DNA of 40,838 bases. It comes from Deltaproteobacteria bacterium. GTDB taxonomy: Bacteria > Desulfobacterota > DSM-4660 > Desulfatiglandales > Desulfatiglandaceae. The number at the start of each line of letters is the position of its first letter. Position 1 is the first letter of the stretch. Shown here piece by piece: positions 1-40,838 of this stretch. The notes beneath the pieces were generated by a model. The model searched no databases. It had not been told where the DNA came from and saw nothing but the letters and a program-made list of their open reading frames with translations. The stretch lies in assembly GCA_019307945.1 (NCBI GenBank), contig JAFDIS010000022.1:1-40838 (forward strand), given 5' to 3'. A program made the position numbers and the translations under genes.

Positions 1-117
1 TCCCAGATGGAGAGCGAACGGCAGGGGATCGCCTTGAGCTCCCTCCAGCCGGAATTCCGGGAGGGGGTCACGGCCTTCGTGGAAAAACGAAAGGCGAATT
101 TTCGGTCGGTTTCATGA
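1..117 (+). CDS. Enoyl-CoA hydratase/isomerase family, C-terminal end only
   Basis: Frame 1 is open from the window edge to a TGA at 115-117 and gives 38 residues. The end contains EGVTAFVEKRKANF, the usual closing helix of crotonase-fold enoyl-CoA hydratases (family pattern: E-G-x-x-A-F-x-E-K-R-x-P-x-F). The catalytic part lies outside the window, so hydratase, isomerase and other crotonase activities cannot be told apart. The next gene downstream encodes an acyl-CoA-type dehydratase, which fits a shared role in beta-oxidation or fermentation of CoA thioesters. The call rests on a short motif only. Confidence 0.65.
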   Translation, partial: SQMESERQGIALSSLQPEFREGVTAFVEKRKANFRSVS

Positions 118-359
118 TGAGACAGGGAATCTTCACGGTGCCCTGTTGTCGATTTTGGTGAAGAAGCTCCTGGCCTCGGGCGGGCAGGCCGTGAAATGAA
201 CCCTGGAGGTTGGCACGCTCAGCATACTTTTGTGAAAGCCAAAGATCAACCCTCTCTTAGGGATTCTCTTGGGAGGGGCGTTGTGATATCATTTGTCGTC
301 CGCATGGCAAGATTGTAAGTTTCAACCCCGCAAACAAGATGATTTCAAGGAGGCTGCCG

Positions 360-1793
360 ATGGCCCTGTGCACGGCCGAAGACTATGTGGAACGACTCAA
401 GAGGATGAGGCCCAATGTCTACGCCCACGGAAGGAAGATCGGGCGGGACGATCCCATGCTGGCACTGCCCATCAACACTCTCAGGTTCACGTTTGACGCG
501 GTCAATGATCCGGAATTGCGGGATCTCATGTTGACCCGTTCTCACCTGACGGGAGAAGAGATCAATCGGTTTACGTCTCTGAACCTCAGCGTGGAGGACC
601 TCTACGCCCAGCAGGAGATGAAGCGGCGATGCTGTCACAGGGTGGGGGGATGCACCCAGCGGTGTATGGCTACGGACACCCTGAACGCCATAGGCGTGGT
701 GAGTAAGGAAATCGACGATGAGAAGGGTACGGAATATCATGCCCATTTCCTCGAGTTCCTGCGTTATTACCAGGCCAACGACCTGGTGGGCAGCACGGCC
801 ATGACCGACATGAAGGGGGACCGCCGGGCGCGTCCTTCGGCCCAGGAGGACCCTGATCTCTACCTCCATGTGGTGAAGAAAGATTCCGGAGGAATCGTAG
901 TGCGGGGCGCCAAGAATCATATCACCATGGGGCCTTACGTGGATGAGCACCTGGTGATTCCCACTCGCACCCTTACGGAGGAAGAGGGGGACTGGGCCGT
1001 GTCCTTTGCGGTTCCTGCGGACGCCGAAGGGGTCAGGATCATCTCCCGGGTTGTGACCCCTCGGCCTAGGATTCGCCTCGAGGCACCCTACAATCGCTAC
1101 GGCGTGGCCGATTCGGTGGTGGTTTTCGATGACGTGTTCGTGCCCTGGGAACGGGTCTTCATGTGCGGTGAATGGGAGTTCGCAGGCAGGCTGGCCCTGA
1201 CCTTTGCGGGGTTTCACCGCCACTCATATTGCGGCTGTAAGCCCGCCATCACGGACATCATCCTGGGGGCCGCTGCCCTGGCGGCCGAGTACAACGGCGT
1301 GGAAAAGGCTCCCCACGTGGTGGATGAGCTCACGGAGCTCATGGTGATCGGCGAACTGGTCTATGCCTCCGGGATCGCCGCCGCGGCCCGGGCGACCCGG
1401 ACCTCTTCGGGCATCTTCACACCGGCGTTTCTCTATTCCAACACGGGCAGGTACATGGCGGGGATCAATATCTATCACGAATACGACGTGCTGAACGCCA
1501 TCGCTGGGGGGGTGCCTTCCACTCTGCCTCCGGAAGAAGACTGGCTGAACCCCGAGACCGGTCCGGACCTGGAAAAGTACATCCGCAGGAGGCCCGGCGT
1601 GCCTCCCGAAAATCTCCACCGGCTCTTTCGGTTCATCTCGGATTTTTCATGCTCCGCCATGGCGGGCTGGAGCCAGTACGCAGGCGTTCACGGCGGGGGC
1701 TCGCCGATCATGGAGAAGATCGGGATCCGCTCCGGGTACGACCTGGAGTCCAAGAAGCGGATCGCCAAGAGGCTGGCGGGTATCGAGGAATGA
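360..1793 (+). CDS. 4-hydroxybutyryl-CoA dehydratase / vinylacetyl-CoA isomerase family protein (AbfD-like)
   Basis: 477-residue protein of the 4-hydroxyphenylacetate 3-hydroxylase / 4-hydroxybutyryl-CoA dehydratase superfamily: an FAD-binding acyl-CoA-dehydrogenase fold that in AbfD also holds a [4Fe-4S] cluster. In Clostridium aminobutyricum AbfD the ligands are Cys99, Cys103, His292 and Cys299. Here Cys98-x3-Cys102 (GGCTQRC) and His286-x6-Cys293 (HRHSYCGC) reproduce both spacings, and Tyr290 falls where AbfD has its active-site Tyr296. A plain flavin hydroxylase would not need these residues, so the radical dehydratase branch is favoured. The length matches AbfD (about 485). Start: AAGGAGG at 347-353 stands six bases before ATG 360; an upstream in-frame ATG at 339 has no such site. 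The substrate is not settled, because anaerobes often carry several paralogues of this family. Confidence 0.85.
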   Translation: MALCTAEDYVERLKRMRPNVYAHGRKIGRDDPMLALPINTLRFTFDAVNDPELRDLMLTRSHLTGEEINRFTSLNLSVEDLYAQQEMKRRCCHRVGGCTQRCMATDTLNAIGVVSKEIDDEKGTEYHAHFLEFLRYYQANDLVGSTAMTDMKGDRRARPSAQEDPDLYLHVVKKDSGGIVVRGAKNHITMGPYVDEHLVIPTRTLTEEEGDWAVSFAVPADAEGVRIISRVVTPRPRIRLEAPYNRYGVADSVVVFDDVFVPWERVFMCGEWEFAGRLALTFAGFHRHSYCGCKPAITDIILGAAALAAEYNGVEKAPHVVDELTELMVIGELVYASGIAAAARATRTSSGIFTPAFLYSNTGRYMAGINIYHEYDVLNAIAGGVPSTLPPEEDWLNPETGPDLEKYIRRRPGVPPENLHRLFRFISDFSCSAMAGWSQYAGVHGGGSPIMEKIGIRSGYDLESKKRIAKRLAGIEE

Positions 1794-1836
1794 GAGCCGG
1801 CCCCGTTGTTCGCCTTTGATTGTTCTCAGGCGGCCA

Positions 1837-2544
1837 TCAGTGAGAAACCTCCAGGCTCGGGGGCCTGCGGCCCCTGAGCACTGCAATGGTCCCGAGCATG
1901 AAGCTGCGAAAAGAGACCTCCTCCAGCCCCGCATCGGACATGATGCGGGCGAGCCTTTTCGGGGGCAGGAAGGCCTGTGTGGAAGCGGGCAGGTAGCGGT
2001 AGGCCGCGCGGTCGCGTGCCACGAGGGTTCCCAGGGCGGGGATCACGGCCTTGAGGTGAAAAACCACCAGGGGCCTTAAAAGGTTTCGGGGCGGGGGGCT
2101 GGTATCCAGACAAACCACCCATCCCCCGGGCTTTACCACGCGCACCTGTTCCTGAAATGTCTTCAGGGGATCCGACACGTTACGCACCAGGAAACCCGAG
2201 GTCACTGCGTCGAAGACGGCTTCGGGAAAGGGGAGAGTCAAGGCATGGGCCCGGCACCAGAGGATCCGCCCGCCTCCGGGTCTCTTTCGTCCCTCCCGCA
2301 TCATCTCCGCAGTGAAATCCGCCCCGATTACCTTGATGGAGGGCTCAAACCTCAAGGCCTCCAGGGCGATGTCCCCCGTGCCGGTGCCCACATCCAGGAC
2401 AAGGCAGCCGGGACGCAAACCGGCCCAGCGGACCACCTGCCTGCGCCAGGATGCGTCCATGCCGAAGCTCATGAGGCGGTTGAGGAGTACGTAGCGGGGG
2501 GCGATGCGGCCGAACATGCCGGAGACGCCCTGTTCATGGGTCAT
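1837..2544 (-). CDS. menG: Demethylmenaquinone/ubiquinone C-methyltransferase (MenG/UbiE family)
   Basis: 235-residue class I SAM-dependent methyltransferase. It starts with the family's FGRIAPRYVLLNRLMSFGMD (residues 11-30). The SAM-binding loop VLDVGTGTGD is at residues 49-58, followed by the conserved LVRNVSDPLKTFQEQVRVVKPGG stretch. It is expected to add the C-methyl group in the last or near-last step of menaquinone synthesis on the cytoplasmic face of the membrane. The gene converges on the AbfD-like gene, with 43 bases between the stops, and lies 34 bases behind the transporter gene on the same strand, so the two are probably co-transcribed. An AAGGA about nine bases before the ATG supports the start. 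MenG is preferred to UbiE because the neighbourhood is that of an anaerobe. Confidence 0.85.
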   Translation of the reverse strand: MTHEQGVSGMFGRIAPRYVLLNRLMSFGMDASWRRQVVRWAGLRPGCLVLDVGTGTGDIALEALRFEPSIKVIGADFTAEMMREGRKRPGGGRILWCRAHALTLPFPEAVFDAVTSGFLVRNVSDPLKTFQEQVRVVKPGGWVVCLDTSPPPRNLLRPLVVFHLKAVIPALGTLVARDRAAYRYLPASTQAFLPPKRLARIMSDAGLEEVSFRSFMLGTIAVLRGRRPPSLEVSH

Positions 2545-2578
2545 GGGACAAGGTCCTTAGCTCTTGATAGTCCGCTTC

Positions 2579-3262
2579 CTATTTCCACCACAGGAGGGGA
2601 TTGAAGCGGGTGTCGAGGTCGTAGGCATCCACTCCTTCCCTGGTTTTGAGAAGTGATACCACTTTGTAGGTGAGGGGGGTGGCGGCCGCCTCGTATGCCG
2701 ACTTGACGAGCCACTGGGTCGCGATCGCGCTGAACAGGGTCCCGGCCGGAATGCTCCCCCAAAAGGCGATGGTGATGAACACCATCGAATCGATCCCCTG
2801 CCCCACCAGGGTGGACCCGATGGTCCTGGTCCAGAGCCACCGGCCCCGGGTGGCCACCTTCATCTTGGCCAGGACAAAAGCGTTGACGAACTCCCCGGCC
2901 AGGTAAGCCAGAAAGGATGCGGCCAGGAGCCTGGGGGTGTACCCCAGGATCCGGTCATAGGCCGCCTGAGCCTCCCAGAACGGGGCCGCCGGGAGAACCC
3001 CGCCCAGCCAGAGGACCACTACCATCAGGAAATTGCAGCAAAACCCGAGCCAGATCACCCGGCGGGCCCGGTCATAACCGTACACCTCCGTGAGCACGTC
3101 CCCAACAATATAGCTCACGGGAAAAATGACCACCGCGACAGGGAGGACCAGTCCGAAGATCCGGATCAGTTTCACCGCCACTATGTTTGCAGTAAGGAGA
3201 CTCGTGACAAAAAGGCCCACGATCACCACGAAGTCCCACGAGTATCCGTTCCTGGTAGACAT
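2579..3262 (-). CDS. yhhQ: Queuosine precursor transporter, YhhQ/QPTR family
   Basis: 227-residue integral membrane protein with about six hydrophobic segments. Family landmarks are LLTANIVAVKLI (residues 19-30), the IVGDVLTEVYGYDRARRVIW block (about 52-71), ALPAAPFWEAQAAYDRIL-like central residues, and GQGIDSMVFITIAFWG near residues 154-169. The family (formerly DUF165) takes up preQ0/preQ1 or queuine for the queuosine modification of tRNA. It is read away from the thioredoxin gene. An AGGGTG a few bases before the ATG is a modest ribosome site. No preQ1 riboswitch consensus was recognised in the 288-base divergent region. Confidence 0.88.
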   Translation of the reverse strand: MSTRNGYSWDFVVIVGLFVTSLLTANIVAVKLIRIFGLVLPVAVVIFPVSYIVGDVLTEVYGYDRARRVIWLGFCCNFLMVVVLWLGGVLPAAPFWEAQAAYDRILGYTPRLLAASFLAYLAGEFVNAFVLAKMKVATRGRWLWTRTIGSTLVGQGIDSMVFITIAFWGSIPAGTLFSAIATQWLVKSAYEAAATPLTYKVVSLLKTREGVDAYDLDTRFNPLLWWK

Positions 3263-3466
3263 GACAGCACCCTGGTTTCAATGTGAGGCCCGAAGGCGCC
3301 GTGTGGGGCCCCCTCGTCCCCGGACCTCTCCGGGGGTACCGGCGCAATCCCCGGCCCCCTGATTCGGTCCTCAATGCACCCCTGTATCACATCGCCGGGG
3401 TATTTGAAAGCGGCTTTCGGCATGCAGGCTCGAAGCAACAGGGCATGCCTCCCGGGCGGGGGGATG

Positions 3467-3495
3467 TTGAAAACGAGAGGACGGGTGGTTACATT
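3467..3495 (+). promoter_or_regulatory. Candidate sigma-70 promoter for the thioredoxin gene
   Basis: TTGAAA at 3467-3472 and TACATT at 3490-3495 are separated by 17 bases, in an A/T-richer patch of an otherwise GC-rich 288-base divergent intergenic region, 55 bases upstream of the thioredoxin ATG. Match to consensus is 5/6 and 4/6. This is a by-eye prediction. Confidence 0.4.
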
Positions 3496-3550
3496 AAAAT
3501 CAACAGTCTAGATCCTAAGGGGTTTCCGCCCCTCATACCGGGAGCGTCTT

Positions 3551-3997
3551 ATGAGCGAGGAAAACCTGATCATCCGATGCGGAACCTGCGGAACCCGAAA
3601 CCGGATTCCCACCCGCCGCCTGAACGAAAATCCTGTGTGCGGTAAATGCCGCGCGCCCCTGTCCCCGGGTATTCACCGGGCCCCCGTCCATGTGACGGAC
3701 GGGGATTTCGAGGCCCAGGTCCTTTCAGAGCCCGGGCCGGTTCTCCTGGACTGCTGGGCCCCCTGGTGCGGTCCTTGCCGGAGTGTGGCACCCATCCTCG
3801 ACGAACTAGCCTCGGCCTACGCGGGGAGGGTCAAGATCGCCAAGCTCAACGTGGACGAGAACCCCGTGACCGCCTCGCGGTTCGGCATCCAGAGCATTCC
3901 GACCATGCTGTTTTTCAAGGGCGGCCGTCTCATGCAGAAGCTCGTGGGTGCCGTGCCCCGACAGGAAATCGAGGCAAACCTCCGGGCCATCATGTAA
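3551..3997 (+). CDS. trxC: Thioredoxin with N-terminal zinc ribbon (thioredoxin 2 / TrxC type)
   Basis: 148-residue cytoplasmic disulfide reductase. The N-terminus carries two CxxC pairs (Cys10/Cys13 and Cys30/Cys33) that form a zinc ribbon as in E. coli TrxC. The thioredoxin fold follows with the active site WCGPC at residues 72-76, the cis-proline segment IPTMLFFKGG, and the C-terminal helix. Length equals that of the TrxC family (about 140). The zinc-ribbon form is commonly linked to oxidative stress defence. The gene stands alone between a divergent transporter and yjbQ, with a candidate promoter of its own. Confidence 0.92.
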   Translation: MSEENLIIRCGTCGTRNRIPTRRLNENPVCGKCRAPLSPGIHRAPVHVTDGDFEAQVLSEPGPVLLDCWAPWCGPCRSVAPILDELASAYAGRVKIAKLNVDENPVTASRFGIQSIPTMLFFKGGRLMQKLVGAVPRQEIEANLRAIM

Positions 3998-4081
3998 ATC
4001 ATAGTGAAATTTCAGGAAAATTGCCCCTCGCAGGTCCTCCGGGTGGTCTGGTGGGGCAAAGGGCGACAGCCAGACTTTTTC

Positions 4082-4111
4082 TTGCACAAACCCCCTGGGC
4101 TGTGCTAGTAA
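4082..4111 (+). promoter_or_regulatory. Candidate sigma-70 promoter for yjbQ
   Basis: TTGCAC at 4082-4087 and TAGTAA at 4106-4111 with an 18-base spacer, 86 bases before the yjbQ ATG, inside the 199-base gap after trxC. Prediction by eye. Confidence 0.35.
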
Positions 4112-4196
4112 ATTCAGGATGATAACCGGATTTCATCTCCCCTAGGGAGCAGGATCCCCCAAAGATCAACTCCGGGGGTCCGGTCATTCGACTGCC

Positions 4197-4616
4197 ATGA
4201 AGATTCATGTGGAAACCCTTGCGGTAAACACCACCCGAAGGTGCGATGTGGTGGATTTGACCTCAGATGTGGACCGCCGGGTGCGCGATACGGGTATCCT
4301 GAACGGGGTGGTGACCCTTTTCGTCCCGGGATCCACGGGCGCGCTCACCACCATCGAGTATGAAACCGGCGTGATCAATGACCTCAAGAAGGCCATCGAA
4401 CGGCTTGCGCCCCAGGACATGTATTACGAGCACAACGAACGCTGGGGGGACGGCAACGGCTATTCCCATGTGCGTGCGGCCCTGTTGGGTCCCTCCCTGC
4501 ACATCCCCCTCGTGGATGGGCGGATGAGCCTGGGGACATGGCAGCAGATTGTCCTGCTCGATTTCGACAACAGGCCCAGGGAGCGGCGCGTGCTTGTGCA
4601 CGTGATGGGAGAGTAG
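4197..4616 (+). CDS. yjbQ: YjbQ family protein (UPF0047; secondary thiamine-phosphate synthase-like)
   Basis: 139-residue single-domain protein of the YjbQ/UPF0047 family. Conserved blocks: FVPGSTGALTTIEYE (residues about 42-56), HNERWGDGNGYSHVRAALLG (79-98, with the His and Asp residues that line the putative active site) and DGRMSLGTWQQIVLLDFDNR (106-125). Some members complement thiamine-phosphate synthase mutants, but the physiological function is not firmly known. Full length for the family. No strong ribosome-binding site is visible before the ATG. It is followed by a long non-coding stretch before phoH. Confidence 0.88.
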   Translation: MKIHVETLAVNTTRRCDVVDLTSDVDRRVRDTGILNGVVTLFVPGSTGALTTIEYETGVINDLKKAIERLAPQDMYYEHNERWGDGNGYSHVRAALLGPSLHIPLVDGRMSLGTWQQIVLLDFDNRPRERRVLVHVMGE

Positions 4617-4710
4617 CCCGCATTTCTCACCGGCCCTGGTCATGAGACGGTGGAGAGGCAGGCAGGGTGAGCGGAAAAGTAGTATCGAGCGTTCCTTACC
4701 CCGCCCGCAG

Positions 4711-4889
4711 AAAGCCCCGGCTTCAGCCGCCCATGAATGCGGTCGGCGGCGAGATGTCGGACCACGCAGGTCCCCGCTATTGCGAGGCAGGTGGACCGAA
4801 CCAAATGGTACCAAGGGCTTGCCCGTGGGGCTCCACGGTATGTCGTGAGCATTTCTTGAGCGCAACGCCGGACATGGACTCATCCGGCG
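4711..4889 (+). other. Hairpin-rich non-coding region in front of phoH (candidate structured leader)
   Basis: The 343 bases between yjbQ and phoH (4617-4959) hold no convincing gene but a dense series of perfect short stems. They are CGGC/GCCG at 4718-4721 and 4726-4729, GCCGCC/GGCGGC at 4726-4731 and 4745-4750, GGACC/GGTCC at 4759-4763 and 4769-4773, CCGTGG/CCACGG at 4823-4828 and 4833-4838, and CGCCGGA/TCCGGCG at 4866-4872 and 4883-4889. The first two stems share bases 4726-4729, so they exclude each other, as in a switch. The AAGCCCCGGCTTCAGCCG-like start also recalls the ends of IS200/IS605 elements, so a transposon relic is the main alternative. High GC makes chance stems common. Confidence 0.35.
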
Positions 4890-4959
4890 GCGCGGTGGAT
4901 TGCTGGTGAAAAATGCGGGCTGGATGCCGCAACGCGGTGCGGGAGCAAGGAGATCTTCG

Positions 4960-5985
4960 TTGACACTTGGCAACGCCACCGAGGAGCCCCGGATCAGAAG
5001 AAAGGTTCGCTTTGACGACAATGAACTGGCCCGGAGTCTCTACGGTGAAAGAAACGAGCACCTGCACCTGATAGAGGACAAGATCGGCCTCTCCGTGCAC
5101 GCCAAGGGGAGTGATCTTATCCTCGAAGGAGGAGAGTGGCAGGTTCAACTGGCCGAAAAGGTCCTCCGGCAGTTATACGGGCTGCTCGAGTCCGATTATC
5201 CCCTTTTCCCCAACGACGTGGGCTATGCCGTTCGCATTTTGAGCGGTGACGAGTCGGTCGAGCTGAAGCAGATCTTCAAAGACCAAGTCTATATCTCCTC
5301 CAAGAAAAAAATCATCACCCCGAAGACCGTCAATCAGAAGGAATACATCGACAGCATCCGAAAGTACGATATAGTGTTCAGCATCGGGCCCGCTGGAACG
5401 GGCAAGACCTATCTGGCCATGGCCATGGCCGTTGCGGCACTGATGAAAAAAGAGATTCGACGTGTGGTTTTGGCCCGTCCGGCAGTGGAGGCGGGAGAAC
5501 GGTTGGGGTTTCTCCCGGGCGACCTCTACGAGAAGGTCAACCCTTATCTCCGCCCCCTCTATGATGCACTGCACGACATGATGGACTTCGACAGTGCGTC
5601 ACGCCTTATCCAGCAGGGGGTCATCGAAGTGGCGCCCCTGGCATTCATGCGGGGCAGGACCCTGAACGATTCCTTCGTAATCCTGGACGAGGCCCAGAAC
5701 GCCACTTCGGAACAGATGAAAATGTTCCTCACCCGGCTGGGATTCAGTTCCAAGGCCGTGATCACGGGGGATGTGACCCAGACGGACCTTCCCGACGGGA
5801 AGCGTTCCGGACTGGTGGAAGCAAAGGAAATCCTTAGTCATATAAAAGGCATAAGGTTTGTATTTTTCTCCAGGGAGGATGTGATACGCCACCCGCTGGT
5901 GCAAGAAATCATTGACGCCTACGAAAAAATAGAGGAAAAGAGGCGGTTCCCGGGAAACGGAGGCCACCCATCCGGGGACTCGTGA
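4960..5985 (+). CDS. ybeZ: PhoH family ATPase (YbeZ-like)
   Basis: 341-residue P-loop ATPase of the PhoH family. An N-terminal KH-like part (about residues 1-100) is followed by the PhoH domain with Walker A GPAGTGKT at residues 143-150, the family block RPAVEAGERLGFLPGDLYEKV, and the Walker B-like VILDEAQNAT. Its association with ybeY three genes on is a widespread partnership in ribosome and RNA quality control. Start: AAGGAG at 4947-4952 lies seven bases before TTG 4960. A longer open frame from TTG 4900 has no site of this quality. The protein ends 122 bases before pgpH. Confidence 0.92.
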   Translation: MTLGNATEEPRIRRKVRFDDNELARSLYGERNEHLHLIEDKIGLSVHAKGSDLILEGGEWQVQLAEKVLRQLYGLLESDYPLFPNDVGYAVRILSGDESVELKQIFKDQVYISSKKKIITPKTVNQKEYIDSIRKYDIVFSIGPAGTGKTYLAMAMAVAALMKKEIRRVVLARPAVEAGERLGFLPGDLYEKVNPYLRPLYDALHDMMDFDSASRLIQQGVIEVAPLAFMRGRTLNDSFVILDEAQNATSEQMKMFLTRLGFSSKAVITGDVTQTDLPDGKRSGLVEAKEILSHIKGIRFVFFSREDVIRHPLVQEIIDAYEKIEEKRRFPGNGGHPSGDS

Positions 5986-6032
5986 GGCCCCCCCGGGGGG
6001 ACGCGAATCTCCGCCGGGCTCCTCGCCCCGGA

Positions 6033-6051
6033 CCGGAACCATGTGTTCCGG
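6033..6051 (+). other. Short perfect hairpin between phoH and pgpH
   Basis: CCGGAAC (6033-6039) and GTTCCGG (6045-6051) form a 7-bp stem with a 5-base loop, followed by G-rich sequence and no T-run. It lies 57 bases before the pgpH start and could be an mRNA processing or attenuation site. The role is inferred only from position. Confidence 0.3.
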
Positions 6052-6107
6052 GGGGGGCATTACATCGCCCTGTGCGTTGAACCAAACCATGCTGGAGTCT
6101 TCAGCCC

Positions 6108-8579
6108 ATGGCTGAAAAGACGAAAAAGAGCCTTACAAGGCGGGTCAGGGTTCCCAGGAGACCTGAACGGGAAGGGATCCCCAAGCCCGCTGTGGAGCGC
6201 GGGACGCGGCGGGGGAGCGACTTCCACAAATGGGTCCTCCTCGCAAGTGTCAGCGCGGTGATATCCCTGCTTCTCTTCCCCAATATCCTGAGCCGGCCCA
6301 AGGTCTATCATCTGGGGGATGTGGCGGAGCGGGACATCAAGGCCTCACGGGAGTTTCTGGTGGAGAACAAGGAACTCACCGAGGCCAACAGGGCCAAGGC
6401 GGTCAAGGGTGTCCTGGCCGTCTATGACTTTGATCCCGGCGCGGCCAATGCCGCATCCAGGGTGCGCGAGGCCTTCGAGGCGGGCCGTCAATTCCTGGCC
6501 GAGGCCGATTCCCGGAGGCCGTCAGGGCTTCCGGGCCCGGGTAAGAGAGGGGAAAACTCCTCGGCTGAGCCTTCCCCCGCAGGGGTCTTCGCCGAACGGT
6601 TTTTCGAGATATTGGATGTCCCTCCAAACCGGAAAGTTTTCGATATTCTGATGACCTATGAATTTCCCCCGGAGGCCGAGGATGTGGTTGTCCGCCTGGT
6701 GACCCAGGCATCGGGCAAGGGGATAATCGCGAACAGGGCCATTCTCCGGAGCCGCGCGGGCCAGGGGGTGGTGCTTCACAATATACACACCGGCAAAGAG
6801 ATGACGATAAGAGACCCGGACCGTTTCTTGGAGCTGGCGGAGGCGCGCAGATTCATACTGGGGCAGGCTGGTACGGTGGTGGCGGGATCCTCCGTTCAGC
6901 CCGAGCTGGCCCGGGCGTGCGCGGCCATCGCCGCGGTCCTGCTGCGGCCCAATGTCACGTTCAATAAGCGGGAGACGGAGCTTCGCAAGGATCAGGCCCG
7001 CCATGCCGTCAAGCCTTTTTATTTCAAGGTGAAAAAAGGGGAAATGCTGGTCCGGGAGGGGGAGCGCATCCGGCCGGAGCACCTGCTCAAGATTTCGGAG
7101 CAGGAGAAAAACGTGGGCTGGAACGAGGTGGCGGGCCGGGCGCCGGCCATGTTCCTGTTGGTGGGTGTACTGCTTTGGATCCTTTATGCCGTGGGGCTTT
7201 TGAGATCGCCCTCGGCCAAGAGTGAAAGCCGCTATCTCCTCTTCAACGCCGCCACCCTGCTGGTCATTTTCGTTGTGGTCATCGCGGGGGCCCTGGTATC
7301 CGAAGAGATCGCCCGGGGCTTTTCCGGGATTTCCACCCGGGCCTTCCTTTTTGCGGTGCCGGTCGCCTGTGGCGCCATGCTGATTTCCATCTTCCAGGGG
7401 ATCGGGGCGGCGGCGAGTTTCGCTCTGGTGATCTCCACCCTGGCCACGCTGGTGGTGGGCGGAAGGATCGAGTTTTTCATCTATTTCTTCGTGAGCAGCC
7501 TGGCGGCGGGCCACGGGGTCAAGAACTGCCGCGAACGGGGTGTGCTCATTCAGACCGGTCTGCGGGTGGGGGTGATCAACATGGGCCTCGCCCTGGCCAT
7601 CGAGGTCCTGCAAGGGGCGCCTTCCACAATGGAACTCCCGGCTGCCTGCGTGGCCGCGTTCACGGGAGGCATTCTGACGGCGGTGACGGCCACGGGACTG
7701 CTGCCCCTGGTTGAGATGACTTTCGGGTTCACCACGGACATCAAACTGCTAGAACTGGCCAGTCTGGACCAACCCCTCCTGCGCGACCTCATGGTCCGGG
7801 CCCCCGGCACCTACCATCACAGCGTCATTGTCAGCAACCTGGTTGAGGCCAGCGCCAAGGCGATCAACGCCAACCCCCTCCTGGTGAAGGTGGCCGCCTA
7901 CTACCACGATATAGGGAAGATGAAAAAACCCCTTTACTTCATCGAAAATCAGGTGGGCGGGCAGAACAAGCACGAAAAACTGGCGCCCTCCATGAGCGCA
8001 CTGATCCTCATGTCCCATGTCAAGGACGGTGTGGAGCTGGCCAGGGAACACAAACTGGGTCGGGAGATCATCGACATCATCCAGCAGCATCATGGAACGA
8101 GCCTTATCCGGTATTTCTATCAAAAGGCGCTGGAGCAGTCGGAGAAGAAAAAGGGAAAGGCCGGGCATGTGAAAGAGGAGGGATTCCGCTACCCGGGCCC
8201 CAAGCCCCAGACCAAGGAGGCGGGCCTGGTCATGCTGGCGGATATAGTGGAAGCGGCTTCCAAGACCCTGGTGGAGCCCACGGCAGCCAGGATTCAGGGC
8301 ATGGTGCAGAAGATAATCAACAAGGCCTTCTCGGACGGGCAACTGGATGAATGCGAGCTGACTCTCAAGGATCTGCACGAGATCGCCAAGAATTTCAATA
8401 AGACCCTGAGCGGCATTTTTCACCACCGCATAGATTACCCGGAGCCGGTGGCCAAGACCGGTCAGGGGAAGAAGGGAAACAATGGAAGTCCAGATAAGCT
8501 TTCGGCGGAATCCTGGACTGAAAAGCAGGACGATCAGGCGCAAGTTGGAGAAAGTCTTAAGCGCCTTGGGCTGTCATGA
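6108..8579 (+). CDS. pgpH: 7TM-HD family phosphohydrolase (PgpH type, probable c-di-AMP phosphodiesterase)
   Basis: 823-residue membrane protein with the PgpH layout. It has a short cytoplasmic N-terminus and TM1 (about residues 43-62), then a large extracytoplasmic 7TMR-HDED domain (about 65-340). A bundle of hydrophobic segments (about 345-545) and a cytoplasmic HD domain follow. Metal-binding residues are seen as HHS at 570-572, His600-Asp601 in YYHDIGK, and a later IQQHHG. In Listeria PgpH this domain hydrolyses cyclic di-AMP to pApA. The phoH-pgpH-ybeY order is common in bacteria. The last 33 or so codons are basic and low-complexity and run 98 bases into ybeY in another frame, beyond the usual end of the HD domain. 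Confidence 0.9.
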   Translation: MAEKTKKSLTRRVRVPRRPEREGIPKPAVERGTRRGSDFHKWVLLASVSAVISLLLFPNILSRPKVYHLGDVAERDIKASREFLVENKELTEANRAKAVKGVLAVYDFDPGAANAASRVREAFEAGRQFLAEADSRRPSGLPGPGKRGENSSAEPSPAGVFAERFFEILDVPPNRKVFDILMTYEFPPEAEDVVVRLVTQASGKGIIANRAILRSRAGQGVVLHNIHTGKEMTIRDPDRFLELAEARRFILGQAGTVVAGSSVQPELARACAAIAAVLLRPNVTFNKRETELRKDQARHAVKPFYFKVKKGEMLVREGERIRPEHLLKISEQEKNVGWNEVAGRAPAMFLLVGVLLWILYAVGLLRSPSAKSESRYLLFNAATLLVIFVVVIAGALVSEEIARGFSGISTRAFLFAVPVACGAMLISIFQGIGAAASFALVISTLATLVVGGRIEFFIYFFVSSLAAGHGVKNCRERGVLIQTGLRVGVINMGLALAIEVLQGAPSTMELPAACVAAFTGGILTAVTATGLLPLVEMTFGFTTDIKLLELASLDQPLLRDLMVRAPGTYHHSVIVSNLVEASAKAINANPLLVKVAAYYHDIGKMKKPLYFIENQVGGQNKHEKLAPSMSALILMSHVKDGVELAREHKLGREIIDIIQQHHGTSLIRYFYQKALEQSEKKKGKAGHVKEEGFRYPGPKPQTKEAGLVMLADIVEAASKTLVEPTAARIQGMVQKIINKAFSDGQLDECELTLKDLHEIAKNFNKTLSGIFHHRIDYPEPVAKTGQGKKGNNGSPDKLSAESWTEKQDDQAQVGESLKRLGLS

Positions 8580-8913
8580 CCGGGAGTTGAGCATCCTCTT
8601 CACGGATGATTCCCACATGGCCCGACTCAACGAACGCTACCGCGGCAAAAGCGGCCCCACCAATGTCCTGGCCTTTCCAATGGGCGATCCGGACGATGCG
8701 GATCCCCGCATGATGGGCGATGTAGTCATTTCCACGGATACGGCCGAGAGGGAGGCCCGCTCCCTGGGTGAGACCCTGGAAGAGACCGTGGACCGGCTGC
8801 TGGTCCACGGGTTGCTGCACCTTTTGGGGTTTGATCACGAGACCGGGGCGACGGATGCCCTGCGCATGGAACAGGAAGAGGCCCGGGTCATGAAACTCAT
8901 GGAGGAGGATTGA
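8482..8913 (+). CDS. ybeY: Endoribonuclease YbeY (rRNA maturation factor)
   Basis: 143-residue single-domain metalloprotein. The zinc motif HGLLHLLGFDHE, near residues 113-124, supplies the three histidines typical of YbeY, and LNERYRGKSGPTNVLAFP is the second family signature. YbeY acts in 16S rRNA 3'-end processing and 70S quality control. The start at 8482 (MEVQISFRRN) agrees with the family's usual N-terminus and has a GAAGGGA purine run upstream, although it overlaps pgpH by 98 bases. It is followed after three bases by pdxJ. Confidence 0.93.
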   Translation: MEVQISFRRNPGLKSRTIRRKLEKVLSALGCHDRELSILFTDDSHMARLNERYRGKSGPTNVLAFPMGDPDDADPRMMGDVVISTDTAEREARSLGETLEETVDRLLVHGLLHLLGFDHETGATDALRMEQEEARVMKLMEED

Positions 8914-8916
8914 AAA

Positions 8917-9636
8917 ATGGCGCGTTTGGCGGTGAACGTGGATCACGTGGCCACGGTCCGACAGGCCAGGGGAATCGAGGAACCGGACCCCGTCCTCGCT
9001 GCGGGACTGGCGGAATTGGCGGGGGCCGAAGGGATCATTTGTCACCTCCGCGAGGATCGGAGGCACATCCAGGACAGAGACCTGAGGCTGTTGCGTGAAA
9101 CGGTCAAGACGAGGCTCAACCTGGAGATGGCCGCCGTGGACGAGATGGTGCGGATCGCTCTTGAGACCGGGCCCGATATGGTGACCCTGGTCCCGGAAAA
9201 GCGCCTGGAACTTACCACGGAAGGCGGGCTGGATGTCCGGTCCGATCCGCAACGATACGCGCAGGTGGCGCAGCGACTCAAGGCCGGCGGTATTCTGGTG
9301 AGCTTTTTTGTGGACCCGGACCCGGCGCAGATCGAGGAGGTTTCGACCTGCGGGGGCGATATCGTGGAAATCCACACCGGACACTATGCGGAGGCGAAAA
9401 CGGAGGCCGAGGCCGTGAAGCGATTCCAGGCCGTAAAAGAAGCGGCCGCAGCGGCCCATGATCTGGGGCTTCTGGTCAGTGCGGGTCACGGGCTCAACTA
9501 CCTGAATATCAAACGGTTCAAAGAGCTTCCCGTGGTGGATGAGTACAGCATCGGTCACAGTATCGTGGCAAGAGCCGTCCTGGTGGGCATGGAGCGGGCG
9601 GTGCGGGAGATGGTAGCTCTGGTGAAGGATTTCTAA
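8917..9636 (+). CDS. pdxJ: Pyridoxine 5'-phosphate synthase
   Basis: 239-residue TIM barrel that condenses 3-amino-2-oxopropyl phosphate with 1-deoxyxylulose 5-phosphate to give pyridoxine 5'-phosphate in the DXP-dependent vitamin B6 pathway. It shows the family opening [12 protein letters not shown] (residues 7-18), [13 protein letters not shown] (43-55, with active-site His and Arg), the glutamate of NLEMA, VPEKR (phosphate loop region), EIHTGHYA and SAGHGLNY. Length is exactly usual. AGGAGG stands a few bases before the ATG and the gene is tightly coupled to ybeY. Confidence 0.96.
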
Positions 9637-9676
9637 GAGGTTGCGGGAAGAGGGTTTTCCATGAGCCTTGAAAAGT

Positions 9677-9720
9677 GCCCTTACTCCGCCGGGATTCCAA
9701 CGGCTCGTCGGAGCAAGGGC
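9677..9720 (+). other. Long stem-loop in the pdxJ-acpS gap
   Basis: GCCCTT-a-CTCCG (9677-9688) pairs with CGGAG-c-AAGGGC (9709-9720), 11 pairs with one mismatch, and an inner CCG/CGG lies in the 20-base loop. There is no T-run on the plus strand; on the minus strand the stem would be followed by CACTTTTC. It fills the 135-base gap between two genes of one operon, so an mRNA stability or processing element is as likely as a terminator. Confidence 0.45.
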
Positions 9721-9771
9721 GGCTATTGAGGCAACCTGTCGGACGGGACGCCTTATGGGGGCGAGGCGGGG

Positions 9772-10173
9772 ATGATACACGGCATCGGCGTGGACATCCT
9801 TCGGATCAGCCGCATGGAGCGGCTGCTTGATCGGTGGGGCGCGCGTTTCGTGAACAGGGTCTTTACCGGGGCGGAAGTGGAGACCTGCAGGACGCGGGCG
9901 CGACCTGCGGCGGCCTATGCCCTTCGTTTTGCGGCCAAGGAGGCCTTGTCCAAGGCCCTGGGGCTGGGACTCACGGGCGGGGTTCGGTGGCGCGACATGG
10001 AGGTCTACCATCAGCCCGGCGGAAGACCGGCCCTGCGGGTACACGGGCGTTGTGCGGAAATCTGCGGGCAGAGGGGAATCCGGTCCATGCACCTGAGCCT
10101 TTCCGACGAGGGGGACTATGGTGTAGCCATGGTGATTCTGGAGGCGGATGATGAGGCTGGTGACGGCGTCTGA
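9772..10173 (+). CDS. acpS: Holo-[acyl-carrier-protein] synthase
   Basis: 133-residue phosphopantetheinyl transferase of the AcpS type. It moves the 4'-phosphopantetheine of CoA onto apo-ACP for fatty acid synthesis. Signatures: GIGVDILRISRME at residues 4-16 (magnesium-binding Asp8) and RFAAKEALSKALG (about 52-64, with the second metal ligand Glu). GAGGCGGGG precedes the ATG. The pdxJ-acpS pairing is classical. The stop lies inside the start of the NAD(P)HX repair gene, so translation is likely coupled. Confidence 0.95.
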   Translation: MIHGIGVDILRISRMERLLDRWGARFVNRVFTGAEVETCRTRARPAAAYALRFAAKEALSKALGLGLTGGVRWRDMEVYHQPGGRPALRVHGRCAEICGQRGIRSMHLSLSDEGDYGVAMVILEADDEAGDGV

Positions 10174-11755
10174 GATGAAAGAGATGGACGGCATGGCGAT
10201 CCGGGATTTGGGAATTCCGGGTGCCGTGCTCATGGAAAACGCGGGCCGCGCAGCCACCAGGGTCTTCCTGGAGCATTTCAGGCCGAAAGCAGGAGCGAGG
10301 GTGCTCGTGGTGTGCGGCCGCGGAAACAACGGCGGGGACGGCTATGTCATGGCCCGCTATCTCCAGGGGGCGGGTTTGAGGCCCAGTGTAGTGATCCTCT
10401 GCCCGGAAGAGAAAATCGAGGGAGACGCCCTGACCCACCTCAGGGTCATCAGACGTCTTGATTTCGACATACAAATCGCGCCAGGGCCCGAACCCTGGCT
10501 ACCCGTCAGGAAGGCGCTTGAGTCCTACGATTACGTACTGGACGGCATCCTGGGCACCGGGCTCAATTCGCCGGTGCGCGAGTATTACGCCGCGGTAATT
10601 GATGATCTCAACGCCTCGGGCAGGCCCATTACGGCCATCGACATCCCTTCCGGTCTCAACGCGGAAACCGGGCAGGTGATGGGCACTGCAGTGCGGGCCC
10701 GACTCACGGTGACCTTTGGGTTTCCGAAGGTGGGGCAGGTGATTTACCCCGGGGCCGCCCTGGTGGGAAGGCTCGTACGGGTGGACATCGGCATTCCGGA
10801 GGCCGTTTCGGGCCGGGTCCCCGCCACCCGATTCCTGGCCGGCCCGCAGTACTTTCGTGACCTACTGGGAGAGGAACGTGAGGACACCCACAAAGGCCAT
10901 CGAGGCCACCTCCTGGTGCTGGCGGGCTCCACCGGCAAGACGGGTGCCGCCACACTCGCCTGTCTCGGGGCCCTGAGGGCCGGGGCGGGCCTAGTCACCC
11001 TGGGCGTGCCCGAGACCCTCAATCCCGTCCTGGAAGGAAATCTCATCGAGGCCATGACCGTGCCTCTGCCCGATACGGGGGACGGTCACCTGGCCGCCCG
11101 GGCCCGGGATCAGGTCCTCGAACTCCTGGAGGGGAAGACTGCCCTGGCCGTCGGCCCCGGACTCTCCACGCACCCTGAGACCGTTCGGCTGGTGCGGGAG
11201 GTGGTCTCGGCATGTCCCTTGCCCATGGTGATCGACGCGGATGGCCTAAACGCCCTGGCCGAGGCACCGGGGATCCTGGAGGGACTTGGGGCCGAGGCCG
11301 CGCTCACGCCGCATCCCGGGGAGATGGGCAGGCTCACCGGGACGAGCGCCGCCCAAGTGCAGGAGAACCGGGTGGGGACGGCGGTTGATTTCGCGAATAG
11401 GACAGGCTGCCACCTGGTGCTCAAGGGTGCGAGGACCCTCATCGCATCCCCCCGAGGCAGGATCTACGTGAATCCCACCGGAAACCCTTTGCTGTCGAGC
11501 GGTGGCTCCGGTGACGTGCTAACGGGACTGATGGGCGGTTTCCTGGCCCGCAGGGCCCCGACCCTGGAGGCTGCCCTGGCCGCCGTCTACCTACACGGTC
11601 TGGCGGCGGACCTGCTGGCCGAGAGGATGGGGCGTGCGGGGGTGCTGGCGAGCGAACTGTTGGGGGTGATTCCGGGGCTGATGAAGGACTTACACCGGGG
11701 CGAGCATCCCCTCACCGGAACATCGCTCCAGGAAGACCTAGTCACCCCATTATAG
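10151..11755 (+). CDS. nnr: Bifunctional NAD(P)H-hydrate epimerase / ADP-dependent NAD(P)H-hydrate dehydratase
   Basis: 534-residue fusion that repairs hydrated NAD(P)H (NADHX, NADPHX). The N-terminal YjeF_N epimerase half (about residues 1-215) shows VLMENAGRAA and VVCGRGNNGGDGYVMAR. The C-terminal ribokinase-like dehydratase (about 235-520) shows GHRGHLLVLAGSTGKTGAA, LTPHPGEMGRLTG and NPLLSSGGSGDVLTGLMGG. The usual length of the fused form is about 500. GGAGG at 10140-10144 sits six bases before ATG 10151 and only three before ATG 10148, so the second Met is preferred. It overlaps acpS. Its TAG stop lies at the edge of the inverted-repeat element described next. Confidence 0.95.
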   Translation: MRLVTASEMKEMDGMAIRDLGIPGAVLMENAGRAATRVFLEHFRPKAGARVLVVCGRGNNGGDGYVMARYLQGAGLRPSVVILCPEEKIEGDALTHLRVIRRLDFDIQIAPGPEPWLPVRKALESYDYVLDGILGTGLNSPVREYYAAVIDDLNASGRPITAIDIPSGLNAETGQVMGTAVRARLTVTFGFPKVGQVIYPGAALVGRLVRVDIGIPEAVSGRVPATRFLAGPQYFRDLLGEEREDTHKGHRGHLLVLAGSTGKTGAATLACLGALRAGAGLVTLGVPETLNPVLEGNLIEAMTVPLPDTGDGHLAARARDQVLELLEGKTALAVGPGLSTHPETVRLVREVVSACPLPMVIDADGLNALAEAPGILEGLGAEAALTPHPGEMGRLTGTSAAQVQENRVGTAVDFANRTGCHLVLKGARTLIASPRGRIYVNPTGNPLLSSGGSGDVLTGLMGGFLARRAPTLEAALAAVYLHGLAADLLAERMGRAGVLASELLGVIPGLMKDLHRGEHPLTGTSLQEDLVTPL

Positions 11756-11903
11756 CAGGGCGTTTAAAAACATAGCGAGCCCAGGCGAGGCAGGCAAGTG
11801 TGGAGGAGAAAAAGCCTGAGTTTACATAAGAATAGACGAGAATTTTTGAGCCGAATTTTGACCTGAACATCGACAAGCAAGGTAGTTTTTCAACAGCCTG
11901 CTA
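11753..11903. mobile_element. MITE-like element with imperfect terminal inverted repeats
   Basis: The left end TAGCAGGGCGTTTAAAAAC (11753-11771) and the reverse complement of the right end, TAGCAGGCTGTTGAAAAAC (11885-11903), match at 16 of 19 positions. The 151-base unit has no coding frame and is visibly richer in A/T than its neighbours. Both ends are TA. If TA is the duplicated target, as in IS630/mariner-type insertions, the original sequence would have read TA-GGTGGC and the nnr stop codon TAG would be kept with or without the element. No transposase is present, so it would depend on one elsewhere. The 223-base gap holds nothing else except the ribosome site of the next gene. Confidence 0.55.
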
Positions 11904-11978
11904 GGTGGCGCAGAGACTCGGGGGCGCGGCCCTTGCTCCCCGGCCGCAAGGAAACTACGGGAGAAAGGGGGTTAGGCC

Positions 11979-12428
11979 ATGCTCAATGCCAGCGATATAA
12001 TGAGCACGGAGGTCATCGCGGTGAGACCGGATACGGGGATCAAGGAACTGGCGGCGATCCTCTACAAGCATCATATCAACGGGGTGCCCGTGGTGGACGA
12101 GGATGAAAAACTGCTGGGAGTGGTCTGCGAAAGCGATCTTATCCGGCTCAACAAGAAACTTCACATCCCCACCGTGGTGGCCCTCTTCGATTGGGTCCTG
12201 TACCTGGAGAACCCCAGGAAGATGGAAAAGGAGATCGAGCGGATCAATGCGGCCACCGTAAAGGACCTCTACACCACGGAGGTGATCACGGTGGACGAGA
12301 AAACCCCGGTGGATGAGATTGCGAGCATCATGACCGAGAAGAGGGTCTATACGATTCCAGTGATGGACGGCGATCGAGTGGTGGGCATCATCGGAAAAGC
12401 GGATCTCATAAGGACCCTTGTGCCTTGA
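11979..12428 (+). CDS. Protein of two CBS domains
   Basis: 149-residue cytoplasmic protein made only of a CBS pair. CBS1 (about residues 5-60) has ASDIMSTEVIAVRPDTGIKELA and the closing GVVCESDLIR. CBS2 (about 93-149) has VKDLYTTEVITVDEKTPVDEIA and GIIGKADLIR. A 30-residue helical insert (LFDWVLYLENPRKMEKEIERI) separates the two, as in many stand-alone members. Such pairs bind adenosine nucleotides and act as energy or ligand sensors; the partner here is unknown. Its TGA overlaps the TTG start of tsaE, which suggests translational coupling. Confidence 0.88.
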   Translation: MLNASDIMSTEVIAVRPDTGIKELAAILYKHHINGVPVVDEDEKLLGVVCESDLIRLNKKLHIPTVVALFDWVLYLENPRKMEKEIERINAATVKDLYTTEVITVDEKTPVDEIASIMTEKRVYTIPVMDGDRVVGIIGKADLIRTLVP

Positions 12429-12928
12429 ACGGGGAATGTGTTACAACGACAACAGGTTCGGCCGAAGAGACCATCGCCCTGGGAAGGCGTGTGGGTCGTG
12501 CCTTGAGATCGGGTGACGTGGTGGCCCTTGTGGGACGCCTGGGCAGCGGGAAGACCTGGTTTGCCAAGGGCCTCGCCCTGGGGCTCGGCGTGCCTGACGG
12601 TGTGGTGGTAACCAGCCCTTCATTCGCCCTTGTCAATGAATACGAGGGCAGGGTGCCCTTCTACCACATGGACGCTTACAGGCTGGAGAGCAAAGATGCC
12701 TTCGTGGCTGCGGGGCTCGAGGAGTTCTTTTACGAGGACGGGGTGGTGGCGATGGAGTGGGCCGACCTCTTCCCCGAGATGCTGCCCGAACACCGGATCG
12801 AGGTGCGGCTGGAAGTGGTGGACGAGACCACCCGGCGGATTTTCCTCACGGGACGGTCGAACCGGGCCGCGGAGATCATCCGAGCCCTTTCAATGGAGGA
12901 GGAGGGACGGAGCAAGGAATGGCGTTGA
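12425..12928 (+). CDS. tsaE: tRNA t6A37 threonylcarbamoyladenosine biosynthesis ATPase TsaE
   Basis: 167-residue P-loop ATPase that works with TsaB and TsaD to make t6A at position 37 of ANN-decoding tRNAs. Walker A GRLGSGKT is at residues 37-44, and the family blocks [21 protein letters not shown] and [14 protein letters not shown] follow in order. It begins at TTG 12425, inside the CBS stop (TTGA). The last ten bases overlap the aspartokinase start. TsaD is encoded about 5 kb downstream. Confidence 0.92.
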
Positions 12929-14151
12929 TTGTCCAGAAATATGGAGGGACTTCGGTCGGCGACCTGGAAAAGATCAGGGCCGTGGCCCGGCGGGTGATCA
13001 GAACCCAGGATCAGGGAAATCAGATGGTGGTGGTCCTCTCGGCCATGGCCGGGCGGACCGACGGGTTGATCCAGATGGCCCACGAGATCGCCCGGGAACC
13101 GGATGCACGGGAACTGGACGTCTTAATGTCCACGGGCGAGCAGGTCAGCGTAGCGCTCTTTTCCATGGCCGTGGGAGACATGGGACGGCGGGCCCGGTCC
13201 CTTTTGGGCTTTCAGGTGGGTATTCATACCAACGATCTATACGGCAAGGCGAAGATCCAGGATATAGAAACGGACCGCATCCGACGGGAACTGGAAAAGG
13301 GCCGGATCGTGGCCGTGGCGGGCTTTCAGGGTCTGGACCGCAAGGGGGATATCACGACCCTTGGGCGAGGGGGTTCCGACACCACGGCCGTGGCCCTGGC
13401 TGCGGCCCTGGACGCGGATGTGTGCGAGATCTTCACGGACGTGGAAGGCGTATACACCACGGACCCCGACATCTGTCCCAAGGCCAGGAAGATGGACCGC
13501 ATCTCATACGAGGAGATGCTGGAAATGGCCAGCCTGGGGGCCAAGATCCTGGAAATTCGGTCCGTTGAATTCGCCATGAAGTTCAACGTGCCCATCCATG
13601 TGAGATCCACGTTTACGGAGGAGAAGGGTACGATGGTTGTCCCGGAGACGAATGACATGGAAAGAGTGGTGGTCTCGGGCGTCGCCTACAGCAAGAACGA
13701 GGCGCGAGTCACCGTCAAGAAGGTGCCGGACAGGCCGGGGATTGCCGCACGGATTTTCGAACCCGTCTTTGAATCGGGCATAGTGGTGGACATGATAGTT
13801 CAGAACACCAGCGAAAAAGGCCTCACGGACCTCACCTTCACGGTGCCCAAGCCCGATTTCCTGAAAACCATGAAACTGGTGAGCGAGGTGGCCGAACAGA
13901 TCAGCGCCGAGAGCGTGCTGGGCGACGAGGACATCGCCAAGGTTTCCATCATCGGAGTGGGGATGAGAACCCATGCCGGTGTGGCACGTAGGATGTTTCA
14001 GGCCCTCGCAAGCGAGAATATCAACATTATGATGATCAGCACCTCCGAGATCAAGGTCAGCTGCGTCATCGAGGAAAAGTACACGGAATTGGCCGTGCGG
14101 GTCCTGCATGAGACGTTCGGCCTGGACAAGGATCCCAGGGACGAAACGTGA
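12919..14151 (+). CDS. lysC: Aspartate kinase
   Basis: 410-residue aspartokinase, the first step of the Lys/Thr/Met/diaminopimelate pathway. The amino-acid-kinase domain (about residues 1-240) opens with [10 protein letters not shown] (residues 5-14) and contains [24 protein letters not shown] and [14 protein letters not shown]. Two ACT domains follow (about 265-335 and 345-405; [26 protein letters not shown] and [18 protein letters not shown]), as in feedback-inhibited enzymes. ATG 12919 overlaps tsaE by ten bases and has GGAG at 12909-12912. Length is typical for the mono-functional class. Confidence 0.96.
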
Positions 14152-14686
14152 GCCCGGCGCAGCAGCCGGTCTTCTCCTCCTGGCGCTTATCCTGCTGCTC
14201 CCTTCCATGCTGCGGACGGACGGCGGGGAGTCTGGGGCAGGGCTCGCCCGGGAGGCGGTGTTCGTAGGCGTGACGGGTGATGTGGCGGCACCCGGGGTAT
14301 ACGGCTTTCCTGCCCCTCCCAGCCTTCCATTGCTCCTGGAGCGGGCCGGGGGAACGGTGAAGCCCGCATTCATTCCGGTCTCGGACGACAAGGTGGTTTA
14401 TCCCACCGGGACGATGATCCGCGTGCTGGTGAAGGGGGGCGGCGTCTGGGTCCTGCGCGAGTCCATGTCCGCCCATAACAAGATGACTCTGGGAATCCCT
14501 CTGCACCTTAACGATGAGTCGGCTGAGGGACTCACAGCCCTGCCCGGCGTCGGTCCGCGATTGGCTTCGCGGATCATTGAGAGGCGGGCCAGGCAGGGGG
14601 GTTTTCGCCGTCTGAGGGAACTCCTCCGGGTCCCGGGCGTGGGTCCGGCGCTTTACGCCAAGATCAAACCGTTCTTGGTCCTGTGA
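14108..14686 (+). CDS. ComEA-like membrane-anchored helix-hairpin-helix protein
   Basis: 192 residues. A basic N-terminus and one hydrophobic anchor (about residues 19-34, [17 protein letters not shown]) precede an SLBB-like segment ([32 protein letters not shown]). The C-terminus has tandem helix-hairpin-helix motifs, [19 protein letters not shown] and [18 protein letters not shown]. ComEA proteins bind double-stranded DNA outside the membrane during natural transformation. No comEC or pilus gene is nearby, so a role in competence is not shown. The first in-frame start is ATG 14108, overlapping lysC by 44 bases. No better start precedes the hydrophobic segment, and the ribosome site is weak. 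Confidence 0.75.
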
Positions 14687-14711
14687 ACACCCAGGATAGA
14701 GAGGCCTTGCC

Positions 14712-17291
14712 ATGAAAATCAAGAGGATTCTTCCGGACTGGGTCATCGGGCTGCTCGTCACGCTTTTTTTCCTCTTCATCACGTTCACCGGAATCCTGGA
14801 TTTCACTCACCCGATCGAGATGAAGACCTTTGACCTGAGGGCCCGGCTTGCCGCGCCCGCAGAGAGGAACCCGGATATCGAATTGGTGGTGATCACGGAC
14901 GACGACCTGAACGAATTGGGCCGGTTTCCATGGCCCAGACATGTCCTGGCCCAGGCCGTGGAAAACCTGGCGCTGGCGGGCGCCAAAGTGATCGCCCTGA
15001 ACATCCTCTTCGCGGAGCCCGAAGAGAGCGCCGGTCTGACCGCCGTGCGCAAACTCAAGGAGACTTATGAGGGGGCGGGGCTCGCCCAGGCAGGGGCGGG
15101 CCTGGACTTCTACAAGATGCTGTCCAAGACTCTTGAGGAGCTGGACAACGACGCCAAGCTGTATAACGCCCTGAAAAAGGCCGGAAACGTGGTCCTGCCG
15201 GTGTATTTCGATACTCAGAGCACGGGTCGGGACCAGGAGGCCCCCGACTTCATCGCCAGGCATGCCTACAAGCGTGTGGAAGGCAAGGACCAGGAGTGGG
15301 CCGTCTCGTCCCTGATCTGGCTTTCCAAGATCAAACCGCTCCTTCCGTCCTTCGGGGAAGTGGCTGCCGGCATCGGTCACATGAACAGTTTCCCGGATCC
15401 GGACGGTTATATCCGAAACCAGGTGCACGTGGTGGGCTACCTGAACGATTACTATTTTCCCTCCTTTGCCATGGCCATAGCCAAGCTCTTCAAGGGGGTC
15501 GAGGATGAAGAAGTGACCCTGGTCCTCGGCGAAGGCGTCTACCTCAAGGTGAGCCCCTCTTCCGTCATCCAGGTGCCGGTGGTGGACCCGCAGATGCACA
15601 CCCTCCTGTGCTGGAACCAGGGGCCCGGGGTGGCGTTTCACCAGACGCCCTTTGTCAAGGTTCTCAAGAACCAGGTCAAGACGAGCCTGTTTCGCGACAA
15701 GATCGTGATCATCGGACCCGTGGCGCCAGGCATCGGGGATCGTCATGTCACACCCATTTCCGGGAACCTGCCGGGCGTGGAGGTGGTGGCCAACGCCGTG
15801 GCCAACATCCTAAACCAGCGGTTTTTCCTGCAGCCCGCCTGGGTCCTCTTCCTGGAATTCGCAGTGCTCTTGTTCTTCGGTCTCTATATCACCCTGGTCC
15901 TGCCCAGGCTCCGGGCGGGAACCGGGGCGGCCGTCACCTTGATTCTGCTTCTGGGCTACGGTGTGGCCGGGACGGTGCTGTTCTTTTCGTCCCACATCTG
16001 GGTTAGGGTGGCGCCTCCCATCCTCCTGTTGATAATCGGGTACATTCTTGTAGTCTCCAAGCGGTTCCTTATCACGGAGAGGACCAAAGAGAAGGTGGAG
16101 GCCGATTCCGTGGAGACCAACAAGATGCTGGGCCTTTCGTTTCAGCAGCAGGGGATGCTGGATCTCGCCATGGAAAAGTTCAGGAGCCTGCCCATTGAGG
16201 AGGAAGGGGTCAAGGACCTGCTCTACAACCTGGGGCTCGATTATGAACGAAAGCGGCAGTTTTCAAAGGCCCTTGCGGCCTACAAGATGATCGTGGCCGA
16301 CGGGGTCAACTTCAAGGATCTCGACGAGCGAATCCCCAAGCTGAAGCACGCCGAGGCCACCATGATCTTCGGGGGCCCGGGTACGGCGCACCCGGGCGAC
16401 ATCGGGGACACTCTCCTGGATCTGGACACCAAGCCCACCCTGGGCCGCTACGAGGTGGTGGGAGAACTTGGCCGGGGCGCCATGGGAATTGTGTATCGGG
16501 GGACGGATCCCAAGATCAACCGCACGGTGGCCATCAAGACCGTGCGGTTGTCGGATTTCGACGAAGAGATCCTGGACGAAATGAAGTCGCGCTTCTTCCG
16601 GGAGGCGGAATCGGCAGGCCTCTTGACCCATCCCAACATCGTTACCATTTACGATTGCGGGGAGGAGCACGATCTGGCTTACATCGCCATGGAATACCTC
16701 GACGGGGAAGACCTGGAAAAATACACCCATCCGGACAATCTCCTTCCCATGCGGGAGACCCTTTCCATTGTGGCAAAGGTGGCCGAGGCCCTGGATTACG
16801 CCCACGGAAAGGACATCGTACACCGGGATATCAAGCCGGCCAACATCATGCGATTGAAGGAGAACAACGAGATAAAGGTGACGGACTTCGGCATCGCCAG
16901 GATCACCTCCTCCTCCAAGACCAAGACGGGAGTAGTCTTGGGAACACCTTCCTACATGTCTCCCGAGCAAGTGAGCGGCAAAAAGGTGGACGGCCGCTCG
17001 GACATCTTCTCCCTTGGCGTTGTGCTCTTCGAAATGCTAACGGGGCAGAAACCTTTTCGGGGAGAGGACATCACCACGCTGATGTATCATATCGCCAAGG
17101 AGAGGCATCCCTCCATCCGCTCGGTGAACCCCAAGGTACCGCCGGTGGTGGAAAAGATTATCGACAAGGCCCTGGAAAAGGACCTGGACCATCGCTATCA
17201 GAGGGCGGGACAAATGGCCCGGCACCTCAACATGGTGATCGCCAAGATCGACGAGATCAGGGCCAGGAAAAAGGCAGAGCAGGAGGGCTGA
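14712..17291 (+). CDS. CHASE2-domain Ser/Thr protein kinase
   Basis: 859-residue membrane receptor kinase. In order: TM1 (about residues 11-27), an extracytoplasmic CHASE2 sensor (about 30-370; start TFDLRARLAAP, core DLNELGRFPWPRHVLAQAV), three hydrophobic segments (about 375-445), a TPR-like stretch (about 470-545; YNLGLDYERKRQFSKALAAYKMI), and a Hanks-type kinase domain (about 578-850). Kinase residues are all present: glycine loop GELGRGAMGIVYRG, Lys609 of VAIK, HRDIKPAN with Asp706, and Asp725 of DFG. The kinase end is thus expected to be active in the cytoplasm and driven by an external or membrane signal of unknown nature. The PP2C phosphatase gene starts 45 bases after it. The order is the reverse of PASTA kinases, which carry the kinase at the N-terminus. 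Confidence 0.92.
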   Translation: MKIKRILPDWVIGLLVTLFFLFITFTGILDFTHPIEMKTFDLRARLAAPAERNPDIELVVITDDDLNELGRFPWPRHVLAQAVENLALAGAKVIALNILFAEPEESAGLTAVRKLKETYEGAGLAQAGAGLDFYKMLSKTLEELDNDAKLYNALKKAGNVVLPVYFDTQSTGRDQEAPDFIARHAYKRVEGKDQEWAVSSLIWLSKIKPLLPSFGEVAAGIGHMNSFPDPDGYIRNQVHVVGYLNDYYFPSFAMAIAKLFKGVEDEEVTLVLGEGVYLKVSPSSVIQVPVVDPQMHTLLCWNQGPGVAFHQTPFVKVLKNQVKTSLFRDKIVIIGPVAPGIGDRHVTPISGNLPGVEVVANAVANILNQRFFLQPAWVLFLEFAVLLFFGLYITLVLPRLRAGTGAAVTLILLLGYGVAGTVLFFSSHIWVRVAPPILLLIIGYILVVSKRFLITERTKEKVEADSVETNKMLGLSFQQQGMLDLAMEKFRSLPIEEEGVKDLLYNLGLDYERKRQFSKALAAYKMIVADGVNFKDLDERIPKLKHAEATMIFGGPGTAHPGDIGDTLLDLDTKPTLGRYEVVGELGRGAMGIVYRGTDPKINRTVAIKTVRLSDFDEEILDEMKSRFFREAESAGLLTHPNIVTIYDCGEEHDLAYIAMEYLDGEDLEKYTHPDNLLPMRETLSIVAKVAEALDYAHGKDIVHRDIKPANIMRLKENNEIKVTDFGIARITSSSKTKTGVVLGTPSYMSPEQVSGKKVDGRSDIFSLGVVLFEMLTGQKPFRGEDITTLMYHIAKERHPSIRSVNPKVPPVVEKIIDKALEKDLDHRYQRAGQMARHLNMVIAKIDEIRARKKAEQEG

Positions 17292-17336
17292 GCCCCGACA
17301 ATGTCCTAGGCCGATACCGGAGAGGGACTTTGACCG

Positions 17337-18149
17337 ATGAGGGTCTCCGCTGCGGGACGATCCCATGTGGGAAAAAAGAGGAAGGTCAATGAGGACGAAA
17401 TCCTCATTGCCCCGGATTTGGGACTATACGTATTGGCCGACGGCATGGGCGGTCACAAGGCCGGTGAAGTCGCGAGCCGCATGGCGGTTCACACCATGAA
17501 GAGTTACTGGGAAGGGCTGAAGAAGGGCGTAAGGCATTCCTGGCTCGGTCCCTATGATGAAGATCTGGAGGAGACGGCCAACCACCTGATCAATGCCATC
17601 GCATATACCAATGCGGCCATCCACGAAGCCCAAAAGCGCCCGGCGTATCATCGAATGGGCTCAACCATCAGCGCCGCCGTGGTGGGAGAAGACATGATAT
17701 GGGCCGCCAACGTGGGTGACAGCCGTATTTATCTGTACGATCAGGAACGGCTCCGACAGGTATCCACGGACCATTCCCTGGCCGGGGAGCAACGGAGCCT
17801 GGGTTTCGGAGACACGAGCGGGAAGGGTCTCTCCCCGCTGAAAAACCTTTTGACCCGGGTCCTGGGGCCGGAAGAGGAGGTCCGCGTGGATCTCTGGACC
17901 CTGCGGCCCAATGCGGGGGACCTCCTCATGCTATGCTCCGACGGCCTGACCAACTACGCGGAGGAGCGGGCCATCGAAGCGGTGCTGGACGATTTCAGTC
18001 TTTCCCTGGAACGCAGGGTTACCCTGCTGATCGAAGAGGCGCTCAGGGGCGGGGGCGGGGACAACGTTTCCGTGATCCTCCTGGAGGTGCAGGAGGAGGG
18101 AAGGTGGGATAAATTCAAGAGGCGCTTCCGCCCCAGAAGCATGGCCTGA
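17337..18149 (+). CDS. PP2C-family Ser/Thr protein phosphatase
   Basis: 270-residue cytoplasmic metallophosphatase without a membrane segment. PP2C motifs in order: SHVGKKRKVNEDE (about residues 9-21), YVLADGMGGHKAGEVAS (metal-binding Asp-Gly), GSTISAAVV, WAANVGDSRIYLYDQERLRQVSTDHSL, LLMLCSDGLTNY and GGGDNVSVILLEV. All metal-ligand aspartates that these motifs carry are present. Adjacent to the CHASE2 kinase, it is the obvious partner that reverses its phosphorylation. The C-terminal tail is basic (KFKRRFRPR). Confidence 0.93.
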   Translation: MRVSAAGRSHVGKKRKVNEDEILIAPDLGLYVLADGMGGHKAGEVASRMAVHTMKSYWEGLKKGVRHSWLGPYDEDLEETANHLINAIAYTNAAIHEAQKRPAYHRMGSTISAAVVGEDMIWAANVGDSRIYLYDQERLRQVSTDHSLAGEQRSLGFGDTSGKGLSPLKNLLTRVLGPEEEVRVDLWTLRPNAGDLLMLCSDGLTNYAEERAIEAVLDDFSLSLERRVTLLIEEALRGGGGDNVSVILLEVQEEGRWDKFKRRFRPRSMA

Positions 18150-18197
18150 GCCGGGGTGGGGAAGCTCCCCGGATCCGGCCCCCGTGCTGTTTGCTTC

Positions 18198-19235
18198 ATG
18201 ATATTACTGGGACTCGATACATCCTGTGACGACACCTCCGCGGCCGTGGTGGAAGACGGCCGCCGGGTCTTGGCCAACGTGGTTCATTCCCAGGTGAAGG
18301 TGCACCATCCCTATGGAGGAGTGGTGCCGGAATTGGCCTCCCGGGAACACATGAGGAACATCGTGCCCGTGGTGGAGGCGTGTCTTTCCGAATGCGGAGG
18401 CGATTTCCAAAGCCTGGACGGCATCGCGGTAACCGTGGGGCCGGGGCTGGTGGGCGCACTGCTGGTGGGGCTCTATTACGCCAAGGGGCTGGCAATGGCC
18501 GGTGGGCTGCCCCTGGTGCCGGTGAATCACCTGGAGGGGCACATCCTTTCCATTTTCCTGGAGGAGGAGGTCCCTTTTCCTTTCGTGGCCTTGACCGTCT
18601 CAGGGGGCCATACGAGCCTTTACCATGTGACCGGATTCGGTCGCTACGTCCAGATGGGCCAGACCCTGGATGACGCCGCAGGCGAGGCCTTCGACAAGGT
18701 GGCGAAGATCCTGGGACTCGGTTATCCGGGCGGTGTGCTTATCGACCGGCTGGCCCGGCAGGGCCGCCCGGACGCCGTGGCCTTCCCGCGGGCCATGCTG
18801 GACAGGGACTCGCTGGATTTCAGTTTCAGCGGTTTGAAGACGGCCGTGGCCCTGTTCGTGGAAAAATGGAGTCAGGATCCCGCGCGGGCGGCCAGCGTGG
18901 GCCTTCACGACATCGTGGCCTCCTTTCAGGAAGCCGTGGTTGATGTGCTGGTGGAAAAGGTGCGTCGGGCGAGGGAGGCCACCGGAGTTTCATCGCTGGT
19001 GGTGGCGGGGGGTGTGGCCTGCAACAGCAGGCTCAGGGCGAGGCTCCGGGAGACGTTTTCGGAATCCCGGGTCGGGCTTTATTTTCCCAGCCCCCGATAT
19101 TGCACCGACAACGGGGCCATGATCGCTGCAGCGGGATACCACCGATTGCGACGCGGAGAACTGGCGGATTTGTCTGTTGACGTGCGTTCGAAGTTCCCCA
19201 TCCAAGATGATTCGACGTCGCAAGGGAAAGCTTGA
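18198..19235 (+). CDS. tsaD: tRNA N6-adenosine threonylcarbamoyltransferase TsaD
   Basis: 345-residue ASKHA-fold metalloenzyme that transfers the threonylcarbamoyl group from TC-AMP to A37 of tRNA. The N-terminus MILLGLDTSCDDTSAAVV is the family opening. His111 and His115 (NHLEGH) are the metal ligands at the same positions as in E. coli. SGGHTSLYHV, GEAFDKVAKILGLGYPGG and VVAGGVACNSRLR follow. ATG 18198 is chosen because the family starts there; a GTG at 18156 would add 14 unrelated residues. TsaE is encoded about 5 kb upstream in the same gene run. TsaB and TsaC are not seen in this window. Confidence 0.95.
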   Translation: MILLGLDTSCDDTSAAVVEDGRRVLANVVHSQVKVHHPYGGVVPELASREHMRNIVPVVEACLSECGGDFQSLDGIAVTVGPGLVGALLVGLYYAKGLAMAGGLPLVPVNHLEGHILSIFLEEEVPFPFVALTVSGGHTSLYHVTGFGRYVQMGQTLDDAAGEAFDKVAKILGLGYPGGVLIDRLARQGRPDAVAFPRAMLDRDSLDFSFSGLKTAVALFVEKWSQDPARAASVGLHDIVASFQEAVVDVLVEKVRRAREATGVSSLVVAGGVACNSRLRARLRETFSESRVGLYFPSPRYCTDNGAMIAAAGYHRLRRGELADLSVDVRSKFPIQDDSTSQGKA

Positions 19236-19311
19236 CCAGCCCCCCTGGCGTTTTCCCTCAAACAAAAGTGATGACCCACTATGATCCGAGGCCTTCCCCG
19301 GCGGGCCGGGG

Positions 19312-19905
19312 ATGAAATGGGCTCAAACGGATAAAGGTGTGGGCATTTCACGGGTTCCGGATCGGGCGGAAAGGGATTCGTTTGACTTGAAACTCAGCAG
19401 GCAACTCAAATACTACTATTTGCGTTTCATAAGGCTCAGAGGCCAACCCCATGAACTGGCCCTGGGGATGGCCTTGGGCGTATTTACCGGCATGATGCCC
19501 ATCATGCCCTTCCAGATCGCCCTGGCGGTCATGCTGGCAATGCTGCTCAAGAGCAGTAAGATCACCGCGGCTCTGGGGACCTGGATCAGCAATCCGCTCA
19601 ACTGGTATTTTCTCTATTATTACAGCTACAAGATCGGGGCATGGCTGTTGAGCCTGCCGGAGCAGAATGCGGTTTTCGCGGCGATCATGGCGGCGGTGCG
19701 CGCCGGCGAAGATCCCATGGTCATCGTGGGAAAGATCCTGGGGGCGGGAGGCCTGATCCTGGCGGCCTTTCTGCTGGGCGGGCTGGCCATGGGCTTGTGT
19801 TCCGCAGGTCCGGCCTATCTGGTGTTCCTGTGGATCTTCAGGGCCGTTGCGAACTGGCGGCGCAAAAGAAGGGAGAGGCGTAGGTGGGCCCTCAAAAAGT
19901 CCTGA
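19312..19905 (+). CDS. DUF2062 membrane protein
   Basis: 197-residue protein of the DUF2062 family. The conserved centre is RLRGQPHELALGMALGVFTGMMPIMPFQ (about residues 42-69), followed by hydrophobic segments near 63-82, 99-115, 141-168 and 170-180 and a very basic tail (RRKRRERRRWALKK). Function unknown; the family is often found beside glycosyltransferase or housekeeping genes. The start is uncertain. ATG 19312 follows directly on a 6-bp hairpin (19296-19301 with 19306-19311) that would hide the ribosome site, and GTG 19339 and TTG 19387 are in-frame alternatives. Its end overlaps rsmA by 22 bases. Confidence 0.8.
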   Translation: MKWAQTDKGVGISRVPDRAERDSFDLKLSRQLKYYYLRFIRLRGQPHELALGMALGVFTGMMPIMPFQIALAVMLAMLLKSSKITAALGTWISNPLNWYFLYYYSYKIGAWLLSLPEQNAVFAAIMAAVRAGEDPMVIVGKILGAGGLILAAFLLGGLAMGLCSAGPAYLVFLWIFRAVANWRRKRRERRRWALKKS

Positions 19906-20702
19906 GGCCCCGAAAGCGGCTGGGTCAGCACTTTCTGGTGGACCCCTCGCTGGGCCACAGGATTGTGGAAGCGGCCGGGTTTGATCCGGGGGACCCGGTC
20001 CTGGAGATCGGTCCGGGAAAGGGGGCGCTTACATTCCCTCTGGCCCGAAAGGGTGTGAGACTTGTGGCCGTGGAAAAGGATGCCATTCTGTGCAAAGACC
20101 TGGCGGAGAGGCTGGCCCGGGCGGGGCATGACAACGTTCGGTTGGTGAACGAGGACATCCTCACCTTCGATTTCCGAAAGGTGACAAGGCCCGGGGGAGG
20201 GAAGGTGGTGGTCATCGGCAATCTACCTTACAATATCTCGACCCCCCTCCTGGAAAGGCTCACCGAATATCGGGATATCATCGGGCGGTCGGTGCTCATG
20301 TTTCAGCGGGAGGTGGGCGAAAGGCTCACCGCTTCTCCAGGCGGAAAGGCCTACGGCGCCATGACGGTGCTCGTGCGTTACCATGCGGCGGTCCGACCGT
20401 TGATTCGTGTGCCTCCCACGGCATTCAGGCCCAGGCCCAAGGTGGAATCCATGCTGCTGGAACTGGACTTCGAAAGGCCTTATCCCCGGCGGGCGGAATC
20501 CTACGAGGCGTTCAGGAGGACCGTCAAAGCCGCCTTTTCCCACCGGAGGAAGACCCTGGTCAATTCCATGAGGGATTTCGATCCTGCACGGAGCAGGGAG
20601 GAACTGGAATCGGCCTTGCAACGATGCGGGATCGACCTCAAGGCCCGAGCCGAGACCCTGGCCATGGACGACTTCCTGTGCCTGGCGGCCGCCTTGCATT
20701 GA
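19884..20702 (+). CDS. rsmA: 16S rRNA (adenine(1518)-N6/adenine(1519)-N6)-dimethyltransferase
   Basis: 272-residue KsgA/RsmA methyltransferase, which dimethylates two adjacent adenines in the 3'-terminal helix of 16S rRNA. It shows the family opening KRLGQHFLVDPSLGHRIVEAA (residues 11-31), SAM-binding EIGPGKGALT (41-50), the acidic end of strand 2 (AVEKD), and the catalytic NLPYNIS at 113-119. The C-terminal helical domain contains FSHRRKTLVNSM. Start GTG 19884 lies inside DUF2062, giving likely translational coupling. Length is typical. Confidence 0.95.
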   Translation: MGPQKVLRPRKRLGQHFLVDPSLGHRIVEAAGFDPGDPVLEIGPGKGALTFPLARKGVRLVAVEKDAILCKDLAERLARAGHDNVRLVNEDILTFDFRKVTRPGGGKVVVIGNLPYNISTPLLERLTEYRDIIGRSVLMFQREVGERLTASPGGKAYGAMTVLVRYHAAVRPLIRVPPTAFRPRPKVESMLLELDFERPYPRRAESYEAFRRTVKAAFSHRRKTLVNSMRDFDPARSREELESALQRCGIDLKARAETLAMDDFLCLAAALH

Positions 20703-20819
20703 CAAAAGGACACGGGGGTGTTACTAAAGTTTGGTTGCAAGTTGGGGAAATTCGGGCCGGTGTTGATCCCGGAGGCAGGGCCGAGGGAGGATGAGCTATC
20801 CCCTTCAGGAAATTTCCAC

Positions 20820-20853
20820 GGCCCGGGGGCAGCAGGGATCTCACGGGCCTTTT
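20820..20853 (+). terminator. Weak candidate terminator after rsmA
   Basis: GGCCCG (20820-20825) can pair with CGGGCC (20844-20849) and is followed by TTTT. The loop is long (18 bases) and the T-run short, so only partial termination is expected. It lies in the 191-base gap between rsmA and the deoxynucleoside kinase gene, a plausible operon boundary. Confidence 0.3.
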
Positions 20854-20893
20854 CGGACGGGCCCCCTCCCCGTTCGGTCGTTGACTTTGCACA

Positions 20894-21538
20894 ATGACGG
20901 ACCATCATTACATCGTAGTGGAGGGGCCACTCGGCGTCGGAAAGACCAGCCTCGCCAGGCTCCTGGCGGACCGGCTTCAGGGGCGGGCCCTGTTGGAAGA
21001 GACGGCAAACAACCCGTTCCTGGAGGGATTTTACAGAGACCCGGACAAGTTTCGGTTTCAGACGCAGATCTATTTCTTGCTCAAGCGGTACCGCCAGGCC
21101 ACGGAGATCGGCCAGATCGATCTGTTCCAGAGGGTCGTGATATCGGACTACCTCTTTGAGAAGGACCGGTTGTTCGCCCGGGTGAACCTGGACGACAACG
21201 AGTTCTGGCTGTACGAACAGGTATATCAACTCCTCAAGCGGAGAGTGCCCGCGCCCGACCTGGTGATCTTCCTGCAGGCCAGAACCGAGGTGCTCATGGA
21301 GCGCATCCGCAAACGCGGTGTGGCATACGAGAAGGCGATCAGCCGGGAGTACCTCCACGAGATCAATCAGGCGTTCAACGATTTCTTTTTTCACTACGAC
21401 GGTGCGCCCCTGCTGGTGGTCAACGCCTCGGAGATCGATTTCGTGAACGTGGTCGAGGACCTTGAGGACTTGGTGACCCAGGTGCGCCGTATGGATCGGG
21501 GAAGGCGGTATTACGTGCCTATGAGTTCGGCACGCTGA
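20894..21538 (+). CDS. Deoxynucleoside kinase (deoxyadenosine/deoxyguanosine kinase family)
   Basis: 214-residue P-loop kinase that phosphorylates a deoxynucleoside for salvage. Walker A GPLGVGKT is at residues 11-18, EETANNPFLEGFYRDP follows (base and sugar contacts), and the DRS-like ISDYLFEKDRLFA and lid arginines of RIRKRGVAYE are present. The substrate base cannot be read from sequence. It lies upstream of panC, a neighbour pairing seen in many bacteria. No clear ribosome site precedes the ATG, yet the family N-terminus begins there. Confidence 0.87.
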   Translation: MTDHHYIVVEGPLGVGKTSLARLLADRLQGRALLEETANNPFLEGFYRDPDKFRFQTQIYFLLKRYRQATEIGQIDLFQRVVISDYLFEKDRLFARVNLDDNEFWLYEQVYQLLKRRVPAPDLVIFLQARTEVLMERIRKRGVAYEKAISREYLHEINQAFNDFFFHYDGAPLLVVNASEIDFVNVVEDLEDLVTQVRRMDRGRRYYVPMSSAR

Positions 21539-21580
21539 AGGCCCCCGGAGGGCTTCGTGAACCGGGAAGGAGGCATTCGG

Positions 21581-22462
21581 ATGGAAGTCATCCGCGGCAT
21601 ACGGCAGATGCAGGAAAAGGCCTTGACGGTGCGGGCCGCAGGCCGCAGCATCGCCTTGGTGCCAACAATGGGTTTCCTGCACGAGGGTCATCTGGAGCTG
21701 ATGCGGGTGGGTCGGCGTCTTTGCGACGTCCTGGTCATCAGCATTTTTGTAAACCCGACCCAGTTCGGTCCTTCGGAGGACTTCGACCAGTACCCGAGGG
21801 ACGAGGAAGGGGATCTTCAAAAGGCCCGGGACGTGGGTGTGGACCTGGTCTTCATTCCCACGGCCCGGGAGATGTACCCCGAGGGGTTTCAATCCGTTGT
21901 GCACGTAGAGCGTGTGACGCAGGGGCTCTGCGGGACATCCCGTCCGGGCCACTTCGACGGGGTGACCACGGTGGTGGCCAAACTCTTCAACATCGTGGGA
22001 CCCGACGTGGCCGTGTTCGGCCAGAAGGACTACCAGCAGCTCACGGCGATCAGCCGCATGGTGACGGACCTCAATATGCCGGTAAAGATCGTCGGGGTCC
22101 CCACGGTCCGGGAACCCGACGGCCTGGCCATGAGTTCCAGGAACAAGTACCTGGACCAGGAGGAGAGGGCTTCGGCCCTGAGCCTTAAGAAATCTCTGGA
22201 CCTGGCCGAGAGGATGCTGGCGGAAGGCGAGACCGATGCGGGAGTGGTCCGGCAGGCCGTGGAATCCCTGATCCTGGAACACCCCCACACACGCATCGAC
22301 TATGTCACCCTGTGCGACCCGGTGAGCCTGGAGGAGGTCACCCGGCTGGGCGAAGAGACGCTCCTGGCGCTTGCGGTCCATGTGGGAAGAACGCGGCTCA
22401 TCGACAACCGCGTCATCCGGAAGGGCACACCCGGCCCGCCGGAGGACGAGGGTGCCTCATAG
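21581..22462 (+). CDS. panC: Pantothenate synthetase
   Basis: 293-residue cytidylyltransferase-fold ligase that joins pantoate and beta-alanine using ATP, for CoA synthesis. Signatures: [10 protein letters not shown] (residues 28-37, the HxGH site), [47 protein letters not shown] and the KMSKS-like [15 protein letters not shown] at 21567-21573 stands seven bases before ATG 21581; the in-frame GTG 21557 is therefore not the start. metK follows after 22 bases. Confidence 0.95.
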
Positions 22463-22484
22463 AGACCCGAAAGGAGATAACCTG

Positions 22485-23648
22485 ATGAAGTCATCGAATT
22501 TTCTGTTTACTTCCGAATCGGTTACGGAGGGACATCCCGACAAGGTCGCGGATCAGATCTCGGACCACATCCTGGATAAAATGATGGAGCAGGACCCCAA
22601 GTCCCGCGTGGCCTGCGAGACCCTGGTCACCACGGGCATGGCGATCATCGCCGGAGAGATCACCACCACGGCCTACGTGGACATGCCCGACGTGGTGAGA
22701 CATACCATCAAGGATATCGGCTACCGCAATTCAAGCATGGGCTTTGACTGGGAGACCTGCGCCGTGCTTTCCACCATCGACAAGCAGTCCCCCGACATCG
22801 CCATGGGCGTGGACGGCAAGGGTCTTTTCAAGGAACAGGGCGCGGGAGACCAGGGACTCATGTTCGGCTACGCCTGCCGGGACACGGAGCCACTCATGCC
22901 CATGCCCATCTACCTGGCCCATCGCCTCACCCGGCGCCTCGCCCATGTGCGCAAGTCGGGGCAGTTGCCATGGCTCCGGCCCGACGGAAAGTCCCAGGTC
23001 ACGGTGGAGTACGTGGAAGGCAGGCCGGTGCGGGTTCATACGGTGGTCATCGCAGCCCAGCACGACCCGGACGTGGATTACGATACGCTTCGCGACGCTA
23101 TCGTTGAGGCCGTGATACTGGAGGTTATTCCACGGGAGTTGCTCGACAACGACACCCAGTACTTCATCAACACCACGGGTCGATTCGTCACCGGCGGACC
23201 GCTGGGAGACTGCGGGCTCACCGGCCGCAAAATCATCATGGACACCTACGGCGGATTCGGATACCACGGGGGCGGCGCCTTTTCGGGCAAGGATCCCACA
23301 AAGGTGGATCGGAGCGCCTCCTACATGTGCCGCTACATCGCCAAGAACATCGTGGCCGCGGGCCTGGCGGAAAAGTGTGAAATCCAGGTGGCCTATACCA
23401 TAGGCAGGGCGCAGCCCGTCTCGGTCATGGTGGGGGCTTACAGCACCGGTGTGTTGTCGAGCGTCGAGCTTACCGAAATCGTGAAAAAGCAGTTCGACCT
23501 GCGGCCTGCCGCCATTATCGAAAGGCTGGACCTTTTGCGGCCCATCTACCGCAAGACCGCCAATTACGGGCACTTCGGAAGAGAACTGCCCGAGTTCACC
23601 TGGGAGAAGACGGACGCCGTGGAGGATCTCAAGCGCGCCGTCAAATAG
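22485..23648 (+). CDS. metK: S-adenosylmethionine synthetase
   Basis: 387-residue methionine adenosyltransferase. Signatures: [20 protein letters not shown] (residues 8-27, ATP- and metal-binding), the [12 protein letters not shown] hexapeptide block, and [17 protein letters not shown] (the P-loop-like motif). A well-placed AAGGAG (22471-22476) lies eight bases before the ATG. Length is typical (about 385). Together with the following ahcY it supports the methyl cycle: MetK makes SAM, methyltransferases release S-adenosylhomocysteine, AhcY removes it. Confidence 0.96.
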
Positions 23649-25052
<1,404 letters not shown>

Positions 25053-25064
25053 TCCACCTGGCGG

Positions 25065-25105
25065 GGGCCGGGACGTGAGGGGGTCCTCCCCACGGTCCCC
25101 GGCCC
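25065..25105 (+). other. Strong GC-rich hairpin between ahcY and the ABC transporter operon
   Basis: GGGCCGGG (25065-25072) pairs with CCCGGCCC (25098-25105), and an inner GGGG/CCCC lies in the loop. Only CCGTTT follows some ten bases later, so a classic T-run is missing. The position in the 98-base gap suggests partial transcription termination or protection of the upstream mRNA. Confidence 0.4.
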
Positions 25106-25150
25106 GCCCCTCTCCCGTTTGATCACGGGAAGGATCCCTGTGAAGATCCC

Positions 25151-27286
25151 ATGACCTCCAAACGCATCCTGATCTTTGCGCCACTCGCACTCACCCTGTT
25201 TCTGCTTCAGTCATATCTCTGGGTGCCCAGCTACGAGGAACAGACCCGGGGCAACCCCCACCGGCTCGAAGAATACATCGACGGCTCCATCGGCGACGCA
25301 AGCCTCCTCAACCCGGTGCTGTCGGCCGACTCGGCGAGCAGCCAGATCGAAGGCCTGGTGTTCGAGGGTCTCCTGGACCGCGACGAAAACCTCCACTTCA
25401 GGGGCCGCCTTGCAAAATCCTGGGAGATCAACGAGACAGCCTACTTCTACGTGAACCCCAGGGCCCGGGTCCCGGGCCTGGGCGCGGCCGAGGGGGACCG
25501 CCTGGCCGAATTCATCCGAGAGGCCGTTCGAAAAGGGGCGTCAGGGGAAACCTCCCTGGCCCGATCTCTATCCAACATCCGTGCCGTGTCGGTGGTCCCG
25601 CCGCGGACCCTCCAAAAAAACTTCCGGGAAAAGGATCCGAAAGATCCGAAGAAGACCTTGGTGGTCAGGGTGCGGGCAAAGGCCCCTGCGCGTATCCGTC
25701 TGGACCTCAAGACCGTGGACCAGGACCTATTCACGAACCTGGGCATCCTCCTGGGAAAGGAGTACTTTTCTTCTTTCAGGGCCGCGGACTACGTGGCTGT
25801 GACGGGACCCGTGCCGGCCGAGCGCTTTTCCTATTACGCGCGAAAGATTCTCCCGGCGGTTGAGCACAACCCGGTACTGGTTTTTCATCTGAGGCCCGGG
25901 GTCCGTTTTCATGACGGCCATCTGTTCGACGCAGGGGATGTGAAATTCACATATGAGGCGATCATGAACCCGGCGAACCTTTCCCCTCGTATCGCGGACT
26001 ATGAGCCTGTGAAATCCGTGGAGGTGGTGGATCCCCTAACCGTCAGGATCACTTACAAGCGTCTCTACTCCCCCGCCCTAGGCACCTGGTCCATGGGTAT
26101 CCTGCCCGAACACCTGCTCAACGAAAAGGCCCTGGCGGCCGAGGCCCGTGCCCGGGGGCTGGACCCCCGTAAATTCAGCCTGCGTGAAAGCCGCTTCAAC
26201 AGGCACCCGGTGGGGTGCGGGCCCTTTGTGTTTCGAGAGTGGGAATCGGACCAGTACATCCTGCTGGACCGATTTGAGGATTACTGGGAGGGTCCTCCCA
26301 ACTATGGGCGGTACGTCTACCGGATCATCCCGGACCTCCTTACCCAGGAGATGGAGTTTTACGCCGGCACCATCGACAGCTACAACGTCCAGCCCCACCA
26401 GGTCCGGAGGCTCAAGGCGGACCCCCGCTTTCAGAGTTTTTCAGGCCTCTCATTCGGCTACACCTATATCGGGTACAACATGAGGCGAAAACCCTTCGAC
26501 GATCCGAGGGTGCGCAGGGCACTGGGCATGGCCATTGATGTGGACAAGATCATCCGCTATGTGCTCCACGGGCAGGGGGAGCGCATCACGGGACCTTTTC
26601 CCAAACAGACAGACTATTACAACCATAACGTAACCCCTCTGCCCTACGACCCGGAAGGTGCGCTGAAACTCCTGGCCCGGGCGGGCTGGCGCCGTAACGC
26701 CCAAGGCTGGCTTGAAAAGGACGGAAAACGCCTCCGGTTCACCCTGATCACCAACAGCGGAAATGACCTGCGTAAGGCGGTCCTTGCCATCGCCCAGGAT
26801 TCATGGAAAAAGATCGGCGTGGACGTGCGTACCGACCTCCTTGAATGGTCCGTTTTCTTGCAGGAGCGGGTGGACAAAGGGGATTTCGACGCGCTGATCC
26901 TGGGGTGGATGATGGGAATCGAGCCGGACCTTTACCAGATCTGGCACAGCAGCCAGAGCGGACCTCACCAGCTCAACTTCGTGGCTTTTGGAAACCGGGA
27001 GGCCGACGATCTCATCGCTAAGATCCGCCGGGAGTACGATTTTGATCGGCAGGTGGCCTACTGCCGCAGGCTGCACGAGATCATAGCCAGGGAGCAGCCC
27101 TATACCTTCCTCTACGTGGGCAAGTGGACCGCGGTCCTGGACAAACGGATCGTGATAAAGCGTGTGGACGAGGCAGGGCGTGTGCACTATGAGAAGATCC
27201 GGCCTACCAAGACCGGAAACTACACGTTTTACTTCAACCGGTGGATCAAGCTCCCGGAGGCACCCGGGTTCGCCATGGACGGATGA
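25151..27286 (+). CDS. Extracellular solute-binding protein, peptide/nickel (SBP family 5), with a 154-residue insertion
   Basis: 711 residues, about 150-200 longer than usual DppA/OppA proteins. An N-terminal hydrophobic segment (residues 5-24) has neither lipobox cysteine nor clear cleavage site, so it may stay as an anchor. The family start EEYIDGSIGDASLLNPVL...LVFEGLLDRDENLHFRGRLAKSWE ends at residue 92. The expected next strand, FHLRPGVRFHDG, appears only at 245. Between them sit about 154 residues rich in charged groups that match no family I recognise. The rest is normal: VKFTYEAIMNP, DPRVRRALGMAIDVDKII and FDALILGWMMG. It should deliver peptides or a similar ligand to the permeases encoded directly downstream. 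Confidence 0.88.
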   Translation: MTSKRILIFAPLALTLFLLQSYLWVPSYEEQTRGNPHRLEEYIDGSIGDASLLNPVLSADSASSQIEGLVFEGLLDRDENLHFRGRLAKSWEINETAYFYVNPRARVPGLGAAEGDRLAEFIREAVRKGASGETSLARSLSNIRAVSVVPPRTLQKNFREKDPKDPKKTLVVRVRAKAPARIRLDLKTVDQDLFTNLGILLGKEYFSSFRAADYVAVTGPVPAERFSYYARKILPAVEHNPVLVFHLRPGVRFHDGHLFDAGDVKFTYEAIMNPANLSPRIADYEPVKSVEVVDPLTVRITYKRLYSPALGTWSMGILPEHLLNEKALAAEARARGLDPRKFSLRESRFNRHPVGCGPFVFREWESDQYILLDRFEDYWEGPPNYGRYVYRIIPDLLTQEMEFYAGTIDSYNVQPHQVRRLKADPRFQSFSGLSFGYTYIGYNMRRKPFDDPRVRRALGMAIDVDKIIRYVLHGQGERITGPFPKQTDYYNHNVTPLPYDPEGALKLLARAGWRRNAQGWLEKDGKRLRFTLITNSGNDLRKAVLAIAQDSWKKIGVDVRTDLLEWSVFLQERVDKGDFDALILGWMMGIEPDLYQIWHSSQSGPHQLNFVAFGNREADDLIAKIRREYDFDRQVAYCRRLHEIIAREQPYTFLYVGKWTAVLDKRIVIKRVDEAGRVHYEKIRPTKTGNYTFYFNRWIKLPEAPGFAMDG

Positions 27287-27298
27287 GAAGGAGGAACC

Positions 27299-28258
27299 TT
27301 GTTTTCATTCATCGCAAGGAGTCTGATTCAGAAGGTCATCACCCTGTTTTTCGTGGCCGTGATCTCTTTCCTGATCATCCACCTGGCACCGGGCGATCCC
27401 AGCCAGGTGGACCCTCTCAATCCCAAGTTCACGCCGGAGATGGTGGAGCGTTTTCGGTCCCAGTTTCACCTGGACGAACCTTTGCATGTGCAGTTCGCTC
27501 TTTTTTACAAGGACCTTTTCACGGGAAAGACCGTCTCGTGGAAGGACAACCGGCCCGTACTGGACAAGATCTGGGAGCGTTTCCTGAACAGCCTGCCCCT
27601 TTTCATCGTGGGTACGCTGCTCACCTGGACCCTGTCTTTCCCCGTGGGGGTGGCCTCGGCCATCCGCCGGGGAGGCCTCTATGACAGGACGGCCACGTTT
27701 CTGTCGTACCTGCTCATTTCCATCCCGGGGTTCTTTTTCGCATACGTGATGATCATCTTCGTGGTGACCCGGTTTCATGTGCCGGTGATCGGCATGGAGA
27801 CCTTCGGCCTGAACGCCTCCTCCTGGCTCCACGCGGCCATGGACCGGGTATGGCACCTGCTGCTCCCTTCCATCCTGGGGGCCACGGGGGGCATTGCGGT
27901 GCTGTCGCGCTATGTGCGGAGCCAGATGCTGGAGGTGGAGGGGCAGGACTATGTTCGGACGGCCAAGGCCAAGGGGCTGCCGGAAGACCAGGTGCACTAC
28001 CGCCACGCACTGCGCAACGCGCTCCTGCCCTTTGTCACCATGTTCGGGTTGGTTCTCCCCGGGCTCATCGGCGGCTCGGTGATCATTGAGTCCATCTTCT
28101 CCTGGCCCGGCATGGGCCGGATGGCCTACGAGGCGATCCTGGCCCGGGACTACCCGGTAATCCTTACCGTGAATTTTCTATCGGCGGTTCTGGTCCTGGT
28201 GGGAACTTTCATCTCGGATCTTCTCTACCTGGTGGTGGACCCGAGGATCAGGCTGTAA
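27299..28258 (+). CDS. ABC transporter permease, DppB/OppB family
   Basis: 319-residue inner-membrane permease. TM1 (about residues 11-30) is followed by the periplasmic segment PGDPSQVDPLNPKFTPEMVERFRSQFHLDEPLHVQFALFYKDL typical of DppB. A core of five further membrane segments carries the coupling EAA loop as GQDYVRTAKAKGLPEDQVHYRHALRNALLP. Start TTG 27299 has AAGGAGG at 27288-27294, only four bases away. It lies 12 bases after the binding-protein stop. Length and motifs are ordinary. Confidence 0.92.
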   Translation: MFSFIARSLIQKVITLFFVAVISFLIIHLAPGDPSQVDPLNPKFTPEMVERFRSQFHLDEPLHVQFALFYKDLFTGKTVSWKDNRPVLDKIWERFLNSLPLFIVGTLLTWTLSFPVGVASAIRRGGLYDRTATFLSYLLISIPGFFFAYVMIIFVVTRFHVPVIGMETFGLNASSWLHAAMDRVWHLLLPSILGATGGIAVLSRYVRSQMLEVEGQDYVRTAKAKGLPEDQVHYRHALRNALLPFVTMFGLVLPGLIGGSVIIESIFSWPGMGRMAYEAILARDYPVILTVNFLSAVLVLVGTFISDLLYLVVDPRIRL

Positions 28259-28308
28259 CGGCCAAGTTGAAACCGGCGCCGGTCGAATAGCCGGCGAGAC
28301 GGAAAGCG

Positions 28309-29481
28309 ATGAACGACGAGAGGGAAAAAGCGATCCTGGGCGTTTCGGACAGAGAGGTCCTGCCCCCTGCCGAGGGGAGGCTTCGGTCTTTCTGGAGGCT
28401 TTTCAGGAAAAACCGTATGGCCATGGCGGGGCTGGCGGTCTTCGGGCTGTTTCTGGCCACTGCCCTGGTGGGCCTTGTCCTTACCTCGGGCACGGATCCC
28501 CTCATGGACCCTGCCACCGTGAGACTCCAGGAAAAACTTCGCCCCCCCCTGTCCAAACCCAACCTGGCCATGCTACGGCCAAAGGAAGTCCCGGCCCTGG
28601 GAGTTTATCTGTTCGGCACGGACGATCTGGGCCGGGATGTGTTTGCCAGGATGCTTCAAGGAGCATGGGTTTCTCTCACCGTGGGTTTCGTGGCCGTGGG
28701 CATCTCCGTGATCGTGGGGATCTTCCTAGGGGGCATCGCGGGCTACTACGGTCCCAGGCCCGTCCGGGCGGACCGCGTGGGGGCTTCGGTCCTGCTGACC
28801 TTGGGGGCGGCCCTGCTCTTTACAGGATCCGGTGTCACCGGGGGCGCAATCCTGGTGGCGGGGCACCTCTTCCTGTTCTGGGATCTCTTGTGGGGAAGGG
28901 TTCCCTTGTTGAGGGAAAAGATGCCCTGGGTCCGGGTCCTACGGGTCCCGCTCTTTTCCGTGGACACCCTGCTTATGCGCCTCGTGGACATCATGCTCTG
29001 TTTCCCGAGTTTTTTCCTCATCCTCACCGTGGTGGCCCTGCTCCCGGCGAGCATTTACAACATCATGATCGTTATAGGGCTTACGAGCTGGATGGGGACC
29101 GCGCGCTTCGTGCGGGCTGAGTTTTTGTCCCTGCGGGAGCAGGATTTCGTGACTGCGGCCAGGGCGTTGGGGGTGGGGGATTTGCGAATCATCTTTCGGC
29201 ACATGATCCCCAACGCCGTGGCCCCGGTTCTGGTCTCGGCCACCATCGGCATCGCCACTGCCATCCTCACGGAGGCCGGTCTGAGTTTCCTCGGCTTCGG
29301 GGTGCCGCCCCCGCATGCCACGTGGGGGAATATCCTGTCTGATGGAAAGCGGTTCATATTCGACGCCCCATGGCTCACCTTTGTCCCGGGCGTGGCCATT
29401 CTGGTAGTGGTCTTGAGCTTCAACCTCTTCGGGGAAGGCCTGAGGGATACTCTCAACCCCCGGCTCAAGGAGAGGCACTAG
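28309..29481 (+). CDS. ABC transporter permease, DppC/OppC family, with an extra membrane hairpin
   Basis: 390 residues, against about 300 for DppC. N-terminal LFRKNRMAMAGLAVFGLFL and FGTDDLGRDVFARMLQGAWVSL are canonical. After GIAGYYG (residue 148) the family normally continues at once with a short loop into the next helix, VDTLLMRLVDIMLCFPS. Here that helix starts only at residue 218. The roughly 69 residues between include a hydrophobic hairpin (VGASVLLTLGAALLF and GAILVAGHLFLFWDLLW). The EAA loop is intact: REQDFVTAARALGVGDLRIIFRHMIPN. This is the second component of the same transporter to carry an insertion. Confidence 0.9.
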   Translation: MNDEREKAILGVSDREVLPPAEGRLRSFWRLFRKNRMAMAGLAVFGLFLATALVGLVLTSGTDPLMDPATVRLQEKLRPPLSKPNLAMLRPKEVPALGVYLFGTDDLGRDVFARMLQGAWVSLTVGFVAVGISVIVGIFLGGIAGYYGPRPVRADRVGASVLLTLGAALLFTGSGVTGGAILVAGHLFLFWDLLWGRVPLLREKMPWVRVLRVPLFSVDTLLMRLVDIMLCFPSFFLILTVVALLPASIYNIMIVIGLTSWMGTARFVRAEFLSLREQDFVTAARALGVGDLRIIFRHMIPNAVAPVLVSATIGIATAILTEAGLSFLGFGVPPPHATWGNILSDGKRFIFDAPWLTFVPGVAILVVVLSFNLFGEGLRDTLNPRLKERH

Positions 29482-29484
29482 GCC

Positions 29485-30507
29485 ATGTCACGAAACCACG
29501 AACCCCTGCTGCGCGTTCAGGACCTGGCGGTCCACTTCCGGGGCGAGGAGACCCTGGCCCGGGCCGTGGACGGGGTGAGCTTCGATGTGTGTCGCGGAGA
29601 GACCGTTTGCCTCGTGGGCGAGAGCGGGTGCGGGAAGACGGTCTCGGCACTGGCGATCCTGGGCCTCGTGCCCTGCCCGCCGGGCCGTATCGCGGGGGGC
29701 AAGATTTTGTTGGAAGGAGAAAATCTCCTGGAGATGGAAGAAGAGGCCCTTAGAATGGTGCGCGGAAAACGGGTGGCCATGGTGTTTCAGGAGCCGCTCA
29801 CCTCGCTCAACCCGGTCTTCACGATCGGAGATCAGATCGCTGAGGCCATCCGCGCCCACGAGGACGTGTCCAAGGAGGAAGTAAGACAAAGGACCATCCG
29901 ACTCCTGGAGGACGTGGGGATTCCTTCCGCAGTCGAGCGGTACGGTGCATATCCACACGAATTGAGCGGCGGGCAGCGGCAGCGGGTAATGATCGCCATG
30001 GCCCTGGCCTGTGGTCCCGACCTGCTCATCGCGGATGAGCCCACTACTGCGCTGGATGTCACGGTCCAGGCCCAGATTCTGCGCCTCGTCAAAGGGCTTC
30101 AGGCCTCGCGGGACCTTTCGGCGCTTTATATTACTCACGACCTGGGCGTGGTGGCCCACATTGCCGACCGGGTCTATGTGATGTATGCAGGCCTGATCGT
30201 GGAGCAGGGCGACCGGTTCCAGATATTCAAAGAGCCGAAACACCCTTACACCACGGGACTCTTGGCCTCACTGCCGGATCGAAAGCGTAAGGGGACGCCC
30301 CTGGCGGGAATTCCGGGCACAGTGCCCGACCCTGCGCGGAAACCCCCAGGCTGCCCGTTTCATCCCCGCTGCGGGCATGCTGTTCCGGCCTGCGGGGAGG
30401 CGCTCCCCGATTTCTTCGACTACGGGCAGGGGCATCTGGCCCGTTGCCCGGTGATATACGAGGCACAGGGCGCGCCTGTCAGTGACACGGGAAAGGGAGG
30501 AACATAA
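29485..30507 (+). CDS. ABC transporter ATP-binding protein, DppD/OppD family
   Basis: 340-residue ATPase. Walker A GESGCGKT at residues 45-52, signature [15 protein letters not shown], Walker [14 protein letters not shown] and switch histidine ITHDLGVV are all present. The C-terminal oligopeptide-transporter domain has a cysteine cluster ([21 protein letters not shown]) that in relatives can hold an Fe-S cluster. It starts three bases after the DppC stop. It is the usual first ATPase of a heterodimer with the next gene product. Confidence 0.94.
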
Positions 30508-30510
30508 CCT

Positions 30511-31494
30511 GTGGCGGGCCGCAACGGTACGAACTTGAAAGTGGAGGGCCTGCGCAAGTATTTCCCGGTGCGCAAAGGTTTCTTCCAGCGGGTCTCGGGC
30601 TGGGTCAAGGCGGTTGACGGCGTGGACTTCGAGATCCCCCAGGGAAAGACCTTGGGGCTGGTTGGTGAGAGCGGATGCGGCAAGTCCACGGTGGCCCGTC
30701 TCGTCCTGAAACTGCTCGAGCCCGATCTGGGCAGGATCATATTCCAGGGGCGGGATATCGGGCCCCTTTCCTCATCGGAGATGAGGCCCCTGAGGCGCAG
30801 GATGCAGATCGTGTTCCAGGACCCCTACGGGTCCCTGAATCCCCGCATGACCGTGGGCCAATCCATCGAAGAAGGCCTGCGGACCGTGGGCATAAGCCCC
30901 AGGGCCCGGAAAGATAGGGTGCTGGGGCTCCTGGAAATGGTGGGACTGCCTGCCGAGGCAGCGGACCGATATCCCCATGAGTTCAGCGGCGGCCAGCGGC
31001 AGCGGGTGGGCATCGCCCGGGCCCTGAGCGTGGAGCCTTCGCTGGTGATCTGCGACGAGCCTGTCTCGGCCCTGGATGTCTCCATCCAGGCGCAGGTGAT
31101 CAATCTCCTCAATGATCTCCAGGAGAGATTCGGTCTGAGCTATCTTTTCATTGCGCACGATCTCAACGTGGTGGGATACATGAGCGACCGGGTGGCGGTT
31201 ATGTACCTGGGGAAGATCATGGAGTACGCTCCAGCCGAAATCCTGTTCGAAAACCCGGCCCATCCCTATACCAGGGCCCTGTTGGCCGCCGCCCCGGACC
31301 CGGATCCCGTGACCGGCAAGGGACTTGCAGTGCTGAGCGGGGAAGTGCCGAGCCCCCTGGACCCGCCGCCCGGGTGCAGGTTCCAGGGGAGGTGTCCGCT
31401 GGTGGAGGACCGGTGCCGAAAGGAGGATATTTCCATGTATGTCTTGGCCCCGGGTCACGAGGTGCGTTGCTGGAAGGCGGCCCGTGAGGAATGA
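30511..31494 (+). CDS. ABC transporter ATP-binding protein, DppF/OppF family
   Basis: 327-residue ATPase. Walker [10 protein letters not shown] (residues 52-60), [17 protein letters not shown] (the DppF-type Q-loop region), signature [15 protein letters not shown], Walker [15 protein letters not shown] and IAHDLNVV. The C-terminal domain has [18 protein letters not shown], again with the cysteine pattern. It starts with GTG 30511 behind AAAGGAGG, three bases after DppD. The stop is 15 bases before the likely promoter of the tRNA genes, so this gene closes the transporter operon. Confidence 0.94.
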
Positions 31495-31508
31495 GCCCGA
31501 TTTTCCCC

Positions 31509-31540
31509 TTGACTTTTGAGCAAAATCCGGGCAATATACT
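31509..31540 (+). promoter_or_regulatory. Likely promoter of the tRNA-Gln/tRNA-Glu pair
   Basis: TTGACT at 31509-31514 is a near-consensus -35 box. TATACT at 31535-31540 looks like a -10 box but the spacing would be 20 bases; CAATAT at 31532-31537 gives 17. The A/T-rich patch sits nine bases before the first tRNA. Confidence 0.5.
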
Positions 31541-31548
31541 GTTTTTAC

Positions 31549-31622
31549 TGGGGGATCGTATAGTGGCAATACGACGGGTTCTGGCCCCGTTAACCGAGGT
31601 TCGAATCCTCGTCCCCCAGCCA
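31549..31622 (+). tRNA. tRNA-Gln (anticodon CTG)
   Basis: The acceptor stem TGGGGGA (31549-31555) pairs with TCCCCCA (31612-31618). The D-stem GTAT/ATAC, the anticodon stem ACGGG/CCCGT with loop TTCTGGC, and the T-arm CGAGG-TTCGAAT-CCTCG all fold. The anticodon CTG reads CAG, hence glutamine. CCA is encoded at 31620-31622. The fold was done by hand and every stem pairs. Confidence 0.95.
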
Positions 31623-31631
31623 AATCGATTA

Positions 31632-31648
31632 CCCCGCCTCCGGCGGGG
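31632..31648 (+). other. Hairpin between the two tRNA genes
   Basis: CCCCGCC (31632-31638) and GGCGGGG (31642-31648) form a perfect 7-bp stem with a 3-base loop, followed by ATTCAATTTCTT. It may help processing of a joint tRNA precursor or terminate weakly. Confidence 0.4.
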
Positions 31649-31662
31649 ATTCAATTTCTTGG

Positions 31663-31738
31663 GGTCCCATCGTCTAGCGGTCTAGGATAACGGCCTCTCA
31701 CGCCGTAGACACGGGTTCGAGTCCCGTTGGGACCACCA
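31663..31738 (+). tRNA. tRNA-Glu (anticodon CTC)
   Basis: The acceptor stem GGTCCCA (31663-31669) pairs with TGGGACC (31728-31734), with discriminator A and encoded CCA (31736-31738). The D-region CGTCTAGCGGTCTAGGATA is typical of glutamate tRNAs. The anticodon stem ACGGC/GCCGT has loop CTCTCAC with anticodon CTC, reading GAG. The T-arm ACGGG-TTCGAGT-CCCGT is perfect. The lower-GC kinase segment starts right behind it. Confidence 0.95.
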
Positions 31739-31775
31739 ATACTTAGCCTTCATCCCCACTCTAAAGTGGACCCCA

Positions 31776-34580
31776 ATGTCAAGACCACCTTTGGATGTCA
31801 TTTCCCTTGACACTCAAGACCAAATTATCCTAAGCTTTTTCCACGATAAACAACTTTTAACCATGATCATAACACGAATCATGGCCTTGCCGAGTAAAGT
31901 AAAATATTCAATAGCAGGGATGTTCATCTTCCCCTGCTTCGCCCGCCTGGTCCTTCATGGTACGGGGCATGAACATGCCTGGTACAGATACCTCATCCCG
32001 CTATTTGTAGGCGCGAGCGCCGGATTCCTCACAGGTTTGATGAAGGATAGGTGGAGCGCGCTTCGTGAGAAACTGCAATTCCTAGTCCAGGAGAAGACAA
32101 AGGATCTCAGCCGGGAAGTAATGCGACGCGGGCGCGCAGAGGGAAAATTGCAGCGCCTGAACACCTTCCTGCTTGCCACCCGGAATATCAACCAGCTTAT
32201 TGTCAGGGAAAGGGATCGGGAGAAGCTGATTCAGGGGGCGTGTGAATGTCTGGCTGGGGCAAGAAATTTCCAACAGATCTGGATCGTCCTGTCGGATGAA
32301 AGGGGTGGGGTGGTTTCCTTTGCCGGCGCTGGAATGAAGGGGGACGTGGCCCTGATGGAGAAAGCCGTCGGGAATGGGGACAGTCTCTATTGCATTAGAT
32401 CGGCAATGGAAAACCCCGGCGTGACATTGGTGAACGAACCCTCCGAGCGTTGTAAGTCGTGCCCCATGCAGGCAAGGGGGGCTTGTGGTAAGGCCATTGC
32501 CGTGCGGATAGAATACAAGGGAAAGACGTACGGGGTCATGACTGCTTCCGGTCCTGAATCAATCATAGAAGACGAGGAGGAACTCTCTCTTTTTTGTGAG
32601 CTTGCCTCTGATTTAGGATTTGCACTTTACGGAATTGAAGCGGAGGAAAAAGAGCGAGCAATACGTCAAGCACTCCAGGAAAGCGAGGAAAGGTTTCGTG
32701 CATTTATCGGGGCCACCACTTTCGAAGGCATTATCCTGAACCGGGAAGGGGTAATCGCGGACATAAACGATCAGTTCGCAAAAATGTACGGATACGAGCG
32801 GGAAGAGCTCATAGGCATGAAGGCGCTGGATACCATAGCACCGGAAAGCCGGGATTACGTCAGAAAAATGATCCAAGAGCGGCACGAGGAGCCTTACGAG
32901 GCAGTGGCACTCAGGAAAGACGGATCTACCTTTCCCATAGAAGTCCATGCAAGAACCATCAATTACCGCGGCAAGACCGTCAGGGCCGCCGCTATCCGTG
33001 ACATGACCGAGCGCAAGCTCGTGGAGGAATCTCTCAAACAAGAGGAGGAGAAATTCCGGGTACTTGTTGAAAAAGCACCCTTCGGGATATCCCTTGTCCG
33101 AAAAGACGGACGTTATACCTACGTGAATCCGAAGTTTGTGGAAACATTCGGATACAGGCTTGAAGATATCCCCACGGGCAGGGATTGGTTCGAAAAGGCC
33201 TTCCCGGACGAAGGCTACAGGAAGAAGGTCGTTTCAACTTGGCTCAATGACTTGAAAAGGTTTGAAATCGGGCAAGTGAGGCAGCAGACATTTGACGTTA
33301 CCTGCAGTGACGGCTCTCAAAAAAAGATCCTTTTCAGGTCGGTCACATTGGCCGGGGGCCACCAGTTTATTATTTACGAAGATATTACGGAAAAGGAGAA
33401 TCTGGAAAGGCAATACCAGCATGCACAGAAAATGGAAGCCGTTGGTACCCTTGCGGGTGGTATAGCGCATGATTTCAACAACCTGCTCCAGGCCATCCTG
33501 GGATATACCCAGATCCTTCTTCTAGACAGGGAGGAGAAGGATGCAGCATATGCCAGGCTCAAGGAAATCGAAAAGTCGGCACGGAGGGCGAGTGAGCTGA
33601 CCCAACAGATCCTTACCTTCAGCCGAAAGGTGGAGAGCGTTCGTCGGCCCATGGATCTCAATGAAGAGGTCAGGCAGGTGGTGAAGCTCCTGAAGAGAAC
33701 CATTCCCAAGATGATAGAGATAGAGCTTTTCTTCGAAAAAGATTTAGGGATTATTAACGCGGACCCGGCCCAGGTGGAGCAGATCATCATGAACATAGCG
33801 GTCAACGCCAGGGACGCCATGCCCGAAGGGGGAAAATTGCTCATCGAGACCGAGAATATAGTCCTTGACGAGGAATACTGCAAGACTCACCTTGGCGCCT
33901 CCCCAGGCAAATATGCGCTCCTCAGAATTTCCGATACGGGATCGGGCATGGACAAAGAAACCCTCGAGCATATATTCGAACCCTTTTTTACGACCAAGGA
34001 TATAGGAAGGGGTACCGGTCTTGGTCTGGCAATGGTGTACGGCATTGTCAAAGAGCACGGCGGATATATCATGTGTTACAGCGAACCTGGAACCGGAACC
34101 GAATTCAAGGTCTATTTCCCGGTCATTGAGCAAGAAGAACCGTTTCGCATGGGAGATGACCGGGACGGAGGTCCCGACAGTATACCCGGCGGCACGGAAG
34201 TTGTTTTGCTGGTGGATGACGAGCAGAGTATCCTTGACACGGCCAAGGAGATGCTGGGACGTTTCGGATACAGGGTAATCACTGCCGGTAGCGGGGAAGA
34301 CGCCATTCATACGGTGAAAAGGGCCGTCACAGGAGACAAGGACACACCCTTTCCCGACATTGTGATTCTTGATCTGAGCATGCCCGGGATGGGAGGGCAT
34401 GCATGCCTTGAAAGGCTGTTGGAGATGCATCCGGACATGAAAATTGTCATCGCCAGCGGTTATTCGGTAAACGGAGCCGCAAACAACACTTTGAAGGCCG
34501 GGGCGAAGGGGTTCATCTCAAAACCCTACAGGCTGGAAGAGATGCTCCGAAAAGTAAGGCGGATCCTTGATGAAAAATAA
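31776..34580 (+). CDS. Hybrid sensor histidine kinase (2TM-GAF-PAS-PAS-HisKA-HATPase-REC)
   Basis: 934 residues. Two hydrophobic segments (about 44-62 and 70-87) with a short loop lead into a coiled coil, a GAF-type domain (about 125-290, with the cysteine set [12 protein letters not shown]), and two PAS domains (about 300-415 and 420-540). Then come HisKA with His565 in [11 protein letters not shown], an HATPase ([27 protein letters not shown]) and a C-terminal receiver with Asp866 ([12 protein letters not shown]) and ISKPYRL. Active as a phosphorelay kinase by sequence. GC content is visibly lower than in the flanking genes. The start is unsure: the first 35 codons hold a TTGACA (31807) and IS-end-like sequence, so ATG 31863 or 31881 may be the true start. 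No output partner is adjacent. Confidence 0.9.
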
Positions 34581-34584
34581 GAAT

Positions 34585-34884
34585 AGTCCGCAAGAACGCA
34601 AGAAAGCGGGGACGCATCTTGATCTGTGATTTATGTCGTAATGTTATTCCAAGACCAAGCCATGGCAGGGCCTGCTGCGTTGCCTGCCTGTGCGTCTCCG
34701 CACGCAGACAGGCGCTTGAGATTTACTCATTGCGGGGCACCGACAAGTACGCCTCTTGCAGATCCGGTGCCCTTTGCGGGGATTCCTGAATCCTCCCGTC
34801 GCCTAGCACCTGCCTGCCGCAGGCCGCCTGCATCGGGCTGGCAGGTCTCCACCAAACTCGGAATTCGCTCAATTTGGGTCCCCG
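34585..34884 (+). repeat. Repeat-rich relic, possibly of an IS200-like REP-associated transposase unit
   Basis: The 310 bases between the kinase and the amtB remnant hold no intact gene. They contain inverted repeats: a palindromic core built on TGCGT/ACGCA within the stretch 34688-34713, and ACCTGCC/GGCAGGT at roughly 34808-34846. The lead-in GGGGACGCATCTTGATCTG...GTCGTAATG...ATTCCAAGACC resembles, from memory, the 5' flank of IS200-like REP-associated tyrosine transposase genes. A frame with RRQALEIYSLRGTDKYASCRSG follows, but no transposase catalytic motif. The identification is weak; the repeats themselves are visible. Confidence 0.4.
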
Positions 34885-34890
34885 CCTGGC

Positions 34891-35244
34891 ATGGCCGGGA
34901 TCGGGTGTTATTTCGGGATCATGGCCAAGAACAGGTTCGGGTATGATGACAGCCTGGACGTGGTGGGGATTCATGGCGTGGGCGGTGTGCTGGGACTGCC
35001 GGCGGCCGGCCTTTTTGCCTCGCTCGGCGTGAACCGCGATGGCGCAAACGGGCTTTTCTTCGGTAATCCCGCACAATTCGGCATACAAGCCCTTGCAGTT
35101 CTTGTGACCATCGTCTATGCTTTCGCAGTCAGTTGGGTCCTTCTCAAGGTGGTGGACGGACTCTTCGGCCTGCGTGTTAGCGAGAAGGATGAAGTGGGCG
35201 GGCTTGATTTGTTGGAACACGATGAAACCGCATACAATTTCTAA
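34891..35244 (+). pseudogene. amtB: Ammonium transporter AmtB, C-terminal remnant
   Basis: 117 residues that match only the last quarter of AmtB. They are AGIGCYFGIMAKNRFGYDDSLDVVGIHGVGGVLGLPAAGLFA, with the pore-region DxxDVxGxHGVGG that carries the second pore histidine, then the last hydrophobic helix (IQALAVLVTIVYAFAVSWVLLKVVDGLFGLRV) and the cytoplasmic tail. A whole AmtB has about 400 residues and eleven helices; the first 280 or so are missing and repeat-like DNA lies in their place. Such a fragment cannot form an ammonium channel. It is placed 31 bases before glnB, the normal operon partner. Confidence 0.88.
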
Positions 35245-35272
35245 CGCACGAGGCTCAAGGGCGGGGAGATAG

Positions 35273-35614
<342 letters not shown>

Positions 35615-35712
35615 AAACAGGCCCCGGGGATTTCAAGATCCTCTCTCTGACTGGGCCGTGCGGGATCCCACGCCATGACATCGCCCCCAGGGCGGGACAC
35701 AACAAAAAGAGT

Positions 35713-35744
35713 GCCGGCGAGAAGCCCTTCTCCCGGCTTTTTTT
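35713..35744 (+). terminator. Rho-independent terminator after glnB
   Basis: GCCGG-c-GAGAAG (35713-35724) pairs with CTTCTC-CCGGC (35727-35737), with one bulged C and a tight loop, and is followed at once by seven T (35738-35744). On the minus strand a TCTTTTT also follows the stem, so it may act in both directions. The surrounding 257-base gap shows no other gene. Confidence 0.85.
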
Positions 35745-35919
35745 GGGACGATGGGACCTTTCCGAGCGGTCTTTTTTCATCCTGCATTTCCCCTTTCCTT
35801 GACAGGCGCGGCTCAAGCAGGCAAAAAGGAACCTTAAGACTTCGCGGACAAGGAATCACGAAGCCGGCATTGTGGCGGATACCCAGGCCGATACAATGAA
35901 TTCATGTGGGGGGGAAAAG

Positions 35920-36708
35920 ATGAAAGAGATCTGTCGTGATTTGCAGGAGGAGCAGGAGGCCCTGGACACCATCGTGGCACCGCTCAGCCGAAAGGAGTGG
36001 GACACGATAACGCCTTTCATCGGATGGTCCATCAAATATGAGATCGCGCACCTGGCCTTCTGGGACATGGCCGCCAAGCTCGCAGCTACGGACGAGCAGG
36101 CCTTCAGGGGACTGATCGAGAGCATGTTTGCTTCCGAGGAGGCTTACAACGAATCCCAGCGGGAGCTTCGGGAGGCCGACCCCGCCTTTGTCATGGAATA
36201 CTGGCGAAGGGAGCGCAAGGCCCTGGTGGACGCCCTGGCCGCCAAGGGGCCGAAAGACCGCATCCCCTGGGTGGGTCCTACCATGAGCGCCCGATCCAAG
36301 GCTACGGCGCGCATCATGGAGACCTGGGCACATGGGCAGGATGTGGCCGATACCTTGGGTATCGAACGGGAGCCCACGGACCGGCTGCGGCACGTGGCCC
36401 ACCTCGGGGTGACGACCTTCGGGTGGAGTCACGCCAACCGGGGCCTGGAAGTGCCTGACGTTGCCGTACGGGTGGAACTAACGGGTCCTTCCGGGGATTT
36501 GTGGACATGGGGGCCGGAGGACGCAGAAGAGTCCATCAAGGGGCCGGCCCTGGACTTCTGTCTCGTGGTTGTTCAGCGTCGGCACGTGGAGGACACAAGC
36601 CTCCTGGTGAAGGGCGACGTGGCCCGGAATTGGATGCTGATCGCCCAGGCTTTTGCGGGTCCTCCGGTGGACGGACCCAGACCCGGGGAGCGCGTCCTGC
36701 GGAAATGA
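35920..36708 (+). CDS. DinB-like / TIGR03084-type metal-binding protein
   Basis: 262 residues from ATG 35920. The N-terminal half resembles the DinB/maleylpyruvate-isomerase helical bundle: EEQEALDTIVAPLSRKEWDTITPFIGWSIKYEIAHLAFWD (with a first metal-binding His) and METWAHGQDVADTLG (a second His). The C-terminal half, with VRVELTGPSGDLWTWGPEDAEESIKG and DFCLVVVQRRHVEDTSL, matches the TIGR03084 arrangement. Function is unknown; related enzymes use low-molecular-weight thiols. Upstream in-frame starts GTG 35872 and ATG 35899 would add residues unlike the family. It is read as a single gene between two non-coding gaps. Confidence 0.65.
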   Translation: MKEICRDLQEEQEALDTIVAPLSRKEWDTITPFIGWSIKYEIAHLAFWDMAAKLAATDEQAFRGLIESMFASEEAYNESQRELREADPAFVMEYWRRERKALVDALAAKGPKDRIPWVGPTMSARSKATARIMETWAHGQDVADTLGIEREPTDRLRHVAHLGVTTFGWSHANRGLEVPDVAVRVELTGPSGDLWTWGPEDAEESIKGPALDFCLVVVQRRHVEDTSLLVKGDVARNWMLIAQAFAGPPVDGPRPGERVLRK

Positions 36709-36728
36709 AAGCCACCGCTCTTTCATAG

Positions 36729-36965
36729 GAGAAACACGCCCCACGAAGAGGGTGGACCAAGGACCAGGGGGAGATTCAAGACGAAAATCACGTTCATGTC
36801 GGGGATCGAGCCCCCTATGCTGAAAGGGACGAGATCCTCAACTCGACGGTCGAGCATTTGGACATAGATTTGTCAGTTAATCCAGAGGCTGGGTCCAGCC
36901 AGGCGCGCACCTTTCGGTTCAGGGACACGCTTTCCAAGGAGGGGGAAGACGTCCTAGGACCGTAA
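36729..36965 (+). other. Open frame without a start codon (possible gene remnant)
   Basis: The 344-base gap 36709-37052 holds no complete gene I can support. In one plus-strand frame 78 codons are open between a TAG (36726-36728) and a TAA (36963-36965), reading protein-like residues (HVHVGDRAPYAERDEILNST...FRFRDTLSKEGEDVLG) but with no ATG or GTG near its beginning. I do not recognise it. It may be the tail of a decayed gene or chance. The last part of the gap holds AAAGGAGG, the ribosome site of the next frame. Confidence 0.2.
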
Positions 36966-37052
36966 GGCGAAGTTGGGCCGCGGGATCCCCGCCCCAGTCT
37001 TCGCACCAGTTGGCCTATCACGCAACCAAAACCAAGAAAAAGGAGGACGACC

Positions 37053-37502
37053 ATGAAAATGCGATCGTGTCTGGCTTTGGTTTTAACCCTGGCCCTGTTC
37101 CTTTTTACCCCCGGGACGCTACTGGCCAAGGACATCGTGGTCCTTGCTCAATTTCCGTTGAGCGGGCCGCATGGCAGCCTGGATGAAGTCGGGTGGGGTT
37201 TCACGGACGTGATGAATTGGTTCAACGAGGAGGCAGGGGGCGTTGGCGGCAGGAAGGTCAAGTGGTTCATGGAAGACATGCGCTACAGCCCCACCGTGGA
37301 GGTGGCCAACTTCCACAAGTACTGTTCCGAGTATGGCCCCGACGAACTACTCATGGCCACGGGGTATATCACCGGGGCACTCAAGCCGTTGATCAACCGG
37401 GGGGAAAAGGTTTCGGAGGGTGGCGTGGTACGCTTTGGCGCTCCTCTACCCCTCCGGGCCGTGAGAGATGAGGGGAGCATTCAATGGGTAAAAGGGTTTT
37501 GA
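37053..37502 (+). pseudogene. Truncated ABC-transporter substrate-binding protein (branched-chain amino acid type)
   Basis: The frame has a good AAAGGAGG ribosome site, a clear signal peptide (MKMRSCLALVLTLALFLFTPGTLLA) and the opening of a type 1 periplasmic binding protein of the LivK-like family. That opening is IVVLAQFPLSGPHGSLDEVGWGFTDVMNWFNEEAGGVGGRKVKWFMEDMRYSPTVEVANF...ALKPLIN. After about residue 115 the family sequence stops. The remaining 34 residues are unrelated and run into the next gene. Whole proteins of this family have about 400 residues, so some 280 codons are missing. No permease or ATPase genes for it are present. It could not bind ligand. Confidence 0.8.
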
Positions 37503-38638
37503 GGACTAAACTCTGTGACATGCTGGGGATCGAGTACCCGATCCTGAGCGCGGGCATGGGCCCAAGTCTCGTCGGGGAATCAACGGGTGCGCCCGTGGAA
37601 CTCGTGGTGGCGGTTTCAGAAGCAGGAGGGCTGGGGGTCCTGGGCGCTGCCGGATACACCGTGGAAGAACTACGAGAAAAGATCAGAGAAATCAAAAAAC
37701 TCACGGATAGGCCCTTCGGCGTGGATTTGCTCCTGCCGGGACAAATCGTCCGGGCCGGAGACCAGGACGCCGGAGGCGGGCGGGAGATCCCCCTGGCCGA
37801 GTTGGTCAAGGCCCTGCCCAAGGAACACTACGATTGGTTGATGAAGGTCAAGGAGGAGATGAACCTCCCGGATATCGAGGCCACTTACAAACCGGGGTCC
37901 ACGGTCATGCGGCCCCACGCCGCCATCCAGGTGTGCATTGAGGAGAAGGTACCGCTTTTTTGCTCCGGTCTGGGAAACCCGGGCTTCATGGTGAAAGATG
38001 CCCATGCAGCAGGGATGAAAGTCCTGGGTATAGCAGGAAACACACGTAATGCTAGGCGCATCGCACGGGCCGGGGCCGATTTGGTAGTGGCCCAGGGGCA
38101 TGAAGGCGGAGGGCATACCGGAAGGATCGGTTCCATGGCCCTCTGGCCCCAGGCGGTGGATGAGGCCGCCCCCACGCCGGTGCTGGCGGCAGGCGGCATC
38201 GGAGACGGCCGGGGGCTGGTTGCCGCCTTTGCGGCGGGGTGTGTCGGCGTCTGGGTGGGCACGCGTTTTCTGGCCTCAGCGGAGGGGGGCGCCATGGATA
38301 TTCAGAAGGAAGCGATCCTAAAGGCACGAGATGAAGACACCCGGAGGACCCTGCTCTACACGGGCAAGACGTCCCGGGCCATCTTCAACAAGTTTCACAC
38401 TCTGTGGGACTCTTCGGGCCTGGAACCGCTGCCCTTCCCCACCCAGGCCTTGTTCGCTTCGGCCATCGTGGAGATGTTCAACAAGGCCCGGAAAAAAGAA
38501 TACATCGCTCCGTTTTCGGGGCAGGTCGCGGGCCTTATCAAGGAGATCAAGCCCGCAGCCCGGATCCTCCAGGACATGGTGGAAGAAGCTGCGGACATCC
38601 TGACGAAACGCTTTCCGGCCGGGATCGTCGTGAAATAG
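37484..38638 (+). CDS. Nitronate monooxygenase family flavoprotein
   Basis: 384-residue FMN-dependent TIM-barrel enzyme of the nitronate monooxygenase / 2-nitropropane dioxygenase family. N-terminal IEYPILSAGMGP and VSEAGGLGVLGAAG bind FMN. Residues 206-213 (HEGGGHTG) hold the conserved histidine and glycine loop. VLAAGGIGDGRGLVAAFAAGCVGVWVGTRFLAS is the phosphate-binding end of the barrel. Family members oxidise nitronates or reduce quinones or enoyl substrates, so the reaction is not certain. Start ATG 37484 with GAGGGGAG overlaps the truncated binding-protein frame by 19 bases. Confidence 0.88.
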   Translation: MGKRVLRTKLCDMLGIEYPILSAGMGPSLVGESTGAPVELVVAVSEAGGLGVLGAAGYTVEELREKIREIKKLTDRPFGVDLLLPGQIVRAGDQDAGGGREIPLAELVKALPKEHYDWLMKVKEEMNLPDIEATYKPGSTVMRPHAAIQVCIEEKVPLFCSGLGNPGFMVKDAHAAGMKVLGIAGNTRNARRIARAGADLVVAQGHEGGGHTGRIGSMALWPQAVDEAAPTPVLAAGGIGDGRGLVAAFAAGCVGVWVGTRFLASAEGGAMDIQKEAILKARDEDTRRTLLYTGKTSRAIFNKFHTLWDSSGLEPLPFPTQALFASAIVEMFNKARKKEYIAPFSGQVAGLIKEIKPAARILQDMVEEAADILTKRFPAGIVVK

Positions 38639-38766
38639 GGGGGCCGGCTTCCGACATTAGGCGCCCGCGAGTACGGGAGACTTGAAATACCGCTCACGGA
38701 GGTTCCCGTTCAAGACTCTGCGTGCGGCGTATAAGGGCAGCGGGTTTCCGGCGCGCCCTGGCGGGA

Positions 38767-39903
38767 TCACAATCCGATCTGCTTGGCAATAATGTTTCGC
38801 TGGATCTCCGAGGTGCCTTCACCGATGGTGTACACGAGGGCGTCGCGCAGGTAACGGGAAACGGGATATTCACTCATGACCCCGTAACCCCCATGGATCT
38901 GGATCGCTTCCCGGGCGACCTCTACAGCCGTCTCCGAGGAGAAAAGCTTGGCTGCGGAGGCCTCCATGGTACAGGGCTTGCCCCGGTCCAGGAGGTGGGC
39001 CGCCGAGTAGACCATGAGGCGGGCCGCGCGAATCCGGGTTGCCATATCGGCCAGCTTGTGCGCCACTGCTTGAAACTTACCGATGGGCCTTCCGAATTGT
39101 GTCCGCTCCCTGGCATACCGCAAGGCGGCCTCGTAGGCCGCCTGGGCCACACCAACCATGTTGGCGGAAACGCCGATGCGCCCCTCGCTGAGGGTCTCCA
39201 TGATTAGCTTGAAGGTGCCTTCCCGCTCTCCCAGAAGGTGATCGGCCGGGATCGGGCAGTCCTCGAATGATACCTCGCCCGTGTCGGAGGAACGGATCCC
39301 TTCCTTTTCCAGCTTGCGGATCGTCATGCCCGGGGTGCCTTTGTCCACCAGGAAGAGGCTGATGCCGTGGTACCCGCGGCCTTTGTCCGTGTAAGCGGCC
39401 GTGAGCAGGTAATCGGCAAAGGGCGAATTGGTGATAAAGGTCTTGGACCCCCTCAGTACGTAGTGGTCGCCTTTTCGCACCGCGGTGCTCCGGATCGATT
39501 TGGTGTCCGACCCCGCGTCGGGCTCCGTGAGTGCAAACGATCCTATCTTTTCCCCCTTGACCGCCGGGATGAGGTACTCTCGTTTCTGGTCTTCCGTGCC
39601 CGTGCGGTAGATGGGAAAGGTGGAAAGGTGGCTGTGTGCCGAGAGGGAGCTTGCAAAGCCCTGGCACACGCGCGAGATCTCCTCGCGGAGGACGCACTCC
39701 GTGATCTTGTCCGCGCCCGCGCCCCCGTATTTCTCGGGATAGCGGATGCAGAGGTACCCCAGTTCCCCCATGCGACGGAAAAGGTGGCGGGGAAAGGTCT
39801 GGGTCCTTTCCGCTTCATCCACCAGCGGCGCCATTTCCGTTTCACAGAACCTGCGGATCTGCTCTTGAAAAATCAGGTGTTCTTCCTTGAAGTAGGTATC
39901 CAT
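38767..39903 (-). CDS. Acyl-CoA dehydrogenase
   Basis: 378-residue FAD enzyme that introduces the 2,3 double bond in acyl-CoA thioesters and passes electrons to ETF. Family blocks: YPEKYGGAGAD, FALTEPDAGSDTKSI (substrate and flavin contacts), YVLRGSKTFITN, RIGVSANMVGVAQAAYEAALRYARERTQFGRPI and QIHGGYGVMSEYPVSRYLRDA. The catalytic glutamate is seen as Glu362 in TIGEGTSEIQRN, the position used by short- and medium-chain enzymes. Substrate chain length cannot be read. It lies downstream of the GntR gene on the same strand, 81 bases away, and is probably its target. Confidence 0.94.
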   Translation of the reverse strand: MDTYFKEEHLIFQEQIRRFCETEMAPLVDEAERTQTFPRHLFRRMGELGYLCIRYPEKYGGAGADKITECVLREEISRVCQGFASSLSAHSHLSTFPIYRTGTEDQKREYLIPAVKGEKIGSFALTEPDAGSDTKSIRSTAVRKGDHYVLRGSKTFITNSPFADYLLTAAYTDKGRGYHGISLFLVDKGTPGMTIRKLEKEGIRSSDTGEVSFEDCPIPADHLLGEREGTFKLIMETLSEGRIGVSANMVGVAQAAYEAALRYARERTQFGRPIGKFQAVAHKLADMATRIRAARLMVYSAAHLLDRGKPCTMEASAAKLFSSETAVEVAREAIQIHGGYGVMSEYPVSRYLRDALVYTIGEGTSEIQRNIIAKQIGL

Positions 39904-39984
39904 GAATCCTTATCTCGAATATGCCTTCCCGGGCTTGACGCGTGAGGGGCCACGGGTATCGGCTGTCCTTTTCCCGCATCTCGC

Positions 39985-40668
39985 CTAGCCAAGCATCCCC
40001 GCTGGGAGCGAGGCCTCCAGGTGCTTGGTCAGGTATTCACCTGCGCCCAGGATATGTCGTTCCATCAAGTTTCGCGCCCTATTCCCGTCCTTTTTTTCAA
40101 AGGCGGCCACTACATTTTCATGTTCCTGGATGTTCCTGCCTATGCGTCCAGGCGTGGAGAGCAACAGAAACCAGTAGGTGGTGAACCGCATGTTCTGCCG
40201 GATCATATCCACCAGTTTCTGGTTGCCGCACCTCAAGTTGATCAGCCGGTGAAAGTCGTGGTTCAACTCCTGCCACTTGCGGACGTCGCCTCCTTCGATG
40301 TTTCGCTGTTGGTCGAGGATGGCGCGCAGTTTTTTTAGGTCTCGGGACGTCAGGCGTCGGGCCGCAAGCCCCGCGGCGAATCCCTCCAGGACCGAGAGAA
40401 CCTGGTAGCTTTCCAGCATCCGGTCTATGGAGATGGAGGCAACGCGCGCTCCCTTGTAAGGTTCGATCACCACCAGACCCTCCCCTTTCAGGGTGTTGAG
40501 GACCTGTCTGATAACCATCCGGCTCACGGAAAAGGTTTCGCACAGAGCCGCCTCCACCAGACGCTCCCGGGGCAGCCTGAGACCCGAGTAGATCTCCTGT
40601 CGCAGGGCCCGGGTCACCCTAAGGGATTCTTCTTGAAGGCCTGTGTTTCTGGTCTTTTTCTCCGACAT
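39985..40668 (-). CDS. GntR-family transcriptional regulator with FCD domain
   Basis: 227 residues. The N-terminal winged helix (about residues 14-78) has LRQEIYSGLRLPRERLVEAALCETFSVSRMVIRQVLNTLKGEGLV, the GntR/FadR-subfamily signature. The C-terminal helical FCD domain (about 90-215) shows VLEGFAAGLAARRLT and metal-site histidines (LNHDFHRLI; QEHENVVAAFEKKD). Such proteins repress catabolic genes until an acid or acyl-CoA effector binds. ATG at 40668 has AAGGAC just upstream; a longer frame from 40716 would add 16 residues unlike the family. Likely controls the acyl-CoA dehydrogenase and perhaps the mutase gene on either side. Confidence 0.9.
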   Translation of the reverse strand: MSEKKTRNTGLQEESLRVTRALRQEIYSGLRLPRERLVEAALCETFSVSRMVIRQVLNTLKGEGLVVIEPYKGARVASISIDRMLESYQVLSVLEGFAAGLAARRLTSRDLKKLRAILDQQRNIEGGDVRKWQELNHDFHRLINLRCGNQKLVDMIRQNMRFTTYWFLLLSTPGRIGRNIQEHENVVAAFEKKDGNRARNLMERHILGAGEYLTKHLEASLPAGMLG

Positions 40669-40749
40669 TTGTCCTTGACGCCTCCCTGGGGAAAGCCCCC
40701 TGCCGCAAGCGCACATTCACCATCTTTTCTTGAATCGACACCCCTCTCG

Positions 40750-40838
40750 TCAAACGTCTTCGCCGAAACGCTCCCTGAGGTATTTCACCCCGGCGTCAAT
40801 GGGAGAGCCCGGGGGGAAGACCTCCGAAACCCCCATCT
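40750..40838 (-). CDS. C-terminal end of a probable methylmalonyl-CoA mutase cobalamin-binding domain protein
   Basis: The minus strand is open from the window edge to TGA 40752-40750, reading MGVSEVFPPGSPIDAGVKYLRERFGEDV. The pattern Gly-Val-x-x-Val-Phe-x-Pro-Gly-(Ser/Thr)-Pro-Ile followed by a final helix is the usual end of the B12-binding domain of methylmalonyl-CoA mutase and related acyl-CoA mutases. The cobalamin-ligand motif DxHxxG would lie outside the window. Only 28 residues are visible, so the family call is moderate and the substrate open. Confidence 0.55.
   Translation of the reverse strand, partial: MGVSEVFPPGSPIDAGVKYLRERFGEDV

Follow-up and report, generated by a model that had tools for sequence, protein, structure and literature searches.

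Probable patchwork and gene decay behind tRNA-Glu in a genome of Desulfatiglandaceae

Gene content of the locus

The window, i.e. the whole 40,838-nucleotide stretch analysed, is contig C174 of a 185-contig, 4.16-Mb assembly with a completeness of 98.5% and a contamination of 3.7%. Through ORF and Pfam analysis, a hybrid histidine kinase has been identified as the sole gene between tRNA-Glu and amtB (Table 1). The parts that an earlier note had described behind this tRNA, namely a kinase of low GC content, repeats at both edges, the tail of amtB and glnB, are all present.

Table 1. Features around tRNA-Glu in the window, with the amtB remnants found on other contigs of the same genome
Feature	Position	Strand	Evidence and remarks
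oppF-like gene (dipeptide-type ABC transporter)	end at 31494		
tRNA-Gln (CTG)	31549..31622	+	ARAGORN, Rfam RF00005
tRNA-Glu (CTC), left border of the variable stretch	31663..31738	+	ARAGORN, Rfam RF00005
IS3-family insertion sequence, one-end relic	about 31763..31793	+	matches the first 26-35 bp of four element ends (G035, G056) with 88-93% identity
Hybrid histidine kinase ORF	31776..34580	+	Pfam; start more likely 31863
Dispersed intergenic repeat copy	34666..34879	unassigned (.)	matches elsewhere in the genome
amtB remnant, last 117 codons, open frame	34891..35244	+	PF00909 positions 284-399 of 399 (283-399 in the survey of remnants); before intact glnB
glnB (PII protein), intact	35276..35614	+	PF00543 positions 1-102 of 102
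MDMPI_N-domain gene	35872..36708		
amtB remnant, G000:C111	L043:7783-8052		PF00909 311-399; intact glnB and glnD lie behind it
amtB remnant, G000:C120	L044:2821-3383		PF00909 222-391; two frames, one stop

The hybrid histidine kinase

In silico analysis of the kinase frame revealed two PAS domains, HisKA, HATPase_c and a receiver domain above the Pfam cut-off, and a GAF match below it. The first ATG of the frame falls within the end of the insertion sequence, and a later start (Table 1) is therefore more likely. Promoter-like sites are not in excess (three found against a mean of 2.5 in shuffled sequences). The frame is open throughout, which points to a probably functional protein, and two hydrophobic stretches seen by eye close to the N-terminus suggest that it is membrane-anchored.

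The GC content of the kinase is 0.514, whereas 159 overlapping 2.8-kb windows drawn from the rest of the stretch average 0.609 (sd 0.011), which confirms the lower GC noticed earlier. As evidence of import this is weak, since the region around a related kinase on contig C10 of the same genome falls to 0.512, and values between 0.42 and 0.59 are seen for related kinases in the fetched loci. The kinase half is roughly 37-62% identical to other kinases of the same genome and family. The sensor half was matched (E 1e-10) in 43 of the 395 phylum genomes sampled, its own included; the best full-length match outside its own genome has 40% identity, and no close orthologue is present among the 395, a distribution that fits an accessory gene.

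The left edge: an end of an IS3-family element

The motif at the left edge, AAAGTGGACCCCAATGTCAAG, has one exact copy in the genome and two further copies at 2-3 mismatches, with none for the reversed control. One of these two, on contig C24, is part of an open coding frame and hence probably a chance match. On contig C56 (G000:C56:24600-24640) the IS-end motif occurs twice, the copies facing each other in a palindrome of about 40 bp. No adjoining transposase was seen, and the palindrome resembles a solo remnant or miniature element.

A search of 148 genomes for the core motif GTGGACCCCAATGTCAAGACCA, with up to 2 mismatches allowed, found it in five of them, the present one counted, and the reversed control gave none. 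Four copies, two each in G035 and G056, are mutually homologous from the start of the motif and for 82-284 bp inwards; their homology starts at positions 1497-1501, where 1501 is the first position of the motif in these loci. The copy on G035:C98 adjoins a transposase with HTH_21 and rve domains, a pair taken here to denote the IS3 family. Since the window matches the ends of these elements, one of them with such a transposase, the proposal that the left edge resembles an IS3-type terminal repeat proves right. No IS3 transposase ORF was found in this part of the window, where the kinase fills the space and the best element match covers one end only; a clear second end of the G035 element copy was looked for and not found.

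The right edge: a dispersed repeat

Besides the copy in the window, the genome has 22 places that match the segment 34666-34916, counted as match rows within query positions 2928-3178. The repeat family measures roughly 200 bp and contains palindromic segments. There is no Rfam match in the repeat, and Y1_Tnp occurs in the genome only as two 31-position fragments, around neither of which the repeat query matched anything. The description of this edge as repeat-rich DNA therefore holds, and its assignment to a REP-associated transposase unit is rejected, since no transposase could be linked to the repeat. Several copies terminate at CTCAATTTGGGT, whose last base in the window is 34879; the amtB homology starts between this point and 34891. 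Thus, the break in amtB sits at the end of the dispersed repeat, at most 12 nt from where the repeat usually stops.

Repeats of this family disturb the assembly, as indicated by five of the 22 other copies, which are no more than 100 bp away from the end of their contig (C98, C82, C17, C27, C144). These copies, and the fact that the two sides are not adjacent in the relatives read, would agree with a misjoin at the repeat, through which the tRNA-kinase side and the amtB-glnB side were brought together from different places in the genome. Such an error is nevertheless quite unlikely: the longest exact match between the window copy and the fetched copies is 39 nt, little for a misjoin given the final k-mer sizes in common use, and no 5' part of amtB was found on the other contigs of the genome. 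Since no contig carries this part, amtB would be broken even if the contig were misjoined.

The amtB remnant and glnB

That only the last 117 codons of amtB remain before an intact glnB, as first noted, is borne out by the PF00909 and PF00543 matches: the stub lacks the full-length membrane domain of AmtB, and GlnB carries a complete P-II domain. The C-terminal piece of amtB corresponds to the last membrane helices and the PII-binding tail. The stub contains no stop codon and keeps 30 of the 30 columns that are conserved in 90% or more of a set of 111 full genes. Its pn/ps against the closest relatives is 0.26-0.32 (0.26 to G005), compared with 0.284 as the median for full genes, 5-95% range 0.186-0.361 (1543 pairs of similar divergence); selection on the stub was measured by pn/ps only, dS being mostly saturated. 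As the stub bears no signs of decay, either amtB was truncated recently or selection still acts on what is left of it.

In G014 the stub starts with ATG at the same alignment column as that of the window, both having been cut at this methionine for the alignment, and a methionine is found there in three of the 111 full genes. Two codons upstream, a glycine invariant in all 111 full genes has been lost in both stubs. The shared methionine start is the only hint that a small protein may have been retained; against retention, no ribosome-binding site was seen for the window stub, the C111 remnant has no such methionine start, and the locus in G014 is decaying too. A mini-AmtB as a general feature was rejected, since 78 of the 80 loci fetched with the stub sequence reach the first 40 residues of the reference (among them G005 with its internal amtB deletion) and the remaining two begin at contig ends. 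That the stub could act as a small protein tethering GlnB to the membrane in a cell without an ammonium channel is highly improbable, although its open, fully conserved frame and the matching ATG in G014 would suit such a role. Most likely the stub is a dead remnant and not an ammonium channel, while the intact glnB is presumably kept by selection.

Loss of amtB in the genome and the family

Truncated amtB occurs in three places of the genome, none of which includes the first 220 profile positions, and there is no full copy; two intact glnB genes are present. By eye, the C120 remnant lies behind the apparent start of a broken glnB.

Among 46 family genomes, amtB is full in 21, partial in two, represented by remnants only in four (G000, which is the present genome, G005, G014 and G021) and absent from 19; several of these genomes are incomplete (down to 58%), and some absences may be assembly gaps. 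G024 was counted as full from two matches within one 473-aa frame, and the two partial cases are G051, which starts at a contig end, and G060. In G005 the amtB frame lacks about positions 75-230, in G014 positions 283-399 are kept before a glnD shortened by internal deletions, and in G021 and G035 (neighbouring family) small amtB fragments are kept together with the very end before glnB. The shortened G005 gene is in frame at the joint and is found on two slightly differing contig ends (L147:1-616, corresponding to G005:C70, and L146, corresponding to G005:C390). The truncation in the window is one of several amtB losses in the family.

Canonical PII genes (E <1e-25) were identified in all four remnant-only genomes and in nine of the 19 genomes without amtB. 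These 13 of 46 genomes, with canonical PII and no full-length amtB match, may be natural cases of PII lacking its usual membrane partner, which is a mildly useful pattern. Judged by titles or the opening of abstracts, none of the literature found was on the subject of amtB/glnB pseudogenes, and none was found on loss of the ammonium transporter together with P-II in sulfate-reducing bacteria.

The tRNA-Glu site in relatives

Twenty stretches were fetched, 19 of them for the tRNA-Glu site; in three of these tRNA-Gln alone was called, leaving 16 relatives. The genomes compared all lie outside the genus. The order oppF, tRNA-Gln, tRNA-Glu is kept in 12 of the 16 relatives, and the DNA that follows differs in nearly all of them. 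Recurring content is limited to a glnS-like gene (G005, G036), an integrase-like pair (G018, G035) and a distant kinase similarity between G015 and the window. Integrase genes occur behind tRNA-Glu in three relatives: a tyrosine integrase lies directly behind it in G018 (L100) and G009 (L109), and G035 (L111) carries a fragment of an integrase gene with a phage portal gene after it. The far borders of these three stretches were not found. The sparse recurring content and the integrases indicate a site that varies throughout the group.

The window lacks the DNA that stands behind tRNA-Glu in several relatives. By eye, glnS is placed behind tRNA-Glu in G036 and farther off in G005, and no tRNA remnant was seen upstream of the glnS of the present genome (C144). 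As no such remnant was seen, nothing is concluded about glnS as the original neighbour.

Neither amtB nor glnB was found in the readable 0.4-5.8 kb behind tRNA-Glu in any of the 16 relatives. Elsewhere, full amtB stands 27-132 nt before glnB, measured between profile matches, in 13 family genomes (G002, G003, G008, G009, G011, G015, G020, G044, G045, G048, G050, G052 and G056). At tRNA-Glu the amtB-glnB piece is consequently a newcomer, or the contig is misjoined. This bears directly on the history proposed in the earlier note, in which the kinase would have come in behind tRNA-Glu through an IS-mediated event that also cost the adjoining amtB its promoter and about 280 codons from its start. 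The IS3-type end at the left edge, a low-GC kinase without a close orthologue and the cut in amtB at the right edge all agree with that proposal, and the IS3 end and the truncation stand as described. The ancestral order tRNA-Glu, amtB, glnB on which it relied is not supported, having been found in none of the 16 relatives in the stretches read, and neither is a simple insertion of the kinase into such an order; either the amtB-glnB piece has also moved or the contig is misjoined. Moreover, there is a single IS end, the right edge consists of a different repeat, and the low GC is common to the C10 kinase region; the IS-mediated history is therefore unlikely.

The integrases of the relatives raise the alternative that an integrative element or prophage attached at the 3' end of tRNA-Glu and that later deletions removed its integrase and far repeat. 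The tyrosine integrases of G018 and G009 and the integrase fragment with phage portal gene of G035 would suit such an origin, as would the position of the sequence change in the window, only a few bases from the end of the tRNA. On the other hand, no integrase gene lies next to tRNA-Glu in the window or between it and amtB. Allowing up to 3 mismatches, no second tRNA-Glu 3' end was found in the assembled genome, in agreement with the earlier remark that no tRNA 3' end is repeated at the far side, and none was found behind the tRNA or the integrases in the stretches read from relatives. Classical tRNA integration is accordingly not shown, the far repeat not having been found, and is kept as an improbable rival.

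Origin of the locus

The best explanation, with a probability of about 0.7, is a rearrangement-prone spot behind tRNA-Glu that has gathered unrelated pieces through separate events. It builds on the observed parts and their homologies, the absence of a full amtB from a 98.5% complete assembly and the variable DNA in relatives, and from these the order and mechanism may be reconstructed as follows: (i) the DNA present behind tRNA-Glu in several relatives would have been lost; (ii) an IS3-family element would have visited the site and then been lost, leaving one end; (iii) the orphan hybrid histidine kinase, an intact and probably membrane-anchored phosphorelay sensor, may have arrived or may already have been present; (iv) the 3' part of an amtB-glnB operon may have been carried to the site, or have stayed there, through recombination or deletion at the dispersed repeat. 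Three points count against this patchwork, namely a comparison confined to genomes of other genera, in which an empty site could not show, the lack of decay signs in the stub, and the small probability that remains for a misjoin at the repeat.

The stretch behind tRNA-Glu is thus composed of real parts, its insertion sequence had been identified correctly and its history had been read partly wrongly. It is an ordinary case of patchwork and decaying genes beside a tRNA, and the locus itself is of little consequence.

Comparison with known systems

The locus resembles four known systems, and differs from each of them. As in the amtB-glnB (glnK-amtB type) operon, here compared with 13 family genomes, the tail of amtB stands directly before an intact glnB; in contrast to that operon, amtB has lost its first 280 or so codons and its 5' region, and the copy lies at another genomic place. 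With IS3-family insertion sequences the stretch shares about 30 bp of one end, whereas the transposase and the second end are missing. The kinase has the complete domain set of the hybrid histidine kinases of this bacterial group, although its sensor part has no close orthologue. Finally, while the locus contains neither the integrase nor the repeated tRNA 3' end of tRNA-associated genomic islands, it resembles them in the variable DNA directly behind a tRNA, and relatives carry integrases at the same tRNA.
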